60,000 nt of DNA from Bolinopsis microptera (Eukaryota > Ctenophora > Tentaculata > Lobata > Bolinopsidae). The stretch spans positions 10,967,983 through 11,027,982 of the forward strand of contig NC_087077.1 in assembly GCF_026151205.1 (NCBI RefSeq). Direction: 5' to 3'. This document shows, piece after piece, positions 1 through 60,000 of the stretch (positions are counted from its first letter, which is position 1; every line of letters begins with the position of its first letter). Below the pieces are notes generated by a model. It made no database searches. It saw only the letters and a program-made list of their open reading frames with translations, and had not been told where the DNA came from. The position numbers and the translations under genes are program-made.

Positions 1-776
1 GTTCGCACAGTGGTAGTTTTATAAACCACTTTTAATTTATTGACGTATTATACCTAGTGGTAGTTTTATAGACCACATTTAATTTATTAACTTATTATAC
101 TTAGTATTTATTTTTGGTGACTGTATCACCCAGTTTTAACATTTGATAATTGTACAGTTTATTGACGACACATTGACTGAATGTTATTTTATATTCTAAT
201 CTATATTCTAGATATTTTATTTATTTTTCAACAGACGACAACTTCCTGTTTTTTTCTTCTATATTAGTTACTCATATCTCTTGTACAGACTGTTTTACAA
301 GGACATTGACAGATGATACTCACATTAGGCATTCATTATTGCATCTAAATTATTTCACTTGCATTAGGTTTAGAAATTTATTCTCTGGTTAACAGATTTC
401 AAATGTTTAATTAATTTGTAGTATGACAGTAAGGTATATAAGAAGTTATTTAATTTTGCTTGGGCTACAAGCAATTGACTATTGAGGTTTAATGATGATA
501 TGGAGTTTGAATTTTGTATAGATTTGCACTGTGTGGTTGGGGCATTTTGCATAGTAAATATGGTTACTACTCCTATATATCATATTATTTGATTGGTATT
601 CGATTTCTGATTATTTCCCTAGGAATTTGATTATTATATCTCAATTTGGCTTTGGGTAGGGTGCCCCGCTAAAAGAACTGGATTCTTCCAGGAAGCATCC
701 CGTGCACAGAGCTTGGTCTACATATATATTAAATTATTAAACATTCATTCTGTATGTGCACGAAAATTTATTTCAA
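1..776. other. intergenic, no gene seen
   Basis: AT-rich sequence. The opening ~110 bp contains a duplicated phrase (GTGGTAGTTTTATA at about 10 and 58, each followed by a similar TTTAATTTATT stretch). The minus-strand AATAAA-type signal near 763-770 probably belongs to the gene at 777-1244. Short reading frames here lack protein-like composition. Confidence 0.4.
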
Positions 777-1244
777 TCAATAACCTGCGCTTGGAGTCAT
801 ATCGGTGGTTGTTCCTCCATATTGCCCAGTGAAAGTAGCCATAGTAACATCAGTGTAAGGTTCCCAAGGTTGGGTTGAAGGGGGTTTGAAGTCGGCGACG
901 TTGTTAGGATTTGTTGGGAAGTAAGAGGAGTTATTAAGGGAGGAGGAGGAGTTGAGGGAGGAGGAGGAGTTGAGGGAGGAGGAGGAAGAGTTGAGGGAGG
1001 AGGAGGAAGAGTTGAGGGAGGAGGAAGAGTTGAGGGAGGAGGAGGAGGAGTTGAGGGAGGAGGAGGAGGAGGAGGAGTTGAGGGAGGAGGAGGAGGAGGA
1101 GGAAGAGTTGAGGGAGGAGGAAGAGTTGAGGGAGGAGGAGGAGTTGAGGGAGGAGGAGGAGTTGTTGAGGGAGAAGGAGGAAGAGTTGAGGGAACTGAGT
1201 TGTGGTAGAGCAGATAAAATGAGGTACATAATCAGCAGCTTCAT
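777..1244 (-). CDS. secreted Ser/Asn-repeat protein, hypothetical
   Basis: A 155-codon reading frame runs from ATG at 1244-1242 to TGA at 777-779. Residues 1 to about 18 are a hydrophobic signal-peptide-like start (MKLLIMYLILSALPQLSS). Residues ~19-105 are an array of LNSSSS units with variable numbers of serines. The last ~50 residues are non-repetitive, rich in Thr, Pro and Tyr, and end in SAGY. Each unit holds an NSS sequon, so a secreted product would be very densely N- or O-glycosylated. On the other strand the repeat is a GAGGAG/GTTGAG purine tract, giving a Glu-rich open frame there that I treat as a shadow. The leader, the unique C-terminus and a minus-strand AATAAA about 10 nt past the stop favour a real gene. 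Extra exons cannot be excluded. Function unknown; a mucin-like or structural secreted protein is an inference. Confidence 0.55.
   Translation of the reverse strand: MKLLIMYLILSALPQLSSLNSSSFSLNNSSSSLNSSSSLNSSSSLNSSSSSSSSLNSSSSSSSLNSSSSSLNSSSSLNSSSSSLNSSSSSLNSSSSLNSSSSLNNSSYFPTNPNNVADFKPPSTQPWEPYTDVTMATFTGQYGGTTTDMTPSAGY
952..1183. repeat. (GGAGGAGGA/GTTGAG) purine minisatellite within the Ser/Asn gene
   Basis: About fourteen units of GTTGAGGGAGGAGGAG with varying numbers of GAG or GGA triplets. Unit-length changes are multiples of three, so the minus-strand frame stays open, as expected for a coding repeat that expands and contracts. Confidence 0.8.
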
Positions 1245-2862
1245 TACATTCCTGATCTAAAGTGGAGGTTAGATTTAGCTTGGACAGTTCTTAGAATCTC
1301 TAGACAAATAAGAGTAATAGTCGGTACAACAAACACATTTACAATATTATAATAGGTTACGTGTATTGGATGTTATAGTCTGTACTTTTATTATTAGAAG
1401 AGTAATCTACCAACAACACGACACATTCTGCAATCTACACGTGCGTAATTTGACGCTAATTAATAAATCCTCAACAGAAGTCTGCAGAACTAAATGATTA
1501 TGATTAAAAACAAATGAGAAAGCGACAAGTTTGCATATTATGGCAAGGATCCTATAATTAACAATTATTATATTAAGGCGGACTGTTAATCAAGTTGAAC
1601 TTCTAGTTCACATTCTAGAACCTACTTCTATCACAACTACCTACACAGGGCTATAACACATTAATTTAGCTCAACAAACTGATCGTAAGACGGGAGTTGA
1701 CTATTGAATGTCCGCGGAACAAACTATTTCCATCTGGTGCTCCTTTCATGGAACTGTAGGGGAATATAAACAGCTAATGAGTTGTTTGTTCAGAACTGTG
1801 AAAAAGTTTGAAAGCGTTTGAAAAAAAGGAATATAATGATATTGCTTCCTGGCGGGAAATAAATGTTATGTTTTGTTTCTGGAAGTCAGTGGAAGTAGCT
1901 TGTATATGATAATATTATGATTTCTAACTCTTCTAATCGAAAGATACACCAATATTGAATACTAAATATTGAATAAATAATTTGTTGCAGCAAATAAATT
2001 CGCTGTGTCAATGTTAAATTTTATTTATTATGTATTATAATTTATAAAAGCGCTTTCCGTAAACCTTCTCCCTATCTGCAAATCAAGCAATTTAATCAAA
2101 CGAAGTTTAATGTACCGTAAACATTTATGATATATATCATGCCTCTTTACCAAGTGTAGCGATCGTAAGGTAAGCTGCAGGTCGTGGTACAAAGTAAAAA
2201 GCAGCCGATAATAAATCAGGTGACAGTTACCATAATTTGAGAACCCGACACATGTCAAATATTAGAAGTGAAGCCGACAAGGGCCGGTTACCAGATTGGA
2301 ACGAGACTAATTATCCGCAACCTGCCTCTTATTATTAGGATGATTTTGATGAACCGGTTCCAGTAACGATCTCTTAGACATTCTACTTGTCAGATTGTTA
2401 TTCTATACCATCGTGAGCTGCAAGCTAGTTAGTAGTTGGTCATTAGTTCACCTGTTTAGACCGCCAGTTATTGTCTGGATCATAGTACCTCTCTACTAGG
2501 GGTGGGCTTAAGGTTGAGAGGGAGGCCTTCTTGTATGGGTGGAGCTCTCAGATCCAGGAATCTGATATTATGCTCCCCGTCCCATCAAGCCACTGAATGT
2601 TATCAGCAATGTTTACAATTGTCTCCAATGATACCTCTAGACGCTATGTCGCCGGCTCACCATGCACACTCAGTGTCCTTTACACTCACTTCAGTGTGAG
2701 CTCCAATATTATCTCAGCCCTTTATCACTGATATAATGAGGTTATCTGTCTAGTCAACTTGATCTTATAAGTCGGTTGCAAGTTTAGTTTTTATTAGAAC
2801 ATGTGACTGGTGGTATTTATCTGTAGTTGTGCAATCAGCCAATTATAATAATAATATGTACT

Positions 2863-3065
2863 TATACAGTATACACTGCAAGTGCACCCAGGGACAAAAG
2901 GATTTCGCGATTATTTTGGCCAAAAATCGCGATACCGCGTAATTTAACAGGCTATACATTAAACTACACGTCATAACATTTGTCGCAAATAATGGGAAAA
3001 ATCGCGATTCCGTACATGCCGCCATTTCCTTTTGGCCCTGAGTGCACCTGATATAATACTGTATA
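2863..3065. mobile_element. short inverted-repeat element (MITE-like)
   Basis: The two ends are inverted copies. The left end reads ATACAGTAT, then GTGCACCCAGGG and CAAAAGG. The right end reads CCTTTTG, CCCTG.GTGCAC and ATACTGTAT. The arms are about 40 bp with a few mismatches around an interior of roughly 115 bp that itself holds paired ATCGCGAT-type motifs. No coding capacity. The superfamily is not clear from the termini and target duplication is uncertain. Confidence 0.6.
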
Positions 3066-3550
3066 TTGTGTGATAGGTGCTGCAACTAATGATGCCTTTA
3101 GAATATGTCAACATTTTAACTTGGTCAATAAAGATTGAAGGAGCTAGACTGTAAACAGTGTACAGAAACTAAACCACCTTGAAGTCTTGGAAATAAATAA
3201 AGAGTAAAATAACCATTTAAAGTAATTAAAACACAGCAAACATGGGCACGTATAGTAATTAATAGTCCTGGCAAAATATAACAATGACCGTAAAAAATAA
3301 CTCATAAAAACTTAAATTCAACTTAATATAGAGAATGAAATACACAAAATCACGGTTTCAGGAAAACAATTGTGTTGTCCCACAACTTAATCTCTTACAC
3401 CACATGTCTTACAATGAAATAGTTAACACTTAATTAGCACATGTAAACTACTGTAAAAGCAGGCCTTCTAACCGACAAAGAGTCTACAAACAAAGCTTTA
3501 CACGTCTGAAGAACTCAATCTTCTGTATAAAAACACAATATGGATGTAAG

Positions 3551-3660
3551 GGGGGCCGGGGGGGGGGGGGGGGGGGGGGGGTAAGAACACGTGTTGTGTA
3601 TTTAGGTGGGGGGCGGGGGATGTAAGAACACGTGTTGTGTATTTAGAGGGGGGGGGGCTG
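3551..3660. repeat. poly-G tract and G-rich tandem units
   Basis: An uninterrupted run of 24 G (3558-3581) is followed by copies of GTAAGAACACGTGTTGTG TATTTAG separated by further G runs. The unit contains the palindrome AACACGTGTT. G-quadruplex or slipped structures are plausible, and the exact G count is prone to assembly error. Confidence 0.75.
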
Positions 3661-4596
3661 TGTACTATTCTCAAATGTACATCTAACTAGCTCAACCCAG
3701 TAAAAGAAACAACGGCGTACAAAATATAGAGAAAAGAGGGTTGAATTTTAAGTATTACCAGACACCAATTCAATCTGAGAATACAATACAAGAATCCTAG
3801 TCGGTTATATAGCGTTCTACACAGGTACCACAAACCACTCAACTAAATTTCACATGTGCGTTTCCAGGCTCCCTCAGTAATGGATTTTATAATAAGAGAC
3901 TAACGACCTACTGATGGAGCTGTAAGTGGTTGCGAACATTAGGATTCTATTTACGTGTCCACGTGTTCGAAACTGGAGTGAATTAGTGAAATAAATGCTC
4001 TGCTGTTCGGATGTTAATATAGAGGGATTTCTCATCACTGCTGGGGTTTACAACTTTCTTACTGGATCATTTACAGAATTTGTGACTTTGTGATTTAAAT
4101 GATATATTTATGGTACACAAACTACATGACGTGTAACTACTACAACAGCTCAGCAAGATCGATTACAGTATAGGTAACTGTTTAAATATTATAGGTGTAT
4201 TATGTGTGCGTAGATATGATGAAAACAGTTTATTTGATGCTAACTTTAGAACATGACACACAGATGAACAGTCTTTACAACTCGAGACATGTCCTGATCT
4301 TGAGTTTATGCAGATTATTGTAGATAATTAATCAAAAGATACTGCATTTTAAGTATCAGTATTCTGCATAAAATGAATCTGTCTACTTGTAAGTTTGCAA
4401 AGTTATTTAAATGTTTAAAAGATCAAAGCTCTATCCAGACAGTTGCGTCTCAAATACAGAACTGATTTAAACAGTTAACATTAACAAAGCAGTAATGAAA
4501 ACGTCATGCTATAATTCGACTCGTATAATTTAGCAGCGTTTTCATCGACTACACGCTTACAAGTAAGTTTATTGGCTGATCTAAAAGTAATTTTAT

Positions 4597-4675
4597 TGGT
4601 TGGGACTGGTTGGCTTTGTTTATTGGTTGGGACTTGTTGGCTTTGTTTATTGGCTGGGACTGGTTAGCTTTGTTT
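4597..4675. repeat. 28-bp tandem repeat, three copies
   Basis: Three near-identical units containing TTATTGG(T/C)TGGGACT(G/T)GTT and GCTTTGTT. Non-coding minisatellite. Confidence 0.75.
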
Positions 4676-5164
4676 TAGTCTTGTACGTGCCCCGGATATG
4701 GAACATGGGTTTTTATCACTGACCTTACTGTGAAACTGAGACGCGTGTGTATTGTACCTATAGGAACACTGTGGACAATGAACAGCAAACAGCTTATCAT
4801 ATGCAATATTGTATCTTAAAGTACACTCAAATAGTTTAACAGTACACTTAACATTCCAATGTGAAGAAGTGTTAAATTAAGGTGACAATTATCTTAAAGC
4901 GTACTTTGAGCTCTCCTGTATTTCCATTTCTGCTAGTACTTAAGTTCCACCTATCTTCACCTCTACTCGATAAATTCTACTCCTGTAAATACATTTACCC
5001 TCACAGTTTACAGCAGCGTAAAACTTACTGTATGTTGTACTTAGTAATAAACTATAAACTTAATAGTTAACCTCGCCTGCTCTCTATCTACACACGTCAA
5101 CTTGCTGGACATGTAAAAAGATGTGTCTTGTGTTGCTGTGTGGTTACTAATATTCATTGTGTTA

Positions 5165-5275
5165 CTAACCGGTAAACCGGTTATTTTCTAGTAACTAGCT
5201 GGTTAGTGGTTACTCTCTGGTAACTAGCTGGTTACTTTCTAGTTACTAGCTGGTTACTCTCTGGTAGGCGGGGTA
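5165..5275. repeat. degenerate tandem repeat of CTAGCTGGTTA units
   Basis: About four degenerate units alternating CTAGCTGGTTA with CTCTCTGGTAA or TTTCTAGTTA. Non-coding. Confidence 0.6.
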
Positions 5276-5413
5276 GCTGTCCTTATAAAACTTGTTCATT
5301 GATGTAAATATCAATATAATACTGTCCTTCAACCTGAATAAGGAGGATAGTTACACGTCGCACTACCCGTATCTTTATAATGTTTAGCGTGATATCAAAC
5401 AGCAGTGAGTTTA

Positions 5414-5556
5414 TGAAGTTAATATATAAGTTTACTGACTTTTGAAGTTAATATATAAGTTTACTGACTTTTGAAGTTAATATATAAGTTTACTGACTTT
5501 TGAAGTTAATATATAAGTTTACTGACTTTTGAAGTTAATATATAAGTTTACTGACT
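5414..5556. repeat. 29-bp tandem repeat, about five copies
   Basis: Five essentially identical units beginning TGAAGTTAATATATAAG and ending CTGACTTT, at exact 29-bp spacing (starts 5414, 5443 and onward). The lack of divergence indicates recent expansion. Confidence 0.9.
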
Positions 5557-5952
5557 GCTCGATTAGAGCGCAGCTTGAGTTAAACTGTGTTTCTTCAGAA
5601 ACTCAACGTTCTTCTATTTATGTACGGACAGATCTTAAAGCTCATTTCACGACTTAAACTCTAAATGTGGGAACTTGTTAAATAATAACAACTTACATTT
5701 GTCTGTTTGGCCTCCCATTTTAATCCTGTTTAATTCTGCGGTTTTGCAGTTTTAAAATGTTCACAAAATGGAAATTCTCAGTTTATTCTGAAATATTCCA
5801 GATGATTTATTTTAAAGATATAAACGGACTTCTAAATTTCACATCTTATTTTCACACATCCTGTATAATTTATGAAACTTTTAAACATCTGATCTCGTGT
5901 TCCAGGCAAATCAAGAAAGGTTTTATTTATAGTGTTTATTACTCACAATATC

Positions 5953-6020
5953 ATACACTCGTGGCATTTAGCAAGCGTTACCAATGTTCTGGTAACGTCA
6001 GCTAAACGCCAGGAGTGTAT
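5953..6020. other. compact hairpin with 30-nt arms (tiny MITE or pre-miRNA-like)
   Basis: Arms 5953-5982 and 5991-6020 pair with few mismatches: ATACACTC with GAGTGTAT, TTTAGC with GCTAAA, CGTTACC with GGTAACG. The loop is 8 nt. It is non-coding and isolated from tandem repeats. Size and stem length fit both a minimal fold-back element and a pre-miRNA-like hairpin; the sequence alone does not decide. Confidence 0.55.
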
Positions 6021-6348
6021 AATCACTGTGTACATTGTATGTCATCTTGCATACTTAGATTGAGAGAAAATAACGCAAAACAAGGTTTTATAACATTTCT
6101 CTCCAAATTCCACACACTCTCAAATTCACTTACTCGAGTTAATCAGTATACTAACAGTTGTGATTGTAGAAATCAGATCACCAGTTAACACATACCACTT
6201 GTAAACAGATCACCAGTTAACACATACCACTTGTTTACTATGTGGTTACTATGGTTATTATTGTTTCTGGCTTTCTGGGCGTTTAAGAATTAAAAAAACT
6301 TTCACTCATCTCACAGAATCTCACGTGTTATAATATGTACAATTTCAG

Positions 6349-6442
6349 TTACAAGATCAGTTAGGAGAGATGAGAAAACAGCAGACATTAATTGAAAAGA
6401 GTTACGAGAAACGGTTAACCGACCTCAGAGTACAACACGCTC
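6349..6442 (+). CDS. coiled-coil gene, internal exon
   Basis: Exon bounded by AATTTCAG upstream and GTAAGTAT downstream. It is phase 0 in and phase 1 out, 94 nt. It encodes 31 residues starting LQDQLGEMRKQQ and rich in Glu, Lys, Arg and Gln with heptad-like spacing, so a coiled-coil segment. Its outgoing phase matches the incoming phase of the exon at 9829, which supports one gene. Earlier exons, including the start codon, were not found in the window. I do not recognise the family. Confidence 0.55.
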
Positions 6443-9400
6443 GTAAGTATTTTATATTGTACTATATTTTAGGAACTTTCCTTGTGTTTTGTAATAAAAA
6501 TCTTTGCATTTAGAATAGACGCACAATGTTTCGCGCCACGCTATCTAAACTACCTATTTTGTACGATTCATCGACTATTTTCCCGGAGCAATATAATATG
6601 TTGTTTCAAAACAAATACTCTGGGATCAAGTATCAATATGATACGTGTAATAATAATATCTGCATCAGTTGTATTTTAAGTACACATTGAAACCGGTTAG
6701 AGTGCCACAGTGCAGTCAGCTTTATCTGCCAATACTACTAAACTGTGAACATACTTACGCGGTCATGTTAAAATTATACTGCTTCCTTAGCGAATACGAA
6801 CATTTTTATCAAGTTAAACTTGTGTGTATAAATTATATTTGCACTATTGACTGACAAGCATGATCCGCTTTTCTACTTGATGAAACTTTCTAAGTTGTTT
6901 AGTTTTATAGTACCACTTTATTGCAATCGGCTGATTCTTGAAAGTTGTGGATTTGACGCCAGAAAGTCTTCCTTTGAATTATGATTGTAGAGTTTAAACA
7001 CTATGGTTACCTTAACACTATCTGTTTCATTGAACGTCAGTTAAGCTTGTTTTACTCTAAACTAGGCTCAATGATATTGCCACCTCTTTTACTGCGGTGT
7101 AAACAATCACTGTTAAATACACATTAACAGCCGCTTTATATAATTAACAAATACGAGGTTTTTATATCGATAAGATTGGCTTAGGATGTACAGGGTAGTA
7201 GTAGTAGAGACAGGGTAGCTGTATTTACAAAAATGTAAGTAATTACACATTAGCTCTCAGCTCAGCTCTGTCGTTTAATATATATTATAATTAAGGGAAA
7301 CCGTATTGTTATTATAATGGTCTATCAAGAACTAATTAGTTAATGAGATAGTTTGATAACTGATAGTGTAAACATTTAGCACGTGATCAGATGTGTGCTC
7401 CTTGTTTATTGATGGTTGGTTCTCCTCAGCTCTTCACAAATCATTGTTATTGCTGTGCCACTGCACCCATGACACCCAAACTGCACTGCAATCTTTGACC
7501 AGTAAAGCCAACTTCTGAACAACTATTCACAATTTATTTTATTTCTAAGAAGAGTCACACTCTGATGCCATTCCATTCCCAATTCAACAAGTCCTTAGCC
7601 TTCTGAATTATAACGTCTCCTTATTTAGTAATATAATGTTACAGACATTAACATGTGAAAAAGAGAATCAGCTGTCTCTCCATTCTGAGCATACACTTGG
7701 TAATTGAATTGTGAGAGGGTTGGTAAGTTAGCATGTCCCGTTAGATGGTGGAAACTCAATCATGTGCCATCCTTATTGAGTTATGAACCAATTTAGTAAT
7801 TTCTACATTCGTAACTTAGTTACAGGGTCCTATCGAGTGCCTTTCTTTAGTGGAATTAGCCTTCTAAATGCATTTCATCTGTCTAGAAATCCAACTATTT
7901 TACGATGAGAAATATTTTGACTGGAATTTTCTCGTTATAAATTCTTTCAAGTCTTACCCTAACTTAGTCAATCAAGGTCAACATCTCTCCTATAACAGCA
8001 GGATGTCATAAAAATAAAGGAGAATAAAGGAGGCATCCGCTGTGTCCTGTGAAGCTGTGAATGACCAGCAAATCAGTGACTTGGATCGTAAAGTAATGAA
8101 ATGTCCGCTCCAGTATATGATTTAATTATCAAGCATATTCTTTGTTCATAGCGCATCCAGGCCAATCACAAAACAGGTCTTTTGTTTCTATCTGCAAATT
8201 GCTACAGAAATGTCAATTTCTTCAGTGTTGTGTAGCGCGCCAATGATACTTTTATCGATTTATGGCGCACACGCACGAACTTATTGTCGCTCGCGCGTAA
8301 CATGACATGCGCGATTTAATTTGGTAATCAGTAGATGTTTTCTTCTCAAGATGTGGGTACGTATGTCGCTTTTCAAAACTATGGTTATGCGCAAAAAGGT
8401 AGGTGCGTGCGCGAGTTTACATAAATAATACTGTCAGGAGAAGACTACCTGGAGAAGGCCTTGTATTGTATGCATATTGATTATTCTTTATGGTTCCTGA
8501 AAAATAGATATAGGCTAGAATTTTCACCCATGATATTGATGGGAAATACCTTTAATAAACAGGTAACGAACAGTGCTTTATTGAGAGAAGTTTCACCAAT
8601 ACAATCAACAATGATAGATCTCCACCACTCAGGATATACTAGATACTGCCATAGTGCATATGTATTACTATCATGCTTGGGAACCATGCCACAAGATGAA
8701 GATGATATGGTCCGGTAACGGTAAAAATGGTCCGGTTACGGTCGAAATCTCAAGGTACTGTTCCTGGCTACAGGCTCTCGCCTCTCATATTGAAATTAGT
8801 AATGAAAAGTTAAGTGGTCAAACTGGTTTTGGTGAAGGATGTAGATTTAAGAATGTGGGATGTGAATGTTTTGAATTGATCCGCTGCTTTAACTGGTTCC
8901 ATGGAACACCGTAGTTACTAACTGAAAGTGATGAATCTAGGAATAAAGTTCCGAGCCGATTTCTTCATTTAAAGTTTGAAAAAAATCTCTTCAACTGTAG
9001 AACTGACTTATTAATCCTAGCAGGTAATTAACTCTGGATCCTCATCACATTGATTCCATTCTGAAATTCTAACCATAAACAAAAAACATTAACAGATAAC
9101 TCCGTTTACCATTTGACATATTCCAGTGTGAACGAGGCCTTCCCCGGACAAAACCTTGAAGGCAAGTCTTCTCTAGCTGAAGTCCGAACACTATAATTTA
9201 TCTGATAAAGTGTATTACTAAGGTGCTCTGCTGATAATTGTAGTAAAGTAATCAATAAATGCCAAAAAATGACCTCTGACGAGGCTCGATCAGCGATGAG
9301 CTAGTTCACTCAAGCGGCCTTAGCCACAATGCTACGAGGGGCTCAGCAGATTTACAATATGTAACTCTATAAAACTATATAAAAATACGCGCACGCAAGT

Positions 9401-9828
9401 AACTTTTCGTTATTTATGGATCCGAATAAAAGCGACATACCCACAATTCTGAGAAATAAACCTCGCGCGACATAAAGCGACATAATCGCAATTTCGCCCA
9501 CACATTTGCTAGAACACCTCCTCTTGGTAATCGATCATTATCGTCAATCAATTGCCACACTACCGTTTTTTCAATCAAATGCAATTGCTAAGTCTCAACT
9601 TCAAAGTAGATTGAAATCATGGCTTGTAAGAGATTAATTTTGTCGCATACTTCTAATTTTCGCATCGTTATTTGACAGAAATCTAAATTTCATTCTTTAG
9701 ATTACTTAGACACACGTTGCAACCCCTATTCGCGCGAAAGGTCGGCCGGCCGGAGTGCACGCTTCGCGTGCACGAGAGAGGTATACAACGTGTGGCAATG
9801 ATTACATAAACATACATCTGATTTTCAG
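6443..9828 (+). other. putative intron of the coiled-coil gene
   Basis: Begins with GTAAGTAT and ends with TGATTTTCAG. No convincing additional exon was recognised in its 3.4 kb. A possible tRNA-derived SINE lies at 9271-9345, and GCGC-rich stretches at about 8225-8420 and 9380-9510 are loosely related in inverted orientation (both contain a CCCAC and AAAAGCGACATA-type phrase). Confidence 0.45.
9271..9345 (-). repeat. possible tRNA-derived SINE head
   Basis: Read on the minus strand, TGGCTAAGGCCG (9326-9315) fits a Pol III A box and GATCGAGCC (9291-9283) fits a B box (GWTCRANNC). They are about 25 nt apart, somewhat closer than in most tRNA promoters. The surrounding ~75 nt is tRNA-like in size but does not fold into a convincing cloverleaf by eye. 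Weak call. Confidence 0.3.
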
Positions 9829-9974
9829 GAACGAACGACTCCTTGAGCAAAACTCATTTTTCTCAAGAGCAGTTGCTTGGGAACACTGTTCTGCAGCTCC
9901 AGGAAGAAAACATCCAGTTACGAGAGCAGGTGTCTTTAGCCAACAATCGTACAATGATTATATCAAGCGACGAC
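9829..9974 (+). CDS. coiled-coil gene, internal exon
   Basis: Acceptor GATTTTCAG, donor GTAAGTTA. Phase 1 in, phase 0 out, 146 nt. In the joined frame it encodes about 48 residues including the Leu/Glu/Gln-rich stretch LGNTVLQLQEENIQLREQV, a clear coiled coil, and ends in SSDD. Another frame is also open but is not phase-compatible with the flanking exons. Role unknown; scaffold or cytoskeletal proteins often look like this, but that is only a resemblance. Confidence 0.6.
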
Positions 9975-10255
9975 GTAAGTTAATGAGTTGAGACTTGAGA
10001 GTTGCCCTAACTGAATTATTGGGTTGATAAAAGTCAAACTATATGTACTTGCAGCTGAGTAGTTGAATTCTTCACACTTGTCTAGGCTAGATAATGATGT
10101 ACGTGGGCATAATATTGAATTGTGTTTCATTTCATTAAGATGTTCGTTTTTATTGCAATTGAATCATGAGATTTAGTGTAGGTCATTTCTCTTTATCTGC
10201 GTCTTCCCACTCAAATGAGTTAGTGAATAGAACAGCAAATTTTTCTCAATTTCAG

Positions 10256-10435
10256 AGCGACGATTTTAATCAATCCGGTTTCTGCTGCGCACCAGGAGTA
10301 AGGAAAAAGAAAAAGAAAAAGAAGAAAAAAGGTAAATCAGACGATATTCCGAACCCTTACGGTCTTCATTCGAGCGAGAAACAGGCCGCTTTCTGGAACG
10401 GCAATAATGGCAACCCCACTGGATCAGAGATATGA
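10256..10435 (+). CDS. coiled-coil gene, terminal exon
   Basis: Acceptor TCAATTTCAG, phase 0, matching the preceding exon, running to TGA at 10433-10435. It encodes 59 residues: a short acidic start (SDDF), CCAPGV, a run of nine lysines interrupted only by Arg, then a polar tail ending NPTGSEI. The basic run could be a nuclear-localisation or membrane/RNA contact site. AATAAA at about 10674 may end the transcript. Confidence 0.55.
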   Translation, partial: SDDFNQSGFCCAPGVRKKKKKKKKKGKSDDIPNPYGLHSSEKQAAFWNGNNGNPTGSEI

Positions 10436-11470
10436 ACATTTTATTTCTGTGCCTTTTTATGCCTACAAAGTACAATGTACATTGTGAAAGAGTGAGTGGT
10501 TCCCTGTGGACAAGTGTTATAGTAGTGGGTTTATGTCAGAGCTCGATAAGATTAAGTAAATTCCTGTTTCCCTGTGCACCACCTTGTGGAATTCAGGTGT
10601 TACATGAAAGTGTTTCAGTGGTGACAGTTCTTAACCAATCAAGTTGCAAACCAGGCACCATGACCAGCCGCAAAATAAATTTGGTTCGTTCTACCTTACC
10701 TCAACCGTCTTATTATACTGTTGAACTTATTCAGATTTTTATTCCTTTTTGCTCGAATATTGCCCGTCGGACTAAAGTTAGAGCTATTATGCAACCATTG
10801 AGTGGAGTAGATAGTTGGATCACTGTAACTTTTCATGTTCAGGAATTTTTAAGGCTATTATCGAACTGCCATTTCTCTTTAGATGTACAGTGAATGTTTA
10901 TATGATTGCTACTCTTGTTTTAACTTTAATGTTTGTTTGCATTTTAGTTTGTCTTGCTGAACTGTGTCTGAGATTCCAAATACACATTCTTTTATATGAC
11001 CCACTTAGGCTGTAATATGTGTATTTTTAACGTCAAAGTGATTTCATTAAGTCGGATACACAGAGTTACTTTTTATTGTTATTATCGATATCGAAACGTG
11101 TGCTAGCTCATGATTTAATAATAGGGCCGTTTCATGTATATGATATTATTTTGTTGGGTAAAATTTACTTAAAAGCCTGTCGTGGCATATTTATTCGATA
11201 GGTTCATGTGAATCTTTGGACAGATGTATTTAAATCAAATTGAAATAATTTTATCAGAATATATTATATATATAGGAATATTATCAGAACATTATAATAT
11301 ATTATCTTAGAATCGCATTAAAATCGTAGTATGAACATTATTTCAATTCAACCGCAATGGTCGTATTTCAATACAATATGATCTAAAAAGCTTAACTTTA
11401 AAGTTTAAATGCGCATTTTTATTACACATTAACTTTCAATACATGATACATTTTGATCATGTTTTTACAA
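10436..11470 (+). other. probable 3' UTR then intergenic DNA
   Basis: Follows the stop codon of the coiled-coil gene. Open stretches at 10432-10893 and 10815-11015 have no signal peptide, domain or composition that persuades me they are genes. The remainder is AT-rich. Confidence 0.4.
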
Positions 11471-12004
11471 CTATTATGAAATGAAATGAAATGAAATGAA
11501 ATGAGGTATTTATATCCCGCTCATATGATTAACCAACAACACAAGGAAGGTGGTTAACCATGTCAGAGCGGCTGACTGTGAGTGATGTGAGCAAATGTGT
11601 AAAAATGAACAAGATTATAACGTAATATTAATATAAGACCAAGACAAAATTAAAACATCTTTTATTTTAAACCACACTAAACTAAAAAGAAGCAGAGACC
11701 ATACAATACATGTAGGTATAATAAAGGTTAGTACAGTGACAAAGAAAGGTAGAGAACTTAGACATAAAATGGAGTGCGGTAAGAGATAAAAGCCAAGGTG
11801 TCTTGCAAAATGAAGACAAATGGAACGAAAAAACATCAAAACTGATTATATAAATGGTTCTTTAACATTCGCTTGAAGCAGTTGGTATCAGTAATACATC
11901 TCAACATCAGTGGAAGAGAGTTCCATGCAATCGGTGCATGGCTTGAGAAACGTCTGTCATCAACTTTGGACTTTTTATTCTTTGGTACCTTGAGCATGAG
12001 ATGG

Positions 12005-12656
12005 TCACCACTCACCAGGTCTCTTCGACCTGGTCATGGTCATGGTGTTTGAGAGTTCTTTATCCGCTATATCCAAATCCAGTAGTGCTTTGAGGTAATC
12101 AGGTGCAGTACCGTGAACTGATTTGTGGGTTAATAGACAAACTTTAAAGAATATTCGTTGGTCTATAGGGAGTATGTGGGCCTTCTTATAGAAGGGAACC
12201 AAGTCCGTGGTTCTGTCTTCTATGTTATAGATGAAACGAACTGCCCCATTAAGGGTGGATCTAAGTTTGTTTAGTCTGGTCTTGGGTAGATTCATGTATA
12301 GAGAATTACAGTAATCTAACTTAGATATAACCAGTTGTTTCACCAACATCAATTTAATGCCTTCATCCAGGTAACGACCAATAGTTCTTAGGTTCATCAT
12401 TGTCCAGCTACATTTCCTTTTGACATTATTGATCTGTCTTTCCATATTTAAAGTTTCATCAAATTTGACACCCAGACTCTTCCAGCTGTCTCCTTTGCAC
12501 TCCCAAGAGTGATCCCTGGGGAACTCCAAACAAAAGCTCCAAGAAAGAAGAAAGAGTATCATCAATCTTGACACAGAAATGTCTTTTCTCAAGGTAGGAC
12601 TTTATCCATTGCAGCGCACTTCCAGTAATTCCATAGTCTTTCATAAGCTTTTCCAA
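12005..12656 (-). pseudogene. LINE reverse transcriptase, C-terminal half, broken
   Basis: Two overlapping frames, 12459-12656 (RT block with FGVPQGSLLG) and 12005-12592 (thumb and C-terminal segment), were one ORF in the parent element. The frame change and missing metal-binding Asp-Asp box lie at the junction near 12470-12560. The protein would have copied element RNA into DNA at a nicked target; this copy cannot. Confidence 0.7.
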
Positions 12657-12728
12657 TAAGACTGTGTGGTCAATGGTATCAAATGCTGCACTTAAGTCAA
12701 GAAGTACAACTATGACAACATTCCCAGC

Positions 12729-13544
12729 TTAAATTTCTTTGTTAAGATCATCACACATTCTTACAAGTAATGTTTCACAGCTGTGATTAGGGCGGTATCC
12801 AGATTGGACTTCTGAGTAAAGGCTATGATTCGTAAGATGGACATTGAGCTGGTTTAGTACAATTCTCTCTAGGATCTTAGAGAAGGCAGAGAGGTTAGAG
12901 ACTGGTCGATAGTTACTGAGAATATCAACATCAGCATTTTCCTTTTTCAAAGTCGGCTTAATGACAGCTTTCTTCATATCCGAGGGAAAGACTCCAGTCT
13001 TCAAGGATGAGTTCAATACGTGGAGTAAAAAAGGCGTTAGTTCATCAACACAGTTTTTTAAGAGAAATGCTGGGATCGGATCCAAGCAGCAGAACTTGTT
13101 GGACATCTTTGATACCAGGTCTTTGAGTTCATCAGCTGTTATCTCAGAGAAATTATCAAAGATGCAGTCTTTATCAAGAACATGATCTTTGTCTTTGTCT
13201 TTGTCTTTGTCTTTGTCTTTGTCTCTGTCTTTGTCTTTGTCTATATCTTTGTCTTTGTCTTTGTCTTTGTCTTTGTCTTTGTCTTTGTCTTTGTCTATAT
13301 CTTTGTCTTTGTCTTTGTCTTTGTCTTTGTCTTTGTCTTTGTCTATATCTTTGTCTTTGTCTTTGTCTTTGTCTTTGTCTTTGTCTTTGTCAGAATCTTT
13401 TCCTTCCTTCTCAATGGCTTGTCTGATGGTCGCAACCTTTTCAGCGAAGAAATCTTTGAAATCTTCTGACAGTTTTACAGGATCCTTGTAATTTGGAAGG
13501 TTTTGGGTGTCATTTCCTAAAAGCCTGTTGACTTTTCTGTACAA
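12729..13544 (-). pseudogene. LINE reverse transcriptase, N-terminal half with (Asp-Lys)n expansion
   Basis: 271-residue frame starting MYRKVNRLLGND. Residues ~50-125 are an almost pure Asp-Lys repeat replacing the usual spacer. The RT fingers region follows (LDPIPAFLLKNC, then LSNYRPVSNLSAFSKILE, then SGYRPNHSC). The downstream part of the RT is in another frame. The repeat keeps the frame open because its unit is six nucleotides. Confidence 0.7.
13183..13391. repeat. (CTTTGT)n hexanucleotide array with CTATAT interruptions
   Basis: About 34 hexamers. The variant unit CTATAT recurs at about 13239, 13293 and 13341, that is every 48-54 bp, which indicates higher-order duplication of blocks of eight or nine hexamers. 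All frames stay open: Asp-Lys on the minus strand, Phe-Val or Ser-Leu on the plus. Confidence 0.9.
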
Positions 13545-13792
13545 CGCTTTAGTATCCCCCGAAGAGGACCTAAGAGAGGTTTTGTGGTGAGCACATCTTT
13601 TGACAAACTCTATTCAATCATAGAGAGATTCCAGACTGACTGTGCCAGATCGCAGAATCAAAGCGAATTTAATAAGCTTTTCATTTTCATCGTTTAGCAA
13701 GTGAGATATTATCTGTGTAGACTGATGTGGTTTTGGGTGTGCATCTTACCCGGCGTCAGTGCAAATAGTTTCATCATTCATGCTGGTATACT

Positions 13793-13939
13793 ACCTGGGG
13801 CGCCATCCTCTCTGATTCTAGAGTGGGGAGAGAAGCGAGCCATAGACCAGCAAGCTGGGTAAGCTGGTATATGACTCACTCCTCTCTGGAAAAGAAAAGC
13901 GAAACGAATGCGTGCAGAGGGCATGGCGCGCCAGGTGAA
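13793..13939. mobile_element. short inverted-repeat element (MITE-like)
   Basis: The left end CCTGGGGCGCCATCCTCTCTG and the right end, reversed and complemented (CCTGGCGCGCCATGCCCTCTG), are imperfect ~21-bp inverted repeats around ~105 bp of non-coding DNA. Target duplication not determined. Confidence 0.45.
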
Positions 13940-14619
13940 GCAAGAATAAGAAATATTAAACTGAGTTGATATTTTTATGATGCAACCATCACTTTATGGT
14001 GCTGTGTATATATATTAGATCGTCAAACATGAACTATGAATTAGTGCTATAAACAGCGTGTTTTCTTTTATTAAATTGATGGATTAAATGAAAGAGCATG
14101 AAAAGATTGAAGTAATTTAAAGTTCTTAAATTCGATCAATTGATACAAAATTACATATTAGTATTACTAATACTATAATAATACTATACTAAAAAATGCT
14201 ATTTTAAATTGATCTGAACTACATGCAAGCCATATTATTTCTGATTTAAACTGCGTTTTTCATTTACGAACATTATTCTCTATTTATTTATGAACATTGA
14301 ATAAATAGCCTGGGTCCCCAGGTCACAGGTAAGACCGGTGCGGCTAAATTAACTGTCAATTCAATTGTGGCCGTACAAATTTAGGCTGATCATCAAGTAA
14401 CTACAAAACATAATTGCAGTACTTACTGAGTACAATTGTTTAAAATATTCTGCAAACTTTGAGTATCGTGAAAATCCCCTTAGACTTTCCAATAAATTGT
14501 TTTGCAAGTTCTATAACTCTTTTTGTCAGCAGTCTCTGGATGCCTAGTTTATATAAGTCTCTAAATAGTCTCTATGTTAGTTTCAAGTTCCTAATCAGTT
14601 TCTTTAACCATTAACTCTG
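13940..14619. other. 3' flank of the 367-codon gene unit
   Basis: AT-rich. From about 14270 it matches the segments before the other gene copies (22190-22538 and parts of 35330-35966), including the phrases AATAGCCTGGG(G)TCCCCAGG and GTGGCCGTACAAA. So the repeated unit is larger than the ORF. Confidence 0.55.
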
Positions 14620-15723
14620 CTAGTACATAATACTAGCGGTAATAAAGTCAGCAAAATTGACTTTATATTTTGTGTCTAAACGCTTGACTTCCTCATAAAT
14701 ATCAGCATAAAATGGGTTTTTCTTGATGTACTTTATTTTGTTCGACCAGATAGGTGGGCTGCTCGGTTTGGTCATCTGCCATCGGAACATCAGAGATCTG
14801 AACAATGAGACTCTTGAAGGCTCGTCGTGGAACTCTCCCACTCCAAACTTCAAACCCCAGGTCTGTGCGTAGCTACTAGCATGGTCAACAGCATGTACGA
14901 TGATGTGATAGAACAGTGGATCAAGCAGCTCATTTGGGAGACCTGTATGGGAGAGAGACTTCTCTACTGCCATCCTGCACTCTGTGAGATATCTTACAAA
15001 GGACAGACTTCCCTCAACAATCCCTTGTGAGAGGTCCTTGAAGGTGCATGATGGCTTCAGAGTTTCCGCAATCAAGCTTTCTCTGGTGATTTCGACTGAG
15101 TACACTCGAGTTATAAACCTGTGAATCCACGGTTTTTCCGTTCGCGTCCTCATATCGGTAACGGGACTTGTTGGACTTCTTGTGAGTGCGTTGTGAAGAG
15201 GAAGCGACGTCTTGGTTGATGGTAGTAAGGCTGAAATATTGTTATCAACAATGTACTTGGTCAGACTGTTCGAATAAAGGTGAAATTTAGGATGTGCACT
15301 CGCCGTGTGGTAGAAGAAGATGGCTTCCATCATCAGACATCTGTTTGTTATCTTCTCCCCATTCAAATAGAATGCCTCTATTGTAGCTCTTCCTCTGGCA
15401 TCCTTCTTGAACACAATCTTTATACTCTTCACAGTTGCCGACGAAAAACAGGACCTCAGCTTGCAGTCTTTGACTTCAAACGTACTCCCTTCAGCTCCAG
15501 AATTCACTAACAACGCCATTGTTGTGTTTTCCAGGTAGTCGACTATATCGTCATCGGTTGGCTCTTTGAGAATGAAGAGGTAGATGATGAAGTTGTAGAT
15601 CAATCCAACCACAAGTTTAGCTATCATCCATGGTGTTTGGAAAATTGTGTGTTCCCAGAATATCCACTTGTATTTCTCCTCGAAGCCACAGTTGACAATG
15701 GACCTTTTGATTAGCTGGCCCAT
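14620..15723 (-). CDS. repeated unknown protein, copy A (intact, 367 aa)
   Basis: Intact ATG-to-stop frame starting MGQLIKRSIVNCGFEEK and ending ADFITASIMY. Residues ~31-52 form a strongly hydrophobic segment (AKLVVGLIYNFIIYLF) that could anchor it in a membrane; the rest looks globular and mixed alpha/beta with no motif I recognise. No introns interrupt the frame. A polypyrimidine stretch plus TATTCTTAG about 17 nt before the ATG (minus strand; AG at 15742-15741) is kept in the other copies and may be a splice acceptor for a 5' leader exon. Copy B is almost identical over most of its length. It may be a multicopy host gene or the cargo of a larger repeat or virus-derived element; the sequence does not settle this. 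Confidence 0.65.
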   Translation of the reverse strand: MGQLIKRSIVNCGFEEKYKWIFWEHTIFQTPWMIAKLVVGLIYNFIIYLFILKEPTDDDIVDYLENTTMALLVNSGAEGSTFEVKDCKLRSCFSSATVKSIKIVFKKDARGRATIEAFYLNGEKITNRCLMMEAIFFYHTASAHPKFHLYSNSLTKYIVDNNISALLPSTKTSLPLHNALTRSPTSPVTDMRTRTEKPWIHRFITRVYSVEITRESLIAETLKPSCTFKDLSQGIVEGSLSFVRYLTECRMAVEKSLSHTGLPNELLDPLFYHIIVHAVDHASSYAQTWGLKFGVGEFHDEPSRVSLFRSLMFRWQMTKPSSPPIWSNKIKYIKKNPFYADIYEEVKRLDTKYKVNFADFITASIMY

Positions 15724-16269
15724 TGATTACTTTTGCAGGTCTAAGAATATGATAAAAAGTTTAAAGCATAAAGACAATATTTTCACGAAAATAAACAGTG
15801 ATAGAACTTAGAAGTGATCAGTGAATTGGCTTTTTAAAATACCAGATACTTTAATTCGGTAATCTGTTGGTTTAAGGCACAGATAACAAACAAGGGTTAT
15901 ATAAGCAATAAGGCATGGGCACTTAGGGAAATTCGAGGCACGGTTAAGGGGGGGGGCCAATGGATATTTTTTGTGAAACTTGATTTCGAGATAGCAGTTG
16001 ACCAACAAACTACGACCAGTGACCGAACTTTTAAGGGGGTCCCGGACCCCAACCGCCAAACAGTGCGCGCAGGGCAGCCACGCCCATATTTGGTCCAAAT
16101 TAGGCCCAATTTAGCAAAATACCCTGAACATGCCCAAAACCCAGGTTTATGGTGCTCTTCTTGTAGCTAGTGATCTCCTGAACTCGTATATGAAATTTCA
16201 TCAAGATTGGACAAAAAATGACTGAGTTATGAGCCAAAAACCATATGCCCATATTTGGGCATACGCACC
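15724..16269. repeat. dispersed repeat flanking gene copy A
   Basis: 15945-16330 is near-identical in direct orientation to about 20770-21140, sharing GTGAAACTTGATTTCGAGAT, CCCGGACCCCAACCGCC and GCAGCCACGCCCATATTT. Both begin next to a poly-G run. The open frames inside it exist in both copies but are not protein-like. Confidence 0.7.
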
Positions 16270-16980
16270 AAATTTGCTAGATTTCGTCCCATAAATTGGT
16301 CAAATATCAATATTTTTGAATGAGACTTACTTTTCATGAAAGGTAAGCCTAAACTACATATTCTCTGTAAGTTATAGCTTTATATCTGTTTAAATGTGGA
16401 TACTAAGGCGGAAAAACCACAAAAAATGAACTAAATTGCCTGTATCTTGGTTCGCGATATTCGCGGAATTGATCTCATTAAAATTGTAACAACTCAATTA
16501 GTTTTCAAATTTTTTGCATGAAATTTTCGGAATCGACTTGAAATTGTATTTCGACCTTATTTTGAGAACAGATTTTTGATTTAGGCCTCCAAAAAAATTT
16601 GGCGGCCAAATTCCAAAATTATCTCACAAAAATTCAGAATTTGGCCGCCAAATTTTTTTGGAGGTCTAAATCAAAAATCTGTTCTCAAAATAAGTTTGAA
16701 ATACGATTTCGAGTCGATTCCGACAATTTCATGCAAAAATTTTGAAAACTGATTGAGTTGTTACAATTTTAATGAGATCAATTCCGCGAATATCGCGAAC
16801 CAAGATACTGGCAATTTAGTTCATTTTTTGTGGTTTTTCCGCCTTAGTATCCACATTTAAACAGATATAAAGCTATAACTTACAGAGAATATGTAGTCTA
16901 GGCTTACCTTTCATAAAAAGTAAATCTCATTCAAAAATATTGATATTTGACCAATTTATGGGACGAAATCTAGCAAATTT
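16270..16980. repeat. 711-bp fold-back palindrome, arms about 344 bp
   Basis: Left arm 16270-16613 and right arm 16637-16980 are inverted copies with few differences, around a ~23-nt spacer. Paired landmarks: AAATTTGCTAGATTTCGTCC with its complement at 16971, AAGGCGGAAAAACCAC with GTGGTTTTTCCGCCTT, and GGCGGCCAAATTC with GAATTTGGCCGCC at the centre. No coding capacity. A partial copy of the centre is at about 18200-18380, and a deleted version lies in 20787-21275. Confidence 0.85.
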
Positions 16981-17260
16981 TTTATCTGCAAAAACAAAAA
17001 ATGTGATTTTTTATCTGCAAAGCCAAAAAATCACATTTTCTCCCATAACTTCAAAGGGAAGCATTTTAGGGTGTTTTGTTGTTCATAACTCATATATAAA
17101 TATGCTAGTTGCGGTTATTTTGCGCCCTTCGAAAAGTCGCTAGCACATTCCTATCAAAATTTTAGAAAAATCAGTAAATATGAAAAACGAAAAATGTGCC
17201 TAAATTTGTTGTTTGGCTTTGAAGTCCAATAGATCTGAAGATAAATGAGTAAAAACATTT

Positions 17261-17712
17261 TTGAGGGCATCAAAAACTGCGCCATAATTCAGAGAACAAG
17301 TTCATGTCAACTATCAAATCAATCCGATCTTCCCTGACTGACTTTTTGGTTAAAATAAGTCTAAAAAGGACAATTTCAACTTTTTTTAACTTTACAAATT
17401 TATAACACACCAGCCTTTTTAGATCCGATATCAAGGTTTTACACACACCTTAAAATAGATGTGGATAGACGGCGAGCAAAATTTCAACCCGATACCGCAA
17501 GAAATGATTAACTTATAGCCTCTCCACGAAACAAATTGTGTTTCTCCAAAAATTCCACTCTAACCAGGAAATGCTCGATTACAAAAATGGGTATTCTTAA
17601 AATAATTTTTGTTGATGTGGAAACGGTGCGCTAGATGGTCACTGAACTGCCTATGAGGTCATTTGGGTTGGACGGCACAAACCACTGTTTTGGTGTATGC
17701 CCCCTTAACACG
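17261..17712. repeat. inverted duplicate of 24147-24590
   Basis: This ~450 bp matches the reverse complement of 24147-24590 (shared landmarks GAAACGGTGCGCTAGATGGT, CTCTCCACGAAACAAATTG and TGGTGTATGCCCCCTTAA). The block between 17.7 and 24.1 kb, which contains gene copy B, is therefore bracketed by inverted repeats. Confidence 0.75.
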
Positions 17713-17921
17713 GATAAAACACGAATAACACAAATTACAGTCTACACGGATTCCAAACAATTTTCAATCACAATGTGCATCTTACTGGGCCGCACTCAGC
17801 CTGTCATTCCGCCGAATCTCTATTATGAACATATTAATAGCCTGAGGTCCCCAGGTAATGTCCCCAGGTAATGTACATCTAATTACATTCACAGCAGCTC
17901 ACTCGGATTATGGTCACATAC

Positions 17922-18708
17922 AGAGCTGATCGACCGGGATACCGGCTCAGCCGGGATACCCGCCGGTATTTTTGGTTTTAGCCGGGATTTTTCAAAAATA
18001 AATTCAGTTTTTTAAACGTAAATTTGAGTCCAAAATTCGCAAATCTGTAAACATTTTCCTAAAACATTTTGATTTAACCATTTTGATGAAACCATTGAAC
18101 AATGGAGACTGAAGTCAATCTAGATTTAAAATAATCATGGGTTTCATGACGTCGATTTTAGATTTTCGTTTACGATCCGAGTAATGGACCTATTTCTGAG
18201 AACCAATTTTTGATTTAGGCCTCCAAAAAAATTTGGCGGCCAAATTCCAAAATTTTCTCACAAAAATTCAGATTTTGGCCGCCAAATTTGTTTAAAGGCC
18301 TAAAAAATCTGTTTTCAAAATAAGGTCGAAATACGATTTCGAGTCGATTCCGAAAATTTCATGCAACAATTTTGAAAACTGATATATCGCTGACTATCGC
18401 TCAATAGTCCTCATTTTAGGATCGTACCGCTCTAAAGTCCTCATGTTGTGAGATCTATAAGAGTCCTCTAGAGTCCTACCCTGGCGATTTGACACCGCTC
18501 TACAGTCCTACTTCCGACCTTCACCGACCTACAGTCCTACGCTCAACAGTCCTCCGCTCAATAGTCCTACAGCCGATCCCGGTACCGGCCGGGTTTTCAT
18601 TTTCATCCCGGTATACGGGTATACCGGTACCGGTCCCGGCTGGGATGAAGGTAATCCTGGCCCGGTACCGGCCGGGCCCGGGACAAAATTTCGATCCCGG
18701 TCGACCAC
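17922..18708. mobile_element. non-autonomous DNA transposon with 11-bp target duplication
   Basis: TGGTCACATAC occurs at 17911-17921 and again at 18709-18719, directly flanking this segment. The element's ends carry inverted GATCGACCGGGAT-type sequence (left near 17928; right, ATCCCGGTCGACC, near 18694). The interior holds GC-rich CCGGTACCGG/CCGGGATACCGG motifs, several ACAGTCCTAC units, and a captured fold-back centre (18200-18380). Nothing codes for a transposase. An 11-bp duplication is in the range seen for Mutator-like elements; the assignment is inference. Confidence 0.6.
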
Positions 18709-18879
18709 TGGTCACATACTCATTAAAAATTTGTAACAAAGGGGCTAGGAATATATATTTATAAATGACCAAGTTCGCATAGATACATATCCAATCAAGA
18801 ATTCAGGAGGCAAGGGTGGGTCGCGGTCTGCTCTGTCTAATCCCGTATCAACCAATCAATTTGCTGTTTTTTCCATCCG

Positions 18880-20700
18880 CAGGCTACTGGCTAGGTGTGA
18901 GGCATTTGATACTTTGCCAGAGACGAAACATACCGACAAAACTTTTTATGCAGCTCAGCTGATAAGTTTCCTCGGGGCTCCGCGGAACCAAAAAAATTTA
19001 AACCCTTTCGGATTTCACAATTTCAATATTTTCAGGGTAGTACTCTTCTGCCAGGTATAATAGTATTTGCAACTGAGTCCAACGCGACGGCACAAATCTA
19101 TCTTCCTGGATCTAGCTTTAAGTCTAGGCTCTACTTGTACATTCCCTCTTCTCGCAATTCGTCCTAATTACCTACTCCTTTTTGAATTCTGAAATGATTT
19201 CTAGAATTATAATAAAAGTAGATTTTCATGTTTTGTTTAGTTTTTTATCTAAAACTTGAAATTCATAAAACACGTGTCGCGGTGTCGTAGTATTAGCTGC
19301 AATCCGAATTTAGATTGCGCACAAAAACAGTCACCTACTCCTAAAGAAACAAATCACAAATAAAACCAGCAGATTTAAAAAAGGTTTTAACAAACAACTT
19401 ATTATTAATAAATAATGTTCCGATCCGGAATTTACATATTTTATACACATATTCCAACCCCTTTTCTCATTATGTTGGCAGCCAACATAATGAGAAAAGG
19501 GGTTGGAATATGTGTATAAAATGTGTAAATTCCGGATCGGAACATTATTTATTAATAATAAGTTGTTTGTTAAAACCTTTTTTAAATCTGTTGGCTCACA
19601 CAATACGTGAGTCGTGAACGACCCTTACTATACCTCTATACTACTATATTAACTTAAATGTATCTAACCTTAAACCTACAACAGTAAAACCCCTACCTTA
19701 CAAGACTTTTTTGTGGCGGACCAATTTGCGACGACCGAAATTTTGGCGGTCCGAAAATATGGCGAAATTGAACAAAAACCGTCACATTTCGGACGTCACA
19801 GAAAATAAGGGTATTTTTCATCATTTTTGTGACAGTAAGCAGTAAGGAAATTTCTGAAATTCGGTAAAATCATGTTCAAACTTAGTCTGTATTAAGACTG
19901 TAAGACTTTCATGTTAGCACATACATGTATTTTAATGCAAATTTAAACTGTATTGCTGGACATTCAATTCGTCATTGGTGTGGTGATAATTTGTCCCAAG
20001 ATGCCAGAATTTATTTATTTATTTTACTTGATATTACTTTTAAGAAACAAAATAAAGCAGTGAAGGCACAGTCATTGAAATAAGCTAAAAGATAATGCGA
20101 CGGATTCTATTACGACGACCGAAATTTTGGCGGTCCGAAATTATGGCGAAATTTTCGGAAAACCGCCACATTTCGTACGTTATAAATATGTCTTGTATTA
20201 TACACATATTCCAACTATAAAACCCCTTTTCTCATTATGTTGGCTCACACAATATGTGAACGACCCTTACTATACTCCTATTAACTTAAATGTATCTAAC
20301 CTTAAACCTACAGCAGTAAAACCCCTATTTAGTTTTATCGAGAAACTTGGAAAAATAAATTTGGGATGAAATCTGGATAGAATTCCCGATAGATCGGAGT
20401 TTCTGGTTATATTAATTGGGACACGGAAATTAGGTTGATATCTATAATTATTCATAATCTTAATCAATTGAATTGACTGTTGTAAACAATCAATTAATAA
20501 AAATCATTTGATTTTATCTATTCAAGATTCAAACTAATCTGATCTACTTAAAGTAATTAAAATTATAATGAATACTAATTCGATCGACAAATATAAATAG
20601 CCATTAGCCAATCAAAAAAATATAGATGCATCGATTTTCTATCAGGTTTTAAACAAAGTACATATTACACATACTATAAGTTTAACATACTAATTTTAAC
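18880..20700. repeat. segmental duplicate of about 33606-34700
   Basis: Starts at GAGGCATTTGATACTTTGCC and shares with 33.6-34.7 kb the phrases CGGATTTCACAATTTCAATA, AGTCCAACGCGACGGCAC and GTTCCGATCCGGAATTTAC, in direct orientation. This copy is longer because it gained the palindromic duplication at 19366-19594 and a ~380-bp segment at 19700-20190 that starts and ends in related sequence (GACGACCGAAATTTTGGCGG at about 19727 and 20112). Confidence 0.7.
19366..19594. repeat. near-perfect 229-bp palindrome with 1-nt loop
   Basis: Arms 19366-19479 and 19481-19594 are inverted copies centred on ATGTTGGC-A-GCCAACAT, with only one or two mismatches seen. The paralogous site at about 34098-34206 carries only the left arm and runs straight on into CTCACACAAT, so the right arm arose here as an inverted duplication. 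An open frame across it exists only because of the symmetry. Confidence 0.9.
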
Positions 20701-20786
20701 TAATCTAACCTAAAATTAGTAATTTAAATTATCAATTTAATCGATTATTGAGTACCAATACTCGATTGGTGGGGGGGGGGGCCAAT
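20701..20786. other. AT-rich spacer with poly-G
   Basis: Ends in a run of 11 G followed by CCAATGGG, as at the start of the related element near 15950. Confidence 0.4.
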
Positions 20787-21275
20787 GGGTATTTTTTTGT
20801 GAAACTTGATTTCGAGATAGCAGTTGACCAACAAACTAGGACCAGTGACCGAACTTTTGAGGGGGTCCCGGACCCCAACCGCCAAACGGTGCCCGCGTGG
20901 CAGCCACGCCCATATTTTGTCCAAATTAGGCCGAATTTATCCAAATACCCTGAACATGCCCCATACCCATATTTGATGTGCTCTACTTGTAGCTAGTGGT
21001 CCCTTGAACTCGTATATGAAATTTCATCAAGATTGGACAAAAAATGACTGAGTTATGAGCAAAAAACCATATACCCATATTTGGTCATACGCACCAAATT
21101 TGGTAGATTTCGTCCCATAAATTGGGCAAATATCAATATTTTTGAATAAAACTTAAAAATAAAAGTATCCACATTTAAACAGATATAACGCTATAACTTA
21201 CAGAGAATACATAGTTTAGGCTTACCTTTCATATAAAGTAAGTTTTATTCAAAAATGTTTCACAAAAAAATACCC
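20787..21275. mobile_element. fold-back type element, internally deleted
   Basis: Terminal inverted repeat GGGTATTTTTTTGTGAAAC at 20787-20805 and its complement at 21257-21275. Its left part is the dispersed repeat also seen at 15958-16330. Its right part matches the outer right arm of the 16270-16980 palindrome, with the middle ~500 bp missing. No coding capacity. Confidence 0.6.
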
Positions 21276-22538
21276 TAATCTAGGTTAGATTAGGTTAAAC
21301 TAATCTAACCTAACATTACTAATTTAAACTATGTAACTAACTAATTAATCCAATCGATTTTTGCACAATCAATAAATAAATAAAAATCAATATATTTTTT
21401 ATCAGGTTTAAAAAAGAGTACATATTACACATGCTATATAACATACTAATTTAAACTAATCTAACATAAAACTACTAATTTAAACTGCTGATTGAATTGA
21501 TTATTGTACAACCAATAGAAAGCGCAGTCAGCAGGGCCCTTCGTTACGCCACTCTCTCTTTCTGTTTTGGTCAGGGGTTAAGTTTTTGGCCTCCTACATT
21601 ATGAGGGAGGCCTTATCGCCGTGCCCACAAAATGCAACTCCTGCTATAGCAGTAGCTGCACGCCAGAACTCCCAAAGTATATGCGAAATCATAAAATAAT
21701 AAATATCAATGCAACAGACCCCTAGAGTCTTGAAGCTGTCGCTACCTGGCTCAGAGCAAACCCACTTCCGTTTTATTACTTCTGCTGGCAAACAAGGGAC
21801 TTCCGAGAAAGGTCAAAGCTTGGGAAGTATGTCTCTGTGCGAAGATGGGCCTAGATTGAGTTCCTAGTGTGGGATTAGCGAAAGTTCCTGTTGAACAATC
21901 TAAGGAGGTTACCCAAAAAGATTGTCCCTATCCAGTCTTGTCGACTGTTCCACAAATTTGAAGATATGGTTGAGTTTACTGTTGTTACGATCCTCCGTAG
22001 GGGTTTACCAATTTCCTCATTATGAGCGTCATGATCTGGATGCACTTGCAGAGGAGGTGCTGGGATGTTTCTGCTTCTCCTGAAGTGTTCACAATCTTGC
22101 GTCTCGAAGTTGATCGTAACCATTATTATATTTCACTTCCCGACCGGAGTTACTGGGCAGCGCTCGGCCTGTCGTTCCGCCGAATCTCTATTCGTTTATG
22201 AACATTATATAAATAGCCTGGGGTCCCCAGGTAAGACCGGAGCGACTAAATTTATTTGTCAATTTAATTGTGGCCGTACAAATATAGGCTGATCATCAAG
22301 TAACTACAAAACATAATTGCAGTACAATTGTTTAAAATATTAACTGCAAACTTTGAGTATCGTGTAAATCCCCTTAACACTTAAGGCTTTCTAATAAATT
22401 GTTTTGCAAGTTCTACCACTCTTTTTGCCAGAAGTCTCTGGATGTCCACCTTTTAAAACTTTCCAAATAGTCTCTTGTCAGTCTCTTGAGTCTAGACTCT
22501 AGTTAGACTATAGTTCCTAATTTGTCTATTTTACTTTG
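21276..22538. other. AT-rich repeat DNA and 3' flank of gene copy B
   Basis: 21276-21530 contains satellite-like phrases (CTAATCTAACCTAAC, TATCAGGTTT) shared with 34.5-35.1 kb, and a 12-bp stem AGGTTAGATTAG/CTAATCTAACCT at 21282-21311. 21530-22190 has no recognised gene. 22190-22538 repeats the flank seen before gene copy A. Confidence 0.5.
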
Positions 22539-23648
22539 CTAGTACATTATACTAGCGGTAATAAAGTCAGCAAAATTGATTTCATATTTTGCATCTAAAC
22601 GCTTGACTTCTTCATAAATTTCAGCATAAAATGGGTTTTTCTTGATGTACTTTATTTTGTTTGACCAGATAGGTGGATTGCTCGGTTTGATCATCTGCCA
22701 TCGGAACATCAGAGATCTGAACAATGAGACTCTTGAAGGCTCGTCGAGGAACTCTCCAACTCCAAACTTAAAATTCCAGATCAGTGGGTAGCAACTAGCA
22801 TGGTCAACAGCATGTACGATGATGTGATAGAACAGTGGATCAAGCAGCTCATTTGGGAGACCTGTATGAGAAAGAGACTTCTCTACTGCCATCCTGCACT
22901 CTGTGAGATATCTTACAAAGGACAGACTTCCCTCAACAATCCCTTGTGAGAGGTCCTTGAAGGTGCATGATGGCTTCAGAGTTTCCTCGATCAAGCTTTC
23001 TCTGGTGATTTCGACTGAGTACACTCGAGTTATGAACCTGTGAATCCACGGTTTTTCCGTTCGCGTCCTCATATCGGTAACGGGACTTGTTGGACTTCTT
23101 GTGAGTGCGTTGTGAAGAGGAAGTGACGTCTTGGTTGATGGTAGTAAGGCTGAAATATTGTTATCAACAATGTACTTGGTCAGACTGTTCGAATAAAGGT
23201 GAAATTTAGGATGTGCACTCGCCGTGTGGTAGAAGAAGATGGCTTCCATCATCAGACATCTGTTTGCTATCGTCTCCCCATTCAAATGGAATGCCTCTAT
23301 TGTAGCTCTTCCTCTGGCATCCTTCTTGAACACAATCTTTATACTCTTCACAGTTGCCGACGAAAAACAGGACTTCAGCTTGCAGTCTTTGACTTCAAAC
23401 GTACTCCCTTCAGCTCCAGAATTCACTAACAACGCCATTGTTGTGTTTTCCAGGTAGTCGACTATATCGTCATCGGTTGGTTCTTTGAGAATGAAGAGGT
23501 AGATGATGAAGTTGTAGATCAATCCAACCACAAGTTTAGCTATCATCAATGGTGCTTGGAAAATTGTGTGTTCCCAGAAGATTCTTTTGTATTTCTCCTC
23601 GAAGCCACAGTTGACAATGGACCTTTTGATTAAGATTAGCTGGCCCAT
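22539..23648 (-). CDS. repeated unknown protein, copy B (intact, 369 aa)
   Basis: Same family as 14620-15723. It starts MGQLILIKRSIVN, with two extra residues after Leu4, and ends ADFITASIMY. The hydrophobic segment at residues ~33-54 is conserved. Differences from copy A are scattered substitutions, for example FGVGEFLDEP for FGVGEFHDEP. The 5' flank again has CATATTCTTAG before the start codon. Preservation of the full frame in both copies suggests recent duplication or selection; a function cannot be assigned. Confidence 0.65.
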   Translation of the reverse strand: MGQLILIKRSIVNCGFEEKYKRIFWEHTIFQAPLMIAKLVVGLIYNFIIYLFILKEPTDDDIVDYLENTTMALLVNSGAEGSTFEVKDCKLKSCFSSATVKSIKIVFKKDARGRATIEAFHLNGETIANRCLMMEAIFFYHTASAHPKFHLYSNSLTKYIVDNNISALLPSTKTSLPLHNALTRSPTSPVTDMRTRTEKPWIHRFITRVYSVEITRESLIEETLKPSCTFKDLSQGIVEGSLSFVRYLTECRMAVEKSLSHTGLPNELLDPLFYHIIVHAVDHASCYPLIWNFKFGVGEFLDEPSRVSLFRSLMFRWQMIKPSNPPIWSNKIKYIKKNPFYAEIYEEVKRLDAKYEINFADFITASIMY

Positions 23649-24146
23649 TGATTACTTTTGCAGGTCTAAGAATATGATAAAAAAATTTAAAGACAATATT
23701 TGCACAAAAAAAACAGTGATAAAAGTTATCAATGAATCGGCTTCAAAAATCCATAGTTAACGAACATTCTCAGTCTGGTAATCGGTATACTGATACTTTA
23801 ATTCGGTAATCTGTTGGTTTAAGGCACGGATAACAAATAATGGTTATTTAAGCCACGGGCACTTAATAGGGCACGGTTAAGCCGTACACTGAAGGGAAAT
23901 TCGGGGCACGGTTAAGGCACGAATAAGGTAAGGGTAAAAAACGGGTAAAACACGGATAAAACATGGATAAAACACGGATAAGGCACGGATAAGGCAAAGA
24001 TAACACTACTACGGATAACACACAAAATACAGTCTACTCCGAATCCAAACAATTTTCCATTGCAATAATCCAATTACAGCGTCTTAGTCTTACATTAATG
24101 AAATCACAGACTAATGATTTTACTACCCTCATACCGAATTTTGGCG
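23649..24146. other. 5' flank of gene copy B, with short tandem repeat
   Basis: Holds a run of imperfect 10-12-nt units, CACGGATAAAA/GGCACGGATAA, at about 23917-24010, followed by sequence matching 17700-17770 (ACAGTCTAC and CCAAACAATTTTC). No gene seen. Confidence 0.5.
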
Positions 24147-24590
24147 TTTTTAAGGGGGCATACACCAAACCTGTCCAACCCAAATGACCTCATAGGCAGT
24201 TCAGTGACCATCTAGCGCACCGTTTCCACGTCAAAAAAATTATTTTGAAAATACCCATTTTTGTAATCGAGCATTTCCTGGTTAGAGTGGAATTTTCGGA
24301 AAAACACAATTTGTTTCGTGGAGAGGCTATAAGTTAATCATTTCTTGCGGTATCGGGTTGAAATTTTGCTCGCTGTTTATTCACATCTATTTCAAGGTGT
24401 GTGTAAAATTTTGATATCGTATCTAAAAAGGATGATGTGTTATAAATTTTTAAAGTCAAAAAAATTCAATAAGCTGAAATTGTCCTTTTCAGACTTATTT
24501 TAACTAAAAAGTCAGGGAAGATCGGATTGATTTGATGCTTGACATGAAATTGTTCTCTGAATTCTTGCACAGTTTTTGATGCCCTCGAAA
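24147..24590. repeat. inverted duplicate of 17261-17712
   Basis: Reverse-complement partner of the block at 17.26-17.71 kb. It abuts the GC-rich minisatellite. Confidence 0.75.
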
Positions 24591-24599
24591 AGGCACTAT

Positions 24600-24907
24600 C
24601 CGTCGCGGAGTAGAGAGCGGAGCCGAGCGGACTCCGAGCGGACTTCAAAGTCCACCGCGGACTCCGAGCGGCTCCGCGGCGGCTCGGCGGAGTGTCCGCC
24701 GCGGACTAAGCCACTAGGCGGACTCCGGTCCGCCGCGGACTCCGGCGGAGTGCTTGGCGGACTCCGGCGGACCTCTCCGCCGGACTTGAATCCGGCGGAG
24801 TCCGGCGGAGCTTGGACTCCGCTCGGAGTCCGCCGGACTCCAACAGAGTCCACTGACTTCCGACTTCCGACTTCCGACCCTCTGCTAAATTTATCACGTG
24901 ACATACA
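24600..24907. repeat. GC-rich TCCGCCGGACTCCG minisatellite
   Basis: A dense array of GGACTCCG, TCCGCCG and CCGCGGACT motifs, sharply GC-rich against AT-rich surroundings, ending in TTATCACGTGACATACAAC. An inverted copy with the same boundary lies at 33124-33480. Reading frames through it (Ser/Arg/Gly-rich) are by-products of composition. Confidence 0.8.
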
Positions 24908-26018
24908 ACAATATCTTGGAATTACGTTCACACTCACGGGATCATTAAAACTTGCTCAGATAAAGCTTAGACAAAAAGGGCTCCGGAGCTACTTCTCTCT
25001 CAAGAGTATGCTTGACCTTCGATACCTCCGGAAGACAACTGTGTTTAAGCTTTTCGACACTCTGATTGTTCCTGTTCTATCCTACGGGTGTCAGATCTGG
25101 CTTCCTATGACAAATTTCATGTCTATCTTTGCTTCGGGGAGTTATCCGGCTACTCAGGATACAGCAAAAGACCCCCTGGAGAAAGTTCACCTATCATTTA
25201 TGAAATGGACTATGAATGTCAACAAATCGACTTCAAACACCGCTGTGTGGGGTGACACTGGAAGATACCCGCTTGCCATCGAGCTTACGTCCCAAGTCTA
25301 TAGCTACCTCGGGAGGTTGGAGGGACTGGACAAAGAGGGATGCTCTTCTTTAGTGAGGCACGCTTACGCCGAGCAGAGGGATCTGAAACTGTTATGGTTC
25401 TCCCGGCTGGAATCCACCAAGAACACAGTGAAAGAACTGACAGGAGGAAGTGATATTTCAAACCCGCTCAAAATCAGCGAGGCTATGAAAACCCTTTTCG
25501 TTCAACAATGGAACAAAGAGCGAAAACTCAACAGAAAACTAGGATTCTACAACCTCATCAAGGCAAGCTTCGGTTGCGAAACATACCTGTCGATCAACCT
25601 ACGGCCACAGCAGACTAGGAGACTTGCGCAACTCAGAACAAGCTCGCATCAATACAACATCGAAACTGGAAGACACGGCATGCATCGACAAAAACTTTCG
25701 AATAGGGCATGCAAACACTGTTTTACTACAGATGTGGAGTCACTCGATCTTCTTCTAGAGCTTCCTTTCCCTGATCCAATCATCGAAGATGAACTTCATG
25801 TATTGCGTACTTGCCCTCTCTATGAAGATCTCCGCCAAGCTGTTTGTCCCAACAAAGTAAAACATTACTCTTCTCTGACATTGGACAGATCTTCGCACAC
25901 CCTACAACCATCGGAGACCTATGAAGGTTCCTTACCAAAGCTCATGAACGAAGATTCCCTAAAGCGTCCCCCAAACAAATTCCTAACATTAACAATATTG
26001 CCAAATTATAATCTATGA
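24898..26018 (+). pseudogene. 5'-truncated LINE, RT C-terminus and zinc-knuckle end
   Basis: The frame is open from the GC-rich repeat to TGA at 26016-26018. About 370 codons look like a non-LTR element: the late-RT phrase QYLGITFTLTGSL, then the thumb region LFDTLIVPVLSYGCQIW, and a C-terminal Cys/His cluster (CKHC, then H.L..CPLYEDL). Catalytic RT blocks are absent because the copy starts inside the domain. The upstream ~100 codons come from the minisatellite, not the LINE. The frame is undamaged, which suggests a recent insertion. It differs in sequence from the LINE at 11.5-13.6 kb. Confidence 0.75.
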
Positions 26019-28342
26019 CTCGGAACACTTTCAGAAAAGTTCAATTAAATTAATAAGTATTTTGAATCTCACTCTTAAGATTTACGGGGTTCATTGTATA
26101 TATATACTTTATGACTTTTGGGTAAATTTAATTTTTTATATCTGGTCAGACATTACCATTGTAATTTGACTATTGAATCGTTTAATACAACATAGCTGTA
26201 AGGAACCTCGAAATTCTCTCTAATTCCGATATTCCTTTTAAAAGATAGAAATGATTTAGATTTATAGTTGACACATTTCCATTGAAGATAGTAATGAACA
26301 ATTCCAGTCATTTTGAGCTTGAATAATTTTATGTTTAAGATAGGTATCGTTAAGTTTAGAAGATCATTAAAATAAGATGTGTATTTAAATTAGAGAAGAG
26401 ATTACGTTTGATTAACAAAATGAAGCGTTTTGTGTTTAACTAATAGACAATTCGACACGGTTGATGACATTCCATGGAGGTGTACAATCAGAACACCACA
26501 GAAGATCACCTGATATCAGACTGGCCTATCGCAGTTTTAGACGAAGATCTATGAATTGTGAGAATGGATGATTAGCAGAGCATAGCAGAGTTTAATGATG
26601 AGCAATAACGATCTTGATGAACAATTACTGATTTTGATGAACCAGACTGATAGACTCTGGGAAAGTCGCAGGGAGATATAGCGGAGAACGATCGAAGGAC
26701 CGATGGCTTTCTCACGTCAGGGCAGTCTGTTAGGTTGTGTCAGTGCAACGTGCTTGTAAACAGAGTCCAGTAAGCCGGTTCCGCCCGGGTGCTTTAACCT
26801 TTCCAGTCATAAGTATTCCAGTAAGTTCCTTGCTTTAAATTACTGTTCGCCGTTTAAATTAGTATTTTGTGTCTTATTAAAAGAGTCTGACGTGAAATTT
26901 ATATTTACAATGTTTCTAGTGTTTATTCACGTACCCTCTAGGCATATAAATTCTATGCAGTACGCTGAAAGTAAATTCTTACCAGGTTGCAGTGGATCCG
27001 ATCCGTCACATCGAATAGATTCCCCCGTACATTAAAGAACAGTGACTATTAAGTAAGTGCAACTTGATTAGCAGAAGATACATATAATACCTCCTCCAAA
27101 TAATTAATATTCCATTTATCATAAATAAATTATCCTTCATAATTGCCTAACGTTCTGCCATCTTAAATCCTCGTAAGAGTAATTTGCATGATTCTTTGAT
27201 TACTTTTTATCCAAGGTTTCTGGGTAGAAGTAAGCTAACGACGATAAGATTCCCGATCTCCTTCTCACTTGTAGGACCATTATACGGATTGAAGTTGTTC
27301 TCGAGGTAAATTCCTTTTCCATTAGTTTTTACATAAGTAGGTTTAAGAATATATTTGGTAATCGTAGTTCCGTGCTCTCAAAATTATATACTTTGTACAA
27401 ACTTACGTTTCCGTTCCCAGGTAGAGAGACCCGAACATTCCTGCTCAAACCGTGCTGCCTTTCCGATACCTGCTAGAATAATTGATTCTCCTTCGTCAAC
27501 CGAGGTACTTAGTTCAGTTATAACGTCCGCATAAAATAGTAGTTGTCTTAATAATTAAGTTGATTAAGTATTGGGTGATAGAGCTGTAAGACTTGATATT
27601 TCTTTTATATTAATGTTTACGAGTGCAGGATTAAATTAGTTTTCCCGTTGGTTACGTAATAAATTGTTTCTATTGCCATAGTTAAAAGATATTGCTTTCA
27701 GACCATTCGTGACAGTCAAACTGTTGACGGTGAGACTCAGTCAAAGACGCGTGATATTCCAGCCCTCCTACACTATTTCTAAGAGAGAGACTTATCATAA
27801 GGTGATTGCACCAGCATATACTTAGAGACCAAGATAGTTCCTTTAAATAGGTTATGAGAAGAATTTCTACCGTGTCAATTAATTAGTATAGTATAAAAAG
27901 GTTACTTCCATTGTTATATAAACATCTTTCAATTTAAGAAGGTTTTCGCTCATTAATTATACTACCATTAGTTGTTCTATATTTTGTTCTATATTGTCGT
28001 TTCAATTTGTGTCAACCCACCAAAATTGAAAGTCTGAATTATAATCACTAACCGCACTAAATTAAATAAGAAGTAACATGAAACTCTGAATTCTAGCAAA
28101 ACTATAATTTCCCTAAAACAAAAGTTTTAAGACGCTCAATCGTGGGTTCAGAACCTTCCGAGACGGACTCTCTTGATATAACCGGGGCCTCCCATGTATA
28201 GTTCTAGCCAAGTCAAAAGGAGCTCTAAATAAATAATTTCTTGGAGGAAATAAAGTACTACATACCATGGACATGGGAGAGGTGATTATTACCCGGTACT
28301 TGCAACTAACACCTGACTAAATTGGTACCGTGGTTAATAACA
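26019..28342. other. no gene recognised
   Basis: AT-rich, with no protein-like frame over 60 codons on either strand and no clear inverted or tandem repeat found by eye. The first ~100 bp may be LINE 3' UTR. Confidence 0.4.
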
Positions 28343-29036
28343 ATAGCATTTTGCGATATTGTGGTCAGATGAAAAGGTCGCTAGTGATAAACCTTAACCA
28401 TTACCCTCACAATGCAATGTCAATAGTGTACAACTCTAGTCCTAACTTTGACCCTATAATGTATAAACGTTGACCCTAACCCTCCACCAAACCGTCAGCA
28501 GCGAAATATCAATGTCATTGACTGGTCACGTGACCAAAACAATTTTTGTCATATTATCTCATATAGGGAAGCGTTTTTAGTTTTACCCTACACGTTGCAT
28601 GTGGCGTCATTCGGCCGGATCCCAGTAAGCAAAAATACGTCGACCATCACAGTGCACAGGACGACGCCAGCACTCTCTACGCTCGTCGAGCTCCGATCGT
28701 CCTGTGACGAAGTAAGGACGAAGCCTGAGGTCCTCAGGTAACATCGACCACCGATTGAAAATTCAGAGATTTTTTGACATAAAGGTCAAATGTAAAACTA
28801 AAATCTTGATGTTAATTGATTGACGACGTCAATTTTTGAGCACAGCGCGAGCGCATGCGGAAAAGGACCGCGTAGCTAGTCAAGATGTTGATAAATATTT
28901 GACTTGTGGCGCGATGTGTTGCTCTAACTATAGCCCTCTCGCTTGCAGTAGCGCGCGACCGCCGGAGGCGGAAATGACCTGGTTAGCTAGGTAAACGCGA
29001 TGTGCCTTGTAGGATGAAATCCTACTAGCTGACGCC
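28343..29036. repeat. left long TIR, outer part
   Basis: Matches the complement of 32430-33124, including GCGCGACCGCCGGAGGCGGAAATG, here broken as GCGCGACCGCCGG and AGGCGGAAATG, and CACGTTGCATGTGGCGTCAT. It contains several CACGTG and restriction-like palindromes and no gene. Confidence 0.8.
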
Positions 29037-30014
29037 GGATGATGATTAATCACTCTACACTCGACTGTCACGTGACTTTTTCAACCCGTTCTCTAGCTGG
29101 TTCTGAACGACTTTTCGAAACCCTAACCCTCTAATCTGATCCCAACCCTAACCCTAACCCTATCCTTAACAAAAACATATGCTGAAACCCTAACCCTAAC
29201 GAGAAATTAGACTAACTTCCTTATACGGTCATATCACGTGATCAAGACAGTTTTTCGCCAATATCTCGTCAGGGGAGCATTTTAACCCTATGTCATGGGG
29301 GGTGATTCGGAATCAGCGTCCGAAAATACATCGATTGAAGTTGGTTACAACCGTCGGGGGCCCTTTAAGTAGGGGGTGCACCATAAAAATAAACTTGCTC
29401 GGATTTTAAAAATTTTTGTACCATTGTTTTCTAGAGACTGTGAGAAATTTCACAATACCAAATTTGTCATACCTTTTTGGAAAGATCAGTGAGTTTTGCC
29501 TAGGTGCCATATTTGATGGTGCGCGGCTTTTGGAGCAAAATTAGCTGTAAAAGTCGCGTAATTTGACCAAATTTGACCAAATTCGTTGATTTTTGTCGTA
29601 TTATTTGGATATATCTTCAGTTCCTTGCATGAGATCCTTCTGAAAATTGGCGACGACCTTCCAATAGGGCTTTCACAACTGTCCGAAAAATTTGGTGGAT
29701 ATCGGAGTTGATATAGTGATAAAAATGGGGCAAAATACGCTGCTTTTAGCTGTAACATAATGTCTGATGGTTGGATATGCTTTAAACTTTTCGGACACTT
29801 TCCTTGTAAGTCTATGAGTAAGCTTACCAATTTTTGTTGCAATCGGATGTCGGGAAGGATACTTAATATCTATTTGTTTGAAGAAAATTGTGCTGGCCGA
29901 AATTAGCGCTAAAAAACCATCCTACAGTCGGCACGCGCGGCTCACTGTCGATGGCGCACTACCTACTTTAAGAACAATCTCGAAGATCGACTGTAGAGTG
30001 ATTTAGCACGCTCG
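29037..30014. mobile_element. 978-bp insertion with 9-bp target duplication
   Basis: GCTGACGCC is present at 29028-29036 and 30015-30023 but only once in the right arm, so this segment is an insertion. Its ends are imperfect inverted repeats containing TAATCACTCTACA (29047-29059) and TGTAGAGTGATTTA (about 29992-30005). The interior includes degenerate CCCTAA repeats (29120-29200). A 118-codon open stretch on the minus strand (29486-29842) has no recognisable domain. A 9-bp duplication fits Mutator-like elements; inference. Confidence 0.65.
29120..29200. repeat. degenerate telomere-type CCCTAA repeats
   Basis: Contains CCCTAACCCTCTAAT, CCCTAACCCTAACCCTAT and CCCTAACCCTAAC separated by other bases. 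Interstitial and short; a similar motif recurs near 28480 and, complemented, near 32990. Confidence 0.6.
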
Positions 30015-30023
30015 GCTGACGCC

Positions 30024-30288
30024 ACTCGCAGCTGTGCTGCTCGCTGTACGTCAGCGATCGAAATTTATACGCGTATCACCCGTTAAGATGTGCCACCCGA
30101 CGTGCCACACAATTTTTCTCGTTGCTCGTCGCACGTCGACGAACAACGAAGCTCGTTGCGACGCGCAATGAGCTGCCAGGCTAGGACATCGTCCTGGTCC
30201 AATTCAAATTTTGGCGAGCGATTTTCTCCAAAAATTTAATGAGGGCGCCGACTTCCACTTTGGCTAGGTTTCTTGTTACCCAGCGCGC
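30024..30288. repeat. left long TIR, inner part
   Basis: Complement of 32158-32430, with shared GTACGTCAGCGATCGAAATT and GCGACGCGCAATGAGCTGCC. Confidence 0.8.
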
Positions 30289-30991
30289 GTTCCTTAATGG
30301 GATGAGGTAAAATTAGGTAAAAAGAATCCACTGACTTGGCCAGAGTGCTTTCATAAAACTCTATTACTAGCTTGGCGTTGTAGGATTATATACTTTAATT
30401 TCGGATCGAGTGAAGCGAGTGATACACATTACTTTGATTAAACTCATGCTGATCACAATACAGTACAGGGAAGTGGGTAACACGGCTTGCAGTCGCAGCT
30501 GCAGCTCCTCGCTGGCGGTAATATTTCAATGAACATGTTTGTTTGAAAACCAGTTTTTGCTGGTACCCATAAGGGCTTTGGAACCAATATATAATAAATT
30601 GTATGAATAAATCAAATCCCCGTGGGGCACGCGACATTCAAGATCTAGTTGCAAGCACATGTTATAAAACATTGTAAAATAGCCTCAAGACCAGAACTGC
30701 ATATTGCTTGGGCTTCCAGCCCAGTTTGCTCAACAGTTCGTGGCCTACTTACCTAACCTAAAACCTTAGTGCAATGCTTGCAACAACTAAAATCCTATTC
30801 TATAACTAAGTTACCCTATTACGTATAATCTAGAAGAGTGATGCAAAAAGTCAACTGATAACGCAACACAGTCTAATCATACTCTTATCAGTAGTTCCTC
30901 TAACCTCTGTTCTCAGTTATACAAAAAGTTTTAACTCCATGAAATTAACGTCACACACATACACAAATGCTTGACTTTCTCAAATAATTAG
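30289..30991. other. interior of long-TIR element, no gene seen
   Basis: Short minus-strand open stretch at 30395-30637 without protein-like features. Possibly 3' UTR of the ORF1-like gene. Confidence 0.35.
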
Positions 30992-31867
30992 TCACTCAGC
31001 GACACAAACTTTATTGTTTTTTATGTAATATTTCTTGCTCGGGTCCTTCTTGATTCCCTCTTTCATTTCCTGTACGAGCTTTTGGCGAGAGATTCGCTCA
31101 TCCTGCGACCTGTCTGGAGATAAGTAGAGTTTGTTGTAGTTGAAATTGTAGTCTGCCACATCAACCGATTTCAAGACTTTTGCTCTGCTCAGAAATTCAC
31201 GTACAATTTCAGGATCTCGCAAAGTAACTTTTATCGGCCGTGATCGAGGGCTGTCAGACTTCTTTACTCCCACTCTCTCAATGTTTGTTATAGTCGGCCT
31301 TCCAATGAACTTCATAAAACCCCAAATATCACCCACGAGATCCCGTTCGTTCATTTCTTGCTCTTCACATTCGAGCTGTTCTGGGGCCCCGAAGATGATA
31401 AAGTTTTTCGACCGATCATCTTCTGTAATCGCCGATTTCACAGCCATTTTGATTTTAGCTGGAGAGATATCAGAAGCTACGCTGTTATTCTTCACAACAT
31501 CTGTAAACAGTTTCATTTCTGTTTTCACTGTCTCCTTCACTGAAGCTAGTTTACCAGATTTGCATTGGATGAGCTCGTTCTGAGTTTTTATCTGTTCTGA
31601 TTTCTGTTGGTCAAGCGTCTCTGCTGCTGATCTCAAAACATTTCTCGATTTACATATCATAGACCCCATCTTCAAAACTATTTCGGTTATTACATCCTTT
31701 GTAACGCCTTTTGGCTTGAACAAGTCATGAGTGAGGTCCTCTAGTTTCCTGCAATTAAGATTCGCTAAAACCGAGTCTGATAAGTCCTCAATCTGTTTCT
31801 CCAGTTCGTGAAGTGTACTGACCGAAAATTCCATATTGTGTATACTTCGTGTATAGCAAAGCTGCAC
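30992..31867 (-). CDS. LINE ORF1-like RNA-binding protein
   Basis: 291-codon frame ending KNNKVCVAE. Start may be the first Met or the in-frame MEFSVSTLHELEKQ 11 codons later. Residues ~20-135 are polar and Leu-rich, consistent with a coiled coil. Residues ~150-230 contain SKNFIIFGAPE and then RPIKVTLRDPEIVREFLSRA, the RNA-recognition-like fold of LINE ORF1 proteins. Residues ~245-291 include LYLSPDRSQDERISRQKLV, the basic C-terminal signature of these proteins. Such proteins bind element RNA and act as nucleic-acid chaperones. Here the gene stands alone between long inverted repeats with no endonuclease/RT ORF next to it. The frame is intact. Confidence 0.75.
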   Translation of the reverse strand: MQLCYTRSIHNMEFSVSTLHELEKQIEDLSDSVLANLNCRKLEDLTHDLFKPKGVTKDVITEIVLKMGSMICKSRNVLRSAAETLDQQKSEQIKTQNELIQCKSGKLASVKETVKTEMKLFTDVVKNNSVASDISPAKIKMAVKSAITEDDRSKNFIIFGAPEQLECEEQEMNERDLVGDIWGFMKFIGRPTITNIERVGVKKSDSPRSRPIKVTLRDPEIVREFLSRAKVLKSVDVADYNFNYNKLYLSPDRSQDERISRQKLVQEMKEGIKKDPSKKYYIKNNKVCVAE

Positions 31868-32157
31868 AGTAAAAGGCAGTGCAATTACCTATTTACTGAT
31901 AAGAGACAACTGATATCAACTCACAAGCGAAAAGATTGGATCAACTCACAAGCGAAAAGATTGAACTCACAAGCGAAAAGATTGAACAAGAATTAAGAAA
32001 AAGAGAATTTAAGAAAAAGAGAATTTTATTTGCCACAGAATAATCAATACATATAATATACTTCAAAAACTTCAAAATATATTGTAACATGTAAGTTCAT
32101 CTATCGTTCATAAGATGGGGTACTCTCAATAATCAAGTATATGAGTACCCGACCCGC
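31868..32157. repeat. short tandem repeats upstream of the ORF1-like gene
   Basis: AACTCACAAGCGAAAAGATTG occurs three times (about 31918-31985), followed by a doubled AAGAAAAAGAGAATTT. This is the 5' side of the ORF1-like gene and could be part of its promoter or leader. Confidence 0.6.
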
Positions 32158-33124
32158 CGCGCTGGGTAACAAGAATGAAGAAACCTAGCCAGAGTGGAAG
32201 TTGGCGCCCTCATTAAATTTTTGGAGAAAATCGCTCGCCAAAATTTGTTAGACCAGGACGATGTCCTAGCCTGGCAGCTCATTGCGCGTCGCAACGAGCT
32301 TCGTTGTTCGTCGACGTGCGACGAGCAACGAGAAAAATTGTGTGGCGCGTCGGGTGGCACATCTTAACGGGTGATACGCGTATAAATTTCGATCGCTGAC
32401 GTACAGCGAGCAGCACAGCTGCGAGTGGCGTCAGCTAATAGGATTTCATCCTACAAGGCACATCGCGTTTACCTAGCTAACCAGGTCATTTCCGCCTCCG
32501 GCGGTCGCGCGCTACTGCAAGCGAGAGGGCTATATATATAGTTAGAGCAACACATCGCGCCACAAGTCAAATATTTATCAACATCTTGACTAGCTACGCG
32601 GTCCTTTTCCGCATGCGCTCGCGCTGTGCTCAAAAATTGACGTCGTCAATCAATCAACATCAAGATTTTAGTTTTACATTTGACCTTTATGTCAAAAAAT
32701 CTTTGAATTTTCAATCGGTGGTCGATGTTACCTGAGGACCTCAGGCTTCGTCCTTACTTCGTCACAGGACGATCGGAGCTCGAAGAGCGTAGAGAGTGCT
32801 GGCTGGCGTCGTCCTGTGATGGTCGACGTATTTTTGCTTGCTGGGATCCGGCCGAATGACGCCACATGCAACGTGTAGGGTAAAACTAAAAACGCTTACC
32901 TATATGAGATAATATGACAAAAATTGTTTTGGTCACGTGACCAGTCAATGACATTGATATTTCGCTGCTGACGCGGACGGTTTGGTGGAGGGTTAGGGTC
33001 AACGTTTATACATTATAGGGTCAAAGTTAGGACTAGAGTTGTACACTATTGACATTGTGAGGGTAATGGTTAAGGTTTATCACTAGCGACCTTTTCATCT
33101 GACCACAATATTGCAAAATGCTAT
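32158..33124. repeat. right long TIR (uninterrupted)
   Basis: Uninterrupted partner of the left arm, and so the reference that shows the left arm was later split. It has AT-rich and GC-rich patches. The open stretch at 32133-32360 has no protein features. Confidence 0.8.
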
Positions 33125-33480
33125 GTTGTATGTCACGTGACAAATTTAGCCGAGGGTCGGAAGTCGGAGGTCGGAAGTCAGTGGACTCTGTTGGAGTTCG
33201 GCGGACTCCGAGCGGAGTCCGCCGAGCTGGTGGACTCCGCCAAGCTCCGCCGGACTCCGCCGGATTCAAGTCCGCCGTAGAGGTCCGCCGGAGTCCGCCA
33301 AGCACTCCGCCGGAGTCCGCGGCGGACCGGAGTCCGCCTAGTGGCTTAGTCCGCGGCGGACACTCCGCCGAGCCGCTGCGGAGCCGCTCGGAGTCCGCGG
33401 CGGACTTTAAAGTCCGCTCGGAGTCCGCTCGGCTCCGCCCGGAGTCCGCCAAAATGTATTCGAGTCCAGTGTAAATACAT
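33124..33480. repeat. GC-rich TCCGCCGGACTCCG minisatellite, inverted copy
   Basis: Inverted copy of 24600-24907 with the same boundary phrase (GTTGTATGTCACGTGA). It ends in a 15-bp stem: CCGCCAAAATGTATT (33446-33460) pairs with AATACATTTTGGCGG (33474-33488). Confidence 0.8.
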
Positions 33481-33505
33481 TTTGGCGGAGCACCACCGGA
33501 CTCCG

Positions 33506-33608
33506 CTCGAAATGCTTCCCTTTGAAGTTATGGGAGAAAATGTGATTTTTTGGCTTTGTAGATTAAAAAACACATTTTCTCCCATAACTTCAAAGGGAAG
33601 CATTTTAG
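33506..33608. repeat. short palindrome, arms about 36 bp
   Basis: AAATGCTTCCCTTTGAAG, then TTATGGGAGAAAATGTG, recurs in complement at about 33570-33608 around a ~30-nt centre. A single arm of the same sequence is present at about 17030-17075. Confidence 0.75.
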
Positions 33609-34700
33609 GCCGCAGGCCAGGCATTTGATACTTTGCCAGGCACGGAACATACCGACTAAACTTTTTTATGGCTCAGCTGATAAGTTTCCGCGGAACCAAA
33701 AATAAAACCCTTTCGGATTTCACAATTTCAATATTTTCAGGTTAGTACTCTTCTGCCAGGTATAATAATTAATAGTATTTGCAACTGAGTCCAACGCGAC
33801 GGCACAAATCTATCTTCCTGGATCTAGCTGTAAGTCTAGGCTCGTACATTCCCTCTTCTCGCAATTCTTCCTAATTACCTTTTCCTTTTTGGATTCTGAA
33901 ATCATTTCTAGAATTACGATTGTCTCGATCTCTCATCTCGTTAAATGCTAAAAGTAGATTTTCATGTTTTGTTTAATGTTTTATTTAAAACGTGAAATTT
34001 ATAAAACACGTGTCGTAGTATTAGCTGCAATCCGAATTTAGATTGCACGCAAAAACAGTCACCTACTCCTAAAGAAACAAAGCACAAATAAAACCAGCAG
34101 ATTTTAAAAAGGTTTTAACAAACAACTAATTATTAATAAATAATGTTCCGATCCGGAATTTACATATTTTATACACATATTCCAACCCCTTTTCTCATTA
34201 TGTTGGCTCACACAATACGTGAACGACCCTTACTATACTACTATATTAACTTAAATGTATCTAACCTTAAACATACAACAGTAAAACCCCTATTTAGTCT
34301 TATCGAGAAACTTGGAAAAATAAATTTGGGATGAAATCTGGATAGAATTCCTATAAATCGGAGTTCCTGGTTATATTAATTGGGACACGGAAATTAGGTT
34401 GATATTTATAATTATTCATAATCTTAATCAATTGAATTGACTGTTGTAAACAATCAATTAATAAAAATCATTTGATTTTATCCATTCAAGATTCAAACTA
34501 ATCTAATCTGCTTAAAGTAATTCAAATTATAATGAATACTAATTCGATCGACTAATATAAAAAGCCAATCAAAAATAATATAGATGCATTTTCTATCAGG
34601 TTTTAAACAAAGTACATTTACATTACACGTCATGTTATAACATACTAATTTAAACTAATCTAACCTAACATTACTAATTTAAACTATTAGTTTAATCGAT
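33606..34700. repeat. segmental duplicate of about 18880-20700
   Basis: Direct copy lacking the palindromic duplication and the ~380-bp insertion found in the other copy, so it probably shows the ancestral arrangement. Confidence 0.7.
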
Positions 34701-35140
34701 TATTGAGTACTATCAACAAATCAATAAAAATCAATACATTTTCTATCAGGTTTTAAACAAACTCGATATTACACATGCTATAATAAACTAATTTAAACTA
34801 ATCTAACCTAACAATACTAATTTAAACTATTAATTCAATCGATTATTGAGTACTATCAATAAATCAATAAAAATCAATATATTTTCTATCAGGTTAAAAA
34901 AATACATATTACACATGCTATAACCTAACATTACTAATTTAAACTATTAATTCGATCGATTTTTACAATCAATAAATCAATAAAAATCAATATATTTTCT
35001 ATCAGGTTTTTAAAAAAAACATACATATTACACATGCTATAACATACTGATTTAAACTAATCTAACCTAAAATTACAAATTTAGACTGGTGATTGAATTG
35101 ATTATTATACAATCAATAGAAATCTACACAATGTCTTTAA
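34570..35140. repeat. AT-rich satellite-like tandem block
   Basis: About five units of 115-150 bp, each with CTAATTTAAACT(A/G)(A/T)T, an AATCGATT(A/T)TT-type phrase and TTTTCTATCAGGTTT (near 34590, 34738, 34880 and 34995; variant at 35138). Diverged copies are at 20635 and 21393. Confidence 0.7.
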
Positions 35141-35373
35141 TCAGGTTTCAAACAGACTGCTAATATCGTAACTGATTTAAAACAATCGGACCTAATACTA
35201 TGTGGTTGAAACCACTAACTCAATTTGTTACAAATTGAACTCAATTAAAATTACCAGCAAAAACTGAATAAAACTGGTAATTTTTCAAAAAATCTAGATC
35301 GTAACCATTTTTAAGACCGGACCGGTTAAATTTAATTGTTCATTCAATTGTGGCCGTACAAAGTCAGGCTGAC

Positions 35374-35716
35374 CCAGTGGCGAAAAGTACTTATGTGCCG
35401 CACCCCGCTAATTTCTTTGCCGCCAACCTAAAATTTGACTCATGTCCTAAAAAGGTCAAGCTTTCATTTTTCCGCCCCTACAGCTTTTTGGGAGCATTCT
35501 GTACCCCAAATATTGTTTTTTCGCGTCCAACGAACATTCAAGTAGACGGGATAATACACATATTGAACCTTTTTTTTCCCAAAATTATCTAAAATTCGGA
35601 AAAATTCCGTCCCCTTAGGTGCCCCCCCCCCCCCCCTGTTAGGTGCACCCCCCCCTCCCATGTTAGGTGCCCCCTGTTGTATAGCTTGGGTAGCAGGGGC
35701 AGTCGTTTGCCACTGG
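35374..35716. mobile_element. hAT-like non-autonomous insertion
   Basis: Bounded by CCAGTGGCGAAAAG and its inverse TTTGCCACTGG, and absent from the matching flanks of gene copies A and B, so an insertion of about 343 bp. CAGTGGCG termini are typical of many hAT elements. The 8-bp duplication is too diverged to confirm. The interior has C-runs (35617-35657) and no gene. Confidence 0.55.
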
Positions 35717-35966
35717 ACTGATAATTAGGAATAAGTAACTACAAAACACAATTGCAGCACAATTGTCCAATATATTCTGCAAACTTTGGGTATCGTGAAA
35801 ATCCCCTTAAGGCTTTCCAATAAATTGTTTTTCAAGTTCTACCACTCTTTTTTTCAGCAGTGTCTGGATGTCCACCTTTTAAAAGTTTCCGAATAGTCTC
35901 TTGTTAGTCTCTAGAGTCTAGACTCTAGTTAGACTATAGTTCCTAATTTGTCTATTTTACTCTAGA

Positions 35967-36487
35967 CTAGTACATTATACTAGCGGTAATAAAGTCAGCA
36001 AAATTGACTTCATATTTTGCATCTAAACGCTTGACTTCCTCATAAATTTCAGCGTAAAATGGGTTTTTCTTGATGTACTTTATTTTGTTTGACCATATAG
36101 GTGGGCTGCTCGGTTTGGTCATCTGCCATCGGAACATCAGAGATCTGAACAATGAGACTCTTGAAGGTTCGTCGAGGAACTCTCCCACTCCAAACTTCAA
36201 ACCCCAGGTCTGTGCGTAGCAACTAGCATGGTCAACAGCATGTACGATGATGTGATAGAACAGTGGATCAAGCAGCTCATTTGGGAGACCTGTATGGGAG
36301 AGAGACTTCTCTACTGCCATCCTGCACTCTGTGAGATATCTTACAAAGGACAGACTTCCCTCAACAATCCCTTGTGAGAGGTCCTTGAAGGTGCATGATG
36401 GCTTCAGAGTTTCCGCAATCAAGCTTTCTCTGGTGATTTCGACTGAGTACACTCGAGTTATGAACCTGTGAATCCACGGTTTTTCTG
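35967..36487 (-). pseudogene. repeated unknown protein, copy C, C-terminal half
   Basis: Encodes residues ~196-367 of the family (from EKPWIHRFITRVYSV to ADFITASIMY), undamaged. It is cut off from its N-terminal half (46823-47409) by the LTR element. The open frame runs a few codons into the LTR, giving a spurious start. Apart from the insertion this copy looks intact, so it was disrupted recently. Confidence 0.9.
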
Positions 36488-37201
36488 TGTTGGCCTCTCG
36501 GACCAACAAGACTCTTTAATTATAGGTGGTTCTTTGCTAAAGTTCCGTTCATTTGGCTGAATTTGTCGAATCCATTTCTCTTGAGAACTCAAAGTTTTAG
36601 TATACCTCAAGTCAAATTTATTTTACGGATTGAAACAGTTAATTGAATTAACCCGTAAAACTCTTAGAGGCACAGCTACAGTGACTTTGGTCATTAGTCC
36701 AGTGAAACTTTCAAAATATAAAACACCGATAACGGGTCTACTCAAATGATCCAGGGTGTTGGTCATTAGTCCGGAAAAACTTTCAAAATATACGGACCTT
36801 CAAATGATCTAGGGTACATAGTTCCGTGTTGATTAGTTTCAATTGAGCATTAACGAGGCCACGCATCGGCGATCTAGAAGCCGTGTTTCGATGCGTCCTA
36901 ACGGTAACGACACTGCCCGACTATATCTGAATTTTAGTTGCGATAGCAACAAGTTACAATTCGACGTAGCTCTCAAATAAGCTACAAGTTCAATTCAAAT
37001 CGGAAATATAAAAAGACTCTCAATATATGAACCTTATCTCCGAAGGTATCTATTTAATGAAGTAATGGAAGTATTATTATATTTGAAGGCTTATTATACG
37101 ACTCTATCAATTGTGTTCAAGTAACCATAAATTGAGACTGATTAAAAGCTCTAAAATCTAAAATATAAAATATAAATAAACCACAACGGCAGTAGCCAAA
37201 A
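36488..37201 (+). repeat. 5' LTR
   Basis: Starts TGTTGGCCTC and ends GTAGCCAAAA; the inner edges TTGGC/GCCAA are inverted. A TATAAAAAG box is at 37007-37015 and AATAAA at 37175-37180, giving a plausible U3-R-U5 order with R starting about 37035 and a very short U5. It differs from the 3' LTR by about two 1-nt indels and one substitution seen by eye, which implies recent insertion. Confidence 0.92.
37007..37015 (+). promoter_or_regulatory. LTR TATA box
   Basis: TATAAAAAG sits about 170 nt before the LTR AATAAA signal, the expected arrangement for an LTR promoter. The second LTR has the same motif. Confidence 0.55.
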
Positions 37202-37202
37202 C

Positions 37203-37220
37203 TGGTGCCCTCCTGGTTCG
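37203..37220 (+). other. primer-binding-site candidate
   Basis: TGGTGCCCTCCTGGTTCG begins one base after the LTR end with the TGG that pairs to a tRNA CCA terminus. The complement does not give a standard T-arm spacing over its full length, so the tRNA is not named. Confidence 0.5.
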
Positions 37221-37297
37221 AATTGACGATCTCTTCATATCAAGCTTCAATTACTGAAACATCAAACTTCAATCATTGAAACATCAAGTTCAATAAA

Positions 37298-37543
37298 ATG
37301 GCTGAACTGGACAATGCAGAAGAAACACAGTTGCCAGAATCGAGAGAAGAGGACAATGAAGCAGAACCAGAAGTCTGGTCAGAGGACCCGGTACGTACCA
37401 CGGCTCATAGAAGGAAAAATGAAAAAAGGAAAGAGCCCAAAAAGAAGAAAAAGAAAGACTCTTCAGAGGGAAACCCCTCTAGCAACCGGACTTATCTGTC
37501 CAGCGAGGACGAATTTCTTGAATGTGATATACTTAGTAATTAA
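37298..37543 (+). CDS. small acidic/basic ORF of the LTR element
   Basis: 81 residues from ATG. Residues 1-30 are strongly acidic (Glu/Asp-rich), 38-58 strongly basic (Arg/Lys-rich, including six consecutive Lys), and the end is acidic again (SSEDEFLECDILSN). First ORF after the leader, where gag would normally start. It has no CCHC zinc knuckle or capsid-like length. It could be a gag remnant, a nucleic-acid-binding accessory protein, or the first exon of a spliced product. Confidence 0.5.
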   Translation: MAELDNAEETQLPESREEDNEAEPEVWSEDPVRTTAHRRKNEKRKEPKKKKKKDSSEGNPSSNRTYLSSEDEFLECDILSN

Positions 37544-37622
37544 TTTATTAATACTCAAAATCCAAAAAATCATGTATTTAACGTGTTACCGGACAGCACC
37601 AAATTAACGGGGTTATAAATAA

Positions 37623-37640
37623 ATATACCTATAGGTATAT
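37623..37640 (+). promoter_or_regulatory. 18-bp perfect palindrome at the glycoprotein start codon
   Basis: ATATACCTATAGGTATAT ends within the ATG of the following ORF (ATG at 37639). TATAAATA stands about 15 nt upstream. It may be a protein-binding site or hairpin that influences translation start; function not shown. Confidence 0.4.
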
Positions 37641-39003
37641 GTCGTTTGCAAGGACAGTGATAATACTGGTCTCCATATCGATAGCACAAACCACATTACT
37701 ACTCTGCTCTGAAGAATATTGGGGAAAGCTATACAAGCTATCAGAAAATTTAAAATGTAAAAATAAAAATTACGTCAAATGGAATATTTCCATCTCGAAA
37801 CGTAACATCGCGGAATACGAATCATCAGCCAATGCTCTGGTAATAATGTCTCGAACCTGTGAATCATATATGAATTTTGTGGGAGAAGAAACAATCACGG
37901 GTCAAAGTAAAAGAGTAATCACCGTAAACCCAGAAAGGGCTAAATATTTGATTGAAAATCGAAAATGTATTAACGAAAAAGGCGAGTATCAGACGAAATT
38001 GGTTAATAATTTTAAATGTGACTTCAAGTGGCTGGAACACAGATCTAAGACTACGACATCTTGTTATTTCTCGGATGGAGTAGTAATAGCGAATCATGAG
38101 GATACATTTACGTCCTCTTTGTCAAATATGGAGGGTTGCGACTATAGTTCAGGGTACTGTCTAACGCATAACGGAAAACACGTCACTTGGAACGTGATTG
38201 AAAATGTAAAAAGGGCTTATTTGCCTGTGGGGCAGTTCAATGCAACACAAATCGAAAAGAAGCTACTCGTACCCGAGTTGAGCATGTCATTTAATCTGCC
38301 GGAGAAAAATCCGGGTAACACTTGGATCGATAGGGATTTCCAAATAAAGGGAAGCCCAGCCCCGTATCATTTTAATCTTGAAAATGTAAATTCGAATAAT
38401 GAAAATGCGATCGAAGCAATAAGAGAGGAACTCGTCAATAAATTTAATTATCTTTTGGAATTAATTAAAAGTCCGTTGGCGCAAACGGAGTATTTGTGTA
38501 ACGTGTACAACGACATATATGGAACTGAGAGAATCCTAGCGAAAATCGATCCAACTGATTACGTACAATGGAAGTTAAATAGGACGGATGTAAAGGCTAA
38601 ATTGGTCGGAAAATTGTTAATGATTTATCCTTGTCTGCAAATTCAACATTATCGATTCATAAACGACACCAACAGGTGTTATAACGGGTTTAAAATAGAA
38701 TATAATCTGCCGGAAAATGATGAATATATTGAGGGCTATGTAGATCCTAAGTATAACATGATAATGCCTACCGCAATAGAGATAGATTGCCACAACTCTA
38801 CGACCCAATATATGATGGTGAATAATACGATTCTCGCTCAAAGTGCTCATGGGTTACACGAAATGAGGGTAAACCTTTCAAAGGTAGAAAGTATAGACAG
38901 AGTGAAACTTACTGGAATACCCATGTCTCAAGATTTTCAAAATTGGATATATAATACGTCTGAATTGAAGCACCATGATATTAGCGATTGGGAAGAGGGA
39001 TGA
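37639..39003 (+). CDS. secreted envelope-like glycoprotein (454 aa)
   Basis: ATG-started frame with an N-terminal signal peptide (residues ~1-24) and a large Cys-containing ectodomain with about eight N-glycosylation sequons (for example NATQ, NRTD, NDTN, NSTT, NLSK), most in the C-terminal half. No C-terminal membrane segment; it ends HHDISDWEEG at TGA 39001-39003, so the product would be secreted or held by a partner. Its position, signal and glycosylation resemble viral or retroelement surface glycoproteins, but I do not recognise the family. It may act with the membrane glycoprotein at 41061 as a two-component envelope; inference. The SDWE motif recurs in the readthrough extension at about 43313. 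Confidence 0.7.
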   Translation: MSFARTVIILVSISIAQTTLLLCSEEYWGKLYKLSENLKCKNKNYVKWNISISKRNIAEYESSANALVIMSRTCESYMNFVGEETITGQSKRVITVNPERAKYLIENRKCINEKGEYQTKLVNNFKCDFKWLEHRSKTTTSCYFSDGVVIANHEDTFTSSLSNMEGCDYSSGYCLTHNGKHVTWNVIENVKRAYLPVGQFNATQIEKKLLVPELSMSFNLPEKNPGNTWIDRDFQIKGSPAPYHFNLENVNSNNENAIEAIREELVNKFNYLLELIKSPLAQTEYLCNVYNDIYGTERILAKIDPTDYVQWKLNRTDVKAKLVGKLLMIYPCLQIQHYRFINDTNRCYNGFKIEYNLPENDEYIEGYVDPKYNMIMPTAIEIDCHNSTTQYMMVNNTILAQSAHGLHEMRVNLSKVESIDRVKLTGIPMSQDFQNWIYNTSELKHHDISDWEEG

Positions 39004-39839
39004 GCTCCTTATAATCCCAGTCGCTAACAGGGGGAGGCGGATCCGCGAGGATCCGGGGACACGTTAAACAAACATATAGTGCTGGAGAGTAACTGAAGGC
39101 TCCCGTGTCTAACGAAGTGTGAATTAACACACTGCCTTGGTACCCTCTAGTCGGCCGTGTTTTCGGGCTACCTGGTGTTCAGTACCTGGAGCTTGTCACC
39201 CCCAGGACTGAACATACGTCCCCAGGTAAGTGGAACACGGTGGTACGTGGACGACAGTCCACACCTAGCTAGTATCTTATCCTTTTGAACCCACAAAGGT
39301 GGAAAATTACCCAGAAAGGGAGTAAATAAAAATTTGGAAGATAAGATCTAGTGAACAGGCAAGGCAAGAGAAAACGGTCAAAGTTCATAGTTGTGACAGC
39401 TAAGTCCTCTATGGATAAGACCGTCGGTGGAACCTAGGAGTGCCAATCCCACTTACTGGTCATCCATCGCTACAGACTGGGTCCCTTGCCGGTAGGTTCA
39501 CATATGCGTAACATCCTTTTATGTAAAAGGTTGCGTGATCTGCTCAATGTACAGTCGGGCCTACATAAGCTAAAAGCGACTTGGTCTTTATGATCGTCCA
39601 GTTAGTAAGCGAATGTAGCTGTTGTGATCAAGGGGATTAAAAAGTGAACCTTGGGAAGCAATGGGCAGTTCTTTAAACTGCGGAAATGGGGTCAGCTCAG
39701 ACTGCGCCTGGTTACACATAATGATTAAGTAAGAATAAATAAGTAAGTAAGGGTGCATACAAATTAAAAGTTATGATTGAATAGAAGCAGTTGAAATGTA
39801 ACAGGAGGTCGAAGACCAGAAGTGTTAATCCTGAAGGAA
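39004..39839 (+). ncRNA. structured, GC-richer intercistronic segment
   Basis: An ~830-nt gap without a substantial ORF, clearly less AT-rich than the flanking ORFs, packed with stem-loops: 39116-39133 (AGTGTG/CACACT), the compound hairpin 39140-39246, 39247-39262 (GTGGAC/GTCCAC), an outer pair ATCTTATC/GATAAGAT spanning about 39273-39350, and CCTTTTATGTAAAAGG near 39508-39523. It lies between two ORFs of a polycistronic element, so an internal ribosome entry, packaging or export element is possible. None is proven by sequence alone. Confidence 0.5.
39140..39246 (+). ncRNA. compound hairpin, five stacked stems
   Basis: Nested pairing: GTACC 39140-39144 with GGTAC 39242-39246; CCGTGTT 39155-39161 with AACACGG 39234-39240; ACCTGG 39170-39175 with CCAGGT 39222-39227; GTTCAGT 39177-39183 with ACTGAAC 39207-39213; CCTGG 39185-39189 with CCAGG 39202-39206. 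The 3' arm contains CAGGTAAGTGG, a consensus 5' splice site, so folding could hide a donor. Confidence 0.7.
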
Positions 39840-40115
39840 ATGGAAAATGAAATTAACCATTTGACGATTGATAAAACGGAAAAACGAAATGTAAAATCCA
39901 ATTGGCGGGAATTATTTGGAATATTCGGACAAAGTAAGTTTACGATTATATTTGCTATTATTAGCAACGTACAAAGCATCGCCGTATGGTATCTAATCTG
40001 GAGGTACATTATAGTAGAATTAATTATAAGTAAATGCGTCGATCGCACCAGAGGACGGATCCCAGTTAATGAGGGCCCAATTGACCGGGATGGTCAGAAT
40101 GATACGGAAGTTTAA
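39840..40115 (+). CDS. small single-pass membrane protein of the LTR element
   Basis: ATG at 39840, 91 codons to TAA at 40113. Residues ~1-32 are polar and charged, ~34-65 strongly hydrophobic (FTIIFAIISNVQSIAVWYLI onward), and the C-terminus is polar and acidic. No signal peptide; the hydrophobic segment could act as a type II or III anchor. The frame extends upstream without another ATG. A viroporin-like or assembly protein is one option; unrecognised. Confidence 0.45.
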   Translation: MENEINHLTIDKTEKRNVKSNWRELFGIFGQSKFTIIFAIISNVQSIAVWYLIWRYIIVELIISKCVDRTRGRIPVNEGPIDRDGQNDTEV

Positions 40116-41060
40116 TTCCTAGATTGACACTGTCCTTTATATGTACTGTAGTAAATGTGTATATTTAGATATTCTCCTTAGATATTCCATCAACATAAAG
40201 AATTAATTAGCTGGAATTTTAATTATGTTAGTAAATAAGGATAAGTAGTAACAAGGCTACTATGTATGATGAACATTATTTGAAGGAACTACTATAAATA
40301 AAGTATATATATATATGAAGTATGAGTACTAGGACAGTATAACTATATTATGATTGACAATGAAACAATGATAATGAATAACAAGTGCACAATATGATAT
40401 GTAATAAGAAATAAATATGCACAATATGACAGTATTTGTATGCAATGATATTAAAGTAAATGCACTATGTATGACAAAGATTATGTTATGAAAGATAATA
40501 AAGCGCAATCATATAAAATGAAAGTGCACAAGATAGATAGATTATGAATGAAGTGTATGCGCAAAGATATGATCAAGATGAGTAACAAGTAATGCACAAT
40601 ATGGCATGATATTTAAATAAGTGATAAGCAAGCGCTATGAAAATATAAGATTAAAATAATGTGAGATATGAAACGCCATGAAACAAACCATATTTTAAAT
40701 GCAGGCCGGCCAAATGGAATGGGAACTAGATTAAATGACGTCACCCGGAAAATTTTATTTATTTATTTATTTATTTAGTTCTTAATTTATTTATTTATTT
40801 GCGTGCACGATTTGTGCCAAATCTGAGCTTAAATGTGCCAAAAGACTCTTTAGATCCAAGGCAAATTGAACGTGATTGTTGTCTGGAACCAAAATAATTA
40901 CTTTAGCATGACCTGTTTTGTATACTTTTCTAATAAAACACAAAAACCAAATTAGGCACGTAGTAATTTAGAATCTTGTATCTTTGTAACTAAAGTTACA
41001 GTTATAAAAATATATTATGACCGGTTAATGGTGGTTAATCTAAATACTTAAATAGCAAGG
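40116..41060 (+). other. AT-rich spacer with repeated GCACAATATG motif
   Basis: No ORF of note. GCACAATATG recurs near 40387, 40420 and 40595 (relative GTGCACAAGAT near 40527), and a TTTA tetranucleotide run is at about 40757-40800. The 3' part leads to the glycoprotein ATG at 41061 and could hold its promoter, splice acceptor or translation signals. Confidence 0.4.
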
Positions 41061-43166
41061 ATGCGGAAGAAAGGATATTATCAACAAGTTATCTTCTTTA
41101 TCAGTTGCTGCATAGCACTTTCAAAAGGAATGATTGAAGAAATCAATTACCACCAGGAAAAGACTGGTCTCATCTTACAAGGAATCGGAATCGTCGCACC
41201 GGAGATTACCCCTGTGCTGATATCAACATTTATAAAGATAAGAAATCCAATGAAAAATGTAAATGAATGCGAAAACATATGCAACATTGACGAAAATGTA
41301 ATTTGGGGACTGCTAACCCACGTAAAATGTAATCATGTGCACAACAAAATCGGAGATCGCCAAAATGTAATAAAGGAAATCGAGAATTCGGTGGATAAAG
41401 ACCTCGAAAATGATTCTAGACAAATGGCGGAACGATGTTTCAGAGAATGTATCAAAATACCGAAATGTAAAGCTTTCGGTGTGGAATATAGATCTGACGT
41501 CGTGATCTGCATTCTGAGAGAAACCATCCCTACGTATCATCAGGATTCTAAAGGTTCAAGCGAATTCGACATGCGATGCATGGTCGAAGATAAGAATAAA
41601 TTCTGTGGACAATATCAGTCCAGAATCAATATTCTGTTTGAAAAATCAAATGAAAATTTTGTCAATGAAACAATGACAAAAATAGAAAAACTTACTGAAT
41701 TGACGAAAAACAGGAAACAGAAAAGATTTGTTCAAGCAGCCCTTGGATTTTTTGCCGGTTCTATTCTTACTGGAGTGTTCAGTCTCTATGAACAATCGAA
41801 AATTTCAACTCAACTTAACGAGTTCTACGACCAATTTCAGGATTTCCGTAATGAAATGACGGACTATATTGAATCAGCAACGGAATTTCATGAAGGTATG
41901 TTGAAAATGTACAAAACTTTGGAATTAAATTCCCAGGAGTCATTGGAAGAATTAAGCTGTGAAATGATGAGTATAATTCGGTATAACCTGAAAAGAAATC
42001 AGCTTCAAGACTGGAAAGAGTATATATACACTCTCTCGAAAGATTTGATAGACGGCCAATTAAAAGGTCCCGTGAGTCCCACAATATTTAATGAAACGAA
42101 TATACTGGATTTGCTGAAACATAAAAGAATGGAGGACGCAATTTATGTTGACAACGTCCCTTTATTCTATCGTCTAGGCAGAATGTGGCTAGCTGATGTA
42201 AAGAAAGATGGAAAATTTTTCAATCTTCATGTGATTATATCGATACCTCAAATAAAAAGTGATGAAATGTACATCCTATATCAAGTGAACCAAGTAGGTT
42301 TGGTCAATGGTACTCAGTGCATGCGTCTGGATATACCGAATCACGTGTATCAAAAAGATGGCGAATTCTACGAATTGGAAAACGAAAATAATTGCGAGGT
42401 CCGAAGTGGGATAAAATTATGTCTGGGGAATAAAGAAAACGAAGAATCTGCAAAGAAAGCAAGGTGTTTAAACGCCGACCCAAGAATATGTAAAACGAAT
42501 TTGGAAAAATGTCAAATGCGCAATATTCAGACTAGTTCTGGTGTCATGGTCAGAGCAATACATCATTTGAAAGCATCGACGCAAGAAAGTCCTACTGAAT
42601 ACGTGGATATTTCAAATGGAAGTACGGTGAAATTTCTCAACTACGATAAATATTATCAAATAGTTGCCGACAACTACATCATTAGATCAATTAAAGAGCC
42701 AATGTTTACGAAAGAACTAGAGTTGACGAACCCCGAAAAATGGGACGAATATTTGATATCTGAAAATGAATTGCTGAAAAGAACGAATCTAAGTCAGCTC
42801 AGTGCTCATGTAGTTCAACAAAAAGAAATTGTTAAACATATCAAATCTGAAAGAATCGGACTAAATCTGACGAAGGATCTAACTCTTGTGAATTTTATAG
42901 GAATTTTAACAGTAATGATTAGCATTATAGTGGGAATCTTCCTTCTATACAGCTATTGGAAAAAACGGTTCAGGACAAGGAAAGTAGAAAAGGACATAGA
43001 ATTAGAAGAACAAAATAAAGACGAACTTTTAGAAAGCGGAAAAGATGAAGAATCTGGAGTAGATGAAACTAATTTCAGTGGTGAATATAGCGAAGGACTG
43101 CGACAAAGAGCGCCTAGTACAACTAAGGTGTATTCAGTGGACGATGTGAAAAACAGAGTCTTATGA
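41061..43166 (+). CDS. envelope-like fusion glycoprotein (701 aa)
   Basis: Signal peptide at residues ~6-22. A Cys-rich PAN/apple-like stretch lies at ~120-175 (CFRECIKIPKCKAFGVEY). A basic furin-type site RKQKR (218-222) is followed directly by a hydrophobic, Gly/Ala-rich segment (FVQAALGFFAGSILTGVF) like the fusion peptide of class I fusion proteins, then a helix-prone region (~245-290), Cys-rich C-terminal ectodomain (~440-510), one transmembrane segment (~610-631) and a ~68-residue charged cytoplasmic tail. This layout matches envelope/F-type proteins of retroelements and viruses; a specific family is not assigned. The frame ends at TGA 43164-43166, followed by CTAG, and stays open for another 315 codons. 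Confidence 0.75.
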   Translation: MRKKGYYQQVIFFISCCIALSKGMIEEINYHQEKTGLILQGIGIVAPEITPVLISTFIKIRNPMKNVNECENICNIDENVIWGLLTHVKCNHVHNKIGDRQNVIKEIENSVDKDLENDSRQMAERCFRECIKIPKCKAFGVEYRSDVVICILRETIPTYHQDSKGSSEFDMRCMVEDKNKFCGQYQSRINILFEKSNENFVNETMTKIEKLTELTKNRKQKRFVQAALGFFAGSILTGVFSLYEQSKISTQLNEFYDQFQDFRNEMTDYIESATEFHEGMLKMYKTLELNSQESLEELSCEMMSIIRYNLKRNQLQDWKEYIYTLSKDLIDGQLKGPVSPTIFNETNILDLLKHKRMEDAIYVDNVPLFYRLGRMWLADVKKDGKFFNLHVIISIPQIKSDEMYILYQVNQVGLVNGTQCMRLDIPNHVYQKDGEFYELENENNCEVRSGIKLCLGNKENEESAKKARCLNADPRICKTNLEKCQMRNIQTSSGVMVRAIHHLKASTQESPTEYVDISNGSTVKFLNYDKYYQIVADNYIIRSIKEPMFTKELELTNPEKWDEYLISENELLKRTNLSQLSAHVVQQKEIVKHIKSERIGLNLTKDLTLVNFIGILTVMISIIVGIFLLYSYWKKRFRTRKVEKDIELEEQNKDELLESGKDEESGVDETNFSGEYSEGLRQRAPSTTKVYSVDDVKNRVL

Positions 43167-43170
43167 CTAG
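43164..43170 (+). promoter_or_regulatory. stop-codon readthrough motif UGA CUAG
   Basis: The glycoprotein stop is TGA followed by CTAG. UGA-CUA(G) is an established high-efficiency readthrough context in several RNA viruses and metazoan genes. The next 315 codons in the same frame are open and encode an F-box protein with no AUG of its own before the F-box. Confidence 0.75.
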
Positions 43171-44114
43171 ACGAAGTAGAAGAATCAAATTTAAACTTGA
43201 ACTGGAACCTAAATTGCGAAAATATAAATTGTGGAAAGGTGTCAGAAAAAGAGGTAAAGAAAGCTGTAAATTTACATTACGAAAATGTAAATGATAGTGT
43301 TCAAGATGTCAGCGACTGGGAAAGTGAATCAAAGAATACAATAGACTCAAATAGTGCTTCGGATATACACGAGGAACTGGAGGAATTGAACATCGAGCAT
43401 GACGCTTCTAACGATGATAATGTGGAACAACTACACAAAGAAGAGACGAAACGAGAAACAGAAATACCAATAGAAATATGGGTGATGATATTTAATTACC
43501 TCACCATCAAGCAATTACTGAAAGTACGAGAATTAAATAAACGATTCAGTAGTTTGGTGAAGGATTACTTGCGGAACCCTACCAATGTAATAATGGAAAA
43601 TTTTAAATTTTATAGTTACGAAACGTTCTATTTAACGGAAATACTTATAGAAGATCAAATGTGTTGGACGAATATGAAAACTAAAATTGGAAAGTTCGCC
43701 ATGAAATACATGATCATGAAAGGGGTGTACTGCAGCGCCATCAATAAAGTGGAAAAACCATACTTGAGGTTTTTAAGAACACGGTGTCTACCATTGTATA
43801 CTTTCAAGGACCGGCTAAGAAGCTTCACTCCTAAAGCGTCTGACGACGAAGTGATCATAAGATGGAAGGAATATAAGAAGAATTCTTGGGCGGATATTTC
43901 CCCATTGGAAAAATCATGCATTAAAATGGAATGCAAGTTCCAAACTTTCTTAACGAAACTATATATGAATAAATATGGTACGTCTCTACCGATAACTACG
44001 AATCGGGAAAAGATCCAAAGAATAGGCAAAATGCTGAAAACCGAAGAGAATAAAAACTTCAATCTTCTTCAAGCTATAAAATATAGACCCCAGATTGAAG
44101 TTCTAATAGGGTAA
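43167..44114 (+). CDS. F-box readthrough extension (315 aa)
   Basis: In frame with the glycoprotein. It opens LDEVEESN, followed by ~90 acidic residues (including DVSDWESES). An F-box follows (EIPIEIWVMIFNYLTIKQLL, from 43461), then a ~190-residue C-terminal region shared with the ORF at 44286. The first in-frame AUG after the stop (43485) lies inside the F-box, so independent initiation would destroy the domain. Readthrough, or splicing onto an upstream AUG, is needed. F-boxes recruit Skp1/cullin ubiquitin ligases; the C-terminal part would bind the substrate. Fused to the glycoprotein it would lie in the cytoplasm below the membrane. Confidence 0.8.
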   Translation, partial: LDEVEESNLNLNWNLNCENINCGKVSEKEVKKAVNLHYENVNDSVQDVSDWESESKNTIDSNSASDIHEELEELNIEHDASNDDNVEQLHKEETKRETEIPIEIWVMIFNYLTIKQLLKVRELNKRFSSLVKDYLRNPTNVIMENFKFYSYETFYLTEILIEDQMCWTNMKTKIGKFAMKYMIMKGVYCSAINKVEKPYLRFLRTRCLPLYTFKDRLRSFTPKASDDEVIIRWKEYKKNSWADISPLEKSCIKMECKFQTFLTKLYMNKYGTSLPITTNREKIQRIGKMLKTEENKNFNLLQAIKYRPQIEVLIG

Positions 44115-44285
44115 TCAAACCGTAAAAAGGAAAAATGTAAAATGTAAAATGTAAATCAAACGTAATATGTCAAACGTAATATCACAACTCACCAACGGGT
44201 TCAAAATTATAGAAACAGGCTCTTTCGTCATTTCCATTATCACTTTAATTAAAGTTTTCTAACCACATATCGATCAGCAAAGCAA
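44115..44285 (+). other. spacer between the two F-box ORFs
   Basis: Contains three tandem AAAATGTAAA-type units (44130-44157) and two CAAACGTAATAT units (44157-44183). May carry a promoter, splice acceptor or RNA-binding site. Confidence 0.4.
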
Positions 44286-44966
44286 ATGGAAAATACATCA
44301 GAAGAGATACCTTCAAAAACAGAAGAAATTCAAAGTCTATCCATTAAAGAAGTCAAATCAGTTTCCAACTGTAATCTACCTATTGAACTATGGCATATTA
44401 TTTTGACAAGGCTGAATCTACGTGATTTACTCAAAGCCAGGTTAATTTGCAAAAGGATGGGGAAAATCGTCTCACAATATTTGCGAGACACAACAAGTGG
44501 ATATCCAGATCTCTTCAGCTTCTATAATTATGAAACATATTATCTCTTGGACATTCTAATGGAGAACGAGATGTATTGGACCAGGATACAAACGAATATT
44601 GGAAAATTCGCGATAAAACTCCTAACCATGAGAGGAGCGTATAATGCAGCAGTATTAGGACAAAAGAAATGTTATGCTCGTTTTGTCAGAACTAGATGTC
44701 TAACATTTGAAAAATACAAGTCATTATTCCCAAATGAATCGGACTGGGTTATCCTAGAACGTTGGGGAAAGTATAAACACGAGTCATGGACGAAATTGTC
44801 AAGAATCGAAAAATCAATTATTAAGATGGAATGCAAATTCGATTATTATTTAAAGTACCAATACTGTAAAGCTTATGGAACCTGGTTGTCTATTACAATG
44901 ACAGAAGAGAAAATAAAAGAAATCAGTAAAATGATGAAATACGAAGATAAGCAATACGGTAAATGA
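44286..44966 (+). CDS. F-box protein, second copy (226 aa)
   Basis: ATG-started. Residues ~1-32 are Ser/Glu-rich; an F-box follows (NLPIELWHIILTRLNLRDLL) at ~35-72. The C-terminal region parallels the first copy throughout: YETYYLLDILMENEMYW, GKFAIKLL, RFVRTRC, and EKSIIKMECKF with YGTWL. The two are clearly paralogous but diverged, so an old tandem duplication within the element. Unlike the first copy it has its own AUG and no fusion partner, so it would be a free cytoplasmic adaptor. Virally encoded F-box proteins are known to degrade host defence factors; the target here is unknown. Confidence 0.8.
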   Translation: MENTSEEIPSKTEEIQSLSIKEVKSVSNCNLPIELWHIILTRLNLRDLLKARLICKRMGKIVSQYLRDTTSGYPDLFSFYNYETYYLLDILMENEMYWTRIQTNIGKFAIKLLTMRGAYNAAVLGQKKCYARFVRTRCLTFEKYKSLFPNESDWVILERWGKYKHESWTKLSRIEKSIIKMECKFDYYLKYQYCKAYGTWLSITMTEEKIKEISKMMKYEDKQYGK

Positions 44967-46092
44967 GTTCATCGCATAACTATGCGTGAATCTGCATTTA
45001 GATAAAGAATGATGAAAAATGTAAATATTGAAAAATTTGAAACTTAAAATATAAAACTGAAAACGGGCAGGTTTAAAGATGAGGAAGTTAGATAAGTAAA
45101 GGATCGACCTCAGCCCAACTGAGATCCTAAATAATAAATATATGTATACAGTTTAAATTGTGAAAATTATTATAAGACTTCAATAAGTTAAACATTTATT
45201 AAGTTAAGTAAGAAATTAATTATAAATAAGTAAGAATAAGTTAAAAGGCAAATAAGTTAAATATCCGATAAATTGAAAGTAGTTTGTCAAAGGACTATTA
45301 ATTTAGTACCATTTCAGAGCCTTTTAAGTTTGTTGAAGTCTACTGACCAAAATGGCCCATCCAGGGGTTATGGTCAAGTTATTTCATAGGTTCTTAAATA
45401 GTTCTTGAATAGAAAATTACAAGCTAGTAGATCTTCTCGTTTAGCCGGTCTATTGAGATTCTGGATCGCAACCGTATCCCCTCTCTGCACAGGAACATTT
45501 CCTACGAAGACCGTAGACGCATCGTTATCGGGACGTAACCCGAATCTGTTTCGTATCGGGACGTAACCCCCGTTGAGAAGAAGAAGAAAGAAGAAAGAAG
45601 AGGGAATGGAAAGAATTATAATTGTAGCAATTCGTTACCGGGACGTAACCCGACTTTAAAAGCATCGCAATCAGGGCGTAACCTGACCCCCGTTGTCGTC
45701 GAAGAAAGAAGACCAAAGAAAAGGAAAGGAAAGGAAGGAAAAGAAAAGAAAAGAAAGATACTACTTGTAATAGTGGTGAGCGGCCCTAATGGCGAATTAG
45801 GTATTAATATATGTTAACAGTTTTAAGAAATGTTGATCAGCCCTAATGGCTAAATTATAGTAAATATTCTCCTATTTCAAGGAGAGGAAAACTTTGGTGT
45901 TAGATGATGATTATAATTAGGAGACCTAGGTTCTAAAATTCAGAGTCTTAAAATTTAAGGATGTCAAGGAAAATTTAATAGAAGAAAAGAAGAAGACGAA
46001 AAAGAAAAAGAAATATTTCATTAGAATAGTACGAGTAAGCCCTCGGTTGGCGAATCGGCTAATCGGTGAAATGATCAAATTAAAAACTCTAT
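44967..46092 (+). other. 3' non-coding region of the LTR element
   Basis: AT-rich, with no convincing ORF. Notable for four CGGGACGTAACCCG stem-loop repeats (45529-45686) and purine-rich GAAGAAGAAAG tracts around 45575-45600 and 45705-45760. Confidence 0.45.
45529..45686 (+). ncRNA. four small stem-loops, CGGG-ACGTAA-CCCG
   Basis: Copies at 45529-45542, 45557-45569, 45639-45652 and 45671-45686. Three have CGGG/CCCG stems. The fourth has TCAGG/CCTGA, so a G-C pair is replaced by A-U on both sides while the GTAA loop is kept. GCCCTAATGGC repeats follow at about 45784 and 45840. Confidence 0.65.
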
Positions 46093-46106
46093 GAAAAAGG
46101 GGATCG
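46093..46106 (+). other. polypurine tract candidate
   Basis: GAAAAAGGGGATCG lies directly before the 3' LTR, the position and composition expected for plus-strand priming. Confidence 0.65.
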
Positions 46107-46822
46107 TGTTGGCCTCTCGGACCAACAAGACTCTTTAATTATAGGTGGTTCTTTGCTAAAGTTCCGTTCATTTGGCTGAATTTGTCGAATCCATTTCTCT
46201 TGAGAACTCAAAGTTTTAGTATACCTTCAAGTCAAATTTATTTTACGGATTGAAACAGTTAATTGAATTAACCCGTAAAACTCTTAGAAGGCACAGCTAC
46301 AGTGACTTTGGTCATTAGTCCAGTGAAACTTTCAAAATATAAAACACCGATAACGGGTCTACTCAAATGATCCAGGGTGTTGGTCATTAGTCCGGAAAAA
46401 CTTTCAAAATATACGGACCTTCAAATGATATAGGGTACATAGTTCCGTGTTGATTAGTTTCAATTGAGCATTAACGAGGCCACGCATCGGCGATCTAGAA
46501 GCCGTGTTTCGATGCGTCCTAACGGTAACGACACTGCCCGACTATATCTGAATTTTAGTTGCGATAGCAACAAGTTACAATTCGACGTAGCTCTCAAATA
46601 AGCTACAAGTTCAATTCAAATCGGAAATATAAAAAGACTCTCAATATATGAACCTTATCTCCGAAGGTATCTATTTAATGAAGTAATGGAAGTATTATTA
46701 TATTTGAAGGCTTATTATACGACTCTATCAATTGTGTTCAAGTAACCATAAATTGAGACTGATTAAAAGCTCTAAAATCTAAAATATAAAATATAAATAA
46801 ACCACAACGGCAGTAGCCAAAA
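46107..46822 (+). repeat. 3' LTR
   Basis: Near-identical to 36488-37201, with TATA box and AATAAA (46796-46801) in the same places. It is followed by TCTG and the N-terminal half of the interrupted gene. Confidence 0.92.
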
Positions 46823-47409
46823 TCTGTTCGCGTCCTCATATCGGTAACGGGACTTGTTGGACTTCTTGTGAGTGCGTTGTGAAGAGGAAGTGACGTCTTG
46901 GTTGATGGTAGTAAGGCTGAAATATTGTTATCAACAATGTACTTAGTCAGACTGTTCGAATAAAGGTGAAATTTAGGATGTGCACTCGCCGTGTGGTAGA
47001 AGAAGATGGCTTCCATCATCAGACATCTGTTTGCTATCTTCTCCCCATTCAAATGGAATGCCTCTATTGTAGCTCTTCCTCTGGCATCCTTCTTGAACAA
47101 CATCTTTATACCCTTCACCGTTGCCGACGATAAACAGGACTTAAGCTGGCAGTCTTCAACTTCAAACGTGCTCCTATTACTTCCCGAATTAACCAACAAC
47201 GCCATCGTTGTGTTTTCCAGGTAGTCGACTATATCGTCATCGGTTGGCTCTTTGAGAATAAAGAGGTAGATAACGAAGTTGTAAATCAGTCCAGCCACAA
47301 GTTTAGCTATCATCCATGGAGCTTGGAAAAGTTTGTGTTCCCAGAATATCCACTTGTATTTCTCCTCGAAGTCACAATTGACAATTGACTGTTTGATGAG
47401 CCTTCCCAT
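46823..47409 (-). pseudogene. repeated unknown protein, copy C, N-terminal half
   Basis: Encodes residues 1 to ~196 of the family (MGRLIKQSIVNCDFEEK to DMRTRT) before running into the LTR. The first ~100 codons differ from copies A and B at many sites (for example NSGSNRSTFEVEDCQL for NSGAEGSTFEVKDCKL), whereas the rest is almost identical. That mosaic suggests gene conversion. The upstream acceptor-like TATTCTCAG is kept. Confidence 0.85.
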
Positions 47410-49745
47410 TGATTACTTATTTGGGTCTGAGAATATTATGATAAAAAGTGTTTAAAAACAGTTACATAAGAATAGACTCTCAACACCACGGTAGTCAATA
47501 AAAATTCAATAATATAAACCGTTAACTGTAATAGCCAATGCACAATAAATAATTTAAAAGGATCATTTACAGTCTGGAATACTTTAATTTAATGTTAAAA
47601 ATAACAGGAAAACATTTATCGGATGTGCCAAACCATGTTTTAAAATACGGGGTATGGTCGAATCCCAATAAAAGCGATTTGTTAAAAGCGAGTTCCTTAT
47701 TTGCCTAAAGTATACAACCAGAAAAACCTTATTAAATATTATTGTACAAAAATTGCCACGTTCTTACTTCTTAAGCATTTTCTGGCATAAAATCGACGAC
47801 TCTCCTAGATATTTGAAATTATTCGTTTTAAACTAATTACAACACTACAAATCTATTACATTTATTGGGAATTATGTAATGACAATGTAACGTGATGGAA
47901 AAATTTTAAACGGGTCATATCCTGTCCAAACCCAGGAATCATGGCCAGGATGCATATTGCATGACATGAAGAATTCCTCGTAACTTTGTATGAAGATCTA
48001 CAACTTATCATAACAATAGAGTCAAATATTACGCCAAAAATTTAGCCAAAAACGTACTCCGTCAACATTCATGACTTAGGTCTCGAATAATAACAGAAAA
48101 GGGGTTCAAGCGATGAAATATTTTTAGTAATAAGCTAAAGCAAGAAGTTTCTGTACATATTGGGACAAGATAAAAAAGAGTACTTCTGTAAAAAAAATCA
48201 ACGAATTTTTTGGGAAAATTAGGCAAAGAAAGGTTTCAGCTTTAATTTTAAGAAGCATCAAAAAAGGAAATTACTGGATTACCCATGGCCATTTCAAGAG
48301 TAATAAATAGATGCATGATACATTTTCTTATTCTTTCAGAATTGCAGGTTAAATTAACTTTCGATAGTTAAGACTAAGTCATTAAATTTTGAAGGCCGTG
48401 ATTTAATGGCAAAAGCGAAAGATTGATTTTATCCTCGATGTTATACATTATATGTAAACGCTAATCCAAGCTAATATAATTCTTAATCTTTTATTTTTTG
48501 AAAGAAGTGAGACGATATTGATATTAAGAACAGTCCACTTTTCCAATTTTTGTGTTTTGGTAAAAAGTTACTAAAGATATAAGATATGTCAAATATAAAA
48601 ATAACTTACTTTACCTATAATTTTTAGTCTATTGCTCGATTCTCGTACGGATATGCAGGAATAGAAGTGGAAAGAGCTCCGCGCAGAGGGAATGGCGTGC
48701 TAAATAAACTAACTTTGTGCATAATAAATTATTGCATAAATCATGATGTAATATACAGCTACCTATCTCGAGGAGCCTTATTAAGAATGACGTCATCTCT
48801 CGAAGGAGCTAGGGTAAGGGAGGCCGGGAGGGGTTTTCAAGAAATGGCGGCCGGCCAGAGCTGGTTGACGTCATTATACCTAAAGTCCGGAAAAATTGTA
48901 CCACGGCACGGGGAATTTGGGCGGCACTTTTAAAATAAAATGTTTGAATTACTTGGTTAATGAGCCACGCGAATTTTCAAATCTTATTTGAAGTTTATAC
49001 GGTTACTGACTCGGCATCATCATCAAAATTGTTTATCTAATTGTAATTGCACGAGCACCACTGCGACGAAATTATAAAGTCCAGCAGAATATTAAGCATT
49101 AAGGCTGATATTGATAAGCTAATGACATTGACACAAACAAGTTTGCACACTATTTCATAAATTTGTACTATAATAAACGATAAAAGGAATACTATTACTA
49201 ACAGTATCGTGTTCATCTTTTACTTTTAGATCAAAATACAATACGTTTTAGGCGTGATTTCACGACTTAAACCTAATTTGGCAAGACCAAATTGAAATAT
49301 TTTCACGCATAAAGGAGACTGCCAAAAATCTATTTTCGCCTAAATTTTAAGTCAATGTACGTGGTAGAGTATCGAACAAAAACATTTCGCCTGAATTAAA
49401 TTCCTACGTTGTTTAAACGATCACTTAAGGATCAATGCTATGTGATAAGACCACGCCAGGTTATTATCGGCGTGTTTCCTAGAAACACATGCACCGAACA
49501 ATATACTTTTGGCTTCTTGTGGGCTAAGACTAAGATTGATGGTTAGCAATCGAAACAATATATCGAAAGCTTCATCTAGGTATTTTCGGTACCTTTAAGT
49601 TTAGGTAAATCTGTTGTGATGAGACAACACCATAAAGTTGCTTCGTCTGCTATAGTTGTTCATAGAGTCGTGTTTGTTATTAGCAATTCCTGCGTACAAT
49701 AAACATAATAGAATTGAGTGGATACCATAACACTTTTAACTTATC
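47410..49745. other. intergenic, no gene recognised
   Basis: AT-rich except for a CpG-richer patch at about 48640-48930 (GGCGGCCGGCC and GACGTCA motifs) that could be a promoter or a repeat remnant. Open frames there do not look coding. Confidence 0.4.
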
Positions 49746-49747
49746 AG

Positions 49748-50328
49748 ACCTTATTTGACCGGACATTAAATTAACGGACATAATTATGAACGGACATTAA
49801 AATGAACGCTAGAAGGCATTCAAAACTATCAAAATCCAGATTTGTTCATCTTTTTTGGCGTTTTTTAAATTTTAGCAGATAATTTGTTAATCAATTTTTC
49901 ATAGGTACAATAAGCAAGTAAAGCAGTCGTTAAGCAGTAAAAATGTCAAAATATATCTGTCATATATGATACAAAGATCAAAAGTCCATTTACGGACGTG
50001 AGGAGGGTTCCGGTTAGTGTCTATGATTATAATGAAAGTTGTGTAGATCACAGGTCATCTTCGTCAAATGGGTTATCCAATGATATAGTCTCATGTTTAG
50101 TCCGATGATAGAAATTAAAATTGACTGAAATTAAAAAGTTGTCATATCCTAGTCGACAGTAGACATGATCGCAGTGGAATAATTTTGGAAAAAATTCAAC
50201 TGACTTATTAAGTTTAACTTGGACGGACCTTAAACGGATGGACTTTATTTGAACGGACATTAAGATGAACGATAGGACCTCCAGCGTTCAATTAATGTCC
50301 GTTCAAATAGGGTCCGACAAGGTAGTCT
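49748..50328. mobile_element. ~580-bp inverted-repeat element (MITE-like)
   Basis: The left end has GACCTTATTTGACCGGACAT and the right end, complemented, GGACCCTATTTGAACGGACAT, both continuing TTAA; arms about 33 bp. GAACGGACATTAA is repeated inside both ends (subterminal repeats). No transposase frame. Confidence 0.6.
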
Positions 50329-52033
50329 CAACCGTAACCATTAAATCGTGTTTCAGAAATTGTACTCGCCCCTCGATAAGTGTTTACACTTTTACAGATG
50401 TTATGAAAAATGAGTAATAAGTAAAAAATCACGGGCCACTATAAAGAAATAAAAGCATTTAAAAGCCATGAATAACAACAGAAATATGTTAGAGCACTGA
50501 ACTGATGATAACAGAGCTATAAGCCAATTAATGGTCACGGCAAGGAACACCAATTTGAGGTCGATACCCCGTTATTTGGTAGTTGATGTAAAATTGGAAT
50601 TGTCAGTCTGCGAAGTCATCAGTAAAAATACAGATTGATAAAACACCGTTATTTTCAGAATAAAATCGTTCGATTTATGGCAGGGCCGTGATCATGCCGC
50701 TAGCTGCGCGGCAACATTCGACTGCCAGGATCGAGGAGTCACGGGTTTTAGTTTTGTAGCCCAGGCAACCGACAACTTCGGGCAATGAGATCATAACAAC
50801 AACATGATTATGACGCATACAGATTACAAAGTACAGATTCAGGCTTTCATCAAGACAAAAGTAAACAAAACAACTTATCACCATTAGAATTAGTAATGTA
50901 ATAAACACAGAAGTCCAGCTCATGATCCGTTTCTAAAATTTAAGGTGCATACTGCATTCTTTTGTAATGACATTTTCACTAGTATGACCTAGGACTATAG
51001 GAGGGCACTGACGTTTAAATAAGGATACAGAGGTCCTAAAAAATACCGTTGCGAAACCTGAATCATGAATACCATTTATAAATTATAACTTCGTTACGTG
51101 AACAAATACTTTTGACTTTAGCTTTGATACATTTGTACGTGCAGAGTAGAATGAACTGTAAACACTTATCAGTGTGTACGTGCTATCAGTATTTGTGGCG
51201 TTGTAGATCACTAACAAGTAAGGAATCTTTCGCATTTAACAATAACATAGCCAGTGTTGTATCATTTCAGACCGTCTCCCGGCTCCCCCGTAAGCTAATT
51301 TAAAATAGATTTCCTTGTCAGACGGCAGACGCGTTGCCTGGCCTGAAACGCGTGTCCCCTCTTTGCTCCTAGCTGGGCCGTGAAGGAGCTCGGCACCGGA
51401 CGAAGCTCAGAATTTGTAGTCGCGCCGTAAGCTTTTAAAATCCCATTGGCATTCCCGCTACGGCTATGTAATATGCGAACGATCCCTAACCGGAAGATCA
51501 CGCGGTGTCGTTGATCCCGTCATCCTAGTTGTCATTGTGCAGAGTAGGAGTTTTATTTTTATATTTGATAAACCTAACAATGTTATTGTTATTGTCTATA
51601 TATAATAGCCGTGGCCCGTGATGCTCCCGACTGAACACTACAATGTTATTGTTACAAGTTTTATGGCTGGGAATCAAGAGAATTAAAATAAATTGAAAAC
51701 AAATACTTGGCAAAGCACAAAATATGAAATCCTCGGCTAAATATCTGGTATTACGTATATATTTACAATATAACGCGTATATATATAGCGATTACGATTG
51801 TAATGCATAACGGCCTTGCCATTTTAGAAATTAACTTAGGATTTTCAACCTAATCTACAAATTCCTGGCACTACGCAATCCCTTCTTTCCGGTAAAAAAA
51901 CATACCGTTTGCCCCTTATTCTGTCTGCATTTTATATCACTATCAGTGGTCAGGGCACTCAAGTGGCCCGATTATCTCCCCACCTAACCCATCGGCCATA
52001 TATTGATAATGACATTTTGTAATTAAATGTAGG
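50329..52033. other. intergenic, no gene recognised
   Basis: GC-richer patches at about 50690-50790 and 51310-51500 have open minus-strand stretches but no domain, signal or exon borders I trust. Confidence 0.35.
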
Positions 52034-52318
52034 CTGCTCAAGAACAGCCAACAGTATCTTGATGAGACAACTTCTGGTACACTGTCATGGATCGAATTGG
52101 GACTACCTATCATTCAGATTAGCTAAATATCAGATAATACTCACACGACCATATTATACACCACATGACAGACCACTCTGATAAGGTACCTGATAAGGTA
52201 TGTGAATATATGGTGCTTAAATCTTAACTTAATCTTTTTTGATCATCGGCCAGGATACGAAAAGGGGAGAAGAAGAAAATCAGGGACTGGAAACTTGGCA
52301 ATCTGTCATACTTGGGAA
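52034..52318. repeat. 285-bp direct repeat, copy 1
   Basis: Near-identical to 53668-53952: both run from CAACAGTATCTTGATGAGAC (second copy CGACAGTATC) to GGCAATCTGTCATACTTGGG. Non-coding. Confidence 0.85.
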
Positions 52319-52365
52319 AAAATATTACTCTGAAAATATTTGGAGAATAATAAGTGCACTATCAC

Positions 52366-52432
52366 ACTCCAATCACACGCCGATCACTCTCCAATCACAC
52401 TCCGATCACACTCCAATCACACTCCAGTAACA
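52366..52432. repeat. CACTCCAATCACAC/CCGATCACT short tandem repeat
   Basis: Six to seven units of TC(C/A)(A/G)ATCACACTCC just after direct-repeat copy 1, absent after copy 2, so a local expansion. Confidence 0.7.
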
Positions 52433-53509
52433 CTGTAATTATACTCCCTTGCAGTACTTTATTCAACTTATTTAGAAAATATAGAATTGGGGGTTTTTTA
52501 GAGACTGTTGGTAAGTTCAGCCGAACAAAATCCATGTTTATATCAATCTAATCATTGCTGGATTATTTTTAAGCCTTTGTTATAAGGTCAAAAAAGTATG
52601 TTCAGAGTTCCTAACATTTAGAAATGCCGTAAGGCCTTTTCATTTATTTATTTACATATTTATCATTATCATTGGAGATCTCAAACATGTTGTAAACCGA
52701 GACGGTGCCCGGGTGGTTCTATGACCAATTTAAATCTTAACAAATATATTATAAAAATTTTAATAATCCCTCACAAGGGCACTGCACTCTTAATAGGAAA
52801 ATGCCTCACTGTGTAGAACATTAACTTTACGATGGAATTTAAACCTCATCTGACAAATATCGCGAAAACTTAAAGTTTTGTGTGCTCGAAACACCAATTC
52901 AAAATCATTGCACTATAATTGAGTTAGGGACTAGGGTCTAGAATCTCCACTAACTGTGTGATTAGAAACTGTGTGATAAGAAACTGATTAGTAACTGTGT
53001 AACTTTTAAAGGACTGACTCGCATGGTATTGGTAATAAATCCAATAGTGCAGCACTTAAAGTGGGGTTACGATGCTCAATGGGGCTCACGTGCATGGGCC
53101 GAATAGCAGGTTTGACGAACGTTAATTTAGGTATTTCAATTAATTTTGTGTTGAAAATATGCTCATAATGTGACTTATCATGTGTTATGAGATCATTTTT
53201 ATTTCGGTACATACTAACCCTATCGGGGTTTCCAAAAAACGGGTATGGTACGTGATCTTCAATAAATTGACCGGTCCCATTTTAGAAAACAATTCAGAAT
53301 AACATGGTGTTGTACCTTGCTAAAGTAAAGGCATAACATAGTATATATCCAAACTGTTGATAATTTGAAAGGAATGACAGCTGCTGAACGAGAATTATTC
53401 CTATGGCTAGAATTGTATAGTGCCATGATTCGCTCAATTTACTTTTTTTAAAGCCGGCTCCATATCATCGTATATAATGTATCGCCCATTGCCCGATAGT
53501 CGCAAATCT

Positions 53510-53613
53510 ATTATAGTGCACCGATTTAGAATTGGTGGTGGAAATACCGTTAGGCCCTTTACTATTAATATTATAGATTTTAACCGCCAATTCTAAATCG
53601 TTCCACTATAATA
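53510..53613. mobile_element. ~104-bp MITE-like hairpin
   Basis: CTATTATAGTG..CGATTTAGAATTGGTGGT at the left and ACCGCCAATTCTAAATCG..CACTATAATAG at the right form ~32-bp arms. A related single arm lies near 52890-52920. TA flanks would suit a Tc1/mariner-derived MITE; inference. Confidence 0.6.
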
Positions 53614-53667
53614 GGGTTGTGGTGTGGTTGACAACAATTCACGAACTCTAGTTTGACAGTACGAACT

Positions 53668-53952
53668 GCTCAAAAACAGCCGACAGTATCTTGATGAGAC
53701 AACTTCTGGTACACTGCTATGGATCGAATTGGGACTACCTATCATTCAGATTAGCTAAATATCAGATAATACTCACACGACCATTATACACCACATGACA
53801 GACCACTCTGATAAGGTACCTGATAAGGTTCGTGAATATTATATGGTGCTTCAATCTTAATTTAATCTTTTTTGATCATCGGCCAGGATACAAAAAGGGG
53901 AGAAGAAGAAAACCAGGGACTGGAAACTTGGCAATCTGTCATACTTGGGACT
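53668..53952. repeat. 285-bp direct repeat, copy 2
   Basis: See copy 1 at 52034. The 3' neighbour (about 53965-54052, GGGGTTTCCAAAAAACGGGT) also duplicates 53226-53310, so a larger patchwork duplication occurred here. Confidence 0.85.
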
Positions 53953-55628
53953 TTGGGAAAATTCGGGGTTTCCAAAAAACGGGTATGGTTATACGTGCTC
54001 TTCAATAAATTGACTGGTGTCATTCTAGAGAACAATCTTCAGAATAACATGGTAACTTAGATTTAAAAGGCATACGAACTGTAGTTCGACAACTATAAGA
54101 GTTCGCCAGAAATCACCCCTATCGATCACCCCTGTGCTTTTACCGTTCACAACAATGAACAAACCTGCCTGGCTGCTCTTAGCTGTATAATCCAATTTCA
54201 AGTTGTGATGAATATCTCTTTCATCTTTTGTTCAGCAGCTGTACTCATGAAGTTAATCAATCAAACTTGTGAAATCCTATTCCTGAAAATAACAACGGTT
54301 TTATAGAATGAAGTCTGACGTGAGCAGGTGTATTATGATAAATGTAACCAATGGTAATAAGGAGTTAACAGTCAAAATTAGAATTAGATCACACAACAGC
54401 TGGGCCTCTAGTATAGAAGTAGATCACATGTAAAGTTAACTTCAGTTCGGGTTGTTTTGACTTTTGGTACTGGTCTACAGTCTAAGTTAAAGATTTCTCA
54501 TGGTATCTTTAAAATTAGCCTGCAATGATGTTTTTCCAAAAGTGAATGGTAAAATTGTTAACAAAATTAGCAAAATGTTTCATAGTTACTAAGTTACATA
54601 ATATCCCCGTGATTACTGTCTCCAGATGGTGAAGTATCAGGTTTCATTTCAATTTGTTCGGTGAACCGTGTACCATGCCTTTCTTACAGCTTTATTGATC
54701 ACATTTAAAGTATTTATTTCGTGCTAGTTTTTGTTGATGTTCCGTGAGCTTTACTTTTTGCTTTCCTTACTTCCATCTTGAACTCACTTAGCTCATTCTC
54801 AAACAATATGCAAGTCAGTTTTGACAAAAACATCTTCACTAGGCAGTTGTATAGAGATCAGAGACATTAAATAATTACATATGACTGTGAGGCAAAAGCG
54901 GGTATCAAATTTCCGCGTCGTGATTCAGTTCCGTTCCAAGAATATTAATATTTTGGAAAAAACTATACTCTACATTTACTCTACTATTTGAACATTTAGC
55001 AGGATCGTCTTATACACGAGCATGGAGTCTTATGTTTTGCATTTTATTTTGCGTACGTTTTGGAACTGTTGATGTTAGACCCATGAGATATGATAGACCA
55101 TCAATATGCCGTATACATTTGTTTTCAGTGATCATTTTATTAAATTATTTAATCAAAAAAAAGTTACATTTTTTTCTTATTTTAGAGGTACAATCCAAGA
55201 TAAGTGATAGCAGTATATGATACGGTTATTGTCTACAATATTGCCTTTGTTAGGCTTCTGTCTTGTTCGTGAAACAGTATGTGATGACTCAGACCAAGGT
55301 TTTTATTTTCTGATATCATGTTATTTATTATTACATATTTTAATGTAACATTTATTTTAAATAATTTATGCAATCTTGTTATATAATCTAATTCATAATT
55401 AACGGCCGGGGTAATCACTGGGGGGGGGGGGGGGGGGGCGCCAACAGGCAACGTTACGCCACTGGTTGAGTACGGTTAGCAAAATACATTTCTAGCTTTC
55501 CAATCGTATAAGAAGTTTAGTCGATATCTAAATTCTAAGTTGATGTGCGATATGAATCATATTAAAATTAATTGAATATGTAGTTGCAATATTATATATA
55601 ATATATAATATATAATATCTCTTTACAG
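53953..55628. other. intergenic or intronic, no exon recognised
   Basis: No protein-like frame. The end of a hAT-like element (GCCACTGG preceded by a long G run, 55419-55462) resembles the insertion at 35374-35716. Just before 55621 lies a TATAATATATAATA run. Upstream exons of the receptor-type gene probably lie here or outside the window but were not identified. Confidence 0.4.
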
Positions 55629-56174
55629 GCTGGAAAATAGTGACTACTGATATAGATGTAACTCTTCAGAACGACACTCAGCCTGAAGGCGGCCTCTTTG
55701 TTCAATCTCTCCAGATAAGAACTAAATCTACCATCGGTTCTGATAAGGAGATCACCCTCAAGTTCACTTCTGATGGCAAAAAATATGTGATGGATACAAG
55801 TGAACGTACCAGTAAGTGTAATACAGTTACATTTACAAAAAGAGCTGATAGTAATGCTTTGACACGTGAGCTCCAGATAAAGCTATCAGATCCAGTTCAA
55901 TACAAGATTGAAGGTTGTACAGCTGATGACTGGACCAGTGCTGCGGACAGTTGTGCTCCAGATTCCGACGGTTATCTAACCTGGAATATAAGGAAAAATT
56001 TCACTAAGACGGATAACTCTCTGCTGGTAACATCTCTGCTGGTAACATGTAATGAACAAATAATGGTTGATCTGGATCTATCAGATTGTTCAACTTGGTC
56101 AAGGTCTATGCATAGTTTCCTATTTATGGATGCAACTGGCTCAATCACTGACGGATTTTATCGACGGCCTCCTG
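55629..56174 (+). CDS. modular extracellular protein, exon with domain X, copy 1
   Basis: Acceptor TCTCTTTACAG, donor GTAAGAAA. Phase 1 in and out, 546 nt, 182 codons. Opens WKIVTTDIDVTLQN. Shared features with the exons at 57547 and 58692: an early Trp, a PGS/GSD/GSN turn, a C..DW..(D/S)C segment, a second Trp, then VTCNEQIMVDLD. The alternating hydrophobic pattern suggests a beta-sandwich. Not a domain I can name. A 15-nt tandem duplication (about 56026-56055, TCTCTGCTGGTAACA) doubles LLVTS/LLVTC, unlike the other two copies. Confidence 0.65.
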
Positions 56175-57164
56175 GTAAGAAATTTGAAATTGTGCAACAT
56201 TTTGTGCTTTTATAGTATGGATTAGTACACGATGCTCAACCTTTAAAAAATATGTATTATGTACTTTGGTATTTCTTGGTTTTCAGCTACATTATTATAT
56301 AGAATGCATTATGTAGTTTCTACTTTAAGAAATATGGCGAAGGTTACCTGGTTACAGTTTAACAGGACAGAATTACAGTTGTATTACGGTTAGGTATAAT
56401 ACACGTTGCAGTGAAAGGCAAGGTCTAAGACCCAACAATGTGGACCAAAACATTGTGAGGATTAGAAGTCGTACCATATGTTTAGGTCAACATTTATTAT
56501 TTCATATAAGTCATCTGTATAATAACTTATCGGATGATAACAAATGATAATAAATTACCAGTCGTGGTATCTCTATTAAAAGAGTAAGATAGACTAGTTA
56601 AAACAGACCCGGACTAGACCCGGACTAGACTATAATCTTGTTCGAATATTGCAATATTCGTCTTAACACTTTTTTTAAATAGGTCGGACAAATTAAGTTA
56701 CTATTTTGTAGATTTTTATAACTATGCGTTAATAAGAATGTAGATAAAGATATCGTGAGATCACCGTTAAATCGCCGTTGGATAGACTAATTAAAACAAG
56801 TCTGTGACTGCAAGTGTGCATCTATGGAATACCGCAACCGGCCCGGCCCGTGATCAATAAGACAGCAATGTTCGGTACATAGTCATCACATAATTAACAA
56901 TCAATTAACAGACTTGTAACCAATTTTGATTTTTGTCAGGAATTTATTGTTCATAATCCCTCCCTTTTCCTGGAACATTTAAACCGAACAATGAAATATG
57001 TCTCAATGCTATAGATTCCCCTGCCCCTATTGTATTACACATATCAACACTGATCTGTTCTCACCAACACTCCCAGTATATACGGATATTAAATCTGGTC
57101 GCAGATTTGTTGTCGCGGGGGTGTAATTATTCGCAATATTATAAGTAGCAGCATTCTTATTCAG
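56175..57164 (+). other. intron
   Basis: From GTAAGAAA to TTATTCAG. AT-rich, with no further exon recognised. Confidence 0.55.
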
Positions 57165-57376
57165 GATGCCTAACCCTTCCGATTCATGGTTCACCTCGAA
57201 AATCCGAACAGATACCTTCTTTCCTATACCCTACCAGAAAGCCTTATCTCTCCACTGTGATGAAGCAGTCGCTAACAATTTGTTACTTATTGGTGATCGC
57301 GTGGTGAAGTGTGATCCTTACCAGGAAGGAGAGGGTGGTTTTGGTTACTCAAACACTCCAAGCTGTGAGACGGCAG
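57165..57376 (+). CDS. modular extracellular protein, CCP/sushi exon 1
   Basis: Acceptor TTATTCAG, donor GTGAGAAT, phase 1 out. It encodes a CCP-like module: a polar start (PNPSDSW), LSLHCDE, VVKCDP, then GFGYSNTPSCE, with spacing like the CCP at 59402. In the coding frame it lacks the first Cys of a CCP. A TGC exists at 57167 one frame over, exactly where the incoming phase-1 splice would read. Either a 1-nt indel (real or sequencing) lies near the exon start, or another acceptor is used. Confidence 0.55.
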
Positions 57377-57546
57377 GTGAGAATTTTTACTCGGAGAGAC
57401 TTGTTGTCACAAAAATAAATGTTTAGAAATCGATAGCTATCGCTTGTATTATTTCAATCAGTATGGCCGAAATTCAGGCGCATTTTGATAAAAGTTGTTA
57501 CGTTCTATCGTTGTTCTTCATAGTTCATTCTAAAAACATTTCGTAG

Positions 57547-57987
57547 ATCTCCGAAATTGGAGAGATGATGTTGGTAGTGGAGTTCTGGTACCAATAACAC
57601 TCATAATGGAACCTATACAGATAAAAACTACAACAACTCCCGGTTCTAATGAGCTACTGAGTATCCTCCTTTACACTTTTACATCCAAGATAAGTGTGAG
57701 ATTTACAGATCCGATGCAATATTGGGTGACATCTTGCACGACTGATTGGGTTGACTTTACATGTGATGCACTGGATGATAATGATATCCGAATATGGACA
57801 TTTTCAAGGGATATCAATACTTCTATTAAGATAACATGTAACGAAAAAGTAGTGGTCGATTTTGATAAGGAGTTTGGAGATCAAGATGAGTATGGGACTT
57901 GTAAGAGTGATTGGTTTTCTGAACAAGATGAGGATAAGTTTTGGATTGATCCAGAGACAACAGTTTCTGGTTACTCTTTGAAAGCTG
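57547..57987 (+). CDS. modular extracellular protein, exon with domain X, copy 2
   Basis: Acceptor ATTTCGTAG, donor GTAAGTTG. Phase 1 in and out. Starts (D)LRNWRDDVGSGV and continues with IKTTTTPGSNELLS, SCTTDWVDFTCD, IWTFSRDIN, ITCNEKVVVDFD and an acidic end. Homologous to copies 1 and 3. Its 3' end is the first unit of the tandem array that fills the next intron. Confidence 0.7.
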
Positions 57988-58548
57988 GTAAGTTGTGGTG
58001 TCTTTCCGGAGGTATTGTTTCAGAATCGTATTACTATTGATATAGCTGGTAAGTTGTGGTGTCAGCTTTCCGGAGGTATTGTTTCAGAATCGTATTACTA
58101 TTGATATAGCTGGTAAGTTGTGGTGTCTTTCCGGAGGTATTGTTTCAGAATCGTATTACTATTGATATAGCTGGTAAGTTGTGGTGTCTTTCCGGAGGTA
58201 TTGTTTCAGAATCGTATTACTATTGATATAGCTGGTAAGTTGTGGTGTCTTTCCGGAGGTTATATTGTTTCAGAATCGTATTACTATTGATATAGCTGGT
58301 AAGTTGTGGTGTCTTTCCGGAGGTATTGTTTCAGAATCGTATTACTATTGATATAGCTGGTAAGTTGTGGTGTCTTTCCGGAGGTTATATTGTTTCAGAA
58401 TCGTATTACTATTGATATAGCTGGTAAGTTGTGGTGTCTTTCCGGAGGTATTGTTTCAGAATCGTATTACTATTGATATAGCTGGTAAGTTGTGGTGTCT
58501 TTCCGGAGGTATTGTTTCAGAATCGTATTACTATTGATATAGCTATTT
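57984..58548 (+). repeat. 61/64-bp tandem array that repeats a 5' splice site
   Basis: Nine AGCTGGTAAGTTGTGG units: GT dinucleotides at 57988, 58049, 58113, 58174, 58235, 58299, 58360, 58424 and 58485. Unit lengths are 61 or 64 bp, the extra three being CAG or TAT. Each unit also contains TATTGTTTCAG, a good 3' splice site, 25 nt before the next donor. The last unit ends AGCTATTTTA without a donor. Confidence 0.92.
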
Positions 58549-58691
58549 TATATTAGATTGTGACTGCAGTATTTTATTTGTATCTAGCAATTATTTCGAA
58601 GTATAATTTCGAAATCATTCCTGATCGATAGGGATATAGTATTTAAATTTTGCGTCACTTGTATGTGCTAACATATTCAATATCAAATCAG

Positions 58692-59156
58692 ATCTGACGT
58701 CATGGAGGGTACCCGATAAAGTTACCAATGCCAAGAAAATGAATCTCGAAAAGTACCCACTCCAATTCAAAACCGATTCAGCTTTGGGAAGTAACGCAAG
58801 TGTTGGACTTATTTTTGAAAATGGAAGAGGGGATACCAATCAATTCCGGTTAATGGTCGAATTTAAAGACGAAGCGAAATATCTTTTCGAAATGTGCTCT
58901 TACAATGAAAAGGAATTGGACTTGGCTCAATGTTATGCTGTAAATGGTAAACAAGATGAAATAATCTGGACCATGGAAAGATTTGAAAATACTGTTCTCG
59001 TCTTCTGTAATGGCGTACAAATAATCGACTATGAGGAATTGGCTGGGGAGCGAGACCCTGCTGATGAATGCGACCCATGGAGTCTTTCTTATGCACGGAG
59101 GCTTCGATTCGAAAGTACTGATGACGCAACTACAGACTACAGATTCATGCCAAAAA
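58692..59156 (+). CDS. modular extracellular protein, exon with domain X, copy 3
   Basis: Acceptor ATCAAATCAG, donor GTAAGTTG, phase 1 in and out, 465 nt. Starts (D)LTSWRVPDKV, followed by FKTDSALGSNASVGLIF, LFEMCSYNEKELDLAQC, IIWTMERFENTVLVFCN and a FMPK end. It keeps the Trp start, the GSN turn, the paired Cys, IW and VFCN positions of the other copies; pairwise identity is low, so the duplication is old. Confidence 0.7.
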
Positions 59157-59401
59157 GTAAGTTGTAAAATGATTATTTTGATTTTACTGAATCCTTACTT
59201 TGAAGGACTGAACTAGATGACACGTCGATTTCAATTGTCAACTTATTCGATGTTAGGACCAAAAATTATCGGATACCTCGTGGTGGCAAAAATTAAACAC
59301 AATATTTTGATCATGATCAAAGTATCAAATTGAAATCTCCAGAGAAAAACACTTCTAATTCATATCTTCTCTAACTGTTGGATTATCTTACCCTTGTACA
59401 G

Positions 59402-59599
59402 GTTGTGATAGCATACCAGCAGACTGGACAGGAGTAACACCCCCTCCCGAGTTACCAGTTACTGACGGTACTGTCCTCCGTCTATCCTGTGTTAGTGATG
59501 AAGAGGTTGTAGCTGTTAGCAGAGTAGTGACTTGTAATCCTAGGTACCCAGAGGGGTTCCAGTACCAGGCTAAACCAGTGTGTATCAGGGCTGATGGAG
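59402..59599 (+). CDS. modular extracellular protein, CCP/sushi exon 2
   Basis: Acceptor CCTTGTACAG. Phase 1 in; best phase-1 donor is GTTGGT at 59600, a weak consensus. It has the four expected cysteines: CDSIPADW, LRLSC, VVTCNPRYP and KPVC. About 65 residues, the usual CCP size. CCP modules mediate protein-protein contacts in complement-type and adhesion receptors. Confidence 0.7.
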
Positions 59600-59755
59600 G
59601 TTGGTTTAATTTAAATTAGTTCTTTAGTGTAGCTTGCATGTCAGGAGGCAGTGAATCTCTAGTTGCTACACAACAGTGCCAGCTTGAATGAGAATACAAA
59701 ATGTCTGACGTCTGTTTTTATATTTAATATCTATAAACAATGAAACGTATTTCAG

Positions 59756-59868
59756 AGGTGACATTGGAACCGAAATCTCCTATTATCAAGCATGATTTAA
59801 CCAACTCGATTTTGATAACTTGTAGATATTTCGGACTGAAAGAACCAGACGAAGTCAAATGGTACAAG
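59756..59868 (+). CDS. modular extracellular protein, start of Ig-like domain
   Basis: Acceptor CGTATTTCAG, phase 1 in; donor GTATGTTC, phase 0 out. Encodes VTLEPKSPIIKHDLTNSILI then TCRYFG and DEVKWYK, the B-strand Cys and C-strand Trp of an Ig domain. The second half, with the F-strand Cys, must lie in the next exon beyond the window. Confidence 0.65.
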
Positions 59869-60000
59869 GTATGTTCAAATATATCAAGAAAAGCTAACGT
59901 TTCATACTTTTATACCCAGGAGCCTGGAGCAACCAATAACCATCTATTTCACCTAATTTTCCAAACTTACTTGATATATAATATATATATATACATGGTA
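59869..60000 (+). other. intron, cut by the window end
   Basis: Begins GTATGTTC and ends the window in a TATATA run. No exon seen. Confidence 0.5.

What the first reader, a model, noticed from the sequence alone, without database searches (positions are those of the whole stretch)
43164..44114. Predicted UGA-CUAG readthrough fusing an F-box to the tail of an envelope-like glycoprotein
The 701-codon glycoprotein ends in TGA followed by CTAG. The same frame then stays open for 315 codons holding a complete F-box protein. No AUG occurs between the stop and the F-box interior (first AUG 43485). UGA-CUAG is an established readthrough context. The expected result is a minor product with an extracellular fusion machine and a cytoplasmic SCF-recruiting domain, an arrangement I do not know from described envelopes.
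Basis: partly seen in the sequence, partly recalled or inferred. Interest (0 to 1): 0.9.

Follow-up and report, generated by a model that had tools for sequence, protein, structure and literature searches.

The report
Leaky-stop envelope gene running into F-box
A young virus-like jumping element carries an envelope gene whose leaky-type stop codon leads straight into a protein-destruction adaptor (F-box) with no start codon of its own, which suggests that some envelope molecules are made with that adaptor attached inside the cell.

Summary
Window 41061-43166 encodes a 701-aa envelope-like glycoprotein; its TGA is followed by CTAG, and the same frame stays open for 315 codons holding an F-box domain (PF00646, E 1.4e-5). 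The first in-frame ATG (43485) lies inside the F-box. The gene sits in a young LTR element (36488-46826; one mismatch between LTRs) in which I found no gag or pol; it also carries a gB-like glycoprotein and a second F-box ORF with its own ATG. The 100 codons between stop and F-box look coding from the stop onward, and acceptor-like sites there are poor. Readthrough is the best explanation (about 0.55). Conservation cannot prove it: 10 of 10 copies share TGACTAG but are 98.9-100% identical. Against an ancient readthrough gene, a second family in the same genome (L057/L058, envelope 34% identical) has TAG-TTTT and a separate F-box ORF with its own ATG behind a good acceptor, and five F-box proteins elsewhere are predicted from their own Met. 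The envelope/F-box pairing seems older; the fused arrangement is specific to this family. The F-box protein may also carry an HMG-box-like fold (modest model match).

The parts
36488..37204 (+). 5' LTR (boundary approximate)
   Evidence: matches 46107-46826 with 1 mismatch and 3 gaps over 721 columns; tRNA-primer-site-like CTGGTGCC follows (by inspection)
37298..37543 (+). small 81-aa ORF with a donor-like GTACGT after base 37390; possible leader exon
   Evidence: ORF, donor score 5.6; role inferred
37639..39003 (+). gB-like glycoprotein ORF, interrupted in this copy
   Evidence: PF00606 E 3.5e-5, below the curated cut-off
38990..39824 (+). insertion seen in the window copy
   Evidence: 7 of 9 other copies run from 38989 to 39825 without it; the other 2 (L049, L051) do not align across it
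41061..43166 (+). envelope-like glycoprotein ORF (701 aa): signal peptide, basic RKQKR cleavage-like site with hydrophobic stretch, TM near 42894-42959, 68-aa cytoplasmic tail
   Evidence: relative P0005 matches PF00523 E 6.3e-6, below cut-off; features by inspection
43164..43170 (+). UGA-CUAG stop context
   Evidence: identical in 10 of 10 copies, the window's own included
43167..43466 (+). acidic linker, open frame without Met
   Evidence: 19 E and 9 D of 100
43167..44114 (+). F-box 1 frame, 315 codons, contiguous with the envelope frame
   Evidence: open in 8 of 10 copies
43461..43565 (+). F-box domain
   Evidence: PF00646 E 1.4e-5
43746..43979 (+). HMG-box-like three-helix fold (probable)
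43485..43487 (+). first in-frame ATG, inside the F-box core
44286..44966 (+). F-box 2 ORF (226 aa) with its own ATG
   Evidence: PF00646 E 2.5e-7; 46% identical to F-box 1; P0006 96% identical with the same first Met
46107..46826 (+). 3' LTR (boundary approximate)

Best explanation
The F-box 1 frame is most likely expressed by stop-codon readthrough of the envelope UGA-CUAG. Most ribosomes stop and make the ordinary 701-aa type I glycoprotein; a minority continue and make the same glycoprotein with a cytoplasmic extension of about 315 residues: an acidic linker, an F-box, and an HMG-box-like domain. The F-box would recruit SKP1-cullin (SCF) ubiquitin ligase to the cytoplasmic face of membranes that hold the envelope. 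The likely use is removal of a host membrane or membrane-proximal protein that meets the envelope or the assembly site (receptor or restriction factor). Shown: frame, context, domain, lack of an AUG, poor acceptors, family-specific arrangement. Inferred: readthrough itself, SKP1 binding, topology, target.
For: Frame contiguity and context. Extension open (0.035% of Markov trials) and coding-like from the first 60 nt. The AUG-43485 product would lack residues invariant in 7 of 7 aligned sequences. Best acceptor in the extension scores -5.1; 2 of 86 overlapping 300-nt windows of the element do as poorly, and these may overlap the extension itself; the acceptor before the family-B F-box scores 6.4. 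Post-stop open length 315 against 1-42 codons in 16 relatives. UGA_CUAG gives 6-17% for four mammalian mRNAs and 6.7% for human VDR in cell-culture reporters (PMC5868278, abstract and passages).
Against: Copies are too young to test conservation. Family B, the one related envelope/F-box family whose DNA I could read, has TAG-TTTT and a separate F-box with its own ATG. P0006-P0010 all start with a Met shortly before the F-box, though predicted proteins tend to begin with Met by construction. The extension has 0 synonymous and 6 non-synonymous changes, which unconstrained sequence would also give; F-box 1 itself changes as fast (14 in 645 nt, 5 of them silent, one a stop). F-box 2 and the envelope also have only weak acceptors just before their ATG (-1.4 and -4.0), so a weak score does not exclude splicing. 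RNA structure after the stop is weak (z -1.66). PMC12233894 (abstract) says that effects of the wider context are not transferable between contexts. PMC5100048 (passage) conjectures abundant readthrough for insects and crustacea but not outside; the host here is unnamed. An HMG-box-like domain is usually nuclear (general knowledge), odd for a membrane-tethered product. No RNA or protein data.
Confidence: 0.55

Rival explanations
1. F-box 1 is the body of a spliced subgenomic mRNA: an upstream exon that supplies the AUG is joined to an acceptor inside 43167-43466, so the envelope stop is never met.
For: Family B shows this kind of layout: separate F-box ORF, own AUG, strong acceptor-like site at L058:2994. 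Donor-like sites lie after 37390 (score 5.6, in the small ORF) and after 41895 (score 5.3, in the envelope); by arithmetic the second would be in phase with the AG of the CTAG itself (exon from 43171). P0004 is a predicted protein joining envelope to an F-box-1-like C-terminus (BLASTP 6e-6), which could be a splice, a deletion or a gene-model join.
Against: No acceptor above -5.1 in the extension; 2 of 86 overlapping windows of the element as poor. The 37390 donor is phase 0, and the best phase-0 acceptor scores -7.2. It would not by itself explain why the frame is coding-like right up to the stop. The score uses recalled generic frequencies, and sites before F-box 2 and the envelope also score low.
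Confidence: 0.25
2. F-box 1 is translated from a non-AUG codon (CTG at 43377, gaggaaCTGg, has a fair context) or internally on an mRNA of unknown start.
For: In-frame near-cognate codons exist; CTG 43377 has G at -3 and G at +4.
Against: Seven out-of-frame ATGs lie between the stop and 43485; coding-like signal also lies upstream of 43377; no transcript start is known.
Confidence: 0.1
3. F-box 1 is a decaying or unexpressed duplicate of F-box 2; the contiguity is an accident and F-box 2 does the work.
For: F-box 2 has its own ATG and a near-identical predicted protein elsewhere. F-box 1 is broken in 2 of 10 copies against 1 of 10 for F-box 2 and 0 of 10 for the envelope, and it shows the most changes per base with the extension.
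Against: F-box 1 is only 46% identical to F-box 2 yet open in 8 of 10 copies and keeps the F-box match. Long openness without Met is unlikely for a dead stretch.
Confidence: 0.1

Closest known systems
LTR retrotransposons that captured a paramyxovirus-F-like envelope (bdelloid TelKA clade, PMC5408684; abstract and section 3.2 read)
   Same: LTR element with a class-I-type fusion glycoprotein; a relative of this envelope has a sub-threshold match to PF00523
   Different: No gag or pol found here; a second, gB-like glycoprotein; F-box ORFs. The paper's text holds no 'f-box' (0 occurrences, listing)
Pao elements with chuvirus glycoproteins ('Anakin', PMC7642597; abstract read)
   Same: capture of a viral glycoprotein by an LTR element; the gB-like ORF here may be of that sort (recalled, not tested)
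   Different: includes complete, likely autonomous Pao copies; no F-box or readthrough in the abstract
UGA_CUAG readthrough genes (OPRL1, OPRK1, AQP4, MAPK10, VDR; PMC5868278, abstract and passages read)
   Same: identical seven-base stop context; open, coding-like extension
   Different: vertebrate cellular genes with reporter data and, for four, vertebrate-wide conservation; here neither
Viral adaptors that recruit SCF (polerovirus P0, nanovirus Clink, lentiviral Vpu; recalled, from no call)
   Same: would act by steering an SCF ligase to a host protein
   Different: none is a readthrough extension of a fusion glycoprotein as far as I recall

Membership tests
F-box protein | F-box domain above curated cut-off | tested here: met
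   PF00646 25.2 bits against cut-off 20.5; 7 of 7 aligned sequences match PF00646 at E up to 10, best 2.5e-7
F-box protein | binds SKP1 in an SCF complex | not testable with these tools
   core P, E and W kept; the alignment profile's matches to two F-box chains of solved SCF parts are weak (1ldk_E E 0.63, 1fs1_A E 0.83) and rank below unrelated chains
UGA-CUAG readthrough gene | UGA followed by CUAG | tested here: met
UGA-CUAG readthrough gene | extension with coding character in frame 0 | tested here: met
   caveat: 22 of 310 open stretches elsewhere in the window score as high
UGA-CUAG readthrough gene | context conserved across diverged relatives | tested here: inconclusive
   10 of 10 copies alike but 98.9-100% identical; family B has TAG-TTTT with a separate F-box
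UGA-CUAG readthrough gene | measured readthrough | not testable with these tools
   no translation data
class I viral fusion glycoprotein (paramyxovirus-F-like) | profile match to Fusion_gly PF00523 | tested here: inconclusive
   1 of 5 relatives (P0005), E 6.3e-6, 25.2 bits under cut-off 29.8; window protein no such match; no PDB sequence match; fold model poor, pLDDT 38.6
HMG-box domain | three-helix HMG fold | tested here: inconclusive
autonomous LTR retrovirus/retrotransposon | gag and pol genes | tested here: not met
   Pfam scans of the element's main ORFs found no gag or pol domain; between 37205 and 46106 no further ORF of at least 150 codons is listed; broken pol pieces were not looked for frame by frame
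autonomous LTR retrovirus/retrotransposon | paired LTRs | tested here: met

The most novel reading that the evidence does not exclude
An envelope-bearing LTR element with no polymerase of its own makes, through a leaky UGA-CUAG, a membrane-anchored envelope isoform whose cytoplasmic end is an SCF adaptor with an HMG-like module: a fusion glycoprotein that carries its own ubiquitin-ligase recruiter, evolved from an ancestor in which the F-box was a separate spliced gene.
Probability: 0.4. Interest if true: 0.85.

Novelty: new variant of a known kind. Interest (0 to 1): 0.62.

Why it matters
If true, it is a way for a viral glycoprotein to bring a ubiquitin ligase to the membrane as a minor isoform set by termination efficiency, and an example of a separate accessory gene becoming a readthrough tail. 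The two families in one genome (separate F-box against fused frame) make that step testable. It would also add an F-box module to the genes that LTR elements have captured.

Tried and rejected
Initiation at AUG 43485: rejected as the main route because it removes residues invariant in 7 of 7 aligned sequences. Termination-reinitiation at the overlapping AUGA (ATG 43163): that ATG is in another frame, 43 aa. The longer envelope frames of other families (905 and 856 aa, L054-L056) as sense-codon fusions to an F-box: no F-box in Pfam for L054, the only one scanned, and no significant BLAST match of F-box 1 or 2 to these frames. RNA stimulator after the stop: weak. Rfam: 0 matches at gathering scores in 36400-46900. 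IMG/VR scan with the envelope alignment: 13 pattern matches, no relative. First protein search with F-box 1: none of 602 candidates scored; the alignment search then found five. Envelope fold: model too poor to use. Foldseek 'pdb' search not run. gB-like protein against the whole genome: not completed, so its relatives are unknown. A nuclear-type HMG-like fold in a membrane-tethered product remains awkward.

Full report
What is there. The window lies in a 264.7-Mb assembly of an unnamed organism, a eukaryote by inference. An LTR element spans about 36488-46826: its two LTRs match over 721 columns with one mismatch and three gaps, so the insertion is young. Twenty-seven LTR matches occur in the genome, the window's two included. 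Inside, left to right: a small ORF (37298-37543), a gB-like glycoprotein ORF (37639-39003; PF00606 E 3.5e-5, below cut-off), an envelope-like glycoprotein (41061-43166), the F-box 1 frame (43167-44114) and F-box 2 (44286-44966). I found no gag or pol among the ORFs scanned.

The envelope ends in TGA followed by CTAG, the frame continues for 315 codons, and the first in-frame ATG is at 43485, inside the F-box core.

Is the envelope stop real? Five relatives (46-65% identity) came from the protein collection. P0001, P0002 and P0003 end with the same GLRNR-type tail; P0005 has it too but stops a few residues short, perhaps at a contig end. The family-B envelope aligns to residue 700 of 701. So 701 aa is a normal end, not a truncation. 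P0004 lacks that tail and ends instead in a piece like the C-terminus of F-box 1 (BLASTP 6e-6); as its longest contig is 2,085 bases this may be a deletion, a splice or a gene-model join, but it puts envelope and F-box sequence together in another source.

Is the extension translated? The 300 nt between stop and F-box are open where 0.035% of Markov sequences would be. Frame 0 scores highest of the forward frames in all five 60-nt blocks, the first after the stop included; the third is nearly tied, and 22 of 310 open stretches elsewhere in the window score as high, so codon use alone is weak. The linker is acidic (19 E, 9 D of 100). Among ten copies (nine besides the window's own) it has 6 changes, all amino-acid-changing, three of them shared by 6-7 copies; envelope 41530-43163 has 13 in 1634 nt (7 silent), F-box 1 has 14 in 645 nt (5 silent, one a stop in a frame-broken copy), F-box 2 has 9 in 678 nt (2 silent, one a stop). 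That fits a loosely constrained tail and equally unconstrained DNA. PMC5100048 (section 13 read) reports weaker purifying selection in readthrough regions than in first ORFs of flies and mosquitoes.

How could the F-box be reached? From AUG 43485 it would lack the P, E and W invariant in 7 of 7 aligned sequences. By splicing it would need an acceptor in the extension; with a generic score (recalled frequencies) the best is -5.1, and 2 of 86 overlapping 300-nt windows of the element are as poor (they may overlap the extension), while the family-B F-box has one at 6.4. F-box 2 and the envelope have only -1.4 and -4.0 just before their ATGs, so low scores do not exclude splicing. Readthrough needs only the stop that is there. 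UGA_CUAG gave 6-17% in four mammalian mRNAs and 6.7% for VDR (PMC5868278, passages). PMC12233894 (abstract and passages) calls UGA CUA G the high-readthrough motif but finds strong effects of the wider context, so the level here cannot be read from the motif.

Evidence from relatives. 10 of 10 copies keep TGACTAG but are 98.9-100% identical in their main BLAST pieces, so this is little more than common descent. F-box 1 is open in 8 of 10, the envelope in 10 of 10 (one with a short in-frame loss), F-box 2 in 9 of 10. The whole-genome envelope search, a lower bound, gave 40 places: 10 copies of this family and 30 others. I fetched 18 stretches that hold 20 of those 30 places and scored stop contexts in 16 of the 18; L059 and L064 were dropped because their envelope frames are broken. 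None of the 16 has TGACTAG, and their post-stop frames run 1-42 codons; several of the 16 are near-duplicates, so the independent number is smaller. Family B (L057 and L058, 99.6% alike) has an envelope 34% identical, stop TAG-TTTT, and about 430 nt further its own F-box ORF with ATG at L058:3058; the L057 copy of that ORF is frame-broken. A tree puts the window envelope, P0001-P0005 and family B in one group (100/99). P0006-P0010 are F-box relatives with a Met shortly before the F-box; as predicted proteins they tend to start with Met by construction. The common state thus looks like a separate F-box ORF; the AUG-less, stop-adjacent F-box 1 is the exception. This is evidence against an ancient readthrough gene and leaves a derived one open.

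Mechanism. Most likely a minority of envelope molecules carry a cytoplasmic SCF adaptor (inferred). The target is unknown; a receptor or a membrane-proximal restriction factor is the natural guess. An HMG-like module at a membrane is awkward, and a spliced, free F-box 1 would fit it better; this keeps the splicing rival at 0.25.

Novelty. Searches of the held library for F-box with LTR retrotransposon, envelope and readthrough (2 papers), F-box with endogenous retrovirus, insect, LTR retrotransposon and env gene (none), F-box protein with retrotransposon, envelope, captured and insect, errantivirus, envelope and F-box (none), additional ORFs with F-box and ubiquitin (12 of 21 shown) and env readthrough (11 of 12 shown) listed no paper whose title or abstract start describes this. 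The library is open-licence PMC only. Captured F-like envelopes are known (PMC5408684, abstract and section 3.2), as are captured chuvirus glycoproteins (PMC7642597, abstract).

Noticed in passing
36488-46826: An LTR element with two different viral-type glycoprotein ORFs (gB-like and class-I-like) and two F-box ORFs but no gag or pol found; ten near-identical copies of the envelope/F-box part, so it is presumably moved by a polymerase from elsewhere.
   Followed up: partly
38990-39824: Insertion in the window copy that interrupts the gB-like ORF; 7 of 9 other copies lack it, the other 2 do not align across it.
   Followed up: partly
L054-L056: Other envelope families in the same genome have very long charged cytoplasmic tails of unknown type (frames of 905 and 856 aa).
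   Followed up: partly
43737-44015: F-box 1 C-terminal part gives a sub-threshold Pfam match to Syd/SUKH-2 (E 0.0014; 0.00051 with the longer piece), in 1 of 7 aligned sequences, probably chance.
   Followed up: no
30015-32435: Inverted repeat pair (188 and 70 nt arms, 97-99% complementary) about 2 kb apart: probably another mobile element.
   Followed up: no
57952-58605: Minisatellite-like array with 61-64 nt spacing.
   Followed up: no
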